In this document: in pieces, positions 1 through 64,000 of the stretch
Position numbering within the stretch: the stretch's first letter is position 1
How the letters are laid out: each line of letters begins with the position of its first letter
Origin: an uncultured Acetatifactor sp.
Lineage (GTDB): Bacteria; Bacillota; Clostridia; Lachnospirales; Lachnospiraceae
DNA: 64,000 bases
Reading direction: 5' to 3'
Assembly (NCBI GenBank): GCA_947625475.1
Contig: CANQOL010000016.1
Location: forward strand, 1 to 64,000
Notes under the pieces: generated by a model
Told to the model about the DNA's origin: nothing
The model's input: the letters and a program-made list of their open reading frames with translations, nothing else
Database searches by the model: none
Position numbers and translations under genes: made by a program

Positions 1-1193
1 TCTGTATAACCTAAAAAGCATTCCAAATATCTTAAACAGTTAAAATACGAATTAATACATACTTCTTTGTCTAAATATATTCCTCCATTCTCATAAATAT
101 ATTTTATGGCAAAATAATGTCCTAATTCTTCAAAATGTTTGTTAGCATATGCCTTTTTTGTAAATTCATTTATGGAAATATCACATGTATTTGCATTCAT
201 TTTAAATATTGATGTTTTGCTTCCTTCAAAATAAACCTCATTTCTGTACTCCTTTTCTTTAATCTCATCTATATCATTATAAAAATCGTTTATAACAATA
301 TTATATGGGAATGGATTATCCATCCGTAAAAATGGTTGTAATCGTGAAAAAAAAGCATCACTAGTTACATTTTTGTTTACGAGTAATTGTTCCTTAAGCT
401 CCAACAAATAACATATATATTCATCCGCAAACGGCCACCTATTACGTATATCGTCCGTTATTCTTTTGGCCACAGACCCCATAAATATATCTTTATATTT
501 TTCCGGAATATTCTCTAATGCGTATTTACATGCCTTGATTGAATCTAAGTTTCTTACGGATTTTAGAGTATTTACACTGGAATCTTCTCTAATAATGTAA
601 TAATACAGTGGTATATCAATATATTGAATTATTTTTGCATGAGAAATCAGAACCGGAACATACGCCAGATCTTCAAAGACAAAATCCTCAGGGATCATCC
701 CGCACTCAACAAATAATTCTTTTTTTATCACTTTGTTCCAAAATACCATGCTCCCATCTTTCAGATAATATTCTATGGTTGGATTAAGTGATCTTCTATT
801 GATAGTCACTTTTGTACCACGTACCTCATAGCAAGGATAGCATACAATATCGCACAAATTATTTTTTAAATAATCGTTAATTATTTCTATTGCATTGTAA
901 TCGTAATAATCATCTGCATCTGCAAACGCAATATACTCACCCTTTGCGTGCTTTAGTCCCTCATTCCTCCCCCCTCCTGGACCGTCTGTATGATTAATGT
1001 GATAAACATATAAATTAGAAAATCTATCCGCATATTCTTCAATAATTCTTAGGGTGTCATCTGTTGAGCCATTATCTATAACTAGAATTTCAAATCCACT
1101 AAAAGATTGATAAACTAAAGAATCCAAACACCTATCAATAAACGCCTCTCCATTGTATACTGGGACAATTAAAGAAATTCTAATATCATTCAT
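1..1193 (-). CDS. Glycosyltransferase family 2 with GT32-like C-terminal region (partial, runs off left edge)
   Basis: The reading frame begins at an ATG at 1193 and stays open to the window edge, giving at least 397 residues. The start MNDIRISLIVPVYNGE and the later FADADDYYDY are the nucleotide-binding and DXD hallmarks of GT-A family 2 glycosyltransferases. After about residue 330 the sequence reads YANKHFEELGHYFAIKYIY and then ENGGIYLDKEV, which resembles the DXD segment of GT32-type capsular transferases (usually YGGIYLDTDV) with DKE replacing DTD. The start overlaps the end of the upstream gene by 8 nt, so the two are translationally coupled. Base composition is very AT-rich compared with everything beyond 3.5 kb. 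Sugar specificity cannot be read. The GT2 call is firm; the GT32-like tail is an inference from one motif, and the C-terminus is not visible. Confidence 0.85.
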   Translation of the reverse strand, partial: MNDIRISLIVPVYNGEAFIDRCLDSLVYQSFSGFEILVIDNGSTDDTLRIIEEYADRFSNLYVYHINHTDGPGGGRNEGLKHAKGEYIAFADADDYYDYNAIEIINDYLKNNLCDIVCYPCYEVRGTKVTINRRSLNPTIEYYLKDGSMVFWNKVIKKELFVECGMIPEDFVFEDLAYVPVLISHAKIIQYIDIPLYYYIIREDSSVNTLKSVRNLDSIKACKYALENIPEKYKDIFMGSVAKRITDDIRNRWPFADEYICYLLELKEQLLVNKNVTSDAFFSRLQPFLRMDNPFPYNIVINDFYNDIDEIKEKEYRNEVYFEGSKTSIFKMNANTCDISINEFTKKAYANKHFEELGHYFAIKYIYENGGIYLDKEVCINSYFNCLRYLECFLGYT

Positions 1194-3516
1194 AATCAAT
1201 TCCTCCTGCAACATATGTTAGGACCTCATTGAGCTCAATATCATTTTCTGGCATAAATACAGAATCTGTAATTTCAAGTTCACGGCATCTTTTTACAAAG
1301 TTTTTAAATGTGTTGGTTTTTCTTAAATTCATTTTTCCTATAATAAAATTATGCATGCTAACATATATATTCTTACCTTTTAGCAATAGAATCCAAGACA
1401 AATATTTACTACTATATGCTGAAAAAATAACTCTAGGAGTATTCCATAATGCACATTCTAATTCTCCTCCGCAATTTAAATAAACCTTATATCCTTTTCT
1501 TCTATAGAACTGCAGACTATCCTCAGAAAAACATATAATAGCAAATTTTTCTATACCGACTCTAGAACTTAACCTTCCAATTAATTCGCATTCATTTGTA
1601 AATATTTTATTGGCAAAAAATTCACCTTCTACGTAAAGATATTTTTCACGAATGCATATTTTATCTTCTACAAATATATCTAGTATATTTACATTAACAC
1701 TTGGTTGCAATCTTTCGATAGGAATTGTCGTATTTAAAGTAAATAATTGGGGAGATATTAATATTAAATCCCTTATCCTCCTTCTTATAGGAATTTTTTC
1801 AAGCCAGTCTATAACATTTGTCAAATAAATAGACATATTAGGATTATCTAAAATATGTATATCAATATTACACACCTCAAAATTTTTAGTAAGCTCATTA
1901 TCCTTCAAAAGTGACAAATTTGAAAAATAAATTTCTGAATATTCAACTAGCTTATTTAATGTTAATCCATCAAACCCCAAAAAATGTTCATATTTTTCGC
2001 CATTTAATAATTTAATTACATTGTCATTTAAACTACCCGAATCAATTATTATATCAAACTTGTTGTTACTGCCTTCGCAAACACAATTAAACAAATAAAC
2101 ATCCATCATGGAATTGCAAACAAATAATTTCTTTTCAGACTGTACATTAATAGAAATCGTCTCCCCTAAAAATACAGCAGCAGCTTCTATATCCTTCCCA
2201 TATTTAATTCCTTTATTAAGCAAATTATCAAATAAATAGTATTTTTTTAACTGTGCAACATGTTTTATAAAATTGCTGGTTTGTTCCTGCGTATATCCCA
2301 ACATCAAGGCATTCTTAATTTGCTTTTCTATCTCGTTTTTATCAAAGGCATCATAAGTACAGCCCTTTTGTCTTAATTGAATATATCCCAACATTACAAC
2401 GGGCTTTTCTCTTATTAACGCTGCATAGGCACATTGGGATAGTATAGTTACAACAACATCCACGTAATCAATTAAGTCATTTAAATCAACATTATCTACA
2501 ATAATTACATTTTCATTTTTATCCGCGACAAAACATTTACCATATTTAAGCATTAAAGGATGTGGTTTATAAACCAAGTTCCAATTATTTTTCTTTGCCA
2601 ATTCACTCAAATAAATTGCAGCTTCATCACTATTTTTAAATATTGGTGAGTGAAATTGTTTTGTATGGTCAGTATATGGGAAAATGCCTGACTCAAAATC
2701 ATTTTGACCTGTATATAAAATAATTGGTTTATTTGCATCAATTTTATTTCCTAATGCCTTCTTTAAATCACATTTAGGTTGAAGATTTCTATTTGCTTTC
2801 TCATTCCTCAGCTTTTTAACAATTTCGGATGCTTCTAAAAATTCATTTTTGGAGATTTCCAAATTATTAAATGCAGTAGAATGAACTGCCGGATAACTTT
2901 CACCCATTTGTCCATCAATCTCTAACGCAAATGTTCCTGGTAAAGAACCATGCTCCCAAAATATATTTTTTATAGATTTCTCGTTACATATTTTTTCAAA
3001 AATATCATGTAAAACATTAAATTCGTTCCAATAAACAACGGCCACAGGTTGTAAACTTTCAATTAACTGTAAATAATATTTATAAACATAGTATATCAAC
3101 CACTCTGCATAACCCCTTCCCATAGTATCATGCCATGAATACAATACATCCACTGCCCTTCTTAAATACTCTTTAGCGGAAATCTCGTTCCTAATTTTCT
3201 CAGGAACGTCTAATTCGAAATTAGGATCAAATTGTCCACTTGCCGCAGTTCTTGGAACCGTTAAATAATCAAAGGGGATTAATCTTTTCGCCTTTTCATC
3301 ACTTACACCTATGGATTCATTCAGCACAAAAAAATAAGTATTTTCTAACCTCTTTCTTAACTCTATCATGTAATTGCATGTGCCTTTATCAAAAGCCAAC
3401 ATATGACCAATAAAGATAATCGTATTTTGTTTTTCTGGAACCACAATCCTCTGTATTCGTTCCAAAAAATTTTCAAACATATCAATAAAATCTGCTTTTG
3501 ACTTAACCCATTCCAT
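1186..3516 (-). CDS. Capsule polysaccharide biosynthesis-type transferase with an extra C-terminal domain
   Basis: This 776-aa protein has, over residues ~20-460, the layout of capsule biosynthesis (KpsS/LipB-like) proteins: VVYWNEFNVLHDIFEKI, FWEHGSLPG, a GT-B-like second half with ILYTGQND, LVYKPHPLM and VDVVVTILSQCAYAALIREKP. That family transfers sugars, often Kdo-like acids, onto capsule lipid anchors or chains. Residues ~470-776 form a second region I do not recognise; it looks alpha/beta and has ILDNPN, SAYSSKYLSW and YVSMHNFIIG, vaguely GT-B-like. The gene lies 14 nt downstream of the Gfo/Idh gene and overlaps the next transferase by 8 nt. Its AT-rich composition contrasts sharply with the GC-rich genes before it, suggesting separate acquisition. 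The capsule role is likely; the donor sugar and the tail function are unknown. Confidence 0.75.
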   Translation of the reverse strand: MEWVKSKADFIDMFENFLERIQRIVVPEKQNTIIFIGHMLAFDKGTCNYMIELRKRLENTYFFVLNESIGVSDEKAKRLIPFDYLTVPRTAASGQFDPNFELDVPEKIRNEISAKEYLRRAVDVLYSWHDTMGRGYAEWLIYYVYKYYLQLIESLQPVAVVYWNEFNVLHDIFEKICNEKSIKNIFWEHGSLPGTFALEIDGQMGESYPAVHSTAFNNLEISKNEFLEASEIVKKLRNEKANRNLQPKCDLKKALGNKIDANKPIILYTGQNDFESGIFPYTDHTKQFHSPIFKNSDEAAIYLSELAKKNNWNLVYKPHPLMLKYGKCFVADKNENVIIVDNVDLNDLIDYVDVVVTILSQCAYAALIREKPVVMLGYIQLRQKGCTYDAFDKNEIEKQIKNALMLGYTQEQTSNFIKHVAQLKKYYLFDNLLNKGIKYGKDIEAAAVFLGETISINVQSEKKLFVCNSMMDVYLFNCVCEGSNNKFDIIIDSGSLNDNVIKLLNGEKYEHFLGFDGLTLNKLVEYSEIYFSNLSLLKDNELTKNFEVCNIDIHILDNPNMSIYLTNVIDWLEKIPIRRRIRDLILISPQLFTLNTTIPIERLQPSVNVNILDIFVEDKICIREKYLYVEGEFFANKIFTNECELIGRLSSRVGIEKFAIICFSEDSLQFYRRKGYKVYLNCGGELECALWNTPRVIFSAYSSKYLSWILLLKGKNIYVSMHNFIIGKMNLRKTNTFKNFVKRCRELEITDSVFMPENDIELNEVLTYVAGGIDYE

Positions 3517-3530
3517 TTCATATCTCTCCT

Positions 3531-4529
3531 TTATTTATAGATCCCTTCCAGCATCTCCATCAAATTCACCGCGTGCTCAATAGTCCCCTGTCTGATGGGT
3601 TTCCCCTCCGCGACGGCGTCGTAGAATTCCTTCATCTCATAGTCCCAGGACTCATCCGTGTCAAAACACATGGTATGCTCCACCGGCTTGCCAAGTCCGC
3701 CCGTCCTGCATTCCAGATCCTTGCGGTAATAGGTGATCCGCTCCTCCCCGTAGCTCATGGTGGAGGTCAGCAGTCCGTTCAGGGAGATAAAGCCCTCCGT
3801 ACAGATCAGATCCAGACTGAATTTATGCCTCCACTGGATTGCGCTGGAGTGCAGGGAGGCAACCTTTCCGTCCTCCGTCCTCAGGATGGAGAACGCGGAA
3901 TCCTCCGTGGGCATGTCCTTCCAGACCAACTGATCCACGGTACTCTGTATATTGGTGAACTTTCCCATAAAATAGTACATCAGATCCAGCATATGGATCC
4001 CCTGATCCAGCATAATGCCGCCTCCGGAGATCTCCTTCTTGTTCCGCCACTCGCTCTGAAAGGCGGGAGTCCCGGCCTTCCCGTAGACCCCCCTGGCACA
4101 CACCACGTCTCCCAGGATCTTGGAGTCCAGCAGGGCCTTTGCCTCAATGACCGAATTGTGATATCTGTGATTAAATCCAAACTTCAGGATGGGATTCTGC
4201 GCCCTGCTGCAGGCGTCCCTCATCCGAAGGGTGTCGCTTAAATTGCGTCCCGGCGGCTTCTCCGAGAACACAGCGTACCCCCTATCCAGCGCATAGCAGA
4301 CTATGTCCGGGATCGTCACATTGAAGGTGCATACCATGACGGCGTCCGCTTCGCTCTCATCCAGGCACTTCTTCCAGTCCGTGTAGGTTTTCTCCTGATA
4401 TCCCGCCAGATTGGCCGGGTTGGTATCGCAGACCGCCGTGACCTCATACCCGCCGTGACGCTTCATGGCGTCGTAGCGCGTCCTTCCCATGCGGCCCATC
4501 CCCAGGATCACCGTTCTGACCTTTTTCAT
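3531..4529 (-). CDS. Gfo/Idh/MocA family oxidoreductase
   Basis: A 332-aa NAD(P)-dependent sugar dehydrogenase-like protein. The N-terminal Rossmann fold starts VILGMGRMGRTRYDAM, and residues near 93 read FSEKPPGRN, matching the EKP motif whose lysine is catalytic in this family. GGGIMLDQGIHMLDLMYY gives the C-terminal alpha/beta domain signature with the conserved DxGxHxxD. Family members oxidise or reduce a ring or chain hydroxyl of sugars, inositols or nucleotide sugars. It is the last GC-rich gene of the leftward unit and sits 4 nt from the methyltransferase gene. Context points to making or modifying a surface sugar, but the substrate cannot be determined. Confidence 0.88.
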   Translation of the reverse strand: MKKVRTVILGMGRMGRTRYDAMKRHGGYEVTAVCDTNPANLAGYQEKTYTDWKKCLDESEADAVMVCTFNVTIPDIVCYALDRGYAVFSEKPPGRNLSDTLRMRDACSRAQNPILKFGFNHRYHNSVIEAKALLDSKILGDVVCARGVYGKAGTPAFQSEWRNKKEISGGGIMLDQGIHMLDLMYYFMGKFTNIQSTVDQLVWKDMPTEDSAFSILRTEDGKVASLHSSAIQWRHKFSLDLICTEGFISLNGLLTSTMSYGEERITYYRKDLECRTGGLGKPVEHTMCFDTDESWDYEMKEFYDAVAEGKPIRQGTIEHAVNLMEMLEGIYK

Positions 4530-4533
4530 CCTC

Positions 4534-5490
4534 TCACCTCTTTTTTGCGACGACCTGGGCGAAAGAGCTCAGCCCGCTTTTCTGGAGAAACTGCTGGAAG
4601 TCCGCCATAACGGCTCCGTCCGCGTTGTCCAGCAGATATTTTACAAAAAAGTTCGTGTCCTCGATCCGCTCCCGGTTCTTCAAAACGGCTTCCATGTCCC
4701 GCGTTCCGGGAGTGGTGATCTCCAGGAGGTCGAACCCTGCCTGATCCAGTATGATCTCCAGCCCTCTCTTGGACGGCAGCATAATATGTTCATAGGGGAA
4801 AATATTGTCCGTCCCCCCCTTTAGGGTCAGAATGTCAAAGCCGCTTCCCAGCCTGGTGTTCAGGATCAATATGCCGTCGTCCTTTAACGCCCTTCGGATC
4901 TGCTTTAAGGACTCGGCCGGCATGCACTCATGCTGCAGCTGATTGAGATACAAAACCACATCCGCCTGCTCAATATGAGGGCTCTCCAGGGGGAACAGGG
5001 AATTCCTGAGCTCGTACCTTCCGCAGAGCTTGGACTCCTGGAACAGCTCCATGTAGCCGGTATATTTATTTCCGAAATCAATGAGATCCAGCCGGGTATT
5101 CCTGCCCAGATAACGGTAGGTCCGGTATTCCGCCCACATGACAAAATCCGCCCAGATGCCCCTGCGCCTCTGAACTGCCTGGGACTGATAGGCGTCGGAG
5201 CAGCGCAGCTCCTTCATCTCCGGAAGCTCCAGGTATTCCGCGCATGTTTCCGGATCAATGGGGACAAAGATACTGTCGCAGTCGTCACAGAATCTGTAAT
5301 TGACGTCCCAGCGCTGGAAGATAAATCTCGTATTCCTTGAACCGCAGACAGGGCAGACCTCCGTTTCCGTTTTCAGAGGGTGGGTGATCACAAAATTCTG
5401 GGCGATCTGTTTTTCTCTCTGAAAAAGCTGCGAATCCTGCAGAGCGCCCCTCTCCCCGGCCGGTTCTGCATAGTCATAGGCCCTTAGCAT
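4534..5490 (-). CDS. Class I SAM methyltransferase-like protein with N-terminal zinc-finger-like cluster
   Basis: The protein is 318 aa from the ATG at 5490, chosen because GGAGG stands 6 nt upstream on the coding strand; a longer frame to 5520 has no ribosome site. Near residue 45 CPVCGSRN and then FCDDCDSIF form a C-X2-C...C-X2-C zinc-binding pair, as in sugar C-methyltransferases and related proteins. The middle contains LDLIDFGNKYTGYMEL, ADVVLYLNQLQHE and LKDDGILILNTR, which fit the later strands of a class I methyltransferase fold, although the usual GxGxG loop is degenerate (DFGNKYTGY). It overlaps the preceding phosphatase gene by 17 nt. It may methylate the sugar made by this operon or be a non-catalytic homologue. 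Confidence 0.68.
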   Translation of the reverse strand: MLRAYDYAEPAGERGALQDSQLFQREKQIAQNFVITHPLKTETEVCPVCGSRNTRFIFQRWDVNYRFCDDCDSIFVPIDPETCAEYLELPEMKELRCSDAYQSQAVQRRRGIWADFVMWAEYRTYRYLGRNTRLDLIDFGNKYTGYMELFQESKLCGRYELRNSLFPLESPHIEQADVVLYLNQLQHECMPAESLKQIRRALKDDGILILNTRLGSGFDILTLKGGTDNIFPYEHIMLPSKRGLEIILDQAGFDLLEITTPGTRDMEAVLKNRERIEDTNFFVKYLLDNADGAVMADFQQFLQKSGLSSFAQVVAKKR

Positions 5491-6229
5491 AATAGTCCTC
5501 CATGAGTTCTTCGGTGGCAAAGCACTGGCAGATACACTTGCTGTCCTGTAAGAGCTTCAGCACGGTGCAGCCTCCCGCCGCGTTGACCAGCGCCACAGCC
5601 GCGGCCACATCCCAGATCATGATTTCATCCTCAAAGTACGCGTCAAATCTGCCGCAGGCCACAAATGTGCCCATAATGGCCGCCGCCCCCAGCATACGGA
5701 CCTTTTTAAAGCTCTGCACCTGCTTCACAAACTGAGTCAGGCTCTCGGTATCATAGGCCCTCTTCACCGGAAAACCTGTGGCCATAACCGCCTGTCCGGT
5801 CTCCTTGATGCCGGAAGGGCGGATTTCCTCACCGTTCAGGAAGGCTCCACAGCCTCCCTCCCCGTAAAAGAGCTCTCCCTTCATAAAGCGGTTGACCACG
5901 CCCAGGACGGGCCTGCCATCCCGCCAGAGAGCCACCGACACGCAGGCCATCTCGTCCATCCCTTTGAAATAATTGATGGTGCCGTCCAGGGGATCAATGA
6001 TCCAGCACTGGCTGCCTTCCTCCCCCTTAAAGCCGTACTCCTCCGACAGAATGGGAAGGCCGCTCTCCTCCAGGATATCCATGAGGATCTTTTCGCTCAT
6101 CCTATCGGAGGAGAGCTTAATATCCTTTCCCTCCAGCGCGTCTACATGAATCCCTTCTCTTTTTTTCAGAAAATTGCCGGCCTCTGTGGCCGCCCGAATC
6201 GCCAGCGACAGATACTCACTTTTCTCCAA
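5474..6229 (-). CDS. Inositol monophosphatase family sugar/nucleotide phosphatase
   Basis: A 251-aa member of the IMPase/CysQ superfamily of Mg2+-dependent phosphatases. It shows WIIDPLDGTINYFKG, the metal-binding D-P-L-D-G-T motif, plus LSEEYG upstream (metal ligand Glu) and IWDVAAAVALVNAAGG, the second signature. The start is a TTG at 6229 with GGAGG nine bases upstream, nested in the end of the dehydrogenase gene (14 nt overlap). In this operon it is best read as removing phosphate from a sugar phosphate made by the SIS isomerase or dehydrogenase. A housekeeping role in PAP or inositol phosphate hydrolysis cannot be excluded. Confidence 0.87.
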   Translation of the reverse strand: MEKSEYLSLAIRAATEAGNFLKKREGIHVDALEGKDIKLSSDRMSEKILMDILEESGLPILSEEYGFKGEEGSQCWIIDPLDGTINYFKGMDEMACVSVALWRDGRPVLGVVNRFMKGELFYGEGGCGAFLNGEEIRPSGIKETGQAVMATGFPVKRAYDTESLTQFVKQVQSFKKVRMLGAAAIMGTFVACGRFDAYFEDEIMIWDVAAAVALVNAAGGCTVLKLLQDSKCICQCFATEELMEDYYAKGL

Positions 6230-7115
6230 GGCCCAGATCCTCCAGTAAATTGCGCACCGCTTCCGTCTCCATGGACTCCCGGCACAGGCTGTTGTAGGTG
6301 GAAATATGAGGTGTCAGGATCGCGTTTTCACAGGCAAGGAGCCTGCCCTCATAGGGCTCCTGCCAAAACACGTCTCCCCAGTAATGAGAGACCTTCCCGC
6401 TCTTTAAATTTTCATAGAGGGCGTCCTCGTTTACCAGCGCCCCCCTGGCGCAGTTTAAGATGACGACCCCCTCCTTCATGCGGGAAAAGGTCTCGGGAGT
6501 GAGGATCTCATCCTTGCCGGAGGCGTGCAGCGTGACCACATCCGCCTTGGCCAGGGCCTCTCCCAGATCCGGCTCCGACACCTGGGGCTGGTAGGGATCA
6601 TACACCGAAATATTGCTTCCCAGAGCCCGCAGGTGATCCGCAAATCTTCTTCCGATGCGCCCGTACCCTACAAACAGCACATTGAGTCCGATCAGAGAAA
6701 AACCGATCCTCTTTTTCCATATATGATTGTGTACATCCCTGTCACAGGGAATAATCTCATGTCCGATGGTCAGCAGCGCGGCCAGAGCCATCTCCGCCAC
6801 CGCGGCCGTGGGCGCATCCGGGGTGTTGGACACCTTGATCCCGTGCCGTTTTGCCGCCTCCTGATCCACATTGTCCATGCCGATGCCGATCCTTGCGATG
6901 GCCTTTAAATCCGGCGCCTTTGACAGTACCTCCTCGTCCAGCGTCTCCAGTCCCGCCAGCAGCCCGTCCGCTCCCTGCAGATGGGCGATTGTCTCCTCCA
7001 CCGTCAGCTTTCTGCCGTACGGATTCTTCACCACCTCGATCCCCTTTTCCCACAAAAGGCGGATCGCCTTCTCACTGTTTGCGGCAAAGGAAGATGCCCC
7101 TACTACGACTTTCAT
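6216..7115 (-). CDS. D-isomer 2-hydroxyacid dehydrogenase (phosphoglycerate dehydrogenase-like)
   Basis: A 299-aa NAD-dependent dehydrogenase starting at the ATG at 7115, preceded by AAGGAGG, where its A is shared with the TGA of the SIS gene. The family pattern is complete: catalytic-domain GLETLDEEVL and ARIGIGMDNVD, Rossmann loop VGYGRIGRRFADHLRALG, the arginine segment LNCARGALVNEDAL, the glutamate in WQEPYEG, and the histidine in LTPHISTYN. At this length it lacks the extra regulatory domains of many SerA proteins. With a sugar isomerase and cytidylyltransferase next to it, it may oxidise a sugar-derived 2-hydroxyacid, giving the acid that is later activated. That role is inference. Confidence 0.86.
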   Translation of the reverse strand: MKVVVGASSFAANSEKAIRLLWEKGIEVVKNPYGRKLTVEETIAHLQGADGLLAGLETLDEEVLSKAPDLKAIARIGIGMDNVDQEAAKRHGIKVSNTPDAPTAAVAEMALAALLTIGHEIIPCDRDVHNHIWKKRIGFSLIGLNVLFVGYGRIGRRFADHLRALGSNISVYDPYQPQVSEPDLGEALAKADVVTLHASGKDEILTPETFSRMKEGVVILNCARGALVNEDALYENLKSGKVSHYWGDVFWQEPYEGRLLACENAILTPHISTYNSLCRESMETEAVRNLLEDLGLGEK

Positions 7116-7708
7116 CAATGTCTGCCTCCTTTATACTTGTCCAGATACAGATCCAGCCAGCAGTGGAGCAGTACGGCGTGGGCGGACTCCACCATGCCGT
7201 AGGTTGCCAGCGGCACATAAAAATTCAGATCCCCCAGCCCTCTGGACGCATTGTCCTCCCTCTTGCCGGAGAGAGTCACGGCAAAGACGCCCAGCTCTCT
7301 GGCTTTTTGAAGGGCTTTCACAATATTCGGGGAATTGCCCGAAGAGGAAACCGTGATCAGCATATCTTTTTCTCCCAGCATCTTGCCGATCCGGTATGCG
7401 AAAACGTCCTCGTAGGAAATATCGTTGCTGATGGCCGTGATATGGGATGTCTCGGAGCAGGTCTGGGTCAGGAAATCCGCGTTCTGAAAGCAGTCGTGGG
7501 ACATGTGTTCCGCCATAGTGGCGCTGGCGCCGTTTCCGCAGAAAAAGAACACGCCCCTCTGCTTTCTTTTTTCCTCGCACAGATCGGCCCACTGCTCCAG
7601 AGCCGCATCCGGATCCAGCACGCGGCCCTGACCGTCTGTGGCAATCAGGCTGCTAAGTCCCATGTGAATGTCCGCGTAATAATCGGACGAATACTTTCTG
7701 CAGTTCAT
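7115..7708 (-). CDS. SIS-domain isomerase, GmhA-like
   Basis: A 197-aa SIS-fold protein resembling sedoheptulose-7-phosphate isomerase GmhA. The sequence FFFCGNGASATMAEHMSHD contains the GNGxSAxxAxH phosphate-binding loop typical of GmhA/DiaA proteins, and ITVSSSGNSPNIVKALQKA is the SIS serine loop. AYRIGKMLGEKDML and a C-terminal MVESAHAVLLHCWLDLY also fit. GmhA enzymes make heptose-7-phosphate from sedoheptulose-7-phosphate; other relatives bind other phosphosugars. It overlaps the cytidylyltransferase gene by 4 nt and abuts the dehydrogenase gene, so it is one step of the same pathway. The exact phosphosugar is not shown. Confidence 0.85.
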   Translation of the reverse strand: MNCRKYSSDYYADIHMGLSSLIATDGQGRVLDPDAALEQWADLCEEKRKQRGVFFFCGNGASATMAEHMSHDCFQNADFLTQTCSETSHITAISNDISYEDVFAYRIGKMLGEKDMLITVSSSGNSPNIVKALQKARELGVFAVTLSGKREDNASRGLGDLNFYVPLATYGMVESAHAVLLHCWLDLYLDKYKGGRH

Positions 7709-8403
7709 AGCTCCATATACCTCTCTTCAAACGGATGTATTCTGGACATCAGGATCCCCTCCGCAATGTTCCAGTCCTCCGGTGTGTCCAGATCACAGGA
7801 CTCGTCCTTGGGGATGGGGAATCTCCCCAGACGCCCGCCGAAAACAGGGTTGATTCCCTGCTCCTGCAGCCTCATGAAGGTTTCCCGTCTCCATGCGGTC
7901 AGCGCCCAGCATACCGACTCTGCGGGCTCCAACAGCTGGCTGTTTACCTTTTTCTCCAAGGTAAAATTCAGTGGCTCCCCCCGGTAGAAGATCTCTTCCC
8001 TTTCCGCGATCACGGAGAGCACTGTGTCAAACTCGTTTTCTTCCACATAATCCAGGAAGTGCCTGAGGGTATCCTGGCGCAGCATGGGGGAAGTGGGATT
8101 GATCATGACCACATAATCGCAGTCGTGCTTTTCCATAAATTCGTATGTAAACTCCCGGTTGGTGGCGGTATCTCCGGCCAGCTCCGGGGGGCGCCGGTGA
8201 AAGCAGATTCCCATATCCTCAGCGATTTTCCCCAGCTCCCCGCTCTCCGTATTGACCCAGACGCTCTGAAATCTCTTTTCCTTTTGGGCCAGCTCTATGG
8301 GATACTGGATCAGCGGCTTCTCCCCCATATATCGGATGTTTTTCTTTGGGATCCTCTTGGAGCCGAGTCTCGCCGGGATCATTGCAATGTACCGTTTGCT
8401 CAT
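7705..8403 (-). CDS. Acylneuraminate/sugar-acid cytidylyltransferase (NeuA/KdsB-like)
   Basis: A 232-aa CTP-transferase. MIPARLGSKRIPKKNIR is the nucleotide-binding signature of CMP-sialic acid synthetases, followed by GEKPLIQYPIELA, VWVNTESGELGKIAE and VMINPTSPMLRQDTL, all typical of the NeuA branch. The reaction is CTP plus a sugar acid (or a sugar phosphate in distant relatives) giving an activated CMP- or CDP-sugar. The 4-nt overlaps on both sides indicate tight translational coupling. No neuB-like condensing enzyme or UDP-GlcNAc 2-epimerase is visible in the window, so sialic acid itself is not supported; a different sugar acid or phosphate is more likely. Confidence 0.87.
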   Translation of the reverse strand: MSKRYIAMIPARLGSKRIPKKNIRYMGEKPLIQYPIELAQKEKRFQSVWVNTESGELGKIAEDMGICFHRRPPELAGDTATNREFTYEFMEKHDCDYVVMINPTSPMLRQDTLRHFLDYVEENEFDTVLSVIAEREEIFYRGEPLNFTLEKKVNSQLLEPAESVCWALTAWRRETFMRLQEQGINPVFGGRLGRFPIPKDESCDLDTPEDWNIAEGILMSRIHPFEERYMEL

Positions 8404-8864
8404 AACAGACTCTCCTTGATCTTAATGACTCCCTTTTTCACCGCGGCGCAGGTGCCGTCCGGCGACTCCTGGGGGCGGTGCGCCTCCCAGGGATGAATCA
8501 GGGTAAAATATCCTTTCCTATTGCAGACTGTGGCTGCCGGCATGATGCCGCCGCTCTCCAGGGTCATAAAATCCGTCTCCGGATCCCGGGTCCTCTGGAT
8601 CAGAAGTTCTCTCGGATAGACGGATATTCCTTCCTCTCCCGTCAAAGAAAACTGAATGTCACAGTAAAGGTCATGGGCTTCTATGGCGCAGCGCTCCCTC
8701 TCCTTGGTGGGATAGGACATGATTTTCGCGTATACATCCGAACCGTCAATCCCGTATGTCCCCTCCTCCATATCTTCCGACAGCTTTTCCAAAAAATCCT
8801 GCACTGCCGCCCGTTTGCCCGCGGGAATATACCGGATCAGATTTTCCAGCTTATCATGGATCAT
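8400..8864 (-). CDS. YhcH/YjgK/YiaL (DUF386) family protein
   Basis: A 154-aa cupin-like protein of the YhcH/TabA family. ERCAIEAHDLYCDIQFSLTGEE and FTLIHPWEAHRPQ, with its H-P-x-E-A-H-x-P, match the conserved metal-binding residues of the fold. Relatives occur in sialic acid and other sugar operons and are suspected to be anomerases or epimerases acting on sugar acids. It is first in the operon, 92 nt downstream of the promoter -10 box. Its link to a cytidylyltransferase supports a sugar-acid substrate. Molecular function in this organism is unproven. Confidence 0.85.
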   Translation of the reverse strand: MIHDKLENLIRYIPAGKRAAVQDFLEKLSEDMEEGTYGIDGSDVYAKIMSYPTKERERCAIEAHDLYCDIQFSLTGEEGISVYPRELLIQRTRDPETDFMTLESGGIMPAATVCNRKGYFTLIHPWEAHRPQESPDGTCAAVKKGVIKIKESLL

Positions 8865-8955
8865 GCGTCTGTCCCCCGAAAATAACGTTCTCTCTTCCTA
8901 TTATTATGCGGCATATGTTTTTCGTAAATATTATACTTAACGAAACAACAAGTTA

Positions 8956-8984
8956 ACTATAGGATAAAAGCACAGGCTTGTCAA
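8956..8984 (-). promoter_or_regulatory. Sigma-A-type promoter of the sugar-activation operon
   Basis: On the minus strand TTGACA (8984-8979), 17 nt, then TATAGT (8961-8956), upstream of the YhcH-family gene. A second TATAAT (8935-8930) lies downstream with a poor -35 box, and a TTAAC...GTTAA dyad sits between them and could be an operator. Confidence 0.7.
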
Positions 8985-9060
8985 GCGAAATTCTGCGTTT
9001 TGCATGATTTACCAAATGGCCCTGAAGACGGTCTGCCCAGGGCAACCTGCATTCAGGCAT

Positions 9061-9087
9061 AAAAAGAGAGACCTTATCAGTCTCTCT
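9061..9087 (-). terminator. Rho-independent terminator after the HAD/capsule protein gene
   Basis: GAGAGAC (9066-9072) pairs with GTCTCTC (9080-9086) around a 7-nt loop. On the minus strand the stem is followed directly by TTTTT. It separates the upstream capsule unit from the sugar-activation operon. Confidence 0.8.
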
Positions 9088-9130
9088 CTTCTCTTCGCTG
9101 CTATGCAGATTTTTTCAAAAGTTTATCGCT

Positions 9131-11140
9131 TTAGATTCCCACCTTCAGTTCAAATGCCTCGTACACCTTCTTCAGATACGCCTGTCTTTTGCCCCCTGCC
9201 GCCGCCAGAGGCGCGTAGGCGTCTCTGCCGCTGATGTTCAGAAGATAAGGATATTTTTCAAATGCCTGGCTGTAAAGGGAGACAAAATCCAGCACGCCCC
9301 TCTGGATCTGCCTGACGCCCTCCTGATTTTTTTCCGGCTCGCCGAAGAGATAGGTCACCTCTCCCTTCTCCCCCCGTCCGAAGCCCTTGAAAGAGGGATG
9401 GGGAGAGCTCATCAGCAGCTCCAGATACAGGTTGTCTCCCCGGTTCAGGTCATGGTACTCCCAGAGATCCCGGTTGCTGCTGCTGCTGAACAGATAGCTT
9501 GCCAGCGCGCCGCTGGCCAGCTGGGCCTCGCCGGTATCCGGCTCCGCGTTGTGCACCGTATTGGTCCCCGCCAAAAGGCCCGTCAGCCTGCAGGGGATAT
9601 GCCACTCCTTCTCGATCAGGCAGCGCAGCGCCATGGCGCCGCTCCCCGCCCAGCCCACGTCCACGGCGCAGGCTCTCTCACACCCCCGCAGAATCCGGGC
9701 GAAGTATTCTCCGCCGGCCCCGATCTGCTCCCGGTAGTGCTCCGTCGTCTCCTGCCAGTGAGCCAGGAAAAATGCCTTCACCTGTTCCAGATTCCGATCG
9801 GTCAGGCAGCTCTGGGCTGTCAGATCCTTCCTCTCCTTCAGAAGCAGGGGCAGCATGTCGGTCAGCTCCATGGAGGCGAAAATCTGGTCCAAAGGAATCT
9901 TCTGGTTGATCTTGTGCACCAGGAACCGCCGCAGATAATCATACTTATAATACCGGGCCGTCATCTTGGCCGCCGCCAGCCGGGACCAGTACACATACTC
10001 CGTATTCTCTTCAGGGTAAAGCCTGTCGTACACCTGCTTTAAAATATCCCCGTCCCGGGCAAGGAAGAGGATCTTATCGATCTGATGCGCCTGCGCGTAT
10101 TCATGGATAAAATGGCAGTATCCCAGAATCAGGAGCCCTCCGTACACAAAGCCGTACTCATACTCCCTGGAATACACATTCAGCCCGCAGTGCAGATGCG
10201 CGTTCACAATCCCCCGATAGGCGCTTCCCACCAGGGGGGACATCTTCCCGGCCCGGAAGGTTTCCCCCATGTCCTGGACATTGGGGTAATGGATGCTCTC
10301 CCAGCCGGCCCGCCGGGCCTGGCGCACGTCGGACTCCATGTTGTCGCCGATTTGGATATATTTCAGATCCTTCCCAAGCTCTTCCCCGGCCAGGCGGTAC
10401 AGAGCGCCGTCGAACTTTCCCTTCCCGCGGTCGTTGGAGAGATAGAGGGCCTCATAGCCCTCGTAACCGCACAGGGCAAGCAGCGTCCCGATCCGGTCCT
10501 TTTCCAGATACATATCCGACAGCAAAATCACCCGCTTGCCCGCCTCTAAAAGCCGGCGGTACACCTGCAGCATGTAGGGGTTGGGACGGCACAGCTCCTT
10601 CTCCGTCCGGAACTCGGTCTCCTGCCCCGCCCGGCGCGGGATCCCCGTCTCCCGCTCCATCACGGCATAAATCTCGTCCAGGGTTACCTCATAGCTCCCC
10701 CGCTTTTCAAATGCCTCCCGCCGGGCAGTCCCCTCCAACTGGCAGCGGATCCGCTGAAAGTCCGGGTAATCCAGCCTTTCCCCCACCAAAAAAAACAGAT
10801 CCGCAGGCGAACTGAAGGGTCTGAAAATCAGCGTGTCAAAAATATCAAAGGAAATCACGTCGTAGGGCAGAAGCCGCCGGACAAATTCTTCCGCCGGGGG
10901 CATCTGAAACCGGGCGGACTCGCTCTCCTCCAGAGGCAGATCCTTTTCCTCCCAGACATGGCTGTCCTCCTCCAGCCGCTTTCCTCCCCCAAACAGGCAC
11001 AGGACATTCAGCCAGAGCAGGTAAAGCCAGGCCCCCAGCTTCCCGACTCCCCGGGCCTTTGCCGCTCTGCTCTGGTAGCGCCGCCGGATCGCCGGATTGC
11101 GGTTCACCAATAAATTGTATACCTTCATCCGCAGACTCAT
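9131..11140 (-). CDS. HAD-like hydrolase fused to a capsule-locus domain with ARDG and DVGWAGS motifs
   Basis: The start is placed at ATG 11140 (669 aa) because GGGAGG lies just upstream; the longer frame has no ribosome site. Residues ~95-310 are a HAD domain: SFDIFDTLIFRP carries the DxD nucleophile motif, ILLSDMYL the second motif, and IQIGDNMESDVRQARRAGW the acidic third motif. Residues ~340-669 form another domain with ILFLARDGDILKQVYDRL and ACAVDVGWAGSGAMALRCL, shared with the next upstream gene. Proteins of this layout recur in polysaccharide clusters of gut Firmicutes, and their reaction is not established to my knowledge. A basic, hydrophobic N-terminus (WLYLLWLNVLCLF) suggests membrane association. 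Confidence 0.72.
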   Translation of the reverse strand: MSLRMKVYNLLVNRNPAIRRRYQSRAAKARGVGKLGAWLYLLWLNVLCLFGGGKRLEEDSHVWEEKDLPLEESESARFQMPPAEEFVRRLLPYDVISFDIFDTLIFRPFSSPADLFFLVGERLDYPDFQRIRCQLEGTARREAFEKRGSYEVTLDEIYAVMERETGIPRRAGQETEFRTEKELCRPNPYMLQVYRRLLEAGKRVILLSDMYLEKDRIGTLLALCGYEGYEALYLSNDRGKGKFDGALYRLAGEELGKDLKYIQIGDNMESDVRQARRAGWESIHYPNVQDMGETFRAGKMSPLVGSAYRGIVNAHLHCGLNVYSREYEYGFVYGGLLILGYCHFIHEYAQAHQIDKILFLARDGDILKQVYDRLYPEENTEYVYWSRLAAAKMTARYYKYDYLRRFLVHKINQKIPLDQIFASMELTDMLPLLLKERKDLTAQSCLTDRNLEQVKAFFLAHWQETTEHYREQIGAGGEYFARILRGCERACAVDVGWAGSGAMALRCLIEKEWHIPCRLTGLLAGTNTVHNAEPDTGEAQLASGALASYLFSSSSNRDLWEYHDLNRGDNLYLELLMSSPHPSFKGFGRGEKGEVTYLFGEPEKNQEGVRQIQRGVLDFVSLYSQAFEKYPYLLNISGRDAYAPLAAAGGKRQAYLKKVYEAFELKVGI

Positions 11141-11156
11141 GTAAGCCTCCCGCCCC

Positions 11157-12536
11157 CTAAACCTCACCGGTCCTGTGTTTCTCCGTCCTTTTTGCCCGCA
11201 GCTGCTTTCTGGCAATCATCAGATACCGGTAGGCGATCTCATTCCATCTGTGCCAGGCCCGAAGCTCCCCCCTCTTCTCGATGCTGCCAAAGAGCCAGGG
11301 GCTCTCCGGGATATAGCAGTCTCTGCGCAGCATGCCCACCGCCTTTTGCAGCACATGGTTCTGAGAAATCTCCCGGGATGTCATCTCCTTTGCCAGGGGC
11401 TCCACACACAGCTCGTTCACATCGTCGGAGAACAGATAGCTCCCGTAGAGAGCCAGCTCCTGGGGGGAGGGGCAGACCATGACCTGCCGGAACAGCCGAA
11501 AGAGAATCCTCTTCCATTTTTCCCCGGACGCCTCCTCCAGAGTGATCCCTGTCCCAAGGAGATCTTCGGCCGTCTGGCTGATATAGACGCTGCTCTCCTG
11601 GATCCTGGCCCTGTTGCAGCTCTCCGGCGCCCCCAAAACGGCCCGATACCCGTCGGTTCCCTTCTCATAGCCCACCGCCATCCCTTCAGGGGAGCTGCAG
11701 ACCGCCTCAAACATATTATTATTGAAATATACCTTCCTTCGGATTCCCCGGGAGGGAGAAAAATAGTAGCTGTGGAAGCTCCCCGCCGCCTCGCCGGCCG
11801 GCTGTTCAAAGAGACCGAAATAATATCCCTCCGGCCGGTTTGGGCAGCCCATATGCCGCAGCAGCTCCGCCAGGCTTGCCTGGATGGAGCCCGTCCACCC
11901 GCTGTCCACCAGCGCATAGGGCTCCTCCCCCAGCAGTCCCTCCTGGGCAAGATACCCCCGTGCCAGGTCAAAGGCCCCCTCGGTCTTCCGCCTCAGCGCC
12001 TCCCACAGGGGGGCAAACCCTTTCAGCTCCGAGCGCAGCCGCTGCAGTCTGGCGTAGGCCAGCGGCTGATCCGCCGGGCAGCCGGGATCCAGCAGACGGC
12101 CAAGCTCCCCCGCCTCCCCCTCTGTAAATCCAACCCTCATGAAGACCTTCCGAAGCGTCACCTCGATTCCGCCGCGGCACATGTGATCCAGACACACATC
12201 CGGGTTCACGGCGTACTGGGGGATGCGCAGGGCATACCGGGACCCCTTCAGATAGCGGCATTCCACCGGCAGCTTCCAGCTCTGCGCCATGAGAGAGGCG
12301 ATCCTCTGCATCATATAGCCGTCCCTCGCCAGGAAATAAATTCTCCGCTTCCCCGAGGCGGCCGCCTGCCTCAGCACCCAGGATACAAAGAAAAAGAGCG
12401 CAGGCCCCCAGATGATCCGGCACTGGGTCCGCAGCAGGCTCTCCTTTTCGCCCTCCTTTGAGGCTGCCAGGACCGACCATATCTCGGGAGTCTCGCTCCA
12501 TATTTTTTGGTAAACGGTGTGCTTATCTCTCCTCAT
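11157..12536 (-). CDS. Stand-alone ARDG-domain capsule-locus protein (paralogue of the neighbour's C-terminal half)
   Basis: This 459-aa protein lacks a HAD nucleophile motif but repeats the landmarks of the neighbouring protein's C-terminal domain: RRIYFLARDGYMMQRIASL near residue 65 and YALVDSGWTGSIQASLAELL near residue 205. Further on it has YYFSPSRGIRRKVYFNNNMFE. Both genes therefore encode the same domain, once alone and once fused to HAD. It overlaps the upstream GT2 gene by 14 nt and is 16 nt from the downstream gene. The conserved Asp in ARDG and DxGWxGS suggest a phosphate- or nucleotide-binding enzyme, but I cannot name the reaction. Confidence 0.65.
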   Translation of the reverse strand: MRRDKHTVYQKIWSETPEIWSVLAASKEGEKESLLRTQCRIIWGPALFFFVSWVLRQAAASGKRRIYFLARDGYMMQRIASLMAQSWKLPVECRYLKGSRYALRIPQYAVNPDVCLDHMCRGGIEVTLRKVFMRVGFTEGEAGELGRLLDPGCPADQPLAYARLQRLRSELKGFAPLWEALRRKTEGAFDLARGYLAQEGLLGEEPYALVDSGWTGSIQASLAELLRHMGCPNRPEGYYFGLFEQPAGEAAGSFHSYYFSPSRGIRRKVYFNNNMFEAVCSSPEGMAVGYEKGTDGYRAVLGAPESCNRARIQESSVYISQTAEDLLGTGITLEEASGEKWKRILFRLFRQVMVCPSPQELALYGSYLFSDDVNELCVEPLAKEMTSREISQNHVLQKAVGMLRRDCYIPESPWLFGSIEKRGELRAWHRWNEIAYRYLMIARKQLRAKRTEKHRTGEV

Positions 12537-13380
12537 TTACAACTTCCAGCTTGTTTTGATTGTGTTTGAACTGCTCCATAATTCCCCGGGGCACCAGTCC
12601 GATCAGCAGAGGCTTGATGGTGTACGCGATCCGGGCCGGGAACTCCACCTGCAGCTCTCCAAAGCTCTGGAACCTCACCTTGGCCTCCGCGATCCGGGAG
12701 GCATACGTCCTCCTGCGATAGGCTTTGCTGTCCTCTCTGTATAAAAACAGCCGGTCCGGCAGATTACAGCCCTTGTAGCCCATCACCATCAGCCGCATGA
12801 AGAGCTCATAATCCTCACAGCGCAGCGTGTCCCTGGACACCTTGTAGCCGCCGGCTCTCTCAAGCACCTCTCTGCGGAACATGACGGTGGGATGTATGTA
12901 GGGGGAGTAGGCCAAAAAATCCGGCTGTTCCGGATACCTGGGCATATCCCTGAAGCCCCAGAGTCCGCTCTGCCCGATCAGCTCCGCGCAGCACCCCACC
13001 AGCGCCATCTCCGGATGGCTCTCCAAATATTCGTATTGGATCTGAAGACGGTTCTCCTTGGAGATATCGTCGGCATCCATCCGGGCGATATATTTTCCCC
13101 TGGCCAGGGCGATGCACTGGTTCAGCGAATAGGCGAGCCCCTGATTTTTTTCCTGGCCCACCAGGCGGATCCTGGAATCCAGCCGGGCCCAGCGCCTGAG
13201 CCGTTCGCCCACCACGGCGTCCGAGCCGTCGTTATAAATAATGAATTCCAGATTTTTCAGCGTCTGTGTCAAAATGGACCAGATGGCAAGATCCAGCTCC
13301 TCAAAGCGGAACTGATTAAATACTCCCATAATGACAGATACGGCCGTCTCATCCTGAGTATCCCTTACATTCTCTCCCAT
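12523..13380 (-). CDS. Family 2 glycosyltransferase
   Basis: A 285-aa GT-A enzyme from ATG 13380. VSVIMGVFNQ opens the nucleotide-binding fold, FIIYNDGSDAVVGERL follows, ARGKYIARMDADDIS contains the metal-binding DXD, and LRCEDYELFMRLMVMGYKG contains the ED acceptor-site motif. No transmembrane tail is evident, so it should act at the cytoplasmic face on a lipid-linked oligosaccharide. An in-frame TTG at 13389 is possible but poorly spaced from the ribosome site. It is the second gene of the capsule unit. Confidence 0.88.
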   Translation of the reverse strand: MGENVRDTQDETAVSVIMGVFNQFRFEELDLAIWSILTQTLKNLEFIIYNDGSDAVVGERLRRWARLDSRIRLVGQEKNQGLAYSLNQCIALARGKYIARMDADDISKENRLQIQYEYLESHPEMALVGCCAELIGQSGLWGFRDMPRYPEQPDFLAYSPYIHPTVMFRREVLERAGGYKVSRDTLRCEDYELFMRLMVMGYKGCNLPDRLFLYREDSKAYRRRTYASRIAEAKVRFQSFGELQVEFPARIAYTIKPLLIGLVPRGIMEQFKHNQNKLEVVNEER

Positions 13381-13432
13381 TTTTCTCAACCTACTCTCTC
13401 AGGTCCTGTGTGATCTGCAGAAAATGTACTCC

Positions 13433-14599
13433 CTATCTCTGATCCGCGAAGCGGTACGCCTCTTCCATGATGGGCTGGGTCTTTTCCAGGCGGAACATCT
13501 CCGCCACCTTTCTCCCCTCCCGGCCCATCCTGCGGAGCTTTTCCTCGGGCATCCGGCTGATCACCGCAAGCGCGTCCAGGAAATCCTCCGGCCTGTGAGG
13601 ATCGCAGACCAGCCCGTTCACTCCGGGCCTCATGTACTCCCTTGTCCCCCGGTTGTCGGCCGCCACCACGGGGATCTCCATGGCCATGGCTTCCAGCGCC
13701 GCCATGCCGAGCCCCTCCCTCACGGAGGGGAAAAGGAAACAGTCCGCGCAGGCCAGTATCCGGGGGATATCCTTCCGGTAACCGAACATATGCACATTGT
13801 CCAGAAGGTTCATGGCGCTCAGCCGCCTCTGGATATCCGAGCGGAAATACCCGTCTCCGCAGATCCCGTAGCACACCTTCCTGTCCGGAATGCGCTCCAT
13901 CAGTCTGGGAATTAAGTCTATGATCATGCGGTGGTTCTTGTTGCCGCTCAGCTCCCCCACGGAGAGAATGAAAAAATCGTCCGGTTCGATGTTCAGGCTC
14001 TTTCGGAGCCTCGCCTTCTCCTCCCGGGAAACGGGGGTGAAGTTTTCAATATGCAGCCCCTCTCCGGGAATGCGGAAGACTCTGCCGTCCTTTCGCAGGT
14101 GAAACTTCTTTGCCCTGTCAAAGTCCTCCTCGTTGATGGTCACCAGGCAGTCCGTCGCCCTGGCCAGCAGCCTCTCCACCGTATAGTAGAACACCCAGTT
14201 AAAGCGGGGCGCCCCCGTGTAAAAGTGAAAACCGTGGGCGGTGTAGATGATCTGCGGCTTTACTTCCGCGCAGGTCACGCCCGCGATCCGGCCCAGCAGC
14301 CCTCCCACAGGGGTGTGGCAGTGGATCAGGCTGATCCCCTCCTGACGGATAATCCGGCGGATCTGAGAGAGGGCCTTTGCGTTCTGGCGCAGCATAAACG
14401 GGGATTTTTCTATGTCGATATGGTGCAGGATCACGCCCGCTTTTTTCAGCTCCTGCTCCTTCACGCAGTACACGGAGTCCGTAAAGTTGGCCGCTGAATG
14501 CACCTCATAGCCCATTCTCTGCAGGATAGCCACATTATTCATTTCAAACTGTGTCACGAATCCGCCCACCGTCGCGATGAACAGCGCTTTCCTTGCCAT
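13433..14599 (-). CDS. Family 4 glycosyltransferase
   Basis: A 388-aa GT-B enzyme. The start at 14599 follows GAGGGG with good spacing; an ATG at 14614 has its ribosome site too close. The N-terminal domain has TVGGFVTQFEM and the IHCHTPVGGLLGRIAG segment common in EpsD/CapM-type enzymes, with YTAHGFHFYTGAP following. The donor domain has ILSVGELSGNKNH and VREGLGMAALEAMAMEIPVVA, which carries the E-x7-E nucleotide-sugar motif. It is the promoter-proximal gene of the leftward capsule unit, so it may add an early sugar to the lipid carrier; the sugar is unknown. Confidence 0.9.
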   Translation of the reverse strand: MARKALFIATVGGFVTQFEMNNVAILQRMGYEVHSAANFTDSVYCVKEQELKKAGVILHHIDIEKSPFMLRQNAKALSQIRRIIRQEGISLIHCHTPVGGLLGRIAGVTCAEVKPQIIYTAHGFHFYTGAPRFNWVFYYTVERLLARATDCLVTINEEDFDRAKKFHLRKDGRVFRIPGEGLHIENFTPVSREEKARLRKSLNIEPDDFFILSVGELSGNKNHRMIIDLIPRLMERIPDRKVCYGICGDGYFRSDIQRRLSAMNLLDNVHMFGYRKDIPRILACADCFLFPSVREGLGMAALEAMAMEIPVVAADNRGTREYMRPGVNGLVCDPHRPEDFLDALAVISRMPEEKLRRMGREGRKVAEMFRLEKTQPIMEEAYRFADQR

Positions 14600-14679
14600 C
14601 GGGCTGCCCCTCATTTCCTGCCGTACCAGTTCTATGTACCGCCAACTTTTGCATCTCTCAAGCCGTATACTAGTAATTG

Positions 14680-14708
14680 ATTGTAAACCTTTTTTTCAGG
14701 TCAGTCAA
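14680..14708 (-). promoter_or_regulatory. Promoter of the leftward capsule unit
   Basis: On the minus strand TTGACT (14708-14703), a 17-nt spacer and TACAAT (14685-14680) stand upstream of the GT4 gene. It is back to back with the pfl promoter, ~95 bp away, so the interval 14600-14900 is a divergent control region. Confidence 0.72.
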
Positions 14709-14802
14709 GCAAATAAAGAATTTGTCTGTTTTTTCCTGAATAAACCCTCTGTCCGGCCGCCGGGCTGTTTTGCTTTGTATAGAAAAAAGTACACTCCCAG
14801 CC

Positions 14803-14831
14803 TTGACTCTTAGGGCACTTTTACATATAAT
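14803..14831 (+). promoter_or_regulatory. Promoter of the split pyruvate formate-lyase operon
   Basis: TTGACT (14803-14808), 17 nt and a perfect TATAAT (14826-14831). A 5' leader of about 60 nt leads to GCAGGAGG before the pfl ATG. Strong consensus agrees with the high expression expected of a main fermentation enzyme. Confidence 0.82.
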
Positions 14832-14900
14832 TAGGCTATAGAGTTAGGGAGAGGAAACACACATTTCACTAATTCAATTTTTAGCAGGAGGCATTTCAAA

Positions 14901-16940
14901 ATGAGACCAGAATGGACAGATTTTGTAGGCGGCAAATGGGAATCTGAAATCAACGTGCGTGATTTCATCCAGAAGAATTATCATCCCTATGACGGGGACG
15001 AATCCTTCCTGGCCGGACCTACCCAGAACACGAAAGACCTGTGGGCACAGGTGCTGGATCTGCAGAAGCAGGAGAGAGAGGCAGGCGGCGTCCTGGATAT
15101 GGACACCAAGGTTGTTTCCACGATCACCTCTCACGGCCCCGGCTACCTGGACAAGTCCAAGGAGACCATCGTCGGCTTCCAGACCGACAAGCCCTTCAAG
15201 CGTTCCCTGCAGCCCTACGGCGGCATCAGAATGGCTGAGAAGGCATGCGCTGACAACGGCTACGAGGTAGATCCCGAGATCAGCGAGTTTTTCTCCACTC
15301 ACAGAAAGACCCACAACGCAGGCTGCTTCGACGCATACAATCAGGAGATGAGAGCCTGCCGTTCTTCCCATATCATCACCGGCCTGCCTGACGCTTACGG
15401 CCGCGGACGTATCATCGGCGACTACAGAAGAATCGCCCTGTACGGCATTGACCGTCTGCTGGAGGATAAGCAGGCCCAAAAGGATTCCACCGGCCGCGTG
15501 ATGACCGACGATGTGATCCGTCTTCGCGAGGAGCTCTCCGAGCAGATGACCGCTCTGAAGCTGATGAAGGAGATGGCGGCCTCCTACGGCTACGATATCT
15601 CCAAGCCCGCCAAGAACGTGCAGGAAGCCATCCAGTTCACCTATTTCGGATATCTGTGCGCCGTGAAGGAGCAGAACGGAGCGGCTATGTCCCTGGGACG
15701 TACCTCCACCTTCATCGACTGCTACGCGGAGAGAGACCTGGCCAACGGCACCTTCACCGAGGAGCAGATCCAGGAGTTTGTAGACCACTTCATTATGAAG
15801 CTGCGCTGCATCAAGTTTGCCCGTACTCCCGAGTACAACCAGATTTTCGCCGGCGATCCCGTGTGGGTAACCGAGTCTCTGGGCGGCGTTGGCGTTGACG
15901 GACGCCACATGGTGACCAAGACCAGCTTCCGCTACCTGAACACCCTGACCAACCTGGGACCTTCTCCCGAGCCCAACCTGACGGTTCTGTGGTCCACCAG
16001 GCTTCCCGAGAACTGGAAGAGATACTGCGCGAAGATGTCCATCCAGACCTCTTCCATCCAGTACGAGAACGACGACCTGATGAGAGTGGTTCACGGCGAC
16101 GACTACGGCATCGCATGCTGCGTGTCCTCCATGGTCATCGGCAAGGAGATGCAGTTCTTCGGCGCACGTGCCAACCTGGCAAAGTGCCTGCTGTACGCTT
16201 TGAACGGCGGCGTGGACGAGGTGACCAAGAAGCAGGTAGGCCCCAAGTACCGTCCTGTTACCGGCGATGTGCTGGACTACGACGATGTGATGAGCAAGTT
16301 CATGGATATGATGGAGTGGCAGGCTGATGTGTATGTAAATACCCTGAACATCATCCACTATATGCATGATAAGTACTGCTATGAGAGAGCTGAGATGGCC
16401 CTCCATGACAGAGACGTAAAGCGTTACTTCGCTACCGGGGTGGCCGGACTGTCCATCGTGGCAGACTCCCTGTCCGCTATCAAGTACGCGAAGGTTGAGG
16501 TAATCCGTGACGAGGACGGCGTGATCGTGGACTTCAAGACCACCGGCGACTTCCCTAAGTACGGCAATGACGACGACCGTGTGGACCTGATCGCTCAGGA
16601 CATCGTCCACAAGTTCATGACCGCCGTGAGAAGACATCACACCTACCGCAACGGCATTCCTACCACCTCCATCCTTACCATCACCTCCAACGTGACCTAC
16701 GGTAAGGCTACAGGCAACACCCCTGACGGACGGAAGAAGGGCCAGCCCTTCGCACCCGGTGCCAACCCTATGCACGGACGCGACACCCACGGCGCAGTGG
16801 CTTCCCTGTCCTCTGTTTCCAAGCTTCCCTTCAAGGATGCGCAGGACGGTATCTCCAATACCTTCACCATCATCCCCGGCGCTCTGGGCAAGGAGGATAA
16901 GGTGTTCAGCGGCGATATCGAGATCGACCTGAATAAATAA
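14901..16940 (+). CDS. pflB: Pyruvate formate-lyase core subunit lacking the glycyl-radical domain
   Basis: The 679-aa protein is a PFL over its whole length: [35 protein letters not shown], and [11 protein letters not shown] with the catalytic Cys-Cys pair at C406-C407. It ends at [20 protein letters not shown]. Intact PFLs are ~740-760 aa and continue here into a C-terminal glycyl-radical domain with RVSGYA; that domain is absent from this chain and is encoded separately at 17273. The TAA at 16938-16940 falls in the natural linker, not inside a folded segment. Function: CoA-dependent cleavage of pyruvate to acetyl-CoA and formate in the cytoplasm, requiring the separate domain and PflA. Codon use is highly biased, as in strongly expressed genes. 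Confidence 0.93.
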
Positions 16941-16958
16941 AAGAAAGGCGTGGCGGCA

Positions 16959-17162
16959 ATGGATGATCAGAAAATGATTGACGATCTTGTAAAGCTTCTG
17001 GACGGCGGTATGCTCCAGGGTGTAGGGCATGTAAATGTAGATTACGATGCCGCAAGTCAGCAGTCAAAGAATGTTCAGACAATGGGCTGTTCGGATTGCT
17101 CCCGCACTCCCCTGGCATGCAGTGTCCCCACCCTGCATGAGGGACTGGACGACTATCAATAG
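16959..17162 (+). CDS. Small protein resembling the start of a glycyl-radical domain, with a Cys motif
   Basis: A 67-aa protein from ATG 16959 (AAAGG 10 nt upstream); an in-frame GTG at 16950 is too close to the ribosome site. Its first 27 residues (IDDLVKLLDGG, then QGVGHVNVD) align with the beginning of the separate glycyl-radical protein ([11 protein letters not shown], then KGGHHLNVN). It then diverges and has no RVSGY loop, so it cannot carry the radical. Instead it ends with Cys at 44, 47 and 54 (C-X2-C-X6-C) and an acidic tail. It starts 18 nt after the core gene stop. Possible roles: a cap that occupies the empty site on the core, an assembly factor or a metal/redox sensor. None is established. 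Confidence 0.72.
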   Translation: MDDQKMIDDLVKLLDGGMLQGVGHVNVDYDAASQQSKNVQTMGCSDCSRTPLACSVPTLHEGLDDYQ

Positions 17163-17183
17163 TCCCCAAAGGATCCGCCAAGC

Positions 17184-17227
17184 AAAACGGAACCGTTTTC
17201 GGGGCGCGGCCCGGCATCCGGGCCGCG
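17184..17227 (+). promoter_or_regulatory. Paired hairpins in front of the glycyl-radical gene
   Basis: A first stem AAAACG/CGTTTT (17184-17199) is followed by a perfect 10-bp GC stem, CGCGGCCCGG (17205-17214) and CCGGGCCGCG (17218-17227), with loop CAT. No T-run follows, so it is not a standard terminator. It could be an RNA processing or stability element that adjusts the ratio of the separate domain to the core. Confidence 0.5.
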
Positions 17228-17272
17228 GTCCGGGAATATACAATAACAAATAAAAAATAGGAGGAAAAAATC

Positions 17273-17515
17273 ATGGCAGCAAGTACCGCACAGGTTGACA
17301 ACCTTGTAAACTTATTGGATGGATACGCCACCAAGGGCGGCCATCACCTGAATGTAAACGTTCTCAACAGAGAGACCCTTCTGGACGCTCAGAAGCATCC
17401 CGAGAACTACCCTCAGCTGACCATCCGTGTGTCCGGCTACGCAGTAAACTTCATCAAGCTGACCCCGGAGCAGCAGGCCGACGTTATCTCCCGTACCTTC
17501 CATGAGTCCATCTGA
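17273..17515 (+). CDS. Autonomous glycyl-radical domain of the split pyruvate formate-lyase (GrcA-like)
   Basis: An 80-aa protein equal to the missing C-terminus of [23 protein letters not shown], then [18 protein letters not shown], then [10 protein letters not shown] with the radical Gly at position 55, then [15 protein letters not shown]. It starts from ATG 17273 behind a strong AGGAGG. In Escherichia coli GrcA (YfiD) such a domain is a spare part replacing an oxygen-cleaved PFL tail; here the main PFL has no tail of its own, so this protein should be an obligatory subunit. PflA would install the radical on Gly55. The gene is followed by a strong terminator. Confidence 0.92.
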
Positions 17516-17557
17516 TGACCCAGGGAAAGGCCCGGGCCTGACAGCAGGCTGAGCAGA

Positions 17558-17589
17558 AGCGGTTCCTGGCCTCCAGGAACCGCTTTTTT
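17558..17589 (+). terminator. Strong terminator between the glycyl-radical gene and pflA
   Basis: A 12-bp perfect stem AGCGGTTCCTGG/CCAGGAACCGCT with loop CCT, followed by TTTTT. It closes the PFL subunit operon; pflA beyond it must rely on readthrough or on a promoter I cannot identify in the 71 bp between. Confidence 0.9.
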
Positions 17590-17660
17590 CACCTGCGGAT
17601 TCCCTTGCGCCGCTTTGCTTTGCGGGCGCGCCAAATCTAACACAAGGAGTGACCTAAACT

Positions 17661-18440
17661 ATGCAGGGCAGAATTCATTCTCTGGAGAGCTTCGGCACTG
17701 TGGACGGCCCCGGCACCCGGTTTGTGGTGTTCGTGCAGGGCTGTCCCATGAGATGCGCCTACTGTCATAACCCGGATACCTGGGATATGAAGGGGGGCAC
17801 TCTCATGGAGCCCTCTTACATTATCGAGCAGTACGAGCGGAACAGCCCCTTCTATGTCAACGGGGGCGGCCTGACTGTCACCGGCGGGGAGCCCCTGATG
17901 CAGATCGACTTTCTGCTGGAGCTGTTCACCCTGGCCAAGGAAAAGGATATCCACACCTGTATCGACACCTCCGGGATCGCCTACAACCCGGACAGCGCCT
18001 CCCAGAGGGAGAAGCTGGACCGGCTCACGGCCCTGACGGACCTGGTGATGCTGGATATCAAGCATATCGATCCGGAAAAGCACCGGGAGCTAACCCGGCA
18101 GCCCAACACCAATATTCTGAAGTTTGCGGAATACCTGGACAAGAAGCATGTGGATATGTGGATCCGCCATGTGGTGGTGCCCGGCATCACCGACGACGAC
18201 AAATATCTGTACGACCTGGGCTATTATATCGGCCAGTTCCACAACCTGAAGGCCCTGGACGTGCTCCCCTACCACACCATGGGGGTGAAAAAATACGAGA
18301 GCCTGGGCATCCCCTACCGGCTGAAGGGTGTGCCGGCCATGAACCAGAACATTCTGCTGGAGAAAAAGCAGGTGATCCTGGAGGGCATCAAGGCCCGCCG
18401 CGCCCAGGATGAGAAGGATCACCCGGCGGGGAAAGCCTAA
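17661..18440 (+). CDS. pflA: Pyruvate formate-lyase activating enzyme (radical SAM)
   Basis: A 259-aa radical SAM enzyme. FVQGCPMRCAYCHNPDTW carries the C-X3-C-X2-C iron-sulfur motif (C28, C32, C35), preceded by SFGTVDGPGTRFVVF, typical of PFL-activating enzymes. VTGGEPLMQ is the SAM-binding GGE motif. With a reduced electron donor and SAM it abstracts hydrogen from the glycine of the glycyl-radical domain. At this length it has no extra ferredoxin insert, as expected for the PFL-type activase. It lies after the operon terminator and before the ferredoxin gene. The ribosome site is AAGGAG. Confidence 0.95.
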   Translation: MQGRIHSLESFGTVDGPGTRFVVFVQGCPMRCAYCHNPDTWDMKGGTLMEPSYIIEQYERNSPFYVNGGGLTVTGGEPLMQIDFLLELFTLAKEKDIHTCIDTSGIAYNPDSASQREKLDRLTALTDLVMLDIKHIDPEKHRELTRQPNTNILKFAEYLDKKHVDMWIRHVVVPGITDDDKYLYDLGYYIGQFHNLKALDVLPYHTMGVKKYESLGIPYRLKGVPAMNQNILLEKKQVILEGIKARRAQDEKDHPAGKA

Positions 18441-18455
18441 ATCTCCAAAAAGCTC

Positions 18456-18484
18456 TTGTATTCACAGAGGGTTTATATTACAAT
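18456..18484 (+). promoter_or_regulatory. Promoter of the ferredoxin gene
   Basis: TTGTAT (18456-18461), 17 nt, TACAAT (18479-18484), just after pflA. A GTGAC...GTCAC dyad (about 18487-18510) follows the -10 box and might bind a regulator. Confidence 0.6.
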
Positions 18485-18537
18485 GTAAGTGACGCGGATT
18501 TCATTTTGTCACATATTTTTATTAGGAGGACTACATT

Positions 18538-18708
18538 ATGGCATTTGTGATCAACGATGGATGTGTCTGCTGCGGCGCTTGTGAGGGTGCCTGCCCTGTA
18601 GGCGCAATCAGCATGGGCGACGGCAAGTTTGAGATCGATCCGGATAAGTGCATCAGCTGCGGTTCCTGCGCTGGCGCATGTCCTACCGGCTCTATCAGCG
18701 AGAACTAA
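18538..18708 (+). CDS. 2[4Fe-4S] ferredoxin
   Basis: A 56-aa ferredoxin of clostridial type. C9-X2-C12-X2-C15-X3-C19-P and C38-X2-C41-X2-C44-X3-C48-P give two complete cluster-binding sets arranged as a pseudo-twofold repeat. The start ATG follows ATTAGGAGG. It is a cytoplasmic low-potential electron carrier. Next to pflA it could supply the electron needed for SAM cleavage or serve general fermentation redox traffic; the sequence does not decide this. It has its own promoter and is followed by a long inverted repeat. Confidence 0.93.
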   Translation: MAFVINDGCVCCGACEGACPVGAISMGDGKFEIDPDKCISCGSCAGACPTGSISEN

Positions 18709-18719
18709 CCGGATTTGCG

Positions 18720-18764
18720 GGCAAAGGGTGATCCCAGGCGAAGGCCTTTGGATCACCCTTTGCC
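18720..18764. terminator. Long inverted repeat between convergent genes
   Basis: A 15-bp perfect stem (18720-18734 with 18750-18764) and 15-nt loop lie between the ferredoxin gene and the convergent MerR-type gene. The T-runs are weak on both sides, but the placement suits a shared terminator. Confidence 0.6.
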
Positions 18765-18778
18765 ACTTTCACCGCCCC

Positions 18779-19780
18779 TCAAAACAGGAATGTCTTTTTC
18801 CGCTCCCTCCGTCCGGAGGCCTGGATCTTTTTGTCGTCCTGCCCCGGTTTTTCATTTTGGGCCGTCTTTTCGTCAGCCTTCCTGTCCTGGATCGGTTTTT
18901 CGTTTTGGGCCTCTCCCCCGTCCGGGATCTCTTTTCCCTTTGGAACCGGCTTTTCATTTTGCTCTGCACTGTCGCTCCCCTGTCTTTTTACTTCCCGCTG
19001 TCTTTTTCGATTTTCCTTTTCCTCCCGCTTTGCCGCCCGTCTGTCCTTTTTATCCCGCCCCTCCCGGATCCGGTTTTTGGCCCGGAGCATCTCATCCATT
19101 TTCTTATAATATTCTTCATTTCTCTGGTGGAACAGCTTGTCCCTCTCCTCCTCGCGCTCCTCCTGAGATCGGAACTGATAGTCCAGCTCCTTAACGATGC
19201 TTTCCTTCATCTCCCGGCACAGCTCCTTGTTGTTCTCCCTCAGAGTCTCCCGGATCAGCTGCTGCAGAAGCCATTGCAGCCGTCTCGCCCTCTCCCCCCG
19301 GCTCTCCTTTGAATCCAGCCGGTTTCCGGGATCCGGCAGATCCCTCTCCGCCACAATCTCAATGGGCAGCTTTTCCGCCGGGCCTTCCTTCAGGGCCCTC
19401 TCGCCGCCGAAGGCCGCAGGTTCCTCCTGGGATACCTCCGCGAAATCAGCCGCGGCGCTCCCCCGGGCAGAACCGGCGGTATCCGCCGGGGCGGGAGGCA
19501 GGGTCTTCACCTGGGCCTCATCCCTGTTCTCCTCCCCGGATATCACATCGATCTTTCCGTCCCTCAGAATCATCTTAATGGCCTTCAACTGCAATCCCCT
19601 CTCTTTCATGGCTTTAATCTGCCGAAATCTCTCCAAATCCTCCTGAGTATAGCATCGGTGTCCCTGCTCGTTTCTCCGGATGGGAAGATGCAGCTCCTCC
19701 TCCCAGTAGCGCAGCACATGACTCTCCACATGAACCTCCCTGGCAGCCTCGGAAATCAACAAATTTGTTCCCATTTTCAT
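18779..19780 (-). CDS. MerR-type DNA-binding protein with long charged tail
   Basis: A 333-aa protein. Residues ~8-75 form a MerR winged helix: LISEAAREVHVESHVLRYWE, then HRCYTQEDLERFRQIKAMKE. A middle region rich in Ala, Glu and Arg is followed by a predicted coiled coil (LLQQLIRETLRENNKELCREMK, broken here only by description) and a very basic, low-complexity tail. The tail holds three copies of an NEKP unit (QNEKPVPKG, QNEKPIQDR, QNEKPGQDD). No ligand-binding domain is evident, so this is not a classical inducer-responsive MerR. It sits downstream of dnaB but beyond its terminator. The target is unknown; a chromosome-associated role is speculation. Confidence 0.75.
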   Translation of the reverse strand: MKMGTNLLISEAAREVHVESHVLRYWEEELHLPIRRNEQGHRCYTQEDLERFRQIKAMKERGLQLKAIKMILRDGKIDVISGEENRDEAQVKTLPPAPADTAGSARGSAAADFAEVSQEEPAAFGGERALKEGPAEKLPIEIVAERDLPDPGNRLDSKESRGERARRLQWLLQQLIRETLRENNKELCREMKESIVKELDYQFRSQEEREEERDKLFHQRNEEYYKKMDEMLRAKNRIREGRDKKDRRAAKREEKENRKRQREVKRQGSDSAEQNEKPVPKGKEIPDGGEAQNEKPIQDRKADEKTAQNEKPGQDDKKIQASGRRERKKTFLF

Positions 19781-19833
19781 TCCCCTTTCCTACTTATGTT
19801 CCATTGTTTTTTCTGTCATACCTGTCTGGCGAT

Positions 19834-19869
19834 AAAAAGAGGACCCTCCCATGGGATGGATCCTCTTTT
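19834..19869 (-). terminator. Terminator after dnaB
   Basis: AAAAGAGGA (19835-19843) pairs with TCCTCTTTT (19861-19869). On the minus strand the stem ends in TTTTTAT. It closes the gdpP-rplI-dnaB unit. Confidence 0.8.
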
Positions 19870-19906
19870 GTAAAAACAGCGTATTTTCCGCGGTCAGACC
19901 GCTTTT

Positions 19907-21235
19907 TTATCTCTGCAGATTGGCAAACTTGGTATACTCGGGAAGCCACACCAGATCCACCGTCCCGATAGGGCCGTTCCTCTGCTTGGAGATGATAATC
20001 TCCGCGATTCCTTTCTTCTCCGTGTCCGGGTGATAATACTCGTCCCGATAGATAAACATCACCACATCCGCGTCCTGTTCGATGGCGCCGGACTCTCTCA
20101 AATCCGACATCATGGGTCTGTGATCCGGCCGCTGCTCCACCGCACGGCTGAGCTGAGAAAGAGCCACCACCGGCACCTTCAGCTCCCGGGCCAGGGCCTT
20201 GAGGGAGCGGGAGATATCTGAGATCTCCTGCTGCCGGGAGTCGGTCCTGCCGGAACCCGACATCAGCTGCAGATAATCGATGAACACTACCGCCAGATCC
20301 TGCTCCAGCTTCAGCTTCCGGCATTTGCTGCGCAGCTCCGGCACCGTGATGCCCGGGGTGTCGTCTATATAGAGCCGGGAACCCCCGATGACCCCCGCGC
20401 CCTCCACCAGCTTCTCCCAGTCCTCGTCGCTGAGCTGCCCTGTCCTCAGATTCTGGGCATTCAGATTGGACTGCAGGGCAAAGAGCCGGTTCACCAGCTG
20501 CTCCTTGCTCATCTCCAGGCTGAAGATCGCCACTGTCCGATTCTGTTTGAAGGCCACATGCTGGGCAATATTCAGGGCAAAGGCCGTCTTCCCCATGGAG
20601 GGCCGGGCCGCGATCAGCACCAGATCCGAGGGCTGCAGCCCCGCAGTGCGATAGTCCAGATCCAGGAAGCCCGTGGCGATTCCCGTCACATTTCCCTGGC
20701 TGCGGGAGGCCGCCTCTATCCTGTCCATGGCATCCATGACAATCTGGCGGATGGGGGTGAAATCCTCCGTGTTCCTGTGCTGAACCAGCTGGAACACCCT
20801 TTTCTCCGTATCCTCCAGGATGTACTCCAGGCTCTCCTTGCCCGCATAGCAGGTGTTGGCAATATCCTCGTTGAGCCGGATCAGCCGGCGGAGCGTAGAC
20901 TTTTCCGCCACAATGTTGGCGTAATACTTGACATTGGCGGAGGTGGGCACTATCTCCAGCAGCTCCCGCACAAACTCCAGGCTGCTCACCTCAGGAGGCA
21001 CATCCTTCTCCCTGAGCTTGTCCTGCAAAGTCACCAGATCCACCGGGCATCCCTTGTCATTCAGCTCCACCATGGTCTCAAAGAGAACCCCGTACTGCTT
21101 ATTGTAGAAATCCTCCCCCGTCACCAGCTCCGAGGCCACCAGGATCGCCTCTCTGTCCATGAGCATGGACCCGATTACCGACTGCTCCGCCTCTATGCTG
21201 TGGGGCATGATCCTTTTTATTACTGTCTCATCCAT
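19907..21235 (-). CDS. dnaB: Replicative DNA helicase
   Basis: A 442-aa DnaB hexameric helicase that unwinds DNA ahead of the replisome. The N-terminal DnaG-interacting domain begins PHSIEAEQSVIGSML. The RecA-like motor has IAARPSMGKTAFALNIA (Walker A), VVFIDYLQLMSG (Walker B) and PVVALSQLSRAVEQR. The final residues DLVWLPEYTKFANL are typical of Firmicutes DnaB. No intein is present. It follows rplI in the usual order and ends at a clear terminator. Confidence 0.97.
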   Translation of the reverse strand: MDETVIKRIMPHSIEAEQSVIGSMLMDREAILVASELVTGEDFYNKQYGVLFETMVELNDKGCPVDLVTLQDKLREKDVPPEVSSLEFVRELLEIVPTSANVKYYANIVAEKSTLRRLIRLNEDIANTCYAGKESLEYILEDTEKRVFQLVQHRNTEDFTPIRQIVMDAMDRIEAASRSQGNVTGIATGFLDLDYRTAGLQPSDLVLIAARPSMGKTAFALNIAQHVAFKQNRTVAIFSLEMSKEQLVNRLFALQSNLNAQNLRTGQLSDEDWEKLVEGAGVIGGSRLYIDDTPGITVPELRSKCRKLKLEQDLAVVFIDYLQLMSGSGRTDSRQQEISDISRSLKALARELKVPVVALSQLSRAVEQRPDHRPMMSDLRESGAIEQDADVVMFIYRDEYYHPDTEKKGIAEIIISKQRNGPIGTVDLVWLPEYTKFANLQR

Positions 21236-21264
21236 CCCTGAAAAGCACCTCTCCGCGGAGGGAC

Positions 21265-21711
21265 CTACGCCTCCGTCACCTTCACCGTAAACTTTCCGGT
21301 CACCATGGGGTGCAGCTTGACGGTCACCTCATAGTTCCCGAAATTTTTCAGGCTCTCCGGCAGCTGAATCTTCTTCTTGTCCAGCTCAATGCCGTGCTGC
21401 TCCTGGAAGGCCGCCGCAATCTCCTTGGAGGACACGGAGCCAAATGCCTTGCCGCCCTCCCCGGCCCTGATCTTTACCACCACCAGCTTGGACTCCAGCG
21501 TCTCGGCCAGGGCCCTGGCCGCCTCCAGCTGCTCCTTTGCGATCCTCTCCTCGTTGGCCTTTTTCAGCTTCAGATCGTTCAGATTCCTGGCGGAAGCCTC
21601 CACACCGATCTTCTTGGGCAGAATATAGTTTCTGGCATAGCCCTCGCTGACCTCCACCAGATCCCCCTTTTTCCCCAGCTTTTTCTCATCCTGTAAAAGA
21701 ATTACTTTCAT
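21265..21711 (-). CDS. rplI: 50S ribosomal protein L9
   Basis: A 148-aa L9 that binds 23S rRNA at the base of the L1 stalk. MKVILLQDEKKLGKKGDLVEV and GYARNYILPKKIGVEA are the N-terminal domain signature, followed by the long connecting helix and a C-terminal domain with FGSVSSKEIAAAFQEQHGIEL. It lies 37 nt downstream of gdpP and 29 nt upstream of dnaB, which is the conserved gene order in this phylum. Confidence 0.97.
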   Translation of the reverse strand: MKVILLQDEKKLGKKGDLVEVSEGYARNYILPKKIGVEASARNLNDLKLKKANEERIAKEQLEAARALAETLESKLVVVKIRAGEGGKAFGSVSSKEIAAAFQEQHGIELDKKKIQLPESLKNFGNYEVTVKLHPMVTGKFTVKVTEA

Positions 21712-21748
21712 ACTCTCTCTTCCTTTCTCCCGGATCCGGGCCTCCGGA

Positions 21749-23800
21749 TCAGATTTCTCCGTTGTCCAGCATGCTGTCTATGGTATGCTTTAAGATGCCG
21801 ATGGCCTCTATCAGCCCCGTCCCCTCCATCTGGCAGCCCGCAATGGACATATGGCCGCCGCCGCCCATACGCTCCATGATCAGCTGCACATTGACCTCGT
21901 CGATAGAACGGGCGCTGAAGTAGATCTTTCCCTGATAATCCGTCAGCACAAAGCTCGCCTTGATCCCCCGGATGTTCAGCAGCTCGTTGGCCGCCTGGGC
22001 CCCTATGGTAGTCGGGCTCTGCAGATCCTCGCTGGGGCATACGGAGATGGCAAAATACTGCCGGTAGATCTCCGCCTGGCTGACCGCGTCCGCCTTGGCC
22101 TTGTACTCCGCCGCATCCTCCCGGAAGAGCTTGCGCACCCGGGTCACATCCGCGCCGCTGCGCCGCAGGAAGGCCGCCGCCTCAAAGGTTCTCACGCCCG
22201 TCTTGCTCAGGAAATTGTTGGTATCGATCATGATGCCGGCATACATGCAGTCCGCTTCCTCTGAACGGACCTTAATATTATCGTAGGTGTACTGCAAAAC
22301 CTCAGACACCATCTCGCAGGTGGAGGAAGCATAGGGCTCCACATAGGACAGGGTGGCGTTCTCGATGGTCTCTGAGCCCTGCCTGTGATGATCCAGCACC
22401 ACCACGGATTTACAGTAGCGCAGCAGCTCGGGGCACTCTGTGATGGAGGGCTTGTTTACATCCACCACCACTAAAACCGCGTTCCCGCCCGCCGCCTCAA
22501 TGGCCTGCTGGCTGTTTAGGATCATGTCCGGCTCATACTCGGGATTCCCCTTGAACAAATCCACCAGCGGCTGCACGGAGGAGCTCACTTCGCTGAGCAC
22601 AATGTGCGCCTTCCGGTCCAGCGCCCTGGCGATCCGATAGATCCCCACGGCAGCCCCGAAGCTGTCCGCGTCCGGCATCCTGTGCCCCATAATGATCACC
22701 TTGTCCTTGCCGGTGATGATCTCCCGAAGGGCGTGGGCCTTCACACGGGCCTTCACGCGGGTGTTTTTCTCCACCTGCTGGCTCTTGCCCCCGTAGTAGG
22801 TAATGCTCTCCGGCGTCTTGATCACCGCCTGATCGCCGCCCCGGCCCAGGGCCAGGTCAATGGCGTTGCGGGCAAATTCATAGTTCTGGGCGTAGGTCAG
22901 TCCGTCCAGGCCCACCCCCATGCTGATGGTCACCGCCATCTCATTCCCGATATTGACGGTCTTCACATCCTCCAGGAGGTCAAACCGGGCGCTCTGAAGC
23001 TGGGCAAGCGCCTTCTTTCTCAATATCACCAGGTATTTGTCCTTCTCCAGCTTTTTCACGATACCGTCTATGGCGGAGATATACTTGTTGATCTTCCGGT
23101 CAATCAGGGCGGTGAGAAGGGACCGGCGCACCTCCTCCACGCTGGCAAGCGCCTCCTCATAGTTGTCCAGATAGATCATGCCCACCGCCAGAGACTGATC
23201 GTCCACCTCCTGCAGCGCAATGTGCAGGGCCGTCTCGTCAAACAGATACACCGCCACCAGGAAACCGCTGTAGCCCCGGGCGTCTATCATATCGCTGTTC
23301 TCCGCCATCTCCTTCAGGGAGATCTTCTTTAAGCGGATCACATACTCACTGCCCTCGTACTCCAGATCGTACTGAGCCTCGTCCACCCCGGAGGAATCCG
23401 GAAGCCGGTCCCTGGTGATGGTGGGGAAGAGCGCCGTGATCGACTTGCTGTAGCCCTTGGACTGATGCACCACATTCTCAAAGGCCAGGTTGGTCCAAAT
23501 CACCTTGCCCCCGTCGTCCAGCAGGGCGTAGGGAATTTCCAGCTCCCGCAGAAGCCGGCGCTGGATCTGGCCGTACTCTGTGGCAAAGCTGATCAGCTCG
23601 TTCATAATCACCGGCTTATTGTAAAAATAGAGGGACAGTGTGATGACCAGGTAAAATACGGTAAAGAGAGAGACAATCAGTCCGGCCTCAAAATTCAGCA
23701 GGAAAACAGCTGCGGACACCGCGCACAGCAGCGCCCCCAGATACAGCGTGAAATTCAGATAGGTTTTGATACGTCCCTTCAGCTTAATATGCTTTCTCAT
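21749..23800 (-). CDS. gdpP: Membrane-bound c-di-AMP phosphodiesterase
   Basis: A 683-aa GdpP-type protein. Two transmembrane helices lie at ~14-60, a PAS-like domain at ~85-165 and a degenerate GGDEF domain at ~180-320. The DHH phosphoesterase begins near 370 with VIIMGHRMPDADSFG, includes VVVLDHHRQGSE, and ends with the DHHA1 segment MGGGGHMSIAGCQM. It hydrolyses c-di-AMP to pApA, controlling osmotic and cell-wall homeostasis. All DHH metal-binding motifs are present. A TATAAT on the minus strand at 23857-23852 probably serves this gene, with a poor -35 box. Confidence 0.96.
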   Translation of the reverse strand: MRKHIKLKGRIKTYLNFTLYLGALLCAVSAAVFLLNFEAGLIVSLFTVFYLVITLSLYFYNKPVIMNELISFATEYGQIQRRLLRELEIPYALLDDGGKVIWTNLAFENVVHQSKGYSKSITALFPTITRDRLPDSSGVDEAQYDLEYEGSEYVIRLKKISLKEMAENSDMIDARGYSGFLVAVYLFDETALHIALQEVDDQSLAVGMIYLDNYEEALASVEEVRRSLLTALIDRKINKYISAIDGIVKKLEKDKYLVILRKKALAQLQSARFDLLEDVKTVNIGNEMAVTISMGVGLDGLTYAQNYEFARNAIDLALGRGGDQAVIKTPESITYYGGKSQQVEKNTRVKARVKAHALREIITGKDKVIIMGHRMPDADSFGAAVGIYRIARALDRKAHIVLSEVSSSVQPLVDLFKGNPEYEPDMILNSQQAIEAAGGNAVLVVVDVNKPSITECPELLRYCKSVVVLDHHRQGSETIENATLSYVEPYASSTCEMVSEVLQYTYDNIKVRSEEADCMYAGIMIDTNNFLSKTGVRTFEAAAFLRRSGADVTRVRKLFREDAAEYKAKADAVSQAEIYRQYFAISVCPSEDLQSPTTIGAQAANELLNIRGIKASFVLTDYQGKIYFSARSIDEVNVQLIMERMGGGGHMSIAGCQMEGTGLIEAIGILKHTIDSMLDNGEI

Positions 23801-23922
23801 CTATAACAGCCTCTTATGCCGGGTTTGGGTCATCTTTCCCTGACAAGTTACATTATACCAAATCTCCCCACAGTATGCCACAGTTTAATTTGTCAAAAAA
23901 GAAAATGTTATGGAGAATTTTG

Positions 23923-23954
23923 AAAAAAGACCAACAACCTTTCGGTTATTGGTC
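23923..23954 (-). terminator. Terminator after rpsR
   Basis: GACCAACAACC (23929-23939) pairs with GGTTATTGGTC (23944-23954), allowing one G-U wobble, around a 4-nt loop. On the minus strand a TTTTTT run follows the stem. It ends the rpsF-ssb-rpsR operon. Confidence 0.88.
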
Positions 23955-23966
23955 CCTTTTGTTTCC

Positions 23967-24236
23967 TTAATCGCAGGTGTAGGGCATCAGCGCCACGTGG
24001 CGGGCTCTCTTGATCGCCACGGTCAGGGCTCTCTGGTGCTTTGCGCAGTTGCCTGTAATCCTGCGGGGAAGGATCTTTCCCCTTTCGGATACGTATCTCT
24101 TCAGCTTGTTGGTATCCTTGTAATCGATCACATTATCCTTGCCGCAGAACACGCAGACCTTTTTCTTTCTGCGGATCCCGCCCTTTTTCCTTATCGGAGC
24201 GTCAGGTTTCTCTGTCTTATTAAAAGCCATGGTCAA
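23967..24236 (-). CDS. rpsR: 30S ribosomal protein S18
   Basis: An 89-aa S18. [19 protein letters not shown], then [19 protein letters not shown] and [20 protein letters not shown] are the conserved core. It retains the Cys pair of the zinc-type S18 (CVFCGK) plus a later Cys-x-x-His. S18 partners S6 on the platform of the small subunit. It is the last gene of the rpsF-ssb-rpsR operon and is followed directly by a terminator. Confidence 0.97.
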
Positions 24237-24301
24237 TGCCTCCTATCGTTTATGATTCATGACATCAGAAAGTTTCCAAAACACACTTTCGACTGTCGGC
24301 C

Positions 24302-24769
24302 CTAGTTGAACGGCAGTTCCTCGTCGATCCCGTCCGGGATGTTCATGAAGCCGTCCCCTGCCCCGCTGGGTGCAGGCGCAGGTTTGCTGTTATTGCTGCT
24401 GTAGCCGGTGCCTGATGTGTAACCGCCTTCTCCGGAGGCACCGCCCGCATTCTTGCTCTCGGCAAACTCGATTTCATCCACCATAATGCGGACGCTGTAC
24501 ACCATCTGCCCCTCCCGGTTGGTGTAGTTGTCGTTCTGGATGCGTCCGCTTAAGGCCACCTTGGTGCCCTTGCGCAGATAGCGCTCCACAAACTCGCCCT
24601 GCTTGCCGAATGCAGTGCAGTTGAAGAAATCCGCATCGGGCTCGCCCTCCCGCTTGAATCTCCTGTCAACCGCGATAGAGAACCTGGCAATGGCCATAGA
24701 ATTGCCATTCTGTGAATACCTCACTTCAGGGTCTCTGGTTAATCTTCCCATAAGAATTGCTTTATTCAT
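24302..24769 (-). CDS. ssb: Single-stranded DNA-binding protein
   Basis: A 155-aa SSB. The OB fold begins MNKAILMGRLTRDPEVRYS and includes FNCTAFGKQGEFVERYLRKG and VALSGRIQNDNYTNREG. A Gly/Ser/Pro-rich linker leads to the acidic tip DGIDEELPFN, the peptide that recruits replication and repair proteins. The gene stands between rpsF and rpsR, the standard Firmicutes operon, and is the housekeeping SSB. Confidence 0.97.
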   Translation of the reverse strand: MNKAILMGRLTRDPEVRYSQNGNSMAIARFSIAVDRRFKREGEPDADFFNCTAFGKQGEFVERYLRKGTKVALSGRIQNDNYTNREGQMVYSVRIMVDEIEFAESKNAGGASGEGGYTSGTGYSSNNSKPAPAPSGAGDGFMNIPDGIDEELPFN

Positions 24770-24786
24770 CTTTTCTCTCGCTTTCT

Positions 24787-25077
24787 TTATGCCTCGTCCA
24801 GTCTAACGCATAAGTAACGAATCACATTGTCCATAATGCGGACACGGCTCTCGATCTCGGCCGGCGCCGTGCTCTCGGCGTCGAAGCGGATGAAGTAATA
24901 GAACGCTTCCTTCATCTTCTGGATCTCGTAGGCAAGCCTCTTTTTGCCCCAGTCGTCCACCTCCGTGATGGTGCCGCCGAATCTCTCGATCAGAGCCTTG
25001 CACTTGTCGATGACCTGAGTTCTCTCTTCGTCCTCGACCTTAGCGCTGACTACAACGGCTAACTCGTACTTGTTCAT
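24787..25077 (-). CDS. rpsF: 30S ribosomal protein S6
   Basis: A 96-aa S6. MNKYELAVVVSAKVEDEERT opens the ferredoxin-like fold, and DDWGKKRLAYEIQKMKEAFYYF is the hallmark central segment. It pairs with S18. It is the first gene of the rpsF-ssb-rpsR operon, with AAGGAGG upstream and a promoter about 75 bp away, leaving room for a leader that could sense free S6-S18. Confidence 0.97.
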   Translation of the reverse strand: MNKYELAVVVSAKVEDEERTQVIDKCKALIERFGGTITEVDDWGKKRLAYEIQKMKEAFYYFIRFDAESTAPAEIESRVRIMDNVIRYLCVRLDEA

Positions 25078-25104
25078 GAATGGTTACCTCCTTTTGGTCT
25101 CTGG

Positions 25105-25126
25105 CCCCCGTCCCACCGGGAGCAAG
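25105..25126 (-). promoter_or_regulatory. Leader hairpin upstream of rpsF, candidate S6:S18 autoregulatory site
   Basis: The transcript between the promoter and rpsF folds a short GC stem (GCTCCC with GGGGGC around GGTGGGAC). Many bacteria carry an S6:S18-binding leader at this place; the match to that RNA class is by position and GC-rich loop only. Confidence 0.35.
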
Positions 25127-25149
25127 GAATAATATATCACAGGCACCTA

Positions 25150-25178
25150 TGATACCACACCGTTTCAAGAATTTCAAG
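25150..25178 (-). promoter_or_regulatory. Promoter of the rpsF-ssb-rpsR operon
   Basis: On the minus strand TTGAAA (25178-25173), 17 nt, TATCAT (25155-25150). Confidence 0.6.
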
Positions 25179-25279
25179 TAAAAAATCGGCTTTTCCGCAA
25201 AAATCAGCAGTCCCGGGGCCTGAGAAGCGACCTCCTTCAGCTGCCCCCCCCGAGGGTTCCTCCTGTATTCAACCGCTGT

Positions 25280-25465
25280 CTATGACGACAACCGTGAAAT
25301 TTCCTTCACGCTCTTTTCCAGGAGCCGCCTGGCAATCATAATCTGCCTGCCGCACCCCAGACACTGCAGACGGAAGTCCGCTCCCTCTCTGAGCACCTTC
25401 CATTCCCTGCTGCCGCAGGGGTGCTGTTTTTTCAGCTTTACCTCATCTCCCACATGGATCTCCAT
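25280..25465 (-). CDS. DUF951 family protein
   Basis: A 61-aa protein from ATG 25465 behind GGAGG. MEIHVGDEVKLKKQHPCGS, then WKVLREGADFRLQCLGCGR are the conserved DUF951 sequences: a small beta barrel with an HPCG turn and a CxxCGR pair that probably binds zinc. The family is widespread in Firmicutes and has no firm function; the residues suggest nucleic acid or RNA binding. It follows the YdcF-like gene by 32 nt and may be co-transcribed with it. Confidence 0.88.
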   Translation of the reverse strand: MEIHVGDEVKLKKQHPCGSREWKVLREGADFRLQCLGCGRQIMIARRLLEKSVKEISRLSS

Positions 25466-25497
25466 GGGCCCGTCTCCCTCCTTCCCCGGCACTGCGC

Positions 25498-26340
25498 CTA
25501 CAGATTTCCCGCCAGGGCATCCTTCAGGACGCCGAAGAATTCCCGCAGCAGATTGTTGGGCAGGGAGCTTAAGGCGGTGCTTCCCGCCAGGCCGCTGACG
25601 TTCTCATAGCCCAGCCTGCGGGCAATTCCCAGGGCCCTGTACACATGGAAATTGTTGGTCACCACCACCACGCTGTCCTTTTCTCTGTCCAGGAGCCCGG
25701 CGCTGTACTCCAGATTCTGCCGGGTGTTCGCCGAGGCATCCTCCGTCAGGATCCGCTCCCCCGCAATCCCCTTCTCCAGCAGATATTCCCTCATCCCCTG
25801 GGCCTCCGAGGCAGACTCGTCCGCACCCCTGCCGCCGGAGACGATCACCTTCGTCCCGGGATTTTCCTCCAGGTAAGAAACCGCCGCGTCCAGGCGTCTT
25901 CTCAGCACGTCGCTGGGCCCGTTCTCCTTCATCTGGGCTCCCAGCACAATACAGTAATCCGCCCCGGGCTCTCCCCCGGCCCCAAACCGGGAAAGGATGC
26001 AGCCCTCCACCAGCAGAAACAAAAAAAGCCCTGCCGCGGCCAAAATCCCCACGCTCCATCTGGCCCACCCCGGCAGGCCCTCCCAGAAACCCGTCCGGGC
26101 CAGCAGCGCCCCCGCCCCCATCAGGCACAGGCCCAGCACGCCCCACACCAGATAAAACCGGGTTCCGTGGGCAATGAAAAATAAGATTGCAAGACAGTAA
26201 AGCAGGCAAACCGCCCCCAAAACCGCCAGCGCCTTCCCCAGCAGCGGCATATATTTCCCTCTCCTTCTCCGCTCCGACACATAAATCACCCGCCTGGTCC
26301 TGGCCAGGGGGATCAGCTCATTCTTTCTCCTTCGCCTCAT
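25498..26340 (-). CDS. YdcF/ElyC-type DUF218 membrane protein
   Basis: A 280-aa protein with a very basic N-terminus (MRRRRKNE), about three or four membrane segments up to residue ~115, then a DUF218 domain: ADYCIVLGAQMKENGPSDVL, KVIVSGGRGADESASEAQ, ILTEDASANTRQNLEYS and VVVVTNNFHVYRALGIAR. This is the full motif set of the SanA/ElyC/YdcF family, linked to envelope polysaccharide carriers and cell-wall integrity. The domain should be extracytoplasmic. Substrate and reaction remain uncertain. Confidence 0.85.
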   Translation of the reverse strand: MRRRRKNELIPLARTRRVIYVSERRRRGKYMPLLGKALAVLGAVCLLYCLAILFFIAHGTRFYLVWGVLGLCLMGAGALLARTGFWEGLPGWARWSVGILAAAGLFLFLLVEGCILSRFGAGGEPGADYCIVLGAQMKENGPSDVLRRRLDAAVSYLEENPGTKVIVSGGRGADESASEAQGMREYLLEKGIAGERILTEDASANTRQNLEYSAGLLDREKDSVVVVTNNFHVYRALGIARRLGYENVSGLAGSTALSSLPNNLLREFFGVLKDALAGNL

Positions 26341-26439
26341 TTTCTGCCCTCTTTTGCGTTCCCTCCGCTTCCTTTATTATTATAACAAAAATGACGGCTC
26401 CTCTCAATAGGACCGGCCCGCTCCGTTTCTTAAAAAATT

Positions 26440-28089
26440 TTAAGATTTCCGCCTTTCCAGCATCAGACTCCATCCCCTGGCGGCATAGGGCAGAAGCAGC
26501 AGGCTGTAAGGAAAGATATACCGGGCGTTGGCCTCCCAGAAAATATGAAACAGGAAGCCGCCCAGCACCCCGATCAGGCCTATATACTGCCAGAGGCCCT
26601 CCGCCGGGCCTGCAGACTTAGGCTTTTTTCTGAGGGAAGCCAGGCAAAAGAGAAATGCCCCCATATACAGAAGGTTTTGGAACAGGTTGCAGACCCTGAT
26701 ATAAGCCACGCTGTACCTGCCCTCATACAGCTGCTGAAAGAATCCGGACCGTCCTCCGAAGGTGGCCAGGGTGGCCTGCCGCGAGGCGTAGGTTCCGTCC
26801 GCCCACTGGGACAAAAGCTTCCGGCCGTAAAAGCCCGCCGCGTAGGAGGGATACTCTCTAAAATAGGCCAGACGCTCACGGATGGCGTCCCTGCTGATCT
26901 GATTAGCCAGGTCCGCGTTCATGCCGCTTTCCCGGTAGGTGTCGAAATTAAAGCCGTTGTACCACCCCTCCGCCCGGGAGGACTCCTGCATTCCCATGGC
27001 CACATAGGACAGGGCCGTCACTCCCGAAGCCAGTTCCCCGCCCGTCCTGTGCTCATAATAGGCCTCCGCCGCCGGGAGAGAGCCGAAAGAGCACAGCAGA
27101 CAGATGCCCGCCAAAGCTGCCAGAAAAGGCCTTCTCCTGGAGAACGCCTCCACCACAAGGACAGCGGCCACTGCGATCATAAGGATCAGGGTATTCTTGC
27201 GCAGGGCTGCGGCGGCCCCGAAGCACAGGGCTGCCGACAGAGATTCTGCCGCGGTCCGGCATCCCTTGGGTGCTGTGCATCCCTTGGAAGCTGCGCATTC
27301 CTTGAAAGCTGCGCATCCCTTGGGAGCTGCGCATTCCTTAGAAACCGCGCTCCCCTGCTCCGGGTTCTCCCCCAGCCGGCAGGTAACGATCCAAAGGCCC
27401 ACAGAAAACAAGGCCATGGAGGGAATCTCCCCGTAGACAAAGGAGGTGTACATCAGGAAGGGAAAATGGAACAGGGCCAGCAACAGATACAGAGTCTGCG
27501 CCCGGCTGTCCCGGAACAGCACCTCCACGGTTTTATACTGGGCGCAAAGGATCACGCAGGCCCACACCGCATTCAGACATTTGATCAGATGATAGGCGGG
27601 CACGGAAACAGGAAACAGGTTCCAGATCCGGATAATGCACTCAAAGTACGCCATGAGCCCAACCTGCTGGGGATAGTAGGACAGATAGCTCTCCCTCGAC
27701 AAAATCACGTCCCTGCCCCCGGCAGCCATATCCTGGGCTGCGTAGAATACGGACAGGGAGTCCGCGGCAGGTACCGTCCTGCCGAACACAATCAGCAGCG
27801 CACCGGCGGCAAGGTACCATCCCAAGGTGATTCCCAGCAGGATCCGCTTGCGCCTGCGCGGTTTTTTCCCGACCCATTTCCAGATCAGCCAGGCCGCCGG
27901 GAGAAAGACACACACACATGCCGCGTGGATCAGGGGATAATCCCACTCTGTGAGAACCTTCTGACCGGTCATATCCTCCGCATAACAGGTCAGCAAAAAG
28001 CCGCTGATCCACAAAGCCGCCGTCAAAGCCAGGCATATTCCCCTGATCAGACCAAAAATCCATCCGGTTCCCTTTTCCCTGTCTGTCAT
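26440..28089 (-). CDS. Polytopic GT-C-like membrane protein with a repeat-encoded Cys-rich loop
   Basis: A 549-aa membrane protein from ATG 28089, chosen for GGAG eight bases upstream. It has ~11 hydrophobic segments and a large hydrophilic loop; SLSVFYAAQDMAAGGRDVI near the start and SYYPQQVGLMAYFE are typical of GT39-like mannosyltransferase relatives. YFREYPSYAAGFYGRKLLSQW resembles the periplasmic region of such proteins. In the middle, residues encoded at 27260-27340 form repeated six-residue units of the type (E/G)CAA(P/F/S)K, inserted between membrane segments. It may transfer a lipid-linked sugar outside the membrane; substrate unknown. It is divergent from the two related genes to the right. 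Confidence 0.65.
   Translation of the reverse strand: MTDREKGTGWIFGLIRGICLALTAALWISGFLLTCYAEDMTGQKVLTEWDYPLIHAACVCVFLPAAWLIWKWVGKKPRRRKRILLGITLGWYLAAGALLIVFGRTVPAADSLSVFYAAQDMAAGGRDVILSRESYLSYYPQQVGLMAYFECIIRIWNLFPVSVPAYHLIKCLNAVWACVILCAQYKTVEVLFRDSRAQTLYLLLALFHFPFLMYTSFVYGEIPSMALFSVGLWIVTCRLGENPEQGSAVSKECAAPKGCAAFKECAASKGCTAPKGCRTAAESLSAALCFGAAAALRKNTLILMIAVAAVLVVEAFSRRRPFLAALAGICLLCSFGSLPAAEAYYEHRTGGELASGVTALSYVAMGMQESSRAEGWYNGFNFDTYRESGMNADLANQISRDAIRERLAYFREYPSYAAGFYGRKLLSQWADGTYASRQATLATFGGRSGFFQQLYEGRYSVAYIRVCNLFQNLLYMGAFLFCLASLRKKPKSAGPAEGLWQYIGLIGVLGGFLFHIFWEANARYIFPYSLLLLPYAARGWSLMLERRKS
27260..27340 (-). repeat. 18-bp tandem minisatellite coding for a Cys-Lys-rich loop
   Basis: About 4.5 copies of an 18-bp unit encode alternating GC and EC units separated by Ala, Pro/Phe/Ser and Lys. 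The copies differ by a few bases, so they have drifted since duplication, and the repeat keeps the frame. Confidence 0.8.
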
Positions 28090-28219
28090 CCTCTCCACTC
28101 CATTCCGGGCCCTTGCGCCCCTCCCCGGCCCTGAGCGCCGGCCCGTCCCCTCTAGCATAGCATAGAGAATTTATCCTGTCCAGGGAAGGAAGATTTTTCT
28201 CCCGCTGCCGTTTTTTCCC

Positions 28220-28248
28220 TTGTCTTATTGGGGAAAACGCATTATAAT
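28220..28248 (+). promoter_or_regulatory. Promoter of the two-gene membrane protein unit
   Basis: TTGTCT (28220-28225), 17 nt, TATAAT (28243-28248), about 70 bp before the first start. Confidence 0.72.
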
Positions 28249-28317
28249 AAAAACAAAGACCAAAAAGCGGATTTCACGGCTTCCTGCGCCGCAGGGGGTC
28301 ATAAGGGGCCATACTCT

Positions 28318-30042
28318 ATGTCACAACCAAAAGCAAAGAGCGGCTGCATCTTTTTCATCCCTGTGGGCTGGCTGTTTTTTTTCTGCTGTGCCGCAGAACG
28401 AGCCCTGGCGAGGGACGGCAACCTGATCTGGAACGCCGGGTTTGTCGCCCGGCTTGTCATCCTGTGCCTGACGGCAGGTACCGTGACCGGATGTGGGCTC
28501 TACGGTTTGCTCCTCCTGCTGGAGAAGAAAAGAAGCGCCCGCGCCGGCTCCCAGGCCGGTCCGGGAACCGGAGGAAAGAGGCATCTCTCTGGCCGGAGAG
28601 TTTTTTTCGCCTGCTGGATCGGGATCGCGGCCTGCTGGCTGCCCTTTTACCTTGCCTTTTATCCGGCCATCTGCTCCTATGACATCACCATACAGCTGGG
28701 CCAGATTGTGAGCCATGCCTATAACGATCACCACCCCATTTTTCACACGCTGCTGATCGGAGCCTTTTTAAAAGCAGGAGAGCTTCTGGGAAGCGCCAAT
28801 CTGGGGATTGCTCTCAACGCCCTGTTTCAGCTGCTGGCGCTGGCGGCCTCTCTTTCCTTAGGTCTGTGGCTTTTGCAGCGTTCCGGCGCCGGGAGGGGCC
28901 GGATGATTTTGCTTTTGCTGTACTGCTGCCTGTTTCCCTTTCACGGGTATATGAGTGTCAGCATCACCAAAGACACCCTGTTTGGCGCCGTCTTTCTGGT
29001 GCAGGTGCTGATGCTGTGGCAGATTCTCCAGGGCAGGCGCAACACCCTGCGGCCCGGACTTTCCGACATTTTCTATGTACTGTCCGGGATCGGAGCGGTG
29101 CTGCTGCGCAACAACGGAAAGTATGCCCTGGCGGTTCTGCTCTGCGCCCTTTTCCCGGCGTTGCTTTTCGGGAAAGGTCTGCGGCGGCTCTTAGGCAGAG
29201 TTTTGGGGGAAACAGCCCTGATTCTGGGAGGCGGGTGTCTTCTCTTATCCCTGATTTTTTCCCTGTGCCGTGCCACCCAGGGGGACCGGAGAGAGATGCT
29301 GAGCCTGCCCATTCAGCAGCTGGCCCGGACCTATCTGTATCACGGAGGTGCCGGAGCGCTGCCGGAGGACGACGCATCCATGGCCCAGGAGGACAGTGAT
29401 CTGATCAACGATTTTATTCTGGATAGGGGTTACCTGGAGTACCGGCCGGAGATCGCGGACAACGTGAAGCGCCACACCAACACCTATGTGGTGCGGTACC
29501 GGACGGAGGACTTCCTGAAGACTTACCTCCGGCTCTTCCTGGAGTATCCGGGGGACTATCTGAATGCGGCCCTGGCTGTGGATGCGGGCTATCTGTCTCC
29601 CTGGGATGAAAGCCACGCACATGCCAGCGAGGACGGCAGGATACAGGGGCTTGCGTACGTCCATACCTGGTGGGACGAGGCGGCGCTGACTCCCCTGGGT
29701 ATCCGTGCGGACTCCAAGTGGGAATGGCTCCACAGAGTGCTGAAGCGCTTTGCGGACACCAACGGCTATTTAAGCGTCCCCCTTCTGAAATACATTATGG
29801 TACCCGGTGTGTATTTGTGGTGGGGATGCCTTTTGGCCGCCTGGCTGGCCGCCCGCAGGAGGCTTCTGCCCCTGCTTCCCCTCTCCCTGATCCTGGGCTA
29901 CTGCCTGACGCTGCTTTTGGGACCCACCGTACAGCTGAGGTATATTTATCCCGTTATGATTACACTGCCGTTTCTGACCGCTTTGCCGTCAGCAGGGAGA
30001 ACAGGCCATGAAGGAACCCCTCTTACCTCCGGAAAAGAATAA
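28318..30042 (+). CDS. DUF6020-like polytopic membrane protein
   Basis: A 574-aa protein from ATG 28318 with AAGGGG upstream; the frame is open further 5' but without a ribosome site. It has about 11-12 membrane segments. LAFYPAICSYDITIQLGQI, HHPIFHTLLIGAFL, SVSITKDTLFGAVF and AVLLRNNGKYAL are landmarks of a family of large membrane proteins (DUF6020-like) related to GT-C glycosyltransferases. A soluble outer region has DDASMAQEDSDLINDFIL. It overlaps the next gene by 35 nt. A role in extracytoplasmic glycosylation or polymer assembly is inferred. Confidence 0.68.
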   Translation: MSQPKAKSGCIFFIPVGWLFFFCCAAERALARDGNLIWNAGFVARLVILCLTAGTVTGCGLYGLLLLLEKKRSARAGSQAGPGTGGKRHLSGRRVFFACWIGIAACWLPFYLAFYPAICSYDITIQLGQIVSHAYNDHHPIFHTLLIGAFLKAGELLGSANLGIALNALFQLLALAASLSLGLWLLQRSGAGRGRMILLLLYCCLFPFHGYMSVSITKDTLFGAVFLVQVLMLWQILQGRRNTLRPGLSDIFYVLSGIGAVLLRNNGKYALAVLLCALFPALLFGKGLRRLLGRVLGETALILGGGCLLLSLIFSLCRATQGDRREMLSLPIQQLARTYLYHGGAGALPEDDASMAQEDSDLINDFILDRGYLEYRPEIADNVKRHTNTYVVRYRTEDFLKTYLRLFLEYPGDYLNAALAVDAGYLSPWDESHAHASEDGRIQGLAYVHTWWDEAALTPLGIRADSKWEWLHRVLKRFADTNGYLSVPLLKYIMVPGVYLWWGCLLAAWLAARRRLLPLLPLSLILGYCLTLLLGPTVQLRYIYPVMITLPFLTALPSAGRTGHEGTPLTSGKE

Positions 30043-31843
30043 AATTTCACGTCTCCTGTCGGGACACCTGTGCTGGTATCTGGGGCTGGCCGCCGTGCTG
30101 TGCCTGCTGGTCCCCTATCTAATCCTGGGAGAGGACGTGATTGTCACTTACCACGATCAGCTGGACGGGGAGATGGTGGCCTACATTCTCCAGGCCAGAC
30201 ATCTGTTCCAGGGGGATGTGCTGCCAGAATTCATGGGAGGGATGGATAAGACCGCTCTGACTCTGCCCGCTCCCCTGTGCGTGCTGCTTTTTCTGCCGGG
30301 TCACTATTTTGCCGCCTACACCCTCATGCAGCTGTTTGGCGCCATAACCGGCTATCTGGGCATGTATCTGCTGGGGCGGGACATTACGGGGCAAAAATGG
30401 ATCGGCATGACGGCAGGCGTTCTGTTCGCCTATCTGCCCTTTCTTCCCGTATACGGCCTGTCCCAATACGGGATTCCCCTTCTGCTGTGGTGCTTCTGGC
30501 GGCTTGGGGAAAAAAGTGGGCCGGCCCGCCGGCGCCTTGGATGCTTTCTCTACTGTATTTTGTACGCCTTAAGCTCCTCCCTTGTGCTGGTGGGCTTTGC
30601 GGTGCTGGGAGGGCTGCTGGCAGGAATCCTCTTCCAAAAAAGAGGCAGCCGGAAATATCCCCTGACCGCCTGGCTTTGTATGCTGACGGTTTATGTGGCA
30701 GAAAACAGAAGGCTCCTCGGCCAGATATTTGCCGGAAGCGGAAGCGTCTCCCACAAGACCGAATACAAAATCGTCCCGGAGCCCTTCCTGCAGAGCTGGC
30801 GGACGTACTTTACGGCCGGCGTCCAGCACAGCGAGGATCTGCATCTGTATATTCTGATCCTGGCGGCCGTCCTGCTGTTCTTTGCCGCCCTGTCCCGACT
30901 GCGGGGGAAAAAGACCTTTACAGAGGATAAGGCGCTCCAAAAGTACCTGTCACTGACGGGATGGCTGCTGGGCATCCAGCTCCTGGGGTCCCTGGCCGCG
31001 GCCCTCTGGGACGCCGCCCCGGGCTGCGCCCTCCGGGAACATCTCCAGGCCCTGAAGGGGTTTCAGCTGAACCGGATCCTCTGGGTGGCCACTCCCCTGT
31101 GGTATCTGATGCTGATCTGTCTTCTGGGCGCGGCCGCCCGGCTGGCAGGGGGAATATCCGCTTCCCGGGCCGGCAGAGGGGCCCTGCCTGCACCCGCCCG
31201 GCTTTTGCGGGCTGCCGTCCTTGTCCTTTTTGCCGGGACGGTCTGCGTGATGGGAGCCCATATTTTATACAAAAGCAACCTAAAGCCCAATCTCCAGAAG
31301 CTTTTGGACCGGTCCTATCCCATGATCTCCTACAGCGACTATTACGCCCTGGATCTGATGGATCAGGTGTACGATTACTTAGGCCAGGCCTCCGGGGAGG
31401 ATGTGAGCCAGTACCGGGTGGTCAGCTTAGGCATCGATCCGGCGGCGGCTTATTACCGGGGATTTTACTGTCTGGACGGCTACTCCAACAACTATTCTCT
31501 GGACTACAAGCACAGCTTCCGAAGGGTGATCCTGCCGGAGTTAAACAAAAGCGACTATCTGCGGCAGTATTACGACGAATGGGGGAACCGCTGTTATCTG
31601 TTCACCTGCGAGTGCCCCGGCTACTACACCATCCAGAAGGAGGGCTCCTACCTTTGGCAGTACGAAATAGACCTTGCCAGCCTGGCCGGGCTGGGAGGCA
31701 GGTATCTGCTGTCCGCCGTCTATCTCATCAACGGGGAAGAGCAGGGCCTGCGCCTTCTGCGGGAGGAAGCTTTCGAGACACCGGAAAGCTATTACCGGAT
31801 TTTTCTCTATGAAAATACCCTTTACGGCCAATCAAACAGTTGA
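30008..31843 (+). CDS. DUF6044-like polytopic membrane protein
   Basis: A 611-aa protein with ~10 membrane segments and a large C-terminal extracytoplasmic part. [18 protein letters not shown] near residue 45 places acidic residues after the first helix, as in GT-C enzymes where an Asp is catalytic. [40 protein letters not shown] and later [20 protein letters not shown] fit the DUF6044 layout. The 35-nt overlap with the preceding gene indicates coupled translation of two partner proteins. No acceptor or donor can be inferred. Confidence 0.68.
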
Positions 31844-31875
31844 TACAAAATTTTATCATAAAAAGGAGAAGCGAT

Positions 31876-33084
31876 ATGGCAAAAGAGATGATTGCAATGA
31901 TTCTGGCCGGCGGCCAGGGCTCCAGGCTCTATGCCCTGACACAGAAGCTGGCAAAACCCGCAGTTCCCTTTGGCGGAAAATATCGTATCATCGATTTCCC
32001 GCTGTCAAACTGCGTCAATTCCGGCATCGATACCGTGGGCATCCTGACCCAGTATCAGCCCCTGGTGCTGAACGAGTACATAGGGAACGGCCAGCCCTGG
32101 GACCTGGACCGGCTCTACGGCGGCGTCCATGTGCTGCCCCCCTACCAGCAGGCCTCCGGCTCCGACTGGTACAAGGGCACAGCCAACGCCATCTACCAGA
32201 ACATGTCCTTTATCAACCGGTATGATCCCCAGTACGTGATCATCCTCTCCGGCGACCAGATCTGCAAGCAGGACTACAACGACTTCTTAAACTTCCACAA
32301 GGAAAAGGGAGCCGAGTTTTCCGTGGCCGTCATGGAGGTGCCCTGGGAGGATGCCTCCCGGTTCGGCCTGATGGTGGCGGACGAGGACGACCGGATCACG
32401 GAGTTCCAGGAAAAACCCAAGGAGCCCAAGTCCAACTTAGCCTCCATGGGCATCTACATCTTCAACCGGGATATCCTGGAGCAGTATCTGCAGGAGGATG
32501 AGGCGGATCCCGGCTCCTCCAACGATTTCGGCAACAACATCATCCCCAACCTGCTGCGGGACCACCGGAAGATGTATGCCTACCACTTCAAGGGCTACTG
32601 GAAGGATGTGGGAACCATATCCTCCCTCTGGGAGGCCAACATGGAGATCATGGATCCCGAGACCAGCGGCATCAACCTCTTTGACGAGAGCTGGAAGATT
32701 TACAGCCGCAACAGCGGACTGCCCGGCCACAAGATCGGCAGGGACGCGGTGGTGGAAAACTCCATGATCACCGACGGCTGCCGGATCGAGGGAAGCGTGA
32801 AGCACTCCATTCTCTTTGCCGGCGTACAGGTGGAGGCCGGCGCCCAGGTGGAGGATGCGGTGATCATGGGCAACACTGTGATCCGCTCCGGGGCCTCCGT
32901 CAAGCACTGCATCGTGGGTGAGAATGTATATATCGGCAAAAATGCCCTGGTGGGGGAGATGCCCTCGGAGGGACAAAACGGCGTGGCTACCGTAGGCCCC
33001 GGCGTCCGGGTGGGTGACAGAGCCCTCATCGGCCCCAAGGCCATGGTCAATACTCATGTAAAGGACGGTGATTCACAATGGTAA
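31876..33084 (+). CDS. glgC: Glucose-1-phosphate adenylyltransferase, catalytic subunit
   Basis: A 402-aa ADP-glucose pyrophosphorylase starting at ATG 31876 (AAAGGAG upstream). [21 protein letters not shown] is the pyrophosphorylase signature, followed by [30 protein letters not shown] and [22 protein letters not shown] and [12 protein letters not shown] are present. The C-terminal left-handed beta helix is complete. It makes ADP-glucose from ATP and glucose-1-phosphate, the committed step of bacterial glycogen synthesis. It overlaps glgD by 7 nt. No glgA or glgB is present in the window. Confidence 0.95.
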
Positions 33085-34223
33085 ATACCAATCAAGATGC
33101 ACTGGGGATCATTTTCCCCAACAGCTATGACAATCTGGTTCCCGAACTGGTCAACGAGCGTCTGATGGCCTCCATTCCCTTCGCGAGCCGGTACCGTATC
33201 ATAGACTTCCTGCTCTCCAGCATGGTCAACTGCGGGATCGACAATGTGTCTGTCATCGTCCGCAAAAACTACCGCTCCCTCATGCGGCATCTGGGCTCCG
33301 GCCGCGAGTGGGATCTGACCCGCAAAAACGGCGGTCTGAACATCGTGCCCCCCTTCGCGGAGAAAACCGTAAAGGTGTACAACGGGCGGGTGGAGGCCCT
33401 GGCCAGCATCCTGGAGTTTCTGAAGGTGCAGCGGGAGAAATACGTGATTATCTCCGATGCCAACATTGTGATGAACTTTGACTTCCGGGCCATGATCGAC
33501 GCCCATATCGCCAGCGGCGCGGACGTGACCATCGCCTACAAAAAGGAGGAAATCCCGGAGGGCTTTATGAAGCTGCAGACCACGGTGAGCGCGGATCTGT
33601 ACTACACCCTGCAGATAGAGGACGGGCGGGTTACCGCCATCCACACCAATCCCAAGACCCTGCGCCCCCAGAATTTCTCCATGAATGTCTACCTGATGGA
33701 CAGAGAGCTTCTGATTCAGCAGATCACCCGGGCCTACGCCCACGGGTTCGTCTACTTTGAGCGGGATATTCTGGCCCCTCAGCTGAAGGACCTGAACGTG
33801 TACGGCTACCAGTACGAGGGCTACACCTCCCGCATCAGCGGCATCAACAGCTACTTTGCCGAAAACATGCGGCTGTTGGACAATAATAACCTGGACGCCC
33901 TCTTTACCCCTTCCCCTGTCTACACCAAGGTCCGGGACGACAACCCCACCCGCTACCTGCCGGGCTCCCATGTGACCAACGCCATGGTGGCTGACGGCTG
34001 CGTCATCGAGGGGGAGGTGGAAAACTGTATCCTGTTCCGGGGCGTCAAAATCGGAAAGGGCGCCTGTGTGAAGAACTCTATTCTCATGGAGGATACCGCC
34101 GTCATGGACGGCGCCCAGATCGAATATGTGATCACGGACAAGGATGTGCTGATTTCCAAGAAGAAACAGTTGAAGGGAAACAGCTCCTTCCCCGTATTCG
34201 TATCCGTAGGAAAGCAGATTTAA
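33078..34223 (+). CDS. glgD: GlgD, regulatory homologue of glucose-1-phosphate adenylyltransferase
   Basis: A 381-aa GlgC paralogue. [49 protein letters not shown] and [16 protein letters not shown] match GlgD. The N-terminal GGxGxR loop is replaced by [13 protein letters not shown], so it should lack catalysis and instead form the heterotetramer that makes GlgC fully active, as known in Firmicutes. The start lies inside the end of glgC. Confidence 0.94.
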
Positions 34224-34253
34224 GAGAAGGCAGCCGCCGGAAGGAGGAAAACC

Positions 34254-35012
34254 ATGTCGGCTCAGACAGAAGAACTGATCAAAATTGTCCGGGAATGCAG
34301 CAGTATCGTATTTTTTGGCGGGGCGGGCGTCTCCACGGAGAGCGGCATACCGGATTTCCGCAGTGTGGATGGTCTGTACCATCAGCAGTACGACTACCCG
34401 CCCGAGACCATCCTCAGCCACAGCTTTTACCGGAAAAATCCGGAGGAATTCTTCCGCTTTTACCGCAACAAGATGCTCTTTCCGGCGGCAAAGCCCAACA
34501 CGGCCCACCTGGTGCTGGCCAGGCTGGAGGCCGCTGGAAAGGTGCGGGCCATAGTCACCCAGAACATTGACGGGCTGCACCAGGCCGCCGGCAGCAAGGC
34601 GGTCTATGAGCTCCACGGCTCCGTGCTGCGCAATTACTGCGAGCGGTGCGGCGCCTTCCACGGCCTGGATTACATCCTGCACTCCCAGGGAGTGCCCCGC
34701 TGTCAAAAGTGCGGCGGCCCTGTAAAGCCGGACGTGGTGCTCTACGAGGAAGGGCTGGACCAGGACACCATCACCCAGGCAGTAAGCCACATCGCCCGGG
34801 CGGATGCGCTCATCATCGGCGGCACCTCCCTGGCGGTCTATCCCGCGGCGGGACTGGTGGATTACTTCCGGGGGAAATATCTGATTGTGATCAACAAATC
34901 TCCCACCCCCAGGGACTCCCAGGCGGATCTGGTGATCCAGGAGCCCATCGGCCAGGTCTTTGGGGCCCTGCAGGAGACCCTGGGAGATGAGCTGCCGCAG
35001 GCAGCCCCCTGA
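34254..35012 (+). CDS. NAD-dependent protein deacylase (sirtuin)
   Basis: A 252-aa class U-like sirtuin. FFGGAGVSTESGIPDFRSVDG is the NAD-binding signature; TQNIDGLHQAAG and ELHGS supply the catalytic histidine. Zinc ligands appear as CERC and CQKC, and GGTSLAVYPAAGLVDYF is the C-terminal Rossmann motif. It removes acyl groups from lysines, giving nicotinamide and O-acyl-ADP-ribose, and may tune acetyl-CoA or acyl-phosphate driven acylation. It follows glgD by 30 nt with AAGGAGG upstream and is probably transcribed with the glycogen genes. Confidence 0.94.
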   Translation: MSAQTEELIKIVRECSSIVFFGGAGVSTESGIPDFRSVDGLYHQQYDYPPETILSHSFYRKNPEEFFRFYRNKMLFPAAKPNTAHLVLARLEAAGKVRAIVTQNIDGLHQAAGSKAVYELHGSVLRNYCERCGAFHGLDYILHSQGVPRCQKCGGPVKPDVVLYEEGLDQDTITQAVSHIARADALIIGGTSLAVYPAAGLVDYFRGKYLIVINKSPTPRDSQADLVIQEPIGQVFGALQETLGDELPQAAP

Positions 35013-35026
35013 GGCGCTGCTTTTCC

Positions 35027-36718
35027 CTAGAGCAGCGGCGCAATCAGCTTTGCGAGGCTGCCGGTGAGCTTCACGGACAGTTTTTCCTTCTTCACGCTCT
35101 CCCGGGTAACCTGACGGCACTTGGCCAAAGTATCCTGATAATCCGCCTCGATCCGGGGGATACAGTCCACCCCGTACAGGTAGGTGGCGCACTCAAAGTG
35201 ATGGTACAGGCTGCGGTAATCCAGATTGATGGTGCCCACCACCGCCTCCCGGTCGTCGCTGACAAAGACCTTGGCGTGGACAAAGCCGGGAGTGTACTCC
35301 CAGATTTTCACCCCGGACTCCAGCAGGGAAGCGTAATGGGTCTTGGCCAGGGCATAGGGCATCTTCTTGTCCGGGATCCCCGGCAGGATCAAAGCCACCT
35401 CCACGCCTCTCTCCGCCGCAAATTTCAGGGCCGTCTCCATCTCCCCGTCCAGGATCAGGTAGGGGGACATGATATGTACATACCGCTGGGCCCGGTTCAG
35501 GATATCCATGTAAACCCGCTCGCCCACCTTGTCCGAATCCACCGGGCAGTCTCCGTAGGGAAGCACAAAGCCCTTGGCCTTGGCGTCAGCCTTGGTGTCG
35601 GCATCGGCGTCAGCCTTGGCTTCGGTCTCAGCGCCGGCCTCGGCAGGCCCCTCCGGCCCCAGCTCCCCGCCGGTCTCCCGGCCAGGGGCCGGCTCGGCGG
35701 GCAGGGCCGGGAACTGCAGATAGCGGTCAAATTCCGTCTCCCGCTCATCCATGGCCCACATCTCCAGGAACATCAGGGTAAAGCTGCGGGCCGCCTCCCC
35801 CTTAAGCATCAGGGCGGTATCCTTCCAGTGTCCGTAGCGCACAATATGGTTGATATATTCGTCCGCCAGATTCACGCCCCCGTTGAAGGCCACCTGTCCG
35901 TCGATCACCAGAATCTTCCGGTGGTCCCGGTAATTGTAATGGGTGGAGATAAAGGGCGTCACCGGAGAAAACATCTTGCACTGGATCCCCAAGTCCTTCA
36001 GGCGCTTCGGATAATCGTGGGGCAGGGTGCTGAACTCGCAGGTGCCGTCATACATAACACGCACCTCCACCCCCTGGGCGGCCTTCCGGGCCAGAATCTC
36101 CAGGATCTCTCCCCACATCCTGCCCTCGTCCACGATAAAATACTCCATAAAGATAAAATGCCGGGCCTGCTCCAGCTGCCGGAGCATCTCTGCGAATTTA
36201 TCCTCCCCCAAAGGAAAATAAGTCACCTGGGTTCCCTCAAAGACCGGATAGCAGCCGCTCCTTCGGATATACCGGGCCAGGGCCGCCGCCCCGGGATCCT
36301 GCCTGTGAAGCGCCTCCCAGGTTTCCTCCTTCTGGGGCAGCTTGTCCCGGATCTGACCATTGATCTGGGCAAAGCGCGCCTTCAGGGTCCTGTGGCCCAC
36401 ATCGCTCTGGGTGTAGGCGAAGAGCAGGGCTCCGAACACCGGCAGCACCAGGATGAACACCAGCCAGGTAATCTTGGCGGTGGGGTCTATGGTGCTGTTG
36501 AGCAGGAACACCACCATCACCAGGGTGAGCAGCACGGTGCCTCCCAAAATATGGGGGACCAGCTCTCTAAACCAGTTCAGGACCCCCAGCAGGATGAGGG
36601 CCTGGGCCACAAGCATCAGCAGGATGATTCCCACCCGGCTGAAGATCGCCCGCCAGATCCCCTTTTTCCCCTTCTTAATCAGGTAGATTGCCTTTCTCTC
36701 CTTCTCATTTGCACTCAT
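35027..36718 (-). CDS. cls: Cardiolipin synthase (phospholipase D type)
   Basis: A 563-aa Cls with two or three N-terminal membrane segments (IILLMLVAQALILLGVL, TVLLTLVMVVFLL, LVFILVLPVFGALLF) and two HKD motifs: HYNYRDHRKILVIDG and HAKVFVSDDREAVVGTINLD. It condenses two phosphatidylglycerols to cardiolipin at the membrane. Between the two PLD halves an insert of ~50 residues is low-complexity and acidic, with repeats of the type KADADADTKADAKAK. That insert is encoded by drifted six-base repeats at about 35570-35640 and is absent from typical Cls proteins. Confidence 0.93.
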   Translation of the reverse strand: MSANEKERKAIYLIKKGKKGIWRAIFSRVGIILLMLVAQALILLGVLNWFRELVPHILGGTVLLTLVMVVFLLNSTIDPTAKITWLVFILVLPVFGALLFAYTQSDVGHRTLKARFAQINGQIRDKLPQKEETWEALHRQDPGAAALARYIRRSGCYPVFEGTQVTYFPLGEDKFAEMLRQLEQARHFIFMEYFIVDEGRMWGEILEILARKAAQGVEVRVMYDGTCEFSTLPHDYPKRLKDLGIQCKMFSPVTPFISTHYNYRDHRKILVIDGQVAFNGGVNLADEYINHIVRYGHWKDTALMLKGEAARSFTLMFLEMWAMDERETEFDRYLQFPALPAEPAPGRETGGELGPEGPAEAGAETEAKADADADTKADAKAKGFVLPYGDCPVDSDKVGERVYMDILNRAQRYVHIMSPYLILDGEMETALKFAAERGVEVALILPGIPDKKMPYALAKTHYASLLESGVKIWEYTPGFVHAKVFVSDDREAVVGTINLDYRSLYHHFECATYLYGVDCIPRIEADYQDTLAKCRQVTRESVKKEKLSVKLTGSLAKLIAPLL

Positions 36719-36864
36719 TTCCAGTCCCCCTGTCCTCAGCGCCGCCGGCGCTCTTTTGCTTTTCGTATGGTTCCCTCTATTCTAACGCTTCCCACTCTAT
36801 TGCGCAAGAGATATCTTCTCCCCCTCCCGCGCCGATCCCTTCTTCCGCTCCGGCCCGGAGCCTT

Positions 36865-37623
36865 TCAGGGCAGACCGGCCTCTCCGGGCCCATTGATCTC
36901 ACAGCTTAGGCTGTGGGGCATGCTGCGGGGGCTTCTCACCGCGTAAACCCCGAAGGATTTCAGGAGCCTTAAGGGGAAACGGTCCTTATCGTACCGCTCC
37001 ATAAGCTCCAGCTTCATGGCCCGGCGGATGGTCAGATGACTGTCCTCATACTGATAGGGGATGTTGACCTCAATGGCCTTAAATTTGTAGAGGATGGCGG
37101 AAATGGGGGCGCCCATATACAGATAAACCGTATCTCCCACCCGGACGTCGCTGCTCTGCTTCCACTCCATCACAGGGCTCTCGGCCAGCCCCTCCTCCAC
37201 ATTGTAATACCGGTAGTTGGCCGGGATAATCCACTCCTTGGGGCCTCTGGCCTGATTTTTCTCCTTCCGGGAGGCGGTCAGGCGGTAGCTCAAATCCAGC
37301 AGATCTAGCACCCTCTCCCCCTCCACCGTGCCGTCCAGCAGAATGCTGATCCACTCCGCGTGATTCATATGATAGGCCGGGAAAATGCCCGGGCCCCTGC
37401 GCAGAGCCTCCCCCAGCATGGGATCGCACTTTACATTCAAAATATCAACCGACTCCCCGCCCGGCAGTCCCAGCCTGTCCTTTCCCACCCGCATGAGCAG
37501 GCCGTACCACCTGCGGCTGTCGGCGTGGCGTAGCACCGCGCTCTCCCGGTCCCGCCTCCAGGGATAGTCCGGATCCGTGCCGTACTGCTCCTTTGCATAC
37601 TGCAGAACTTCCTCTCTCGTCAT
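36865..37623 (-). CDS. MmcQ/YjbR protein fused to a PUA/EVE-like domain
   Basis: A 252-aa protein from ATG 37623 (AGGAG upstream). Residues 1-110 fit MmcQ/YjbR: MTREEVLQYAKEQYGTDPDY, SRRWYGLLMRVGKD, and MNHAEWISILLDGTV. After ~130 the chain reads KEWIIPANYRYYNVEEGL, VRVGDTVYLYMGAPISAILY and KAIEVNIPY, resembling an EVE/PUA-like fold that binds modified bases or RNA. The fusion makes a nucleic-acid role plausible. Function is unproven in either family. Confidence 0.72.
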   Translation of the reverse strand: MTREEVLQYAKEQYGTDPDYPWRRDRESAVLRHADSRRWYGLLMRVGKDRLGLPGGESVDILNVKCDPMLGEALRRGPGIFPAYHMNHAEWISILLDGTVEGERVLDLLDLSYRLTASRKEKNQARGPKEWIIPANYRYYNVEEGLAESPVMEWKQSSDVRVGDTVYLYMGAPISAILYKFKAIEVNIPYQYEDSHLTIRRAMKLELMERYDKDRFPLRLLKSFGVYAVRSPRSMPHSLSCEINGPGEAGLP

Positions 37624-37671
37624 GACTCTGCTCCTCTCTCCGCCGGCCCCGCCGGCAGAAATACCAATAAC

Positions 37672-37706
37672 AAAAAACCTCATAAACAGACGTTCTGAGG
37701 TTTTTT
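37672..37706 (-). terminator. Terminator after tRNA-Cys
   Basis: AAAAAACCTCA (37672-37682) pairs with TGAGGTTTTTT (37696-37706). The structure has a T-run on either strand and could serve both directions. Confidence 0.85.
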
Positions 37707-37708
37707 GA

Positions 37709-37779
37709 AGGCGTCTGCCGGATTTGAACCGGCGGTAAGGGTGTTGCAGACCCGCGCCTTACCACTTGGCTAAGACGCC
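37709..37779 (-). tRNA. tRNA-Cys (GCA)
   Basis: On the minus strand the acceptor stem GGCGTCT pairs with AGACGCC, the D-arm is GCCAAGTGGTAAGGC, the anticodon loop is CTGCAAC with anticodon GCA, and the T-arm is GCCGG TTCAAAT CCGGC. The discriminator base is U73, the identity element for cysteine. The terminal CCA is not encoded. Loop position 38 is C instead of the usual A. Confidence 0.93.
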
Positions 37780-37871
37780 GCAATATAGAGTCGAAGGCAA
37801 GTGCGCTTCAACGTGTATTATCATAACACACCTTGCGGCATCTGGCAAGAGGGAAAATTTTTTTCTCACCG

Positions 37872-39638
37872 TCAGGAGAGCCTCTTATCGTTCAGCTCCT
37901 TTACCTGCGCCGTGAACTTTTCCAACTCCATGGTGACGGATTCGGCGGAATCTCTCTTGCGGACCGTAATCAGGCCGGCCTCCGCCTCCTTTGCCCCCAG
38001 CACCAGCATGTAGGGCACCCGGGCCACCTGCTGGGCCTCCCGGATCTTGTACCCGATCTTCTCATCCCGGGTATCCACCTCGCAGCGGATGCCCTGTGCC
38101 TTCAGGACCTCGCACACCTGCAGGGAATACTCCATGGTCTTTTCCGACACGGGCAGGATCTTCACCTGCACCGGAGCCAGCCATACCGGGAATTTCCCTG
38201 CGTAATGCTCCGTCAGGATTCCCAGGAAGCGCTCAATGGAGCCGAACACCACCCGGTGGATCATAATCGGCCGCCTGGGGACGCTGTTTTCGTCAATATA
38301 TTCCACCTGGAAGTTCAGAGGCATCTGGAAATCCAGCTGGATGGTCCCGCACTGCCAGGTCCTCCCCAGGGAATCCTCCAGATGGAAGTCAATCTTGGGC
38401 CCGTAGAAGGCTCCGTCTCCCTCATTGACCACATAATCCATATGCAGATCATCCAGGGCCTTGCACAGTCCCCTGGTGGCTTCCTCCCAGTCCTCGTCGC
38501 TGCCCATGCTGTCCTCCGGCCTGGTGGACAGCTCCACATGATACTTGAAGCCGAACTTGCCGTACACCTCATCGATCAGCCGGATGACTCCCTTGATCTC
38601 ATCGGGGATCTGCTCCCTGGTCATAAAGATGTGGGCGTCGTCCTGGGTAAAGCAGCGGACCCGGAACAGCCCGTGGAGGGTGCCCTTCAGCTCATGGCGG
38701 TGCACCAGCCCCAGCTCTCCGCACCGGATGGGCAGCTCCTTGTAGGAATGGGGCCTGCTCTTATAGACGATGATGCCTCCCGGGCAGTTCATGGGCTTAA
38801 TCCCGTAATTCTCCCCGTCGATCTCCGTGGTGTACATTTTATCCTTGTAATGGGACCAGTGGCCGGAGGTCTCCCACAGCGAACGGTTCAGGATCATGGG
38901 GGTGGAAACCTCCATATAGCCCTCCCGTCTGTGCAGCTCTCTCCAGTAATCGATCAACAGATTTTTAATAATCAGTCCCTTGTCCAGGAAGAAGGGGAAG
39001 CCCGGGCCGGCATCGCTCGTCATGAACAAATCCATCTCGCGGCCGATTTTCCGGTGATCCCGCTTCTCGGCTTCCTCAATCATCCTCAGATAGCTGTCCA
39101 GTTCCTCATTGCTGCGGAAGGCCACCCCGTTGATCCTGGTCAGCATCTTGTTGTTCTTGTCCGCCTTCCAGTAGGCACCGGAAACCTTGGTCAGCTTGAA
39201 CGCCTTCAGGGCCTTCGTGTAGGTGATGTGGGGGCCCACACACATGTCAATGTACTCCCCCTGCTGATAAAAGCTGATCACCGCATCCTCCGCCAGGTCG
39301 TCGATATGCTCCAGCTTATATTTCTCTCCCCGCTCCTCCATGAGCTTTTTGGCCTCCGGGCGGGGCAGTGTAAACACCTTAAAGGGAAGATTCTCCTTGC
39401 AGATCCGCTTCATCTCCGCCTCAATGGCCGGAAGGTCATCCTCCGTGATCTTCCGATCCCCCAGATCCACATCATAGTAGAAGCCGTTCTCATTGGCCGG
39501 GCCGTATGCGAAATCCGCTCCGGGGTACAGTCTCCCGATGGCCTGGGCCATAATATGGGCCGCGCTGTGCCGAAGAACGTGCAGTTCCTCCTTCTCATCA
39601 CACTCGCGGACGCTTCCGTCACTGCAAATCACTTTCAT
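37872..39638 (-). CDS. thrS: Threonyl-tRNA synthetase without a full TGS domain
   Basis: A 588-aa class II ThrRS. Start ATG 39638 is preceded by AGGAG. The editing domain has HVLRHSAAHIMAQAIGRLYP and YIDMCVGPH, catalytic motif 1 lies near PMILNRSLWETSGHW, motif 2 at FRVRCFTQDDAHIFM, and motif 3 at IMIHRVVFGSIERFLGIL; the anticodon-binding domain is complete. Only about 20 residues precede the editing domain, so the usual ~60-residue TGS domain is missing. The enzyme charges tRNA-Thr. Expression is under a T-box leader directly upstream. Confidence 0.95.
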   Translation of the reverse strand: MKVICSDGSVRECDEKEELHVLRHSAAHIMAQAIGRLYPGADFAYGPANENGFYYDVDLGDRKITEDDLPAIEAEMKRICKENLPFKVFTLPRPEAKKLMEERGEKYKLEHIDDLAEDAVISFYQQGEYIDMCVGPHITYTKALKAFKLTKVSGAYWKADKNNKMLTRINGVAFRSNEELDSYLRMIEEAEKRDHRKIGREMDLFMTSDAGPGFPFFLDKGLIIKNLLIDYWRELHRREGYMEVSTPMILNRSLWETSGHWSHYKDKMYTTEIDGENYGIKPMNCPGGIIVYKSRPHSYKELPIRCGELGLVHRHELKGTLHGLFRVRCFTQDDAHIFMTREQIPDEIKGVIRLIDEVYGKFGFKYHVELSTRPEDSMGSDEDWEEATRGLCKALDDLHMDYVVNEGDGAFYGPKIDFHLEDSLGRTWQCGTIQLDFQMPLNFQVEYIDENSVPRRPIMIHRVVFGSIERFLGILTEHYAGKFPVWLAPVQVKILPVSEKTMEYSLQVCEVLKAQGIRCEVDTRDEKIGYKIREAQQVARVPYMLVLGAKEAEAGLITVRKRDSAESVTMELEKFTAQVKELNDKRLS

Positions 39639-39723
39639 GGCTTTTCTCTCCTTCTCCATAGATTCCCGGGAGCCCTTTGTCCCCGCAGGCCTTCCCTGCC
39701 GGCGCTGCGGCCTGTTCAAACAA

Positions 39724-39948
39724 AAAAGCCCCCAGGTATATTGATTCTACCCAAGGGTGCATGTTTTGCACGGTTCCACCTTGCATTTCACTCATTGTTC
39801 TTTTAACGCAAGAGTACGGTATTACTTGCTTTCTCGTAATACAGCAAAAGAGGGGGTACCGTTCTGCGGCATTGTATGGCGGTTCCAGCACCAGGCCGCC
39901 AATTCTCTGGACAATCCCCTTGCAGTGTGGCTCCTCTTTTATGGCTTT
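39724..39948 (-). promoter_or_regulatory. T-box riboswitch (threonine) controlling thrS
   Basis: On the minus strand the leader contains the T-box sequence AAGGTGGAACCGTG (39782-39769), a Stem I base AAAAGAGG...CCTCTTTT, and a terminator CCCTTGGGTA/TACCTGGGGG followed by TTTTTT (39755-39724). The segment AACGGTACC on the 3' side of Stem I offers ACG and ACC, both threonine codons, as specifier. The TGGA bulge would pair with a UCCA acceptor end, that is, a tRNA with U73. Uncharged tRNA-Thr should promote readthrough. Confidence 0.88.
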
Positions 39949-39954
39949 GCACTC

Positions 39955-39983
39955 ATTGTACACTGCCCGTTCCGGAATGTCAA
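39955..39983 (-). promoter_or_regulatory. Promoter of the T-box-thrS transcript
   Basis: On the minus strand a perfect TTGACA (39983-39978), 17 nt, TACAAT (39960-39955). Confidence 0.82.
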
Positions 39984-40028
39984 TCTAAAAAACGCCCCGG
40001 AAACTGCCCAAAACTGCCTCGGCAAATG

Positions 40029-40057
40029 TTGAAAACCGCGGAGAAATCCTGTATACT
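40029..40057 (+). promoter_or_regulatory. Promoter of the NrnA-like gene
   Basis: TTGAAA (40029-40034), 17 nt, TATACT (40052-40057), divergent from the thrS promoter; a 5' leader of ~125 nt follows in which I see no clear structure. Confidence 0.65.
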
Positions 40058-40190
40058 GTTTCTATCTGTTACGATGCGGCCCAGGCGGGAAGCGTCTGAG
40101 GGTCTGTCCGGGTGGCAAGAATTTGCTTTATGCGCTGCGTCAAATGCGGAAAGGGACCGGCCGCGGGAGTATACAGGAAAGGAACCCATT

Positions 40191-41162
40191 ATGCAGGATT
40201 TTCTCAATTTGATCGACTTCTGCCGGTCCAAAACGGTATATATTCAAACCCACAACTTTCCCGATCCGGATGCCATCGCCTCCGCCTTCGGCCTGCAGGC
40301 GCTGCTGGCACATTACCAGGTGCCCTCTGTCCTGTGTTACCACGGGAAAATCGACAAACTCAGCACCAGAAAAATGACCAAGCTGCTCCGCATCAGCATC
40401 CTCTCCTACGCCGAGCTTCAGGACTCTATGCGCCCTGAGGATCTGATTATCTGCGTGGACTCCCAGAAGAACGGGGGAAATATCCTGGACTTCACGGGGG
40501 ATGAGATTGCGTGCATCGACCACCATCCCTCCTATTCCAAGATAGGCTACCTGTATTCGGATATCCGCATGACCGGCAGCTGTGCCACGATCATCGCGGA
40601 GTATTATCAGAAGCTGAACGTGCCCATGTCCGCGGATGTGGCCACGGCCCTGCTGTACGGCCTGAAGATGGATACAGCCCACTTTACCAGGGGCGTCACC
40701 GAACTGGATCTGGATATGTTCCGGTTCCTGTTCCCCCTGGCCGACCATGAGAAGCTGGACGACCTGGGCAAAAACACTATGGAATTCAGCGATTTGAAGG
40801 CTTACGGCTCAGCCATCGAGAATATTAAGGTGTATGGCACCGTGGGAATCGCGTCCATTTCCTTTGAGTGCCCGGATGCGCTGATCGCCATCGTGGCGGA
40901 TTTCATCCTCAGCCTGGAGGAGGTGGAGGTGGCCATCATCTACTCCTACCGGGCAAAGGAGATCCGGTTCTCCGTGCGCTCGGAATGTCCCTCCGTCCAT
41001 GCGGGGGATCTGATCCGCCAGGCCCTCCAGGGGCTGGGAAACGGCGGCGGTCACGCGGAGATGGCGGGCGGAAGCATCAGCGCAGAATGTCTCCCCCAGC
41101 TTGGCCCCTTCCCCGACGAGGCAATCCGGGACCGGTTCCTCCGGGTGATCGAGGGACAGTGA
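40191..41162 (+). CDS. DHH/DHHA1 phosphoesterase, NrnA-like
   Basis: A 323-aa protein from ATG 40191 (GGAAAGGA upstream). THNFPDPDAIASAFGLQALL is DHH motif I, IICVDSQ motif II, ACIDHHPS motif III, and GNGGGHAEMAGGSIS the DHHA1 nucleotide-binding segment. Proteins of this size degrade short oligoribonucleotides (nano-RNA) or pApA and adenosine bisphosphate. It has no membrane or sensory part, unlike the GdpP at 21.7 kb, and could complete c-di-AMP breakdown by hydrolysing pApA. That link is inferred. Confidence 0.85.
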   Translation: MQDFLNLIDFCRSKTVYIQTHNFPDPDAIASAFGLQALLAHYQVPSVLCYHGKIDKLSTRKMTKLLRISILSYAELQDSMRPEDLIICVDSQKNGGNILDFTGDEIACIDHHPSYSKIGYLYSDIRMTGSCATIIAEYYQKLNVPMSADVATALLYGLKMDTAHFTRGVTELDLDMFRFLFPLADHEKLDDLGKNTMEFSDLKAYGSAIENIKVYGTVGIASISFECPDALIAIVADFILSLEEVEVAIIYSYRAKEIRFSVRSECPSVHAGDLIRQALQGLGNGGGHAEMAGGSISAECLPQLGPFPDEAIRDRFLRVIEGQ

Positions 41163-41218
41163 GTGCCGTATCTGCTTTACCGCCTTTTCATTAGGAAAGA
41201 TTTTCCTGATTCCAGGGC

Positions 41219-41285
41219 ACTGTGCGCTTTCGGAGCCCCTTCTGCCGGACATCCAAGGCGGATGGATCTGCCGATCGCGCACAGT
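41219..41285 (+). other. Long stem-loop in the gap after the NrnA-like gene
   Basis: ACTGTGCGC (41219-41227) and GCGCACAGT (41277-41285) form a perfect 9-bp stem enclosing a smaller CATCC/GGATG stem. No T-run follows. It may be a processed mRNA 3' structure or a small RNA; the rest of 41163-41384 shows nothing recognisable. Confidence 0.4.
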
Positions 41286-41384
41286 ACCGTCTGTTCTTTC
41301 CCCGCACTTTTCCTCACTTTTTCCGCATAGCTTTTCCCTCAGCACGGCTTTTCCCTCCTATTAAGATAAAACATTAAAATTCTC

Positions 41385-41438
41385 TTGACAAATCTGTCTA
41401 CATGAAGTAGTCTATATGTGAGACTACTCTATGTAGAC
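41385..41438 (+). promoter_or_regulatory. Promoter and double operator of the blaI-blaR1 pair
   Basis: TTGACA (41385-41390) with 17 nt to TAGTCT, overlapped by two CTAC-N5-GTAG dyads (41398-41410 and 41424-41436). Together they make an 18-bp inverted repeat (41396-41413 and 41421-41438) with two mismatches. CTAC/GTAG halves are the usual BlaI/MecI binding pattern. Confidence 0.82.
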
Positions 41439-41452
41439 AGGAGGCGGTATTT

Positions 41453-41851
41453 ATGGCGGAAATTCAATTGGGGGCTGTGGAGGCCCGCTTCGCGGATATG
41501 ATCTGGGAGAAGGAGCCCGTGACCTCCACAGAGCTTACGAAGCTGGCGGCGGCCACGTTTGCCTGGAAACGGACAACCACATACACGGTACTGCACCGGC
41601 TCTGCGACAAGGGGCTGTTTCAGAACCGCGGCGGCGTGGTGACCTCTCTTCTGTCCCGGCAGGAGTTCTATGCCCGCCACAGCAAAAAGTATGTGGACGA
41701 GACCTTTTCCGGTTCCCTGCCGGCCTTTCTCGCCGCGTTTACCAGCGGAAAGAAGCTGACATGCGAGGAAATTGCCCAGATTCGCGAACTGATCGACAGG
41801 GCAGGCGAGCAGACGGGGGATACCCCGGATCTGCCGGACATGCTGATTTGA
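41453..41851 (+). CDS. BlaI/MecI/CopY family repressor
   Basis: A 132-aa winged-helix repressor. EARFADMIWEKEPVTSTELTKL opens the fold and WKRTTTYTVLHRLCDKGLF is the recognition helix region. The C-terminal dimerisation arm ends with IDRAGEQTGDTPDLPDML. It should bind the double operator just upstream and repress itself and the neighbouring metallopeptidase until that sensor cleaves it. AGGAGG precedes the ATG. Confidence 0.92.
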   Translation: MAEIQLGAVEARFADMIWEKEPVTSTELTKLAAATFAWKRTTTYTVLHRLCDKGLFQNRGGVVTSLLSRQEFYARHSKKYVDETFSGSLPAFLAAFTSGKKLTCEEIAQIRELIDRAGEQTGDTPDLPDMLI

Positions 41852-41887
41852 CAGGCGCATTGGGAGCGCCTTGGAAAGGAGATCCGT

Positions 41888-43309
41888 ATGACCAATCTGT
41901 TTCTGAAAATTCTGAATAGGAGCATTGCCGCAGGCTGGCTGATTTTGGCAGTGGTACTGCTCCGGTTCGTGCTGAAAAAGGCACCGAAATGGGTGAACGT
42001 CCTTTTATGGGGGCTTGTGGCCCTGCGGCTGGCGCTTCCCTTCTCTCTGGAGAGCCCCTTCAGCCTGATTCCCAGCGCCGAGACCTTCGACGCCCATAAC
42101 ATCCAGTATGAGACGCCCGCTGTCAACAGCGGCATCCCTGCCCTCAACCGCGCGGTCAACCCCGTCCTGGGAGAGATCTTTGCGCCAAATCCGGCGGAGA
42201 GCGTCAATCCGCTCTATGTCTGGGCCTTTGTGGCGTCGGCCCTATGGCTCGCCGGCGCCGCCGTTATGCTGCTGTACGCTCTCATCCGCTATGTGCAGGT
42301 ACGCCGGAGCACAGCGGAGAATATTCCCTATGAGGGAAACATCCTTCTGTGCGACCGGGTGAAATCCCCTTTTATCCTGGGGCTGGTACGGCCTAAAATT
42401 TATCTGCCCTCCGGCATGGACGGGGATGCTATGGAACCGGTGATTGCCCATGAAAGGGCTCACTTGGCCAGACATGACCACTGGTGGAAGCCGCTGGGTT
42501 TCCTGATCCTGGCCGTTCACTGGTTCAACCCACTGTGCTGGGCGGCCTATGTGCTGCTGTGCCGGGACATTGAACTGGCCTGCGACGAAAAGGTCATCCG
42601 GCAGATGGATTTGAACGAAAGGAAGCACTATTCTGCCGCCCTGCTGGAATGCAGCAGCGGACGGCGGCTGGTGTCCGTCTGTCCGCTGGCCTTTGGAGAG
42701 GTCAGCGTAAAGCAAAGGGTAAAAAATGTGCTGCACTACAAAAAACCGGCGTTTTGGGTTATTGTCGCGGCCCTGGTTCTCTGTGGGGCGGCAGCGGTGT
42801 TCTTTGCCACAAATCCGAAGCAGGATCCCCATTCCCAGGAGATAGACCGGCTGCGGGCGAAATATCCGGAATACTTTGAACTCGGGACCTTTAAGGGGCT
42901 GGAGGTTTATGTCTGGCAGATGTCCGAGAATGACTACCGTTTCGGGCTGATGCAGGGCACCAACCGGGAGAAAACGCTGGAGGAAAAGCTGGCTCTGAAG
43001 GGCGCGGCCGCAGAGGAAATGGCGCTGATTTTGTCTTCCTTCGACGTGGAGGAAAAAGATATTTTTGTGATTCCGTGGGCCAATCCCCTCTCCAGCTACC
43101 TGGTCCCGGAGGATCTGCTCCATGACCCGGAATATATGGATCATATTCGCGTTATGCTGGGACTGGAGGGCGTCTCGGGGAGCTCTGCAGGGAACACGGA
43201 TGCGGCAACCCCTGCCGGACCACAGGACGTCTTGGGGAGCTCCGCAGGAAGCGCGGATGCGGCAGCCCCGGCCGGATACCAAGCCGCAGGGCAAGGTGAA
43301 CATTCCTGA
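41888..43309 (+). CDS. BlaR1/MecR1-like M56 family membrane metallopeptidase
   Basis: A 473-aa protein with membrane helices near 5-55, 115-140 and 285-310. The zinc protease motif is VIAHERAHLARHDHWWK (HExxH) with a downstream DIELACDEKVI glutamate. YEGNILLCDRVKSPFILGLVRP is the conserved M56 strand. Instead of the ~260-residue penicillin-binding sensor of BlaR1 it has a short extracellular part and an odd Ala/Gly/Ser-rich tail made of two 19-residue repeats. It probably cleaves the BlaI-like repressor in response to an envelope signal; a beta-lactam sensor is not supported. Confidence 0.88.
   Translation: MTNLFLKILNRSIAAGWLILAVVLLRFVLKKAPKWVNVLLWGLVALRLALPFSLESPFSLIPSAETFDAHNIQYETPAVNSGIPALNRAVNPVLGEIFAPNPAESVNPLYVWAFVASALWLAGAAVMLLYALIRYVQVRRSTAENIPYEGNILLCDRVKSPFILGLVRPKIYLPSGMDGDAMEPVIAHERAHLARHDHWWKPLGFLILAVHWFNPLCWAAYVLLCRDIELACDEKVIRQMDLNERKHYSAALLECSSGRRLVSVCPLAFGEVSVKQRVKNVLHYKKPAFWVIVAALVLCGAAAVFFATNPKQDPHSQEIDRLRAKYPEYFELGTFKGLEVYVWQMSENDYRFGLMQGTNREKTLEEKLALKGAAAEEMALILSSFDVEEKDIFVIPWANPLSSYLVPEDLLHDPEYMDHIRVMLGLEGVSGSSAGNTDAATPAGPQDVLGSSAGSADAAAPAGYQAAGQGEHS
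43171..43284 (+). repeat. 57-bp tandem duplication in the end of the M56 peptidase gene
   Basis: Two in-frame copies (starting 43171 and 43228) encode the 19-residue unit with GSSAGNTDAATPAGPQ and GSSAGSADAAAPAGYQ. The copies differ at several bases. Confidence 0.8.
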
Positions 43310-43371
43310 TGCCCCTTCCGTGAACAGCAATTCAGAAAACCTGAAGAACGGACGCTTTAAATGATAGGATT

Positions 43372-43475
43372 CGGAAGTATATCGATTCTGAATCGGTATA
43401 CTTCCGATAAGCGGCGATATATTTCCGATAAATAGCGATATACTTCCGATAAATAACGGCATATTTCCGAAACCT
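43372..43475 (+). repeat. Phased 21-bp repeat array and palindrome upstream of the AAA/nuclease gene
   Basis: TTCCGATA-type motifs start at 43402, 43423, 43444 and 43465, exactly 21 bp apart, within repeats such as GATATACTTCCGATAAATA. The first copy is also the right arm of a near-perfect palindrome (43372-43406, CGGAAGTATA...TATACTTCCG). Two DNA turns per repeat put all copies on one face, as in operator or iteron arrays. Confidence 0.85.
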
Positions 43476-43477
43476 TG

Positions 43478-43505
43478 TTGACTTCCTTCCGGAAACGGAT
43501 ATAAT
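43478..43505 (+). promoter_or_regulatory. Promoter of the AAA/nuclease gene
   Basis: TTGACT (43478-43483), 16 nt containing TTCCGGAA, then TATAAT (43500-43505). It lies directly after the 21-bp array. Confidence 0.72.
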
Positions 43506-43541
43506 AAGTATTGAAGTGTGACAGGATAGGGGGACTGCTCT

Positions 43542-45407
43542 ATGTCTGAAATGATTTCCGCCAAAGAAACTGCAAAGCGATGGGGACTGTCCGAGCGGCG
43601 CGTGACCGGCCTTTGCAAGACCGGGAAAATCCCCGGTGCGGAAAAGACCGGCCACAGCTGGGCCATCCCCGCCGATGCAGAAAAACCGGTGGACGGACGG
43701 GTAAAGGCAGGTGCATTCCGGCAGTCTGCTGCTAAAAAGGCTGACCGGCTCCCGCCGCCGGTAGGCGTTTCCGATTACCGCCTTGCCTCCACGGAGTATT
43801 ACTATATTGACAAAACCCTGCTGATCCGGGACTTTCTGGATGAGCGCCCTATGGTGTCTCTCTTCACCCGCCCCCGCCGCTTTGGAAAGACCATGAACAT
43901 GGATATGCTCCGGACCTTCTTCGAGAAAACGGATGAGGACACCTCCCGCTATTTTACCGATAAGAAAATCTGGGCCTGCGGCGAGAAGTACCGGAGCTAC
44001 CAGGGGAGATATCCGGTCATCTACCTCTCCTTTAAGGATATGAAATATGGCTCCTGGGAGGAAACGCTGGAGGATATGCAGAACGTCTTTGCCCAGGAAT
44101 TCAAACGGCACAGCATCCTCCTAACCAGCGATAGGATCGATGAAACAGAGAAGGCGTATTTTGAGAATATTGTCCGCAAAAGCGGAACGATGATTGACAT
44201 GACCCATGCCCTGGAATATCTGTCCCAAATGCTCCATGCCCATTACGGCGAATGCGCCGTCATCATCGTGGACGAATACGACACGCCTATCCAGCAGGGC
44301 CACACAAAGGGCTTTTACGAAGAAGTGATTTCCTTCATGCGCAACCTTCTCTCCGGCGGCTTTAAGGACAACAAGCACATGGCATACGGTTTCCTGACGG
44401 GGATCCTCCGCGTCGCCAAGGAGAGTATTTTCAGCGGGCTGAACAATCTGGCAATCCATTCGGTGCTGGACAACAAATACAGCGAATACTTTGGCTTTAC
44501 CGCCGGCGAGGTCAAGGAGATGGCGGCCTATTACGGAAAGAGCGAGAAGTTCGACGAGATCTGCGCCTGGTACGACGGATACCGTTTCGGAAATACCGAG
44601 ATCTTTAATCCCTGGTCGGTGATCAATTATTTCAGCAACGACTGTGAGCCGCGGGCATTCTGGCTCTCTACCGGCAGCAACGACATTATAGGCGAGGTGA
44701 TCAGCCAGGCGGATGATGAGATCTGCCGGAAGCTCACGTCGCTGATCAACGGCAAGTCGTTCACCACCTATATCGACACAAGTGTGATCTATCCCCAGGT
44801 CAGGAGCAATCCCTCTTCGATTTACAGCTTTCTCCTGGTCGCCGGATATCTAAAAGTGACAAAACCGGCGGTGCCCTTCGGCGGGGACTATATGTGCGAG
44901 GTCGCCCTGCCAAATAGGGAGATCACGCTGGTGTACCAAAAGGAGATTTTGCAGAAGCTGGAGCATGTCATTCCTCAGTCAACTGCGGTCTCCATACAGG
45001 AAGCGATCTTCTCCGGGGACGGGGAACAGCTCAAATCGCTTATCCGGACTCTGCTGATACAATCAGTCAGTAGCTTTGATACGGCGAATGAGACCTTTTA
45101 TCACGGATTCATGCTGGGCATCTGTGCCCTGCTGGGCGGCGCCTATACCACCTCCAACCGGGAATCCGGCACCGGACGTTACGATATCCAGCTCTGCCCT
45201 GCCGCCCCGAAGCTCCCTGGCATCATCATCGAGCTGAAATCGGAGCAGGGCTGCTCCGAAAGCCAGCTTCGGGCCCTTTCAGAGACAGCCCTAAAGCAAA
45301 TCAACGACAGGGAGTATGACACGGAGCTGAGAGCAAGGGGCGTCAAAATGGTCTACAAATACGGTGTTGCCTTCAGCGGAAAGAACGTAGAAGTTGCGGT
45401 TGGGTAA
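43542..45407 (+). CDS. AAA-ATPase with PD-(D/E)XK nuclease-like domain and N-terminal HTH
   Basis: A 621-aa protein. Residues 1-50 (ISAKETAKRWGLSERRVTGLCK, then GHSWAIPADAEKP) form an excisionase-like helix-turn-helix. Residues ~75-350 are an AAA-ATPase-like domain: YYIDKTLLIRDFL, SLFTRPRRFGKTMNMDML (P-loop variant) and CAVIIVDEYDTPI (Walker B). The C-terminal ~120 residues have GRYDIQLCPAAPKLPGIIIELK, the D...E-x-K core of PD-(D/E)XK nucleases. This domain pair is widespread in gut anaerobes with unknown biology, perhaps selfish or defensive. The HTH front end is unusual in my experience and could bind the 21-bp array upstream. Confidence 0.85.
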   Translation: MSEMISAKETAKRWGLSERRVTGLCKTGKIPGAEKTGHSWAIPADAEKPVDGRVKAGAFRQSAAKKADRLPPPVGVSDYRLASTEYYYIDKTLLIRDFLDERPMVSLFTRPRRFGKTMNMDMLRTFFEKTDEDTSRYFTDKKIWACGEKYRSYQGRYPVIYLSFKDMKYGSWEETLEDMQNVFAQEFKRHSILLTSDRIDETEKAYFENIVRKSGTMIDMTHALEYLSQMLHAHYGECAVIIVDEYDTPIQQGHTKGFYEEVISFMRNLLSGGFKDNKHMAYGFLTGILRVAKESIFSGLNNLAIHSVLDNKYSEYFGFTAGEVKEMAAYYGKSEKFDEICAWYDGYRFGNTEIFNPWSVINYFSNDCEPRAFWLSTGSNDIIGEVISQADDEICRKLTSLINGKSFTTYIDTSVIYPQVRSNPSSIYSFLLVAGYLKVTKPAVPFGGDYMCEVALPNREITLVYQKEILQKLEHVIPQSTAVSIQEAIFSGDGEQLKSLIRTLLIQSVSSFDTANETFYHGFMLGICALLGGAYTTSNRESGTGRYDIQLCPAAPKLPGIIIELKSEQGCSESQLRALSETALKQINDREYDTELRARGVKMVYKYGVAFSGKNVEVAVG

Positions 45408-45446
45408 GTAAAAAACCATACATCCCCGACCGCACCTTCTTTTCCC

Positions 45447-46304
45447 TTATACGGATTCCCTATAAAACTCCAGAACGGCCTCAGCGAAAAACTCTGCCAT
45501 TCCCTCCCCATATTGTCGTTCAAAAGCCTCTTTCATTTTGGGATCTGTCCGATACCTTTCCGCCAGATCCTGCATCAGCCATTTTTCCTCCTTAAGCTGG
45601 AACATCTGCTTTGTCACAAAGCCGTATTCCCCGATCACTTCCTTCACTTCAAAGGAAGTAACCGGCATTTCCTTTCTGGCTGCCAGCTTTTTCAGGACAG
45701 CATCCAGCCTCGCCTGATAAGCCTGCACCGCTTCTTCCCCTATTGGGTTTGTGGTGCTCTCCAGCAGGGCTTCCCTGTCTCCCCCATACCATTCAAGCAC
45801 CTTCTTCAGATTTTTCTGTGCCTGCCCGCTTCCCATCTGCTCCCGGAAATACTGCCGGAATCCTTCCTCGCTGCCGAACTTCTCCACCATCGCTTTTTTC
45901 TGTCCCTCCGGCATATGCTCCATCTGCGCGCGGAAAATACTGTCGATGTCTTCCTGATTGAAAATCTCAAAGTCCATATCGTTTTTCCCTCCTAATATGT
46001 GATCGATGCTGCCAATCAGCCTCTCCAGGCGTTCCTTTTTCATCACCAGCATGTTCCGCTGGCTCTGCAGCACCCTGTTTCTGTCAAAGGCAGGGTCATT
46101 CATAATGGCTTTGATATTTTTAAGCGGCATATCAAACTCCCGGAAGAACAGGATCTGCTGTAAATCCTCCAGGGCTTTATCGTCATAAAGCCGGTAACCC
46201 GCTCCACTGATCATGCTCGGCTTCAGCAGACCGATCTCGTCATAATAGTGCAGCGTGCGCACGCTGATACCTGTCAGTTTGGATACATCTTTCACTGTTC
46301 TCAT
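45447..46304 (-). CDS. MerR family regulator with TipAS-like ligand domain
   Basis: A 285-aa protein from ATG 46304 (GGAGG upstream). RTVKDVSKLTGISVRTLHYYDE and GLLKPSMISGAGYRLYDD make the MerR DNA-binding region, then a coiled-coil dimer helix. The C-terminal half, FGSEEGFRQYFREQMGSGQ onward to YGEGMAEFFAEAVLEFY, matches TipAS-like all-helical domains that bind thiopeptide or other drugs. It likely activates a resistance or stress promoter. The GyrI-like gene lies upstream on the same strand, fitting drug sensing. Confidence 0.9.
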   Translation of the reverse strand: MRTVKDVSKLTGISVRTLHYYDEIGLLKPSMISGAGYRLYDDKALEDLQQILFFREFDMPLKNIKAIMNDPAFDRNRVLQSQRNMLVMKKERLERLIGSIDHILGGKNDMDFEIFNQEDIDSIFRAQMEHMPEGQKKAMVEKFGSEEGFRQYFREQMGSGQAQKNLKKVLEWYGGDREALLESTTNPIGEEAVQAYQARLDAVLKKLAARKEMPVTSFEVKEVIGEYGFVTKQMFQLKEEKWLMQDLAERYRTDPKMKEAFERQYGEGMAEFFAEAVLEFYRESV

Positions 46305-46368
46305 TTGACATCCTCCTTTGACAATATCAGCATATCCCATGACGTTCCGTGAGGGTCAAGAGCTTTTT

Positions 46369-47007
46369 TTAATTTTTTATCCTCCGTATCGGAAGCCGGA
46401 TGACTGTCCTCAGCTTCTTTGGCGCACATCTTCTGGCATCGCTCAGGTAAATCTCATGATGAAATCTTTGATCCGTGATGTCCAGCGCATATCCCTGCTC
46501 TTCCACATACCGACCCATGGCTTCCACTGTCCCCGGCTCGTCATCGTATGGCCCAATGTGCATACACTGCACGCACAGCCCCTCGTCGTAGGTCAGAAAC
46601 GCCGCTCTGGAAAAGTCCTGTTTTTTCTTAGCCGACGCCTCGGAAACCGCCCAGTCAAACTCTTCCCTTGTGACAAACTCCGGCAGCCGTATCAGCGATA
46701 TCCACTGAAAGTTCTCCTTATGCACATAGTCGATCCCCTGAACGCCGTCCTGCCACCAGAATCCTTCCAGCGGCGGAACCACATAATCAAAATATCCGTC
46801 CATCTGATGACTGCCTTTCCTGCTCATCTTAATCGTGAAAGCAATCCCATACAGCAGCCCGATGGAAGCCTGATACTCTCCCCCCTCCACATTCGGATCT
46901 CCCTGACCCCGAACCGCAATATAATTCATCTCCGGGACCGTAACGATTCCCGGGAATGTCTTGGGCAGATAAAATTCCTTATATTCCTTCTTATAGTCAA
47001 ACGCCAT
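46369..47007 (-). CDS. GyrI-like small-molecule-binding protein
   Basis: A 212-aa protein from ATG 47007 with AGGGG upstream; a GTG at 47016 is possible. FYLPKTFPGIVTVPEMNYIAVRG is the first strand pattern of GyrI/SMRC-type domains. YGIAFTIKM, FQWISLIRLPEFVTREEFDWA and HIGPYDDEPGTVEAMGRYVEE, then HHEIYLSDARRC are the rest of the pattern, with the conserved HxGPY and E-IYLSD. Such proteins bind drugs and can hydrolyse or sequester them. It is coupled to the upstream YjbR/DUF3795 gene. Confidence 0.87.
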   Translation of the reverse strand: MAFDYKKEYKEFYLPKTFPGIVTVPEMNYIAVRGQGDPNVEGGEYQASIGLLYGIAFTIKMSRKGSHQMDGYFDYVVPPLEGFWWQDGVQGIDYVHKENFQWISLIRLPEFVTREEFDWAVSEASAKKKQDFSRAAFLTYDEGLCVQCMHIGPYDDEPGTVEAMGRYVEEQGYALDITDQRFHHEIYLSDARRCAPKKLRTVIRLPIRRIKN

Positions 47008-47012
47008 CACCG

Positions 47013-47660
47013 TCACCCCTTTAACCTCTTTACTCTGTCAGACACCGTCTGCATAAATTCCTCTTCGGACAGCCGCGGATCCCTCGTCCCCAAAATCAGG
47101 TCGCAGGGCAGCTTCCCGCAGCCGCCGCAGGAAAGAAAGCCATTTTGAATCCTGCAGCAGGCATAAACAGGACATTCCTTTCCTTCCGGCGCATGGAACA
47201 CCTTTCCGTATGCGGCGGTGCATCCCTGACACATTTTCCCATAACAATAGCAGGCCGCGCAATCGGCGCCGCAGCAGCTGATGAGATCATTCCTTTCCGC
47301 CGTCTCCAGAATTTCCTTCTGCTTTTTCTTGCTCAGGCCTCCCAGTACGATCCGATAGGACTTATCCAGCAGGTCTTTCAGGAGTTCATCCGGCACCGCG
47401 CCATCCGCCTTTACCGAATTCCAGTGCGTTTTGTTCATGTAATAGCCGGGGATGATATCCTCATACTGCGTCCGCAAAAAATCGCCCTCCAGCGGCTCCA
47501 GCTTCAGCGTAATATAATAAGGCTGATCCTTCCAGTCCCTACATACCGCCGCAAACATTTTCCCGCCGATCTGATAGCGCATCCAATTCCAGTCCTTCTG
47601 CAGATCCCTGGTCACACCCGTTTTTTTCATCAGATACTCATCCACCCATTCATATCTCAT
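47013..47660 (-). CDS. MmcQ/YjbR protein fused to a Cys-rich DUF3795-like domain
   Basis: A 215-aa protein. Residues ~1-115 fit MmcQ/YjbR (VTRDLQKDWNWMRYQIGGKMF, YYITLKLEPLEGDFLRTQY, MNKTHWNSV, LDKSYRIVLGGL). The remaining ~95 residues hold about a dozen cysteines, in ISCCGADCAACYCYGKMCQGC, CPVYACC and LSCGGCGKLPCD, a DUF3795-like metal-binding pattern. The role is unknown; zinc or iron-sulfur binding is likely. The gene overlaps the GyrI-like reading region by a few bases and belongs with it. Confidence 0.82.
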   Translation of the reverse strand: MRYEWVDEYLMKKTGVTRDLQKDWNWMRYQIGGKMFAAVCRDWKDQPYYITLKLEPLEGDFLRTQYEDIIPGYYMNKTHWNSVKADGAVPDELLKDLLDKSYRIVLGGLSKKKQKEILETAERNDLISCCGADCAACYCYGKMCQGCTAAYGKVFHAPEGKECPVYACCRIQNGFLSCGGCGKLPCDLILGTRDPRLSEEEFMQTVSDRVKRLKG

Positions 47661-47664
47661 GTGA

Positions 47665-48627
47665 TCACCCCCTCCCGTAGGTTTTTCTCAAAGCATCCGC
47701 TATCCTGCAGATCCTCTCCCTCACTTCCGCCGGTTCCAGCACCTCCGCCTTTTCCCCGAAGGTTAAAATCCATGTGAGAAGATTTTCCAGATCCGTATAA
47801 TCTGCCTGAAAAAGCAGGCGCCCGTCATCCGTCTCGGTAAAGCAGCGGGGGCCGAATTCTTCCACCAGGCGCCATTTCACATCCGGATCAAAAAGGGCTT
47901 TGACCCGGATGCCCCCCGGAAATATCTTTTCGTTGGACAAATCCGGCATCGGGACTTCCCTGCACACGAAGGTTTTCTCGGAGACAGACACCTGATCCAT
48001 GCGGTTCAGCTTAAACAGGCGGAAATCATTGCGCTTCCCGCACTCTCTCCCCTCCGCTCCGGCCGGCGCAGAACTGGTCTCCGCCGGAACCTTTGCGCCC
48101 CATACATACCAGCTTGTCCACTTGAATACCAAGTAATATGGCTCGATTGTTCTGACGCTCTCCCCCGCCGGGGCGTAATACCTGAAATCCAGCAGACGCC
48201 TGTTCTCAATCGCATCCTGTATCATCTCTATTTTCGGGGCAAGCGCTCCCTTATACCAGGAGGACAGATCGATCAGCATGAAATCCCTGCCGCTGACAAA
48301 TTCCGAAGAACCGGTCTGCAGCTTTTCCATCAGCCGGCTGTAATATTTGCTTCCGCTCACGCTGTCAAGGCTCCGGAGTCCGGCGAGGATCCCCTGCATA
48401 TCCCTTGATGTCAGGATCGTCCTGTCCATCCGGTATCCGTCCATGATGCGGATACCGCCGCCGGTCCCCTGTACGGTTCTGACGGGGATCCCCGCTCTGC
48501 AGAGATCCTCGATATCACGGTTTATCGTTCTTCTGGAAACCTCAAATTTCTCCGCCAGCTCGGGCGCGGTCGTCTTTTCTTCCTGCAGCAAGACCGACAA
48601 TATTCCGATCAGCCTGTCTATCTTCAT
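47665..48627 (-). CDS. HTH/WYL-domain transcriptional regulator (YafY-like)
   Basis: A 320-aa protein. DRLIGILSVLLQEEKTTAPELA opens an HTH_11-type winged helix with EVSRRTINRDIEDLCRAGIPV. The WYL region reads RRLLDFRYYAPAGESVRTIEP, YYLVFKWTSWYVWGA, where W-Y-V replaces the usual W-Y-L, and the C-terminal WCX part follows. WYL domains sense nucleic acid or nucleotide ligands. It is four bases upstream of the YjbR/DUF3795 gene and probably controls that short operon. Confidence 0.9.
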   Translation of the reverse strand: MKIDRLIGILSVLLQEEKTTAPELAEKFEVSRRTINRDIEDLCRAGIPVRTVQGTGGGIRIMDGYRMDRTILTSRDMQGILAGLRSLDSVSGSKYYSRLMEKLQTGSSEFVSGRDFMLIDLSSWYKGALAPKIEMIQDAIENRRLLDFRYYAPAGESVRTIEPYYLVFKWTSWYVWGAKVPAETSSAPAGAEGRECGKRNDFRLFKLNRMDQVSVSEKTFVCREVPMPDLSNEKIFPGGIRVKALFDPDVKWRLVEEFGPRCFTETDDGRLLFQADYTDLENLLTWILTFGEKAEVLEPAEVRERICRIADALRKTYGRG

Positions 48628-48747
48628 AACTTTCCCACTCCATTCTCAGTATAGCAGATCAAACACGACAGCTGTATGTCATGTTTATGATACCACTTTT
48701 CTTTTTTTCTGAAAACAAGGAGGATTCCTTTTGCCTTAAATCAGATA

Positions 48748-48775
48748 TTGATTTTAGTCTGAAACAGGGTATAAT
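48748..48775 (+). promoter_or_regulatory. Promoter of the Rsm22-like gene
   Basis: TTGATT (48748-48753), 16 nt, TATAAT (48770-48775). Confidence 0.68.
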
Positions 48776-48840
48776 GAGTCTGGACATGAGAATGCGGCTG
48801 CCCAAAGCCATACGGTTACATAAAGTGAAGGGGGATGCTG

Positions 48841-49800
48841 ATGGAACTTCCCAATGATTTAAAATTTGCAATGGAACAGCAGACTGTGGGGATCCCTCAG
48901 AGCAAATTGCGTTCCGCTGCGGAGGGGATTTCTTTAAGATATAGAAACGAAACAGGCGAGGGCAAGAGACTGGTATCCACCGCAATCGATACTTTAGCCT
49001 ATGCCGTTGTCAGAATGCCTGCAACATATGGAGCCGTTTATTCCGCATTAAACGATTTCTTAGATATCAATCATCCGGAAATAAAGACGGTGCTTGACGT
49101 TGGAGCCGGAATGGGGACCGTCGCCTGGGCAGTCGGATCCACTATCAGTACCGCTGAGAGGATCGTGTGCCTTGAGCGAGAGCCGGCTATGATCGATTTC
49201 GGAAAAACTCTTATGAAAGCCAGCCCATCTTTGATGTCTAAAACGGAATGGCTAAGCGGTGACATGAGGGACATTGGATCCTCCATGAAATACGATCTTG
49301 TTGTGGCATCCTATGCACTCGGAGAATTGAATGATCGGGACCGTGAGAAAGTGATCGTCTCACTGTGGAACATTACGGACAAAATCCTTCTGATCGTGGA
49401 GCCTGGAACTCCCCTTGCCTTCTCTCATTTGAGAAGCGCAAGAACGCAGCTAATCGACAAAGGCGCCGTGATAATTGCCCCTTGTCCGCACTCAAAAAGT
49501 TGTCCTCTCCCCGATGATGACTGGTGTCACTTTACCTGCAGAATTGCGAGAAGCCGTCTTCACAAGCAGTTAAAAGGCGGAGAAGTCCCTTATGAAGACG
49601 AAAAATTCTCCTATTTAGCAGCCTCAAAAGAACCGGTACAGACAAGTATCAATCGAGTTTTGCGTCACCCATTTATAGAGGAAGGGCGGATCACCTTGAA
49701 GCTGTGTACCGAAAAAGGAATCGAAACAAGAATCGTAACCAAAAAGCAAAAAGATCGTTTTAAGGCCGCAAGGAAAGCAAAATGCGGAGACGCCTTTTAA
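48841..49800 (+). CDS. Rsm22-family methyltransferase-like ribosome assembly protein
   Basis: A 319-aa protein from ATG 48841 (GAAGGGGG upstream). TVLDVGAGMGTVAWAVGSTIS is the SAM-binding loop; LEREPAMIDFGKTLM, DLVVASYALGEL and LLIVEPGTPLAF follow the class I order. CPHSKSCPLPDDDWCHFTCR gives the four-cysteine cluster of Rsm22, which in the mitochondrial protein holds an iron-sulfur cluster needed for small-subunit assembly. The substrate in bacteria is not known. Composition is slightly more AT-rich than its neighbours. Confidence 0.87.
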   Translation: MELPNDLKFAMEQQTVGIPQSKLRSAAEGISLRYRNETGEGKRLVSTAIDTLAYAVVRMPATYGAVYSALNDFLDINHPEIKTVLDVGAGMGTVAWAVGSTISTAERIVCLEREPAMIDFGKTLMKASPSLMSKTEWLSGDMRDIGSSMKYDLVVASYALGELNDRDREKVIVSLWNITDKILLIVEPGTPLAFSHLRSARTQLIDKGAVIIAPCPHSKSCPLPDDDWCHFTCRIARSRLHKQLKGGEVPYEDEKFSYLAASKEPVQTSINRVLRHPFIEEGRITLKLCTEKGIETRIVTKKQKDRFKAARKAKCGDAF

Positions 49801-49870
49801 TAGGATGTCTGTAAACCGGGCGTCTCCCGGCACACATTTTACACCGCAGGCAGGAATCGGGTTCCCGGTT

Positions 49871-50674
49871 CTATGTGAGCATCATTCTGTCGTTGGCGAA
49901 CTCTCCCCCGCTGGCCTCCTCAAATTTAGCCAGCAAATCCTTCACATGCAGATTGCGCTTTTCTTCCCCGGACACATCATAGATGATCCGGCCTTCGTGC
50001 ATCATGATCAGGCGATTGCCGTGGGCGATGGCGTCCTTCATGTTGTGGGTCACCATCATCGCCGTCAGGCGGTTCTCGGAAATGATCTTATCACTGATCT
50101 CCAGTACCTTTGCCGCAGTCTTGGGATCCAGAGCAGCAGTATGCTCATCCAACAGCAAAAGCTTCGGATGCTTCATGGATGCCATGAGCAGCGTGATCGC
50201 CTGTCTCTGTCCGCCGGATAAGAGACCGACTTTCGTAGTCATTCGCTCTTCCAGCCCCAGCCCCAGCATGGCGAGCTTTTCGCGGAATTCTTCTCTCTCC
50301 TGTCTGGTAATGCCCCACTTCAGAGTCCTGCGCTGTCCTCTCCTGCAGGCAATCGCCAGGTTTTCCTCAATGTCCATGGTGGACGCCGTACCCGTCATGG
50401 GATCCTGAAACACACGGCCCAGAAACACGGCGCGCTTGTGCTCCGGCAGTCCTGTGATATCTGTGCCGTCAATGATGATCCTGCCGCTGTCCACAGGCCA
50501 TACGCCCGCTATGGCATTCAGGGTAGTCGATTTGCCGGCGCCGTTGCCTCCGATGATGGTGACAAAATCTCCCGCGTTCAATTTCAGATTCACACCGTCC
50601 ATCGCCGTCTTCTCATTGACGGTGCCTCTGTTAAACACCTTGCGTACCTCATTGATTTCCAATGCATATGCCAT
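49871..50674 (-). CDS. ABC transporter ATP-binding protein (ABC_sub_bind-type importer)
   Basis: A 267-aa ATPase from ATG 50674; its first base is shared with the TAA of the permease gene. FVTIIGGNGAGKSTTLNAIAG is Walker A, LLSGGQRQAITLLMASM the signature, LLLLDEHTAALDPKTA Walker B (DEH in place of DEP), and MVTHNMKDAIAHGNR the switch histidine. It energises uptake through the adjacent permease. Gene order binding protein - permease - ATPase is that of the TrpXYZ-like class of importers. Confidence 0.93.
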   Translation of the reverse strand: MAYALEINEVRKVFNRGTVNEKTAMDGVNLKLNAGDFVTIIGGNGAGKSTTLNAIAGVWPVDSGRIIIDGTDITGLPEHKRAVFLGRVFQDPMTGTASTMDIEENLAIACRRGQRRTLKWGITRQEREEFREKLAMLGLGLEERMTTKVGLLSGGQRQAITLLMASMKHPKLLLLDEHTAALDPKTAAKVLEISDKIISENRLTAMMVTHNMKDAIAHGNRLIMMHEGRIIYDVSGEEKRNLHVKDLLAKFEEASGGEFANDRMMLT

Positions 50675-51621
50675 TATCGCGCCACCCCCTTCTTGACACT
50701 CCGCTTTTCTTTCAGGTAAGGGATCGCCAGAAAGATTGCAACGACGATAGCCGAGAAAAGTTTCATATTCTCCGAGGGCATCTTCAGCCACAGGACGAAC
50801 TGATACACCATATAGTAGATGACCGCTCCGAGGATCACCGCGATCAGGGTATAGGCAAAGGCCAGCTTTCTCCTGCTCGCGAACTTTCCGAAAAGCACCT
50901 CCCCGATGATCACGGCGGCCAGCCCGATCACGATGGCGCCCCGGCCCATATTGATATCCGCCGCCCCCTGGAACTGTGCGTACATTCCTCCGGACAGACC
51001 CACAAAACCGTTGGAGATCATCAGCGCCAGCACCTTGATAAAATTGGTGTTGATTCCCTGTGCCCTCGCCATATTGCTGTTGCAGCCCGTGGCCCGTATG
51101 GCCTGGCCCTGCTCCGTGCCGAAATACCAATACAGAACGGCCACCAGCGCAAGCAGAAACAGCGTCATTCCCAGGAAGAACATGCACTTGCTTGCCGTGG
51201 AGCCCTCCGTCACATACCTGAGGGAAGCCACCAGCGGATAATTGTCCACGCTGACAGGCTGATTGGATTTTCCCATGATCATCAGATTCACGGAATACAG
51301 GGAGATCTGTGTCAGAATACTTGCCAGGATTCCGGGAATTCCAAGAAGTGTGTTCAAGAGCCCGGTTGCAAGTCCGGCCAGCATTCCCACTAAAAATGCG
51401 ACAGGCAGAGACAGAAGCGGTGACACACCCCCGCGGATCAGCATGACAGACACTGCCGCCCCTGTCGCTATGGAGCCGTCCACTGTCAGATCCGGAAAAT
51501 CAAGCAGGCGGAAAGTAATATAGACTCCCAGCGCCATAATGCCCCATATCATTCCCTGAGCGACGGAGCCGGGGAGGGCCCGGATCAGGGAGAGGGGATT
51601 CAATGTCATCAAACACAGCAT
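50674..51621 (-). CDS. ABC transporter permease (BPD_transp_2 type)
   Basis: A 315-aa permease with 8-9 membrane helices. TFRLLDFPDLTVDGSIATGAA, GIPGILASILTQISLYSVNL and ATGCNSNMARAQGINTNFIKV are characteristic of the family used with ABC_sub_bind lipoproteins, and IVIGLAAVIIGEVLFGKFA is the coupling region. The substrate could be an aromatic amino acid, as for TrpXYZ, or another small molecule. Overlap with the ATPase gene is one base. Confidence 0.92.
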   Translation of the reverse strand: MLCLMTLNPLSLIRALPGSVAQGMIWGIMALGVYITFRLLDFPDLTVDGSIATGAAVSVMLIRGGVSPLLSLPVAFLVGMLAGLATGLLNTLLGIPGILASILTQISLYSVNLMIMGKSNQPVSVDNYPLVASLRYVTEGSTASKCMFFLGMTLFLLALVAVLYWYFGTEQGQAIRATGCNSNMARAQGINTNFIKVLALMISNGFVGLSGGMYAQFQGAADINMGRGAIVIGLAAVIIGEVLFGKFASRRKLAFAYTLIAVILGAVIYYMVYQFVLWLKMPSENMKLFSAIVVAIFLAIPYLKEKRSVKKGVAR

Positions 51622-51689
51622 CTTCTGTCCTCCTTGTCATGATGATCCGCCGTATCTGCGTCACGGCAAAACAGGTCACTGTATGTGTA

Positions 51690-51729
51690 AAAATCAGATA
51701 GGGACAGTGTTCTTCACGCTATCCCTATC
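51690..51729 (-). terminator. Intra-operon terminator between binding-protein and permease genes
   Basis: GATAGGGA (51697-51704) pairs with TCCCTATC (51722-51729); on the minus strand TGATTTTT follows. Partial termination here would give more binding protein than membrane components. Confidence 0.72.
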
Positions 51730-51751
51730 CTCTGTTCTTGTCTCTGTGGCT

Positions 51752-52780
51752 TTATTCGCTTACGATCGCCTCATATCCTTCGGGGATCGTGATGCCGAGC
51801 TGTGCGCAGATCTCCGCATTGTACTTCTTGGTCACATTGGGCGCGAAGCGCACGTCCATGGAAGAGATATCTGCGCCCTTCTCAAGGATTTCATACGCCA
51901 TCTCGCCGGTGGCATAACCCAGATCATAGTAGCTGATGGACAGCGTCGCAACGCCGCAGCCGCCGCAGATTCCTTCCTCACCTGCAATTACGGGCACCTT
52001 GGCGGGAACCACAACATTGTATACGGTCTCCGTCACATTGGCAAGGGTATTGTCGGTAGGTATGTAGAGCACATCGCACTCGCCTGCCGCCGTGGTCACA
52101 ACGGACTGTACTTCATTGGTGTCCGCAATGCCGTATGTCTGGTAAGGAATATTGTCCTCCTCCAGCGCCTGGCTGAACAGCCGGATCTGATAATCGGAAT
52201 TGGGCTCTGCCGTACAGTACAGAAGGCCCACCTTCTTTACATTGGGGAACAGCTCCAGGACCATATCCTCCTGCTGGTCGATGGGCGCCAGATCCGAGGT
52301 CCCGGAAATATTTCTGCCTGTGGAACCGGTCCAGTCCGCAATCTCAAGCGCGGTGGCATAGTCGGTAATGGAAGTCCCGAGAATGGGAATGCTGGTGGTC
52401 GCCGCCGCAGCGCACTGCAGAGGCGTGGTGGCATTCGCCAGAATCAGGTCAACGCCGTCGGACACAAAGCCGTTGCAGATGGTTCCCGCCACGTTCTGAT
52501 CGTTCTGTGCGTTCTGAAGCTGGAATTGCACCCTGTCCGCTCCCAGTTTGTCTACCAGTGCGTCCTGAAATCCCTGCGTGGCCGCATCCAACGCGGGGTG
52601 CTCCACCAGCTGGCAGATGCCGATCGTATATGTCCCGGCCGACGCGCTCCCTCCGGCATCATTGCCCGCTTCAGCAGCAGTGCCGCTCTCCTCCGTGCTC
52701 CCGGCATTGCCGCCGCAGCCTGCCAGCATCGTCATTGCCAGCACTGCGGTAAGCAGTACGGAAAGAACTCTTTTCTTCAT
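51752..52780 (-). CDS. ABC transporter substrate-binding lipoprotein (ABC_sub_bind family)
   Basis: A 342-aa lipoprotein. The signal peptide ends in the lipobox LAGC with Cys22, followed by an acidic/Gly linker. The mature domain starts YTIGICQLVEHPALDAATQGF, which is the hallmark of PF04392-type binding proteins, then VDLILANATTPLQCAAAAT, PILGTSITDYATALE and KVGLLYCTAEPNSDYQ. YIPTDNTLANV and PVIAGEEGICGGCGVATLS close the pocket. It delivers the ligand to the permease encoded next. The ligand is not evident. Confidence 0.93.
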   Translation of the reverse strand: MKKRVLSVLLTAVLAMTMLAGCGGNAGSTEESGTAAEAGNDAGGSASAGTYTIGICQLVEHPALDAATQGFQDALVDKLGADRVQFQLQNAQNDQNVAGTICNGFVSDGVDLILANATTPLQCAAAATTSIPILGTSITDYATALEIADWTGSTGRNISGTSDLAPIDQQEDMVLELFPNVKKVGLLYCTAEPNSDYQIRLFSQALEEDNIPYQTYGIADTNEVQSVVTTAAGECDVLYIPTDNTLANVTETVYNVVVPAKVPVIAGEEGICGGCGVATLSISYYDLGYATGEMAYEILEKGADISSMDVRFAPNVTKKYNAEICAQLGITIPEGYEAIVSE

Positions 52781-52848
52781 AATTTTCTCCTCCTTTATCC
52801 TGTCGCCGCTTTCACTTTTACTGTTTCAGACACGGCTCCATCTTAATA

Positions 52849-52877
52849 AATATAACTCGTTTCCCATAGTTCGTCAA
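52849..52877 (-). promoter_or_regulatory. Promoter of the ABC importer operon
   Basis: On the minus strand TTGACG (52877-52872), 17 nt, TATATT (52854-52849). Confidence 0.68.
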
Positions 52878-52955
52878 CATTTTTGACTGCATCATATTTT
52901 CTGAAGTTCCCTTTCAAATGTCATTAGAGTACTGTACGGAATGTTTGCCCTCGGC

Positions 52956-53732
52956 TTATTTTGGCTCCTCGACAACCGTTATTTCGACGCCTTTCTCTTC
53001 GACGGCGGCTATCTGATCCTCCATGCAGTCCCAGTCTGTGATAATGGAATCAAAAATATCCACATCACATACTTTAATAAAGGAATCGACGCCAATCTTT
53101 GAACTCGGTATAACAAGACATTTGCTGCGGCTGTTTTTAATCACAGTGCGTTGGAATGCTGCGGTTTCATCTGTACCGTTGGAGAGACCGAACTCTGCTG
53201 TCAGGCCTGCTCCGGTTATAAAGCAGAGGTCAAAATGTAATCTGCTTACAAATTCATTTGCCAGGCTATCTACGAGTGAGCCGCTTTGCCGCATCTTACC
53301 GCCGGCGATATATACGTCAATATTTTCAAAACCTCTGAGTTCCCTGCCAATATCAACCGAATTCACAACTACCGTGTAATGGATATCGCGAGGCAAAAAG
53401 GAAACCATAATATGGCCAAAGGATCCGCCGGTAAGATATACCGTGTCATTCTCACGGATTTTTCCCGCAGCGACACGGGAAATTTCTCTGTAGTTATCAA
53501 AGATAGGCATATCGTCAAAATTCCGATCGACCGGAGGCCTTACGTTCACCTGTCCTATCGAGATGGCACCGCCGTGAGTTCTCTTGCAAATGCCTTTTTG
53601 TTCGAGCAGCCGCAGATCCCTGCGTGCAGATTCATCGGATATCCCGTATTTACTGGTGATTTCGGCAATGGTGATCTTGCCGTTCTTTTTAATCGTATCT
53701 GAAATTTTTTGATGACGTTCTTCCATAAACAT
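52956..53732 (-). CDS. DeoR family transcriptional regulator
   Basis: A 258-aa regulator; the start is the ATG at 53732, seven bases after GGAGG (ATGs at 53738 and 53726 are less well placed). ERHQKISDTIKKNGKITIAEI and DESARRDLRLLEQKGICKRTHGG form the DeoR helix-turn-helix. The sugar-phosphate-sensing domain has VYLTGGSFGHIMVSFL, IDVYIAGGKMRQSGSLVDS and DLCFITGAGLTAEFGLSN. DeoR proteins usually sense a phosphorylated sugar. It stands beside the ABC importer, in the same orientation but with its own promoter. Confidence 0.92.
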   Translation of the reverse strand: MFMEERHQKISDTIKKNGKITIAEITSKYGISDESARRDLRLLEQKGICKRTHGGAISIGQVNVRPPVDRNFDDMPIFDNYREISRVAAGKIRENDTVYLTGGSFGHIMVSFLPRDIHYTVVVNSVDIGRELRGFENIDVYIAGGKMRQSGSLVDSLANEFVSRLHFDLCFITGAGLTAEFGLSNGTDETAAFQRTVIKNSRSKCLVIPSSKIGVDSFIKVCDVDIFDSIITDWDCMEDQIAAVEEKGVEITVVEEPK

Positions 53733-53781
53733 AACCATACCTCCAAATTGAGAATCATGTATTATCGAATTCGACATCATC

Positions 53782-53823
53782 ATTATACAACACAATCGGT
53801 AATAAGTCAACACAGTCGGTAAC
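53782..53823 (-). promoter_or_regulatory. Promoter and paired operator of the deoR-type gene
   Basis: On the minus strand TTGACT (53810-53805), 17 nt, TATAAT (53787-53782). Two direct repeats, CACAATCGGTAAT (53791-53803) and CACAGTCGGTAAC (53811-53823), are 20 bp apart, one in the spacer and one upstream of the -35 box, as expected for autorepression. Confidence 0.75.
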
Positions 53824-53862
53824 ATATTTTTCGTATATTTGCGCAAAGAAAACACTGACAGC

Positions 53863-54030
53863 TCACTCTGTAGACCGCAGCCGCTCCACGATGGTGATAC
53901 CTGCCATTTTTCGGCAGCACAGCCATGGGACAAGAGCAGAGACAGCCAGCAGGCAGAGATTTTTGACAGACATCTGTTCCGGCTTCATTTTTTCAATATC
54001 CCACAGCTTTTCCAGAAGCAGATTGCGGGT
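53863..54030 (-). pseudogene. Chimeric remnant of a second response regulator/kinase/permease module
   Basis: The minus strand reads in one frame LTRNLLLEKLWDI, then EKMKPEQMSVKNLCLL, then AVSALVPWLCCRKMAG and ITIVERLRSTE before a stop. These match, in order, the response regulator (62.6 kb), the start of the histidine kinase (62.45 kb) and the last residues of the FtsX permease (57.95 kb) encoded to the right, at near-identical DNA. Two internal deletions with short shared sequence at the joints explain it. The last 41 codons could still be translated from an ATG at 53988. The 54031-54098 stretch beyond shows nothing recognisable. Confidence 0.88.
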
Positions 54031-54098
54031 CAGGCCGCCTTCCGGCTGATTCCGAGGGTGAAGCCGGTCCCTTCAAGGCGGGCATCCCGGACGAGAGG

Positions 54099-56678
54099 TT
54101 ACCTCAAAAATATTCTCAGCAGCGGGCCGTAAAGCTTTCTCGCGTAGGGCTGGTAGCGCATGGGAAGGTCGATCCAGGTCTTTTTGTCCACAATGGACTT
54201 CCGATGAGAGAAGGCCTCAAAGCCCCGGGCGCCGTGGTAGGCGCCCATGCCGCTCTCGCCCACGCCTCCGAAGGGCATGGCGCTGGTGGCCAGGTGGATC
54301 ACCACGTCGTTGACGCACCCGCCGCCGTAGGGGATACGGGAGGTGACGGCAGAGATGTGTGATTTGTCCCTTGAGAAGATATAGAGCGCCAGGGGCTTTT
54401 GACGGCCGCGAAGGAGGGCGAAGATGTCCTCAAAATCGTCATAAGAAAGGACCGGCAGTATGGGGCCGAAGATTTCCTCGCCCATCACAGCGTCGTCCCA
54501 AGTGACGTTCGACATGACCGTAGGGGCGATTTGAAGCGTCTCCGGGCTGCTCTCCCCGCCAAGCACCACCTTTGACCGGTCGATGAGGCCCAGAAGGCGA
54601 TCAAAGTGCTTTTGGTTGACGATCTTCCCGTAGTCGGGATTTGTGAGGGGCTTTTCGCCGTACTGCCTGACAATTTCGACCTTTATGGCACTGACAAGCC
54701 GGTCCTTGACGCGCCTGTCACACAGAATGTAGTCCGGAGCCACGCAGGTCTGGCCGCAGTTTAAGTATTTGCCGAAGACAATGCGGCGGGCAGCAAGCTT
54801 TAAATCTGCCGTGGCATCCACGATGCAGGGGCTCTTGCCGCCAAGCTCCAAGACAGCCGGGATCAGCCGCTCGGCGCAGCGGCGCAGAACCTCGCGCCCC
54901 ACCGCCTGACTTCCGGTGAAGAACACCATGTCGAATTTCTGCTCCAGAAGCGCCTTGTTTTCCTCCCGGCCCCCGGTAATCACGGACACATACTCCGGCG
55001 GGAAACACTCGGACACCAGCTCCGCCACCACACGGCTTGTGGCGGGGGAGTAGGCGCTGGGCTTTAACACCGCCGTGTTCCCAGCGGCGATGGCGTCAGC
55101 AAGGGGGTCGACGGTCAGCAAAAATGGGTAATTCCACGGGCTCATGATCAGCACATTCCCATAAGGCACTGGCTTTATGTAGCTGCGGGAGGCGAACTGC
55201 GCAAGCGGTGTGGCGACGGTCTTTTCACGGCTCAACACCCGGACGTGGTTTATCATCCACGTTATCTCCGTCAGCGCAAGGCCGGACTCGCACATGAACC
55301 CCTCGTAGTCGCTCTTGCCAAGGTCGGCCTTCAACGCCTCCTCGATGTCCTTCTCATGCCGCTTTACTGCCTCTCGCAGCTTTTTGAGTGCCTCGACACG
55401 GTATTCCACCGACAGGGTCGCCCCGGAGGCGAAGAAGACTCGCTGCTTTTCCAATAGGGTTTCTATGTCCATGCTGTCGCCCCTGTCCATGACCTTGTAG
55501 TAAATCTTCTCGAGCCCGCCAGCGTCCATCAGCACCGGCACGGGGTAGAGAGGATTTGCCTCCTTTGCGGCGTTCCGGGCAAGCTTTGGCACGTCCTCCG
55601 TCCGAATTCCCTCCAGTTTCTCCGGGATGCCCATACGCGCGTTCATGTCGCGTATCTCGGCGATGAACCGCTCCGCCGCGTCCCGGTCTGGCTCCTCCGG
55701 CGCGGCGATCCCAGCGGCGACTGCCAGCTCGTGGAGCTTCTTATAGGCGGCCTCGCCGTAATAATCGAGAACGATCGGCATCAGCACAGCGTTGGCAAGG
55801 CCATGGGGGATGTTGTACGCCCCGCCCAATGAGTGCGCCACCGCATGGATGTATCCCACGTAGGATTTGGAGAATGCCCTCCCCGCCAAATAAGCGGCCG
55901 TCAACATATTCCGCCTGGACTCCTCGTCCCCGCCTAAGTATGCTCTTTCCAGATCGGCAAATATGAGCCTCACGGCTTCAAGGGCGTCGGCCCGCGTGTC
56001 CTTGGTGGTGGAACTGCCGATGTATGCCTCCACCGCGTGGGTCAGGGCGTCCATACCGGTGGTGGAGACCATGTGTTTGGGGAGACTTTTTGTGTTCTCC
56101 GGGTCCAGAACGGCAAGCTTGGGGATGAGCGGGAAGTCGTTTACCGGGAACTTGCGGCCCGTGTCGGAGTCGGTGATGACGGCGGCCAGGGTCACCTCAC
56201 TGCCCGTCCCGGCGGTGGTGGGCACGGCCACGAGATACGGGATGGGGAGCAGAATCTTTAAAATGCCGCCCATCCTGCCGATGGACTTGTGCGGCCTGGC
56301 GATCCGTGCGCCCACGGCCTTGGCGCAGTCAATGGCCGAGCCGCCGCCAAAGCCCACCAGGGCCTGACAGCCCTCCTTTATGTATTGTTCCCTCGCCTCC
56401 TCCACGTTCCTCACCGTGGGGTTGGCGACGGTCCTGTCAAAGACGCTGTACCCGATGCCGGCTCCGTCCAAGGCCGCCTCAAGGGATGTCAGAAGTCCCG
56501 CGTTTTTTACGCCAGCGTCAGTGACTATGAGGACCTTACCGATTTTTCGCGCCCTCAGCTTCCCCGGCACCTCGCCGACGCTCCCCATCACCTCCGGGTC
56601 ACGGTACGGCAGCACCGGGATCGCCAGCCTGAAGCAGAACTGGAAAGCGCGGCAGTATACTTTTACGATCGTGTTCAT
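54099..56678 (-). CDS. Iron-dependent alcohol dehydrogenase fused to ALDH3-type aldehyde dehydrogenase
   Basis: An 859-aa two-domain enzyme from ATG 56678 (GGGAGG upstream). Residues 1-400 are a Fe-ADH: GFGGGSAIDCAKAVGARIA, VPTTAGTGSEVT, and metal ligands D210, H214, H278 and H292 (TTGMDALTHAVEA, YIHAVAHSLGG, NIPHGLANA). Residues ~405-859 are an ALDH of the class 3 type: IMSPWNYPFLLTVDPLADAI, FFTGSQAVGREVL, catalytic E611 in LELGGKSP and C645 in GQTCVAPDYIL, and SAMPFGGVGESGMGAYHG. The order is opposite to AdhE (ALDH then ADH), and the ALDH is not the CoA-acylating type. It could oxidise an alcohol through aldehyde to acid, or dismutate aldehydes. The C-terminus RYQPYARKLYGPLLRIFLR is basic and hydrophobic, as in membrane-tethered fatty aldehyde dehydrogenases. 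Confidence 0.92.
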   Translation of the reverse strand: MNTIVKVYCRAFQFCFRLAIPVLPYRDPEVMGSVGEVPGKLRARKIGKVLIVTDAGVKNAGLLTSLEAALDGAGIGYSVFDRTVANPTVRNVEEAREQYIKEGCQALVGFGGGSAIDCAKAVGARIARPHKSIGRMGGILKILLPIPYLVAVPTTAGTGSEVTLAAVITDSDTGRKFPVNDFPLIPKLAVLDPENTKSLPKHMVSTTGMDALTHAVEAYIGSSTTKDTRADALEAVRLIFADLERAYLGGDEESRRNMLTAAYLAGRAFSKSYVGYIHAVAHSLGGAYNIPHGLANAVLMPIVLDYYGEAAYKKLHELAVAAGIAAPEEPDRDAAERFIAEIRDMNARMGIPEKLEGIRTEDVPKLARNAAKEANPLYPVPVLMDAGGLEKIYYKVMDRGDSMDIETLLEKQRVFFASGATLSVEYRVEALKKLREAVKRHEKDIEEALKADLGKSDYEGFMCESGLALTEITWMINHVRVLSREKTVATPLAQFASRSYIKPVPYGNVLIMSPWNYPFLLTVDPLADAIAAGNTAVLKPSAYSPATSRVVAELVSECFPPEYVSVITGGREENKALLEQKFDMVFFTGSQAVGREVLRRCAERLIPAVLELGGKSPCIVDATADLKLAARRIVFGKYLNCGQTCVAPDYILCDRRVKDRLVSAIKVEIVRQYGEKPLTNPDYGKIVNQKHFDRLLGLIDRSKVVLGGESSPETLQIAPTVMSNVTWDDAVMGEEIFGPILPVLSYDDFEDIFALLRGRQKPLALYIFSRDKSHISAVTSRIPYGGGCVNDVVIHLATSAMPFGGVGESGMGAYHGARGFEAFSHRKSIVDKKTWIDLPMRYQPYARKLYGPLLRIFLR

Positions 56679-56691
56679 TCTCGGCCTCCCT

Positions 56692-56862
56692 TCAAAACTC
56701 CATGGCGCAGAGCGCCTCGCCCAGCGCTCCGCAAAGCTGCGCCTTGCCGGAACCGCACCGATTGGGGCGGTCCAGCGTGGCGGTCCAGCCCTCGCCGCCA
56801 AGCTCCGCCGCCCTTGTCTGTGTTATGTCCGATGTCGAATCTGTAATGATCTTTACCGACAT
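56692..56862 (-). pseudogene. Truncated DegV-family gene
   Basis: From ATG 56862, with a strong AAGGAGG, the frame reads MSVKIITDSTSDITQTRAAE, the standard start of DegV fatty-acid-binding proteins (~280 aa). After 22 residues it turns into an unrelated GC-rich stretch and stops at 56 residues. The remainder of degV is missing. A TetR-type operator lies just upstream. The remnant sits between tetR and the ADH-ALDH gene and is probably still transcribed. Confidence 0.72.
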
Positions 56863-56882
56863 GTCTTCCTCCTTACTATTTT

Positions 56883-56901
56883 TCAGCACATTGTGTGCTG
56901 A
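56883..56901. promoter_or_regulatory. TetR-type operator, copy 1
   Basis: Perfect dyad TCAGCACA-TTG-TGTGCTGA between tetR and the degV remnant/ADH-ALDH gene. It matches copy 2 except for the loop. Confidence 0.85.
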
Positions 56902-56943
56902 TATGGTCAAAACACAGCGCCGTCTGGCGGCGCTATGTGAATC

Positions 56944-57525
56944 TTATACGGCCTTCATCCCGTCCAGGAGCACGCCGAAGGAGTAGCGGAAGCCTCGCAG
57001 TGCCTCCTCCTCGGGTATCTCCCGTGCCAGCGCGTCGGCATTGTAGCCGCGAATGAAGCACCAGATGGCGTAGCTCATGGCATCGGAGTCAAGCTCCGGC
57101 TTTGCCACGCCCTTCTCTTTCCCAAGCTCGATATATTCCCTGATGCGCTCCCGCCACCAGCGAAAATTCTCCGGCGACACGCTGTCCCGGCTGAAAACGT
57201 ACTGGTTCATGCCCGGCTTTAGCTTATACGAAAGAACAAGCGTCCCGGCAGCGATGTCCGTTATCTGCCCGAAGAAGTCGCCCTCCGGGTCAAACCGGTC
57301 CAGAATACTCTCCCGCATCCTGACGGCCATGTCCCGATAGACGATGGCCAGAACCTCCTCCACATTGTGAAAACGGTTGTAAAAGACCCTGTTCGTCACA
57401 CCCAGCGCCCGGATGATCTTCCTCACCGTGACCTCCCCGGCCCCCTCGCTCATCGCGAGCTCAGCCGCCTCGTTCACGATTTTCCCGCTCATCTCGTCAT
57501 GAATAAGCTGTCCGTCCTCCGGCAT
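56944..57525 (-). CDS. TetR/AcrR family repressor
   Basis: A 193-aa regulator from ATG 57525 (AAAGAGGTGGG upstream). KIVNEAAELAMSEGAGEVTVRK, then IIRALGVTNRVFYNRFHNVEEVLAIVYRD, split here for description, contain the TetR helix-turn-helix with its FYNRF recognition helix. The C-terminal domain has IWCFIRGYNADALAREIPEEEALRGF and FSFG-like end RYSFGVLLDGMKAV. It should bind the two identical dyads that flank it and respond to an alcohol, aldehyde or fatty-acid-like ligand handled by the ADH-ALDH enzyme. Confidence 0.92.
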   Translation of the reverse strand: MPEDGQLIHDEMSGKIVNEAAELAMSEGAGEVTVRKIIRALGVTNRVFYNRFHNVEEVLAIVYRDMAVRMRESILDRFDPEGDFFGQITDIAAGTLVLSYKLKPGMNQYVFSRDSVSPENFRWWRERIREYIELGKEKGVAKPELDSDAMSYAIWCFIRGYNADALAREIPEEEALRGFRYSFGVLLDGMKAV

Positions 57526-57538
57526 GTTCCCACCTCTT

Positions 57539-57557
57539 TCAGCACATCGTGTGCTGA
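57539..57557. promoter_or_regulatory. TetR-type operator, copy 2
   Basis: Perfect dyad TCAGCACA-TCG-TGTGCTGA immediately downstream of the tetR -10 box, positioned for autorepression. Confidence 0.88.
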
Positions 57558-57560
57558 TAA

Positions 57561-57589
57561 AGAATATCATACATCTCACGCAGTGTCAA
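57561..57589 (-). promoter_or_regulatory. Promoter of the tetR-ADH-ALDH operon
   Basis: On the minus strand TTGACA (57589-57584), 17 nt, TATTCT (57566-57561). Confidence 0.78.
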
Positions 57590-57671
57590 GCGAAACGAAT
57601 AAAGGTTCTTTGTGTGTATAATTCTTTACAAAATCAATATTTTCCAGTCTTCATCTCCTAAATTAATTTGA

Positions 57672-57824
57672 TTATCTTACTTCCATTTTATTAAGCGTCA
57701 CCATGTTAAAAATGTCAATAGCCTTTTGAAAGGAAAAAGCTTCCACACCATAGGAATTGTCTTTTTCCGGCCCCGCATTTTCGGTTAACAGTTCCATGCC
57801 CGCTTTCGCAGGCACTGCGTTCAT
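57672..57824 (-). CDS. Possible small ORF of unknown function (50 aa)
   Basis: In the gap between the permease and tetR, the minus strand encodes MNAVPAKAGMELLTENAG, then PEKDNSYGVEAFSFQKAI, then DIFNMVTLNKMEVR and a stop. Amino-acid composition looks protein-like, but the ribosome site is weak (GAAAGAAA) and I recognise no family. It could be a small protein, or the end of a decayed gene. The flanks 57600-57671 are AT-rich without clear features. Confidence 0.3.
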   Translation of the reverse strand: MNAVPAKAGMELLTENAGPEKDNSYGVEAFSFQKAIDIFNMVTLNKMEVR

Positions 57825-57856
57825 TTTTTGTTTCTTTCAAAAATTTTTTGGATGCG

Positions 57857-57897
57857 AAAAAGCCCCCTCTGATTCTTCTTCAAAAAGACCAGAGGGG
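57857..57897 (-). terminator. Terminator after the FtsX permease gene
   Basis: CCCCTCTG (57864-57871) pairs with CAGAGGGG (57890-57897). On the minus strand the stem is followed by GCTTTTTC. It closes the response regulator-kinase-ATPase-permease operon. Confidence 0.82.
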
Positions 57898-57941
57898 ATT
57901 TTTATAATGTGGCGAATATGTTCCGGCTATCTTTATTCGAC

Positions 57942-60530
57942 TTACTCTGCCAATCGCAGCCGCTCCACGATGGTGATACCTGCCATTTTTCGGCAACACA
58001 GCCATGGGACAAGGGCCGAGACAGCCAGCAGCGGCGGTATGACCAGCAGGATGGGTGTCAAAGTGAAACGAATGGTAAACGCGAACATATCGGCGGTGAC
58101 AGCCCGCAGGAGCGTGACATTCACCACCGCTCCCAGTACCAGAGCCAGGGAAACGCCCAGAAGTGCGCAGCCCAATCCCTCAAGGATCATCATCTTTTTC
58201 ACCTGCCTGCCCGTCATGCCCACGGCCTGAAGCATGGCCAGCTCCTGCCGTCTGGTCAGGACCGATGTGGTCATGGAATTGATGAAGTTCAAAATGCCGA
58301 TGAGGGCCAGCAGGCCGCACAGGGCTCCGCCCACCAGAGTGAACATACGGATGAGGCTCCGATATTCCTCTTCCAGGGTGATCCGGGAACGGTAGTCCAT
58401 GGTCGGATCCACACGTTCGGTATAGTTTTGGACAAATGCCTCCGCCTGGGCCATGTGCCCGTCATCCACGTCAAAAACAGTCATCATAGGCAGCCGGGCA
58501 TTCTCGTTTGCGTATTGCAGATACTCCGTCTCCGGCAGAATGATGCGCGTACCGCTGCCCGTGTAGGTGCCGCTGTCGAAGGCGCCGGGAAACTCCACCA
58601 CCGCCAGCACCCGGTATGTTTTGACGGTGCGGGCAGCTGAATCGTCCCAGTAGTCATACGCAGCGCCGTCCACAAGCTCCGTCAGATCGACGCTCATGGC
58701 CTCGCCGGGGTGATAGAGGCAGTATTTCCCGCCCCACAGCACGGCGGGGGTGATGAACACACCCTCTCCGGCCCGCCATCGGTCCCAGTCAAGCTCCCCC
58801 TCCAGGACCGTGAGCTTCCGGACGGCGTAATCGTCCAGACCATAGACGGCGTAGATCATACTGCCGCGGGTGTCCATTGTCCCGTCCATCTGGCCCGCGG
58901 CGTTCTGATACATGTGTGACTGGGCCACTTCCTCATACTGCCCCGCGTCCCGGATGATGGCGGCCAGCTCGCCGGTGATGGGCTGATCGGCAAAGCAGCA
59001 GTACACGCTGCCCATGCCCTCCAACCCCTCCAGATTGGCAATGCTCTCCCGCAGGGTGCTGTCCACAGCGGAAAGCCGGGCGTTACGGGACATGCCATTG
59101 ATGACGCCGGCATCCCCCACGGCAAAATCGGTGGCCAGAGAGGCGGCGGTATACTTTTCAAAGTCAAATCCTCCGGCGAAGGCGGCCACGGTGTTGAGGA
59201 TGACGAGGCTCAAGGCCAGACTGAGGGCCACCACGGCCACCCGCTTTTTGCTCCGGCCCAGGTTCTGCCCCGCCATGCGTGCGGGGGTGACGGCTCCGGA
59301 GCGGCGGGGCTTTTTTCGGGAGACGACGGCAGCGTTATAGCGCAGCGCCTCCATGGGAGAGACTTTTCCGGCGATGCGCGCGGGCTTGCGGCAGCTTACA
59401 GACACCGTCAGCAGGGCGAACGCCGCCCCGGCCAGGAAGATGAGGGGGCTGGCGCTGTGGACAGAGATACTGCTTCCCAGAGTGGTGCCCGACAAAATGG
59501 CCGGGGACAGCCCAGCGCCCAAAAGCCACCCCAGAGCCAGGCCCAGGGGGATGCCGACGGCGGACAGCCGCAGAGCCTTTTTATACACCAGCCGCCGAAG
59601 CTGCTTCGACGTGGCTCCAACGGTTTTCAATAGCCCATAAAAATGGATGTCCTGGACGATGGAAATATAAAAAATGTTGTAAATGAGCAGATACCCCGCC
59701 GCCAGCACCAGCAGTACCAGTCCCATCACCGGCAGGAGGTCGGAGGCCGTGACGCCGGACATGGAGTAGGCATAGTTATAGTGGAAGATGTCCCCCAGGC
59801 CATGTTCGTAAAAAATCTGAAATCCCCGCTCCTCCAGCTGCCAGGAGTGGGGCAGCATAAATGCGGCGTTCAGGTAGCCGGTGTATTGGGCGTCATCCAC
59901 GCCGACGGAACTGCCGTGACGCGCCGGAGCAATCTTGTCCGAATAGGTCCGACTGAGCCACGCCATCTGAGCGCCCGCCGCCGTATCGCCGTCCCATACG
60001 CCGCAGAGGATGAAGCTCTCGGTGACGGTTTCGGTATCTGTCTGAATGGTGAGAGGCACCACCGTGCCCAATTCGTCCGACACGCCAAGAGCTGCCAGCA
60101 CAAGGCGGCTGGCGGCGATCTCGTCCTCCGCCTCCGGCATCCGGCCCTCCGTGGGCATACAGAAGCACGTCTCGGCGTAAAACGCATCTGCCCAGCGAAC
60201 CTCAGTTCCGAGCTTGGCGAAAGCATCTCCCGCCGCGCTGCCGATATAGATGGAGTACCCCTTGCCCGCCCAGCGGTCATCGGCGGCCAGCGTCTCATAT
60301 TCCTCGACAGTGGCGTGCTTCAGTCCCACGTGGGCGCAAGTGCCTATGGCACGCATGGTACTCTGCTCATAGGCGGCGTTCAGGTCCATGACCACGGTGA
60401 AAAGACCGGTGAACAGCAGCGCAGACAGCAGGATTGCCAAAATCGCCACGGTATTTTTCCGGGATTTCAGGCTTCGTTTTGCCAGCTTTTTTTCAATGGC
60501 ACCGGTATCATTCTCAAAGGGGAATGTCAT
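57942..60530 (-). CDS. FtsX-family ABC transporter permease
   Basis: An 862-aa permease. The first helix near residues 30-55 (TVAILAILLSALLFTGLFTVV) is followed by a large extracytoplasmic domain, then FYISIVQDIHFYGLLKTVGATSKQLRRLV, quoted here in part, an FtsX coupling region. A second half repeats the plan, ending ILNFINSMTTSVLTRRQELAML and MAGITIVERLRLAE. This double-FtsX layout is that of MacB-like efflux or lantibiotic/antimicrobial-peptide systems. It is 15 nt downstream of its ATPase gene and in one operon with a two-component system. Confidence 0.92.
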   Translation of the reverse strand: MTFPFENDTGAIEKKLAKRSLKSRKNTVAILAILLSALLFTGLFTVVMDLNAAYEQSTMRAIGTCAHVGLKHATVEEYETLAADDRWAGKGYSIYIGSAAGDAFAKLGTEVRWADAFYAETCFCMPTEGRMPEAEDEIAASRLVLAALGVSDELGTVVPLTIQTDTETVTESFILCGVWDGDTAAGAQMAWLSRTYSDKIAPARHGSSVGVDDAQYTGYLNAAFMLPHSWQLEERGFQIFYEHGLGDIFHYNYAYSMSGVTASDLLPVMGLVLLVLAAGYLLIYNIFYISIVQDIHFYGLLKTVGATSKQLRRLVYKKALRLSAVGIPLGLALGWLLGAGLSPAILSGTTLGSSISVHSASPLIFLAGAAFALLTVSVSCRKPARIAGKVSPMEALRYNAAVVSRKKPRRSGAVTPARMAGQNLGRSKKRVAVVALSLALSLVILNTVAAFAGGFDFEKYTAASLATDFAVGDAGVINGMSRNARLSAVDSTLRESIANLEGLEGMGSVYCCFADQPITGELAAIIRDAGQYEEVAQSHMYQNAAGQMDGTMDTRGSMIYAVYGLDDYAVRKLTVLEGELDWDRWRAGEGVFITPAVLWGGKYCLYHPGEAMSVDLTELVDGAAYDYWDDSAARTVKTYRVLAVVEFPGAFDSGTYTGSGTRIILPETEYLQYANENARLPMMTVFDVDDGHMAQAEAFVQNYTERVDPTMDYRSRITLEEEYRSLIRMFTLVGGALCGLLALIGILNFINSMTTSVLTRRQELAMLQAVGMTGRQVKKMMILEGLGCALLGVSLALVLGAVVNVTLLRAVTADMFAFTIRFTLTPILLVIPPLLAVSALVPWLCCRKMAGITIVERLRLAE

Positions 60531-60545
60531 CGTCCGGCACCTCCC

Positions 60546-61211
60546 TTATTCCACAATCCTGCCGTCCTCAATCCGCACAATGCGGTCGGCAAGCTGGGCA
60601 ATTTCGTTGTTGTGGGTAATCATCACAATGGTCTGATTAAACTCCATACCGGTGCGCTTAAGCAGTCCAAGCACATCGGCACTGGTCTTACTGTCTAAGT
60701 TCCCGGTCGGTTCATCCGCCAGCACAATAGCCGGTTTGGTGATCAAGGCGCGGGCAATGGCGACACGCTGCTGCTGTCCGCCGGAGAGGTGATTCGGCAT
60801 ATCCCTAAGCTTGTCCTCCAAAGCCAGCATCCGCACGACCTCGTCCATGAATTTCTGATCTGCCGTATCGCCGTCCAGCTCCACGGGCAGGACGATATTT
60901 TCATAGACATTCAGAATCGGGACAAGGTTATAGTTTTGGAAGATAAAGCCGATGCTGCGGCGGCGAAAAATCGTCAGCTCTTCCTCGTTCTTTTTCGCCA
61001 GTTCCTGCCCGCGGACAAAGACGCTGCCGGAAGTGGGGGTGTCCAGCCCGCCTATCATGTTGAGCAGAGTGGTCTTGCCGCTGCCGGAAGTCCCTACCAC
61101 AGCCACAAACTCTCCCTGCTCCACACAGAAGTTGACACCGTCCAGGGCCCGGGTGATGTTCGGCCCGGCGCCGTAATATTTCTTTAAATCAACCGTTTGC
61201 AAAACACTCAT
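60546..61211 (-). CDS. ABC transporter ATP-binding protein (MacB/LolD type)
   Basis: A 221-aa ATPase. VAVVGTSGSGKTTLLNMIGG is Walker A with the extended Thr-Ser-Gly-Ser-Gly of this class, FIFQNYNLVPILNVYENI the Q-loop region, LSGGQQQRVAIARAL the signature, and VLADEPTGNLDSKTS Walker B. It forms a dimer driving the adjacent FtsX permease, a mechanotransmission-type exporter. Confidence 0.95.
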   Translation of the reverse strand: MSVLQTVDLKKYYGAGPNITRALDGVNFCVEQGEFVAVVGTSGSGKTTLLNMIGGLDTPTSGSVFVRGQELAKKNEEELTIFRRRSIGFIFQNYNLVPILNVYENIVLPVELDGDTADQKFMDEVVRMLALEDKLRDMPNHLSGGQQQRVAIARALITKPAIVLADEPTGNLDSKTSADVLGLLKRTGMEFNQTIVMITHNNEIAQLADRIVRIEDGRIVE

Positions 61212-61444
61212 ATCCTAATGCTCCTTTCGGGGCTGTCCGCCCGTTCATAAGGCGATTGTAACACTCAAATGTCACAGAAAAGTCCGCGCCGCAAAAAATC
61301 CCGTCCAAAATCAAGGGGAGTTGTTGCAAGACGCGGACATTTCCTGAAAATGCGACGGCCCCCCTCCAAAGAGTACACCGGTATTTGCTGCAGGGAAGCA
61401 TACGGCAAACCGGTGCTTATTTCTAAAAGGCGGCCGCCGCTGTA

Positions 61445-62476
61445 TTATTTGACAGGAAGAAAGACGGAAAAAACAGAACCCTTGCCGGGCTCCGAAGATA
61501 CCTTGATATAACCGCCCTGCCGGGTGATGATCTCCCGAGCCAGATACAGCCCAATTCCGACTCCCGGCTCGTCATGTACTTCTTCTTCCCGATAGAAACG
61601 CCGGAAAATGGACGCTTGACTGCTCTCTGAAATTCCCTTTCCGGTGTCGGCCACATCCAGCTTGACATACATTTCCCATTGTTCCGCCGTCACACGAATC
61701 TTGCCTCCGGCAGGGGTATATTTCACCGCGTTGTCCAGCAGATTGAAAATGGCCTCCGCCGTCCATTTGCCGTCATGGAGCAAATGTAAATCCTCCGGGC
61801 AGTCCACCGTCACGGCAATGTCCTTTTTCTCTGCCTTGTAAACAATACCGTTCATGGCCTGTGCCAATGTGTCAAACAGCGGCTTATCTTTCTTTTCCAG
61901 CCGGATCGCCCCGGTTTCCAGCCGGGAGGTTTTCACAAGAGCCTGAAAGATGAAATCCAGCTTATCGGTCTGGCTGCGGATCCCCTGTAAGAAGTCTGTC
62001 CGATCCTGATCTGTTACCGGTTTCGTCAGCAATGTGTCTGTCACCATTTTGAGATTGCTGACCGGCGTTTTTACCTGATGGGAAATGTCCGATACCAGCG
62101 CTTGAAGCTCCTGGCGTTCCGCATCCACCCTGCGCTGGTTCTCCCTCATGATGCCGTACAGGCGGGAAAGCCGGTGGCTGATGCGGGCAAAGAGCGTTTC
62201 CCTGCTGTCTTCCTGTTCCGGTGCCTCTCCGCCGTTTATCATGTTATCCAGTATCCGGCACAGGTCGTCGGCAAATACGGAAAGCCGTTTATTAAAAAGC
62301 AGTACCAGCAGAAACAGCCAGGCAAGGGCACAGGCCGTCAGCGCCGCACCGCCCCAAAGCATAAGCAGGCTGTCGGTCAGAGCGAACAGGGCAGCAGTGA
62401 TCATCAACATGGAAATCAGCGTCCCAGCTGCGATCAGCAGACAAAGATTTTTGACAGACATCTGTTCCGGCTTCAT
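61445..62476 (-). CDS. Sensor histidine kinase
   Basis: A 343-aa kinase from ATG 62476 with GGGAGG upstream, just past the end of the regulator gene. Two membrane helices at ~10-60 are separated by only a few residues, so it has almost no extracellular sensor and probably reads its signal within the membrane or through the ABC permease. A short HAMP-like region leads to DISHQVKTPVSNLKMV (H-box) and the ATPase domain with LLDNAVKYTP (N), DTGKGI (G1) and GVGIGLYLAREI (G2). It partners the OmpR-type regulator. Confidence 0.92.
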   Translation of the reverse strand: MKPEQMSVKNLCLLIAAGTLISMLMITAALFALTDSLLMLWGGAALTACALAWLFLLVLLFNKRLSVFADDLCRILDNMINGGEAPEQEDSRETLFARISHRLSRLYGIMRENQRRVDAERQELQALVSDISHQVKTPVSNLKMVTDTLLTKPVTDQDRTDFLQGIRSQTDKLDFIFQALVKTSRLETGAIRLEKKDKPLFDTLAQAMNGIVYKAEKKDIAVTVDCPEDLHLLHDGKWTAEAIFNLLDNAVKYTPAGGKIRVTAEQWEMYVKLDVADTGKGISESSQASIFRRFYREEEVHDEPGVGIGLYLAREIITRQGGYIKVSSEPGKGSVFSVFLPVK

Positions 62477-63162
62477 TTTTTCTCGCCTCCCGTCCATTGA
62501 TAGCCCATTCCGTATATTGTTTTGATATAGGTATCTCCGTCCGCCTCAATCTTGGCACGTATGCGGCTGACGGTGGTCGTCAGTGTGTGTTCCTCGATGA
62601 AATTTTCGTCAATGTCCCACAGCTTTTCCAGAAGCAGATTGCGGGTGAGTACCTGTTTTTGATTTTTACAAAACAGGTTCAGCATACGAAACTCCATAGG
62701 GGAAAGTGTCAGAGGACGGCCATTTAAGCTGGCCGTCTGTTCCGAAAAGTCCAAAAACAGTTTGCCGTCATCATAAAGATCTCTCGGCGCCTTGTGGTGT
62801 TCCAGCATAGAGAACATTGCCCTGATTTTCCGCTGCAGGGCTTCGATAGAAAACGGCTTTGTGATGTAATCCACTGCCCCGGCTTCATAGCCCCGTATCT
62901 GGTCGCTTTCCTGATCGTTGGCGGTCAGAAAGATTACCAGCGTATCGGGATGATCAGGCTTAATGAGCTTGCACAGCTCATAACCGCTGCCATCCGGCAG
63001 GTTGATATCCAGCAGGACTAAGTCATATTCACAGGCAGTCAGTTTAGCGGCGGCAGTCCGGGCATTGAGGGCCCCCGTTGCTTCGTATCCGTCAGAAGCC
63101 AGATTATAGGCCAGCGTTTTATTCAAAAGGGTATCATCCTCAACAATTAAAATGCGTTTCAT
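62473..63162 (-). CDS. OmpR-type response regulator
   Basis: A 229-aa regulator. RILIVEDDTLLNKTLAYNLA supplies the acidic pocket, YDLVLLDINLPDGSGYELC the phosphorylated Asp, and IFLTANDQES, then AVDYITKPFSIEAL the Thr and Lys switch residues. The C-terminal winged helix contains LTLSPMEFRMLNLFCKNQKQ and TTTVSRIRAKIEADGDTYI. It heads the operon regulator-kinase-ATPase-permease and likely activates it. An extended -10 TGTTATACT lies just upstream on the minus strand. Confidence 0.95.
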   Translation of the reverse strand: MKRILIVEDDTLLNKTLAYNLASDGYEATGALNARTAAAKLTACEYDLVLLDINLPDGSGYELCKLIKPDHPDTLVIFLTANDQESDQIRGYEAGAVDYITKPFSIEALQRKIRAMFSMLEHHKAPRDLYDDGKLFLDFSEQTASLNGRPLTLSPMEFRMLNLFCKNQKQVLTRNLLLEKLWDIDENFIEEHTLTTTVSRIRAKIEADGDTYIKTIYGMGYQWTGGEKK

Positions 63163-63233
63163 CTTGCATCCCCCTTCAAGCTATGAGAATAGTATAACAA
63201 GCAAATGTCCGTAAAAAGTTACCGTTCAACATA

Positions 63234-63262
63234 TTGCATATTTTAAAAATGCAAAGTATAAT
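63234..63262 (+). promoter_or_regulatory. Promoter with inverted-repeat operator for the Panacea antitoxin-toxin pair
   Basis: TTGCAT (63234-63239), 17 nt, TATAAT (63257-63262). TTGCAT-N9-ATGCAA (63234-63254) makes a dyad covering the -35 box and spacer, suitable for autorepression by the antitoxin or complex. Confidence 0.75.
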
Positions 63263-63309
63263 AATATTGCAAGAAATTCAATTTGTTTGAAAGAAAGGAG
63301 CTGCTTAAT

Positions 63310-63852
63310 ATGGACGCAAAGACAGTTGCAAACTATATGATCTATATCATGAGTGACGCTTTCGACGATCTTACGAATATGAAAATAAATAAGCTGCTCT
63401 ATTATGCCCAAGGGCATTATCTGAACAAATTCGGGAAACCACTTTTTGATGATAAAATCGAAGCATGGGATCACGGCCCTGTCGTTCCGGCAGTGTATCA
63501 TGCTTACAAGGGATATGGAGACAACCCGATTAAAAATTATGATCAGAGTTCAATTTCCCAAATAACTCCGGTAATAGAAGACCTTTTGTTCAACGTTGCC
63601 CGGAAATACGGAAAATATACAGCCAGCGCACTGCGAAACAAGACGCATGCTATCGGCACACCTTGGGATCAGGTGTACCGCCCAAACCAAACTAATATCG
63701 AAATTCCTCTTGAAGTAATACGGGATTATTTCGCCGCTCACGATGATCTTTGCCAGGAGACAAAACAATTCAAAGATGCTGACTTCATAGGATACCGCGA
63801 TGCGGACGGAGTACTTGTGTTGCCAAAGGAATGGGACAATGAAGAAATATGA
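63310..63852 (+). CDS. Panacea-domain (DUF4065) antitoxin
   Basis: A 180-aa protein from ATG 63310 (AAAGGAG upstream). KTVANYMIYIMSDAFDDLTN, MKINKLLYYAQGHYLNKFGKP and IEAWDHGPVVPAVYHAYKGYG are the hallmark of the Panacea/SocA fold (K-L-Y-Y-x-Q, E-A-W-x-x-G-P-V). Panacea proteins neutralise many unrelated toxins. Position, a 14-nt overlap with the following toxin-like gene and an operator-containing promoter support an antitoxin role. Confidence 0.9.
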   Translation: MDAKTVANYMIYIMSDAFDDLTNMKINKLLYYAQGHYLNKFGKPLFDDKIEAWDHGPVVPAVYHAYKGYGDNPIKNYDQSSISQITPVIEDLLFNVARKYGKYTASALRNKTHAIGTPWDQVYRPNQTNIEIPLEVIRDYFAAHDDLCQETKQFKDADFIGYRDADGVLVLPKEWDNEEI

Positions 63853-64000
63853 AATTTGGATGGCAAAAGTGAAGTTCGAGGATACCCAAGGAATGAAAGA
63901 ACGCCCTGTCATGATATGGAATGACCAGTATTATCTTATAGCCTATAAAATGACCAGTACGGACAGAGGGGATAATCAAGATGAATACCAAGTCAAATAC
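63839..64000 (+). CDS. PemK/MazF-like toxin (partial, runs off right edge)
   Basis: From ATG 63839 the frame reads MKKYEIWMAKVKFEDTQGMK, then ERPVMIWNDQYYLIAYKMTS and stays open to 64000. The W-x-A-x-V-x-F-E-D start, E-R-P-V-x-I-x and K-M-T-S strands follow the SH3-like fold of PemK/MazF endoribonucleases. Overlap with the antitoxin gene is 14 nt. The C-terminus and full active site are beyond the window, so activity cannot be judged. Confidence 0.72.
   Translation, partial: MKKYEIWMAKVKFEDTQGMKERPVMIWNDQYYLIAYKMTSTDRGDNQDEYQVKY

Follow-up and report, generated by a model that had tools for sequence, protein, structure and literature searches.

PFL is a central and very oxygen-sensitive enzyme of anaerobic fermentation. 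In E. coli, the oxygen-cleaved enzyme is restored by the spare part YfiD (GrcA; PDB 6owr), which acts at the vacant radical-domain site and duplicates strand β10 of the PFL barrel (PMC8683613). The cleaved chain keeps a stub, residues 696–733, that includes strand β10; YfiD binding and activation need this stub, which has to give way to the strand that YfiD itself brings (PMC8683613). When the enzyme is truncated further (tPFL, residues 1–695), no YfiD binding is detectable by calorimetry, and the radical level is 32-fold below that of cPFL:YfiD (PMC8683613). In many Lachnospiraceae and some other Clostridia, PFL is found in separate pieces, and the pairing of a truncated, or split, PFL with the radical-domain protein GrcA3 (NF038360) is already named in NCBIfam. 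Other glycyl radical enzymes have small Cys-rich partners (BSS β/γ, HPAD γ and MASS β/γ/δ) that ligate clusters or iron; the Fe-S accessory subunits carry a four-Cys CX2CXnCXnC cluster motif, and MASS δ lies at the radical domain (PMC12358834).

The window analysed here, a stretch of 64,000 nucleotides from an uncultured Acetatifactor sp. (contig CANQOL010000016.1), encodes such a split PFL: the core ORF stops before the radical domain, which is a separate ORF. Between the 679-aa core and the 80-aa GrcA3 lies a 67-aa protein, as the original prediction had noted. We refer to this partner protein, which is not named in NCBIfam, as p67. The locus comprises the following features.

14901..16940, forward strand: PFL core, 679 aa; TIGR01255 at 1094 bits, reaching profile position 665 of 744.
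16959..17162, forward strand: p67, between the PFL core and GrcA3.
16959..17042, forward strand: p67 residues 1–28, a copy of the radical-domain N-terminus (helix plus the strand that is β10 in PFL), with in-register profile matches.
17088..17153, forward strand: p67 residues 44–65, the Cys/acidic motif C44-x2-C47-x6-C54-S-V-P-T-L-x-x-G-L-D-D, sharing homology with the tail found on the core of two-part split PFLs.
17195..17237, forward strand: G+C-rich hairpin in the p67–grcA3 spacer, with no U-run after it; not general in the genus.
17273..17515, forward strand: GrcA3, an 80-aa stand-alone glycyl-radical domain with RVSGYAV; NF038360 at 161.6 bits.
17661..18440, forward strand: PFL-activating enzyme (radical SAM); TIGR02493 at 287 bits.

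The core lacks both the glycyl-radical domain and the radical loop, and its tail contains no Cys. The p67 gene starts 18 bases past the core stop codon and translates to MDDQKMIDDLVKLLDGGMLQGVGHVNVDYDAASQQSKNVQTMGCSDCSRTPLACSVPTLHEGLDDYQ (67 aa plus stop); an in-frame GTG upstream would give 70 aa, and the ATG start is the one common to relatives. GrcA3 is the sole copy in the genome and scores above the curated NF038360 cut-off of 158 bits, with p67 below it at 14.2 bits. The p67–grcA3 spacer (113 nt) folds at −46 kcal/mol, and its very stable hairpin sits right before a strong grcA3 ribosome-binding site. The hairpin occurs in some relatives only, spacers there ranging from 18 to 226 nt with many unstructured, and it is perhaps an mRNA stabiliser or an attenuator that fixes subunit ratios. 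Immediately downstream of pflA, a small 2[4Fe-4S] ferredoxin-like ORF (18538–18708) might supply electrons to the activase.

The first ~27 residues of p67 had been predicted to resemble the radical-domain N-terminus, making the front half a duplicated and remodelled docking segment, and profile comparisons bear this out. The single p67 sequence matches GrcA3 weakly (48% over residues 7–29, E = 2). A p67 profile, by comparison, reaches an E of about 1e-4 on the GrcA3 N-terminus and of 1e-3 to 0.3 on the corresponding segment of full-length PFLs, and all these matches are in register. A broader profile, run across 381 genomes of the class, returns the same match, with many hits at 1e-7 to 1e-4 over profile positions ~3–34, and NF038360 itself matches 21 of 24 diverse p67s at E up to 0.1 (best 1.3e-6). 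Because GrcA3 residues 9–79 align with E. coli PFL 683–758, p67 residues ~4–33 correspond to about PFL 680–710, a region that contains strand β10. At the sequence level, then, the likeness of the first ~30 residues of p67 to the radical domain goes beyond chance.

Like YfiD, p67 thus carries the radical-domain N-terminus in copied form, with a strand that duplicates β10. Unlike YfiD, it has neither the glycyl loop nor the C-terminal helix and cannot carry the radical; the R-[VI]-S-G-Y loop is absent from the window p67 and from the fetched p67s, so that of the two hallmarks of the GrcA/YfiD family only the N-terminal helix and strand are present. Instead p67 has the Cys/acidic motif, and it coexists with a separate GrcA3, whose first ~28 residues it copies. 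The E. coli stub 696–733 is similar in that it begins with the same strand region and is itself no radical domain, but it belongs to the core chain and lacks a dithiol motif, whereas p67 is a separate protein, or is represented by the motif alone as a core tail.

The C-terminus of p67 reads DCSRTPLACSVPTLHEGLDDYQ, in agreement with the earlier reading of the translation: RVSGY is absent, C-X2-C-X6-C is present and the end is acidic. The surroundings of Cys44–Cys54 are almost invariant within the genus. Across p67s, C54 (of A-C-x-x-P) is nearly universal and one of C44 and C47 is usually enough, C44 being replaced in many relatives and C47 in a few. The expectation that the Cys residues would be conserved beside split PFLs therefore holds for C54 and one further Cys, which are strongly kept, and does not hold for the three-Cys site. 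Spacing of the Cys pair ranges from 0 to 6 residues over p67s and the core tails described below, which have two or three Cys. The conserved unit, judged from these alignments, is two closely spaced Cys followed by x-x-P, and a fixed three-Cys cluster site was rejected as the general unit. We define this dithiol element as C-x0-6-C-x-x-P close to the C-terminal end of either p67 or, in split PFLs lacking p67, the core, the two never occurring together; the window p67 carries it. Three p67 relatives (L208, L209 and L210) have a stop right after CxxC and so lack the AC-x-x-P part, with two Cys still kept.

The p67 gene is widely distributed. It is present in 54 of the 61 genomes of the genus, with the order core–p67–GrcA3 at all fetched genus loci, and G006, the one near-complete genus genome that lacks it, encodes an intact PFL of 757 aa. 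Searching a named genome collection returned 430 stretches with p67 relatives, on contigs of Acetatifactor and related Lachnospiraceae. Within the Lachnospiraceae, 96 of 348 genomes have a p67 match, or 90 after six weak matches (E above 0.001) are dropped; a strong GrcA3 match accompanies p67 in 89 of these 90, and the remaining genome (G463) is 67% complete. Overall, p67 spans hundreds of genomes and several families. Its C-terminal part has a pN/pS of 0.065, below the values of GrcA3 (0.092) and of the N-terminal part (0.164), and the C-terminal half is thus under stronger purifying selection than GrcA3.

The window sequence, 24 diverse relatives (against Pfam and NCBIfam) and a profile were used in the family search; Pfam, NCBIfam and a PDB sequence search gave only a weak, GrcA3-like N-terminal match, and the PDB search yielded no solved homologue. 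NF038360 covers the radical domain alone, and neither p67 nor the equivalent core tail is in any of the libraries searched. Among open papers, we found nothing on p67, GrcA3 or split PFL in Lachnospiraceae. We conclude that p67 is real, conserved and undescribed.

Two PFL-unlinked p67 relatives, L180 (genome G734) and L181 (G749), both lie upstream of proB/proA genes. Extra stand-alone grcA3 copies occur at five loci (L246, L248, L249, L250 and L253), where the fetched flank shows no PFL core; their genomes already have one grcA3 in or near the pfl locus, and the L246 copy adjoins a tRNA-Leu gene. Sixteen IMG/VR viral contigs (L274–L289) carry GrcA-like radical domains that are 64–81% identical to GrcA3. 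A phage origin of p67 was rejected, as no p67 was found on the IMG/VR viral contigs.

The original prediction also asked whether p67 always accompanies split PFLs. It does not: some split PFLs have no p67, and in these the core extends beyond ALGK plus ~15 residues with a tail such as ...ECGNMACNIPNIEESIDRE, ...GCEAGSCAIPNLEEGLDRE or ...SCTSCCTPTLHRGIDD, following the pattern C-x0-6-C-x-x-P-[NT]-[LI] and then acidic residues. Cores accompanied by p67 have short tails and no Cys pair. Among distinct Lachnospiraceae cores, two or more tail Cys occur in 0 of 155 with p67 and in 32 of 34 split cores without it (Fisher test 3e-34, ancestry ignored), where the Cys frequency of PFL would predict 1.8 of the 34 by chance. 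An independent test set, made up of split PFLs that belong to other families of the class and had not been used in forming the rule, gave 0 of 4 with p67 against 8 of 11 without. The pooled counts for the class are 0 of 159 and 40 of 45.

The two elements also resemble each other directly. A tail profile aligns with the p67 profile at an hhalign E of 4.7e-7, and gives p67 sequences a median score of 18.2 bits, compared with 2.7 bits for those shuffled sequences that scored, every shuffle falling below the p67 median. On this evidence, the core tail of p67-less split PFLs and the C-terminus of p67 are one motif on different chains. Four genomes with an unlinked p67 (G734, G749, G459 and G786) have it far from the PFL genes, and their cores lack the dithiol tail. 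The motif, in cis or in trans, is therefore an almost constant companion of split PFL. It is not strictly required, because five of the 45 p67-less split cores (G740, G586, G940, G977 and G1038) have neither element.

On trees, the cis and trans arrangements interchange about 13 times in the best tree; counting supported branches alone gives at least 5–6 changes. Independent pairs fall almost all in opposite directions, but the supported pairs are too few to reach significance (sign test p = 0.125). Three full-length PFLs (L254, L256 and L257) are nested among split ones, lack the motif and are probably re-fusions, which suggests that covalent attachment of the radical domain makes the motif dispensable and that the motif goes with the split state. 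A fourth, the 774-aa single-chain PFL of genome G552 (L255), is likewise nested among split PFLs and resembles a two-part enzyme that has been re-fused; its linker between core and radical domain contains the Cys motif insert VTCGCEEVTCAVD and retains CGCEEVTCAVD. As motif and radical domain stand in one chain here, the motif need not take the place of the radical loop.

Taken together, these data point to p67 as a dedicated accessory protein of split PFL, probably a placeholder and loader for GrcA3 whose Cys pair serves as a redox- or metal-dependent latch; we give this reading a probability of roughly 55%. It draws on the two halves of p67, the front copying the start of the radical domain and the back corresponding to a motif that relatives fuse to the enzyme itself. 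The N-terminal ~28 residues (helix and copied barrel strand) would guide p67 to the core's empty docking site, and the C-terminal part would then present the dithiol/acidic motif at the vacant site. Where p67 is missing, the same motif stands on the core C-terminus, next to the same site, which suggests that the motif does the work, with the copied segment anchoring it in trans. The equivalence of the motif in cis and in trans is seen in the comparisons above, and anchoring by the copied segment is what homology would predict. Docked p67 may stabilise the vacant core and mark it for GrcA3, yielding as the strand and radical loop of GrcA3 move in, a role like that of the 696–733 stub in oxygen-cleaved E. 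coli PFL, and the Cys pair probably renders this action reversible or dependent on redox state or metal.

A loader or placeholder role is plausible by analogy with the YfiD work in E. coli. The split core ends even before the truncated E. coli enzyme, and a substitute recognition or holding element would thus be expected. AlphaFold2 was run on natural in-frame read-throughs, with stop codons as Gly, so that the docking of p67 could be compared in the presence and absence of GrcA3. With shallow alignments, both models were poor: core plus p67 reached a pLDDT of 67, with the p67 C-terminus at about 30 or below, and core plus p67 plus GrcA3 reached 48. The original prediction is partly supported, and the plug, chaperone or redox gatekeeper that it put forward is a plausible hypothesis. 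A more specific and rather doubtful version has p67 or the tail acting as a thiol gate, filling the vacant pocket, reversibly locking the catalytic Cys pair under oxygen and yielding to fresh GrcA3 in anoxia. If so, the core would outlast oxygen and replacement would be limited to the 80-residue GrcA3 cartridge.

Chief among the rivals of the placeholder and loader reading are a cap that does nothing but protect and an accessory subunit that binds metal. As a cap only, p67 or the tail would plug the pocket after oxygen destroys GrcA3, shield or disulfide-bond Cys406–Cys407 and compete with GrcA3, with no loading. Delivery of a dithiol to the vacant site in both the cis and trans arrangements fits such a role, as do the truncated relatives L208–L210, which keep CxxC alone and still have two Cys. 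The window GrcA3 has no Cys, and a disulfide partner would therefore have to be in the core. The core, however, shows no clear-cut split-specific Cys partner: apart from a rise of C429 and C493 there is none, and C429, found in all split cores, also occurs in 43% of full-length PFLs. The variable spacing of the Cys pair (0 to 6) and the presence of motif and radical domain on one chain in L255 also speak against a mere cap, and we regard it as unlikely.

Somewhat less likely still is that the Cys residues of p67 ligate an Fe-S cluster or a single metal, stabilising the core or gating domain movement. There is precedent in the small Cys-rich subunits beside glycyl radical enzymes, with MASS δ at the radical domain (PMC12358834), and C44-x2-C47-x6-C54 resembles a ligand set. 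The described cluster subunits, however, have four Cys in a CX2CXnCXnC arrangement, whereas the p67 motif has at most three (three in p67 itself, two in many relatives) and the cis tails have two or three at variable spacing. Nor do those subunits contain radical-domain copies, and none of the 24 diverse p67s compared with Pfam and NCBIfam, nor the PDB sequence search, gave a match to Fe-S accessory-subunit families. A variant in which the ligand site is shared between subunits may be considered.

The thiols adjoin a detachable radical domain, and p67 might instead quench stray glycyl or thiyl radicals by hydrogen-atom donation whenever that domain is badly seated; an unproven proposal for HPAD γ is that it reduces the glycyl radical (PMC12358834). 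Activated E. coli PFL, though, is prepared and assayed in 10 mM dithiothreitol (PMC10591478); thiols in the vicinity therefore do not necessarily quench it, and generic quenching is improbable. Finally, a non-functional remnant of a grcA3 duplication, the outcome that the original prediction named as its own refutation, would explain why the N-terminal half copies the start of grcA3, but this decaying duplicate was rejected and is barely credible given the strong purifying selection (low pN/pS), the conservation of gene and Cys beside split PFLs over hundreds of genomes and several families, the retention of p67 when unlinked from PFL genes, and its replacement by the cis motif when lost.

The new element here is that split PFLs without p67 bear the same Cys motif on the core C-terminus. 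Through this complementation in cis and trans, a short dithiol element is nearly always found alongside the split state. As such, p67 opens a testable route to a question left by the YfiD work, namely how a PFL core without its radical domain stays competent, loaded and protected.
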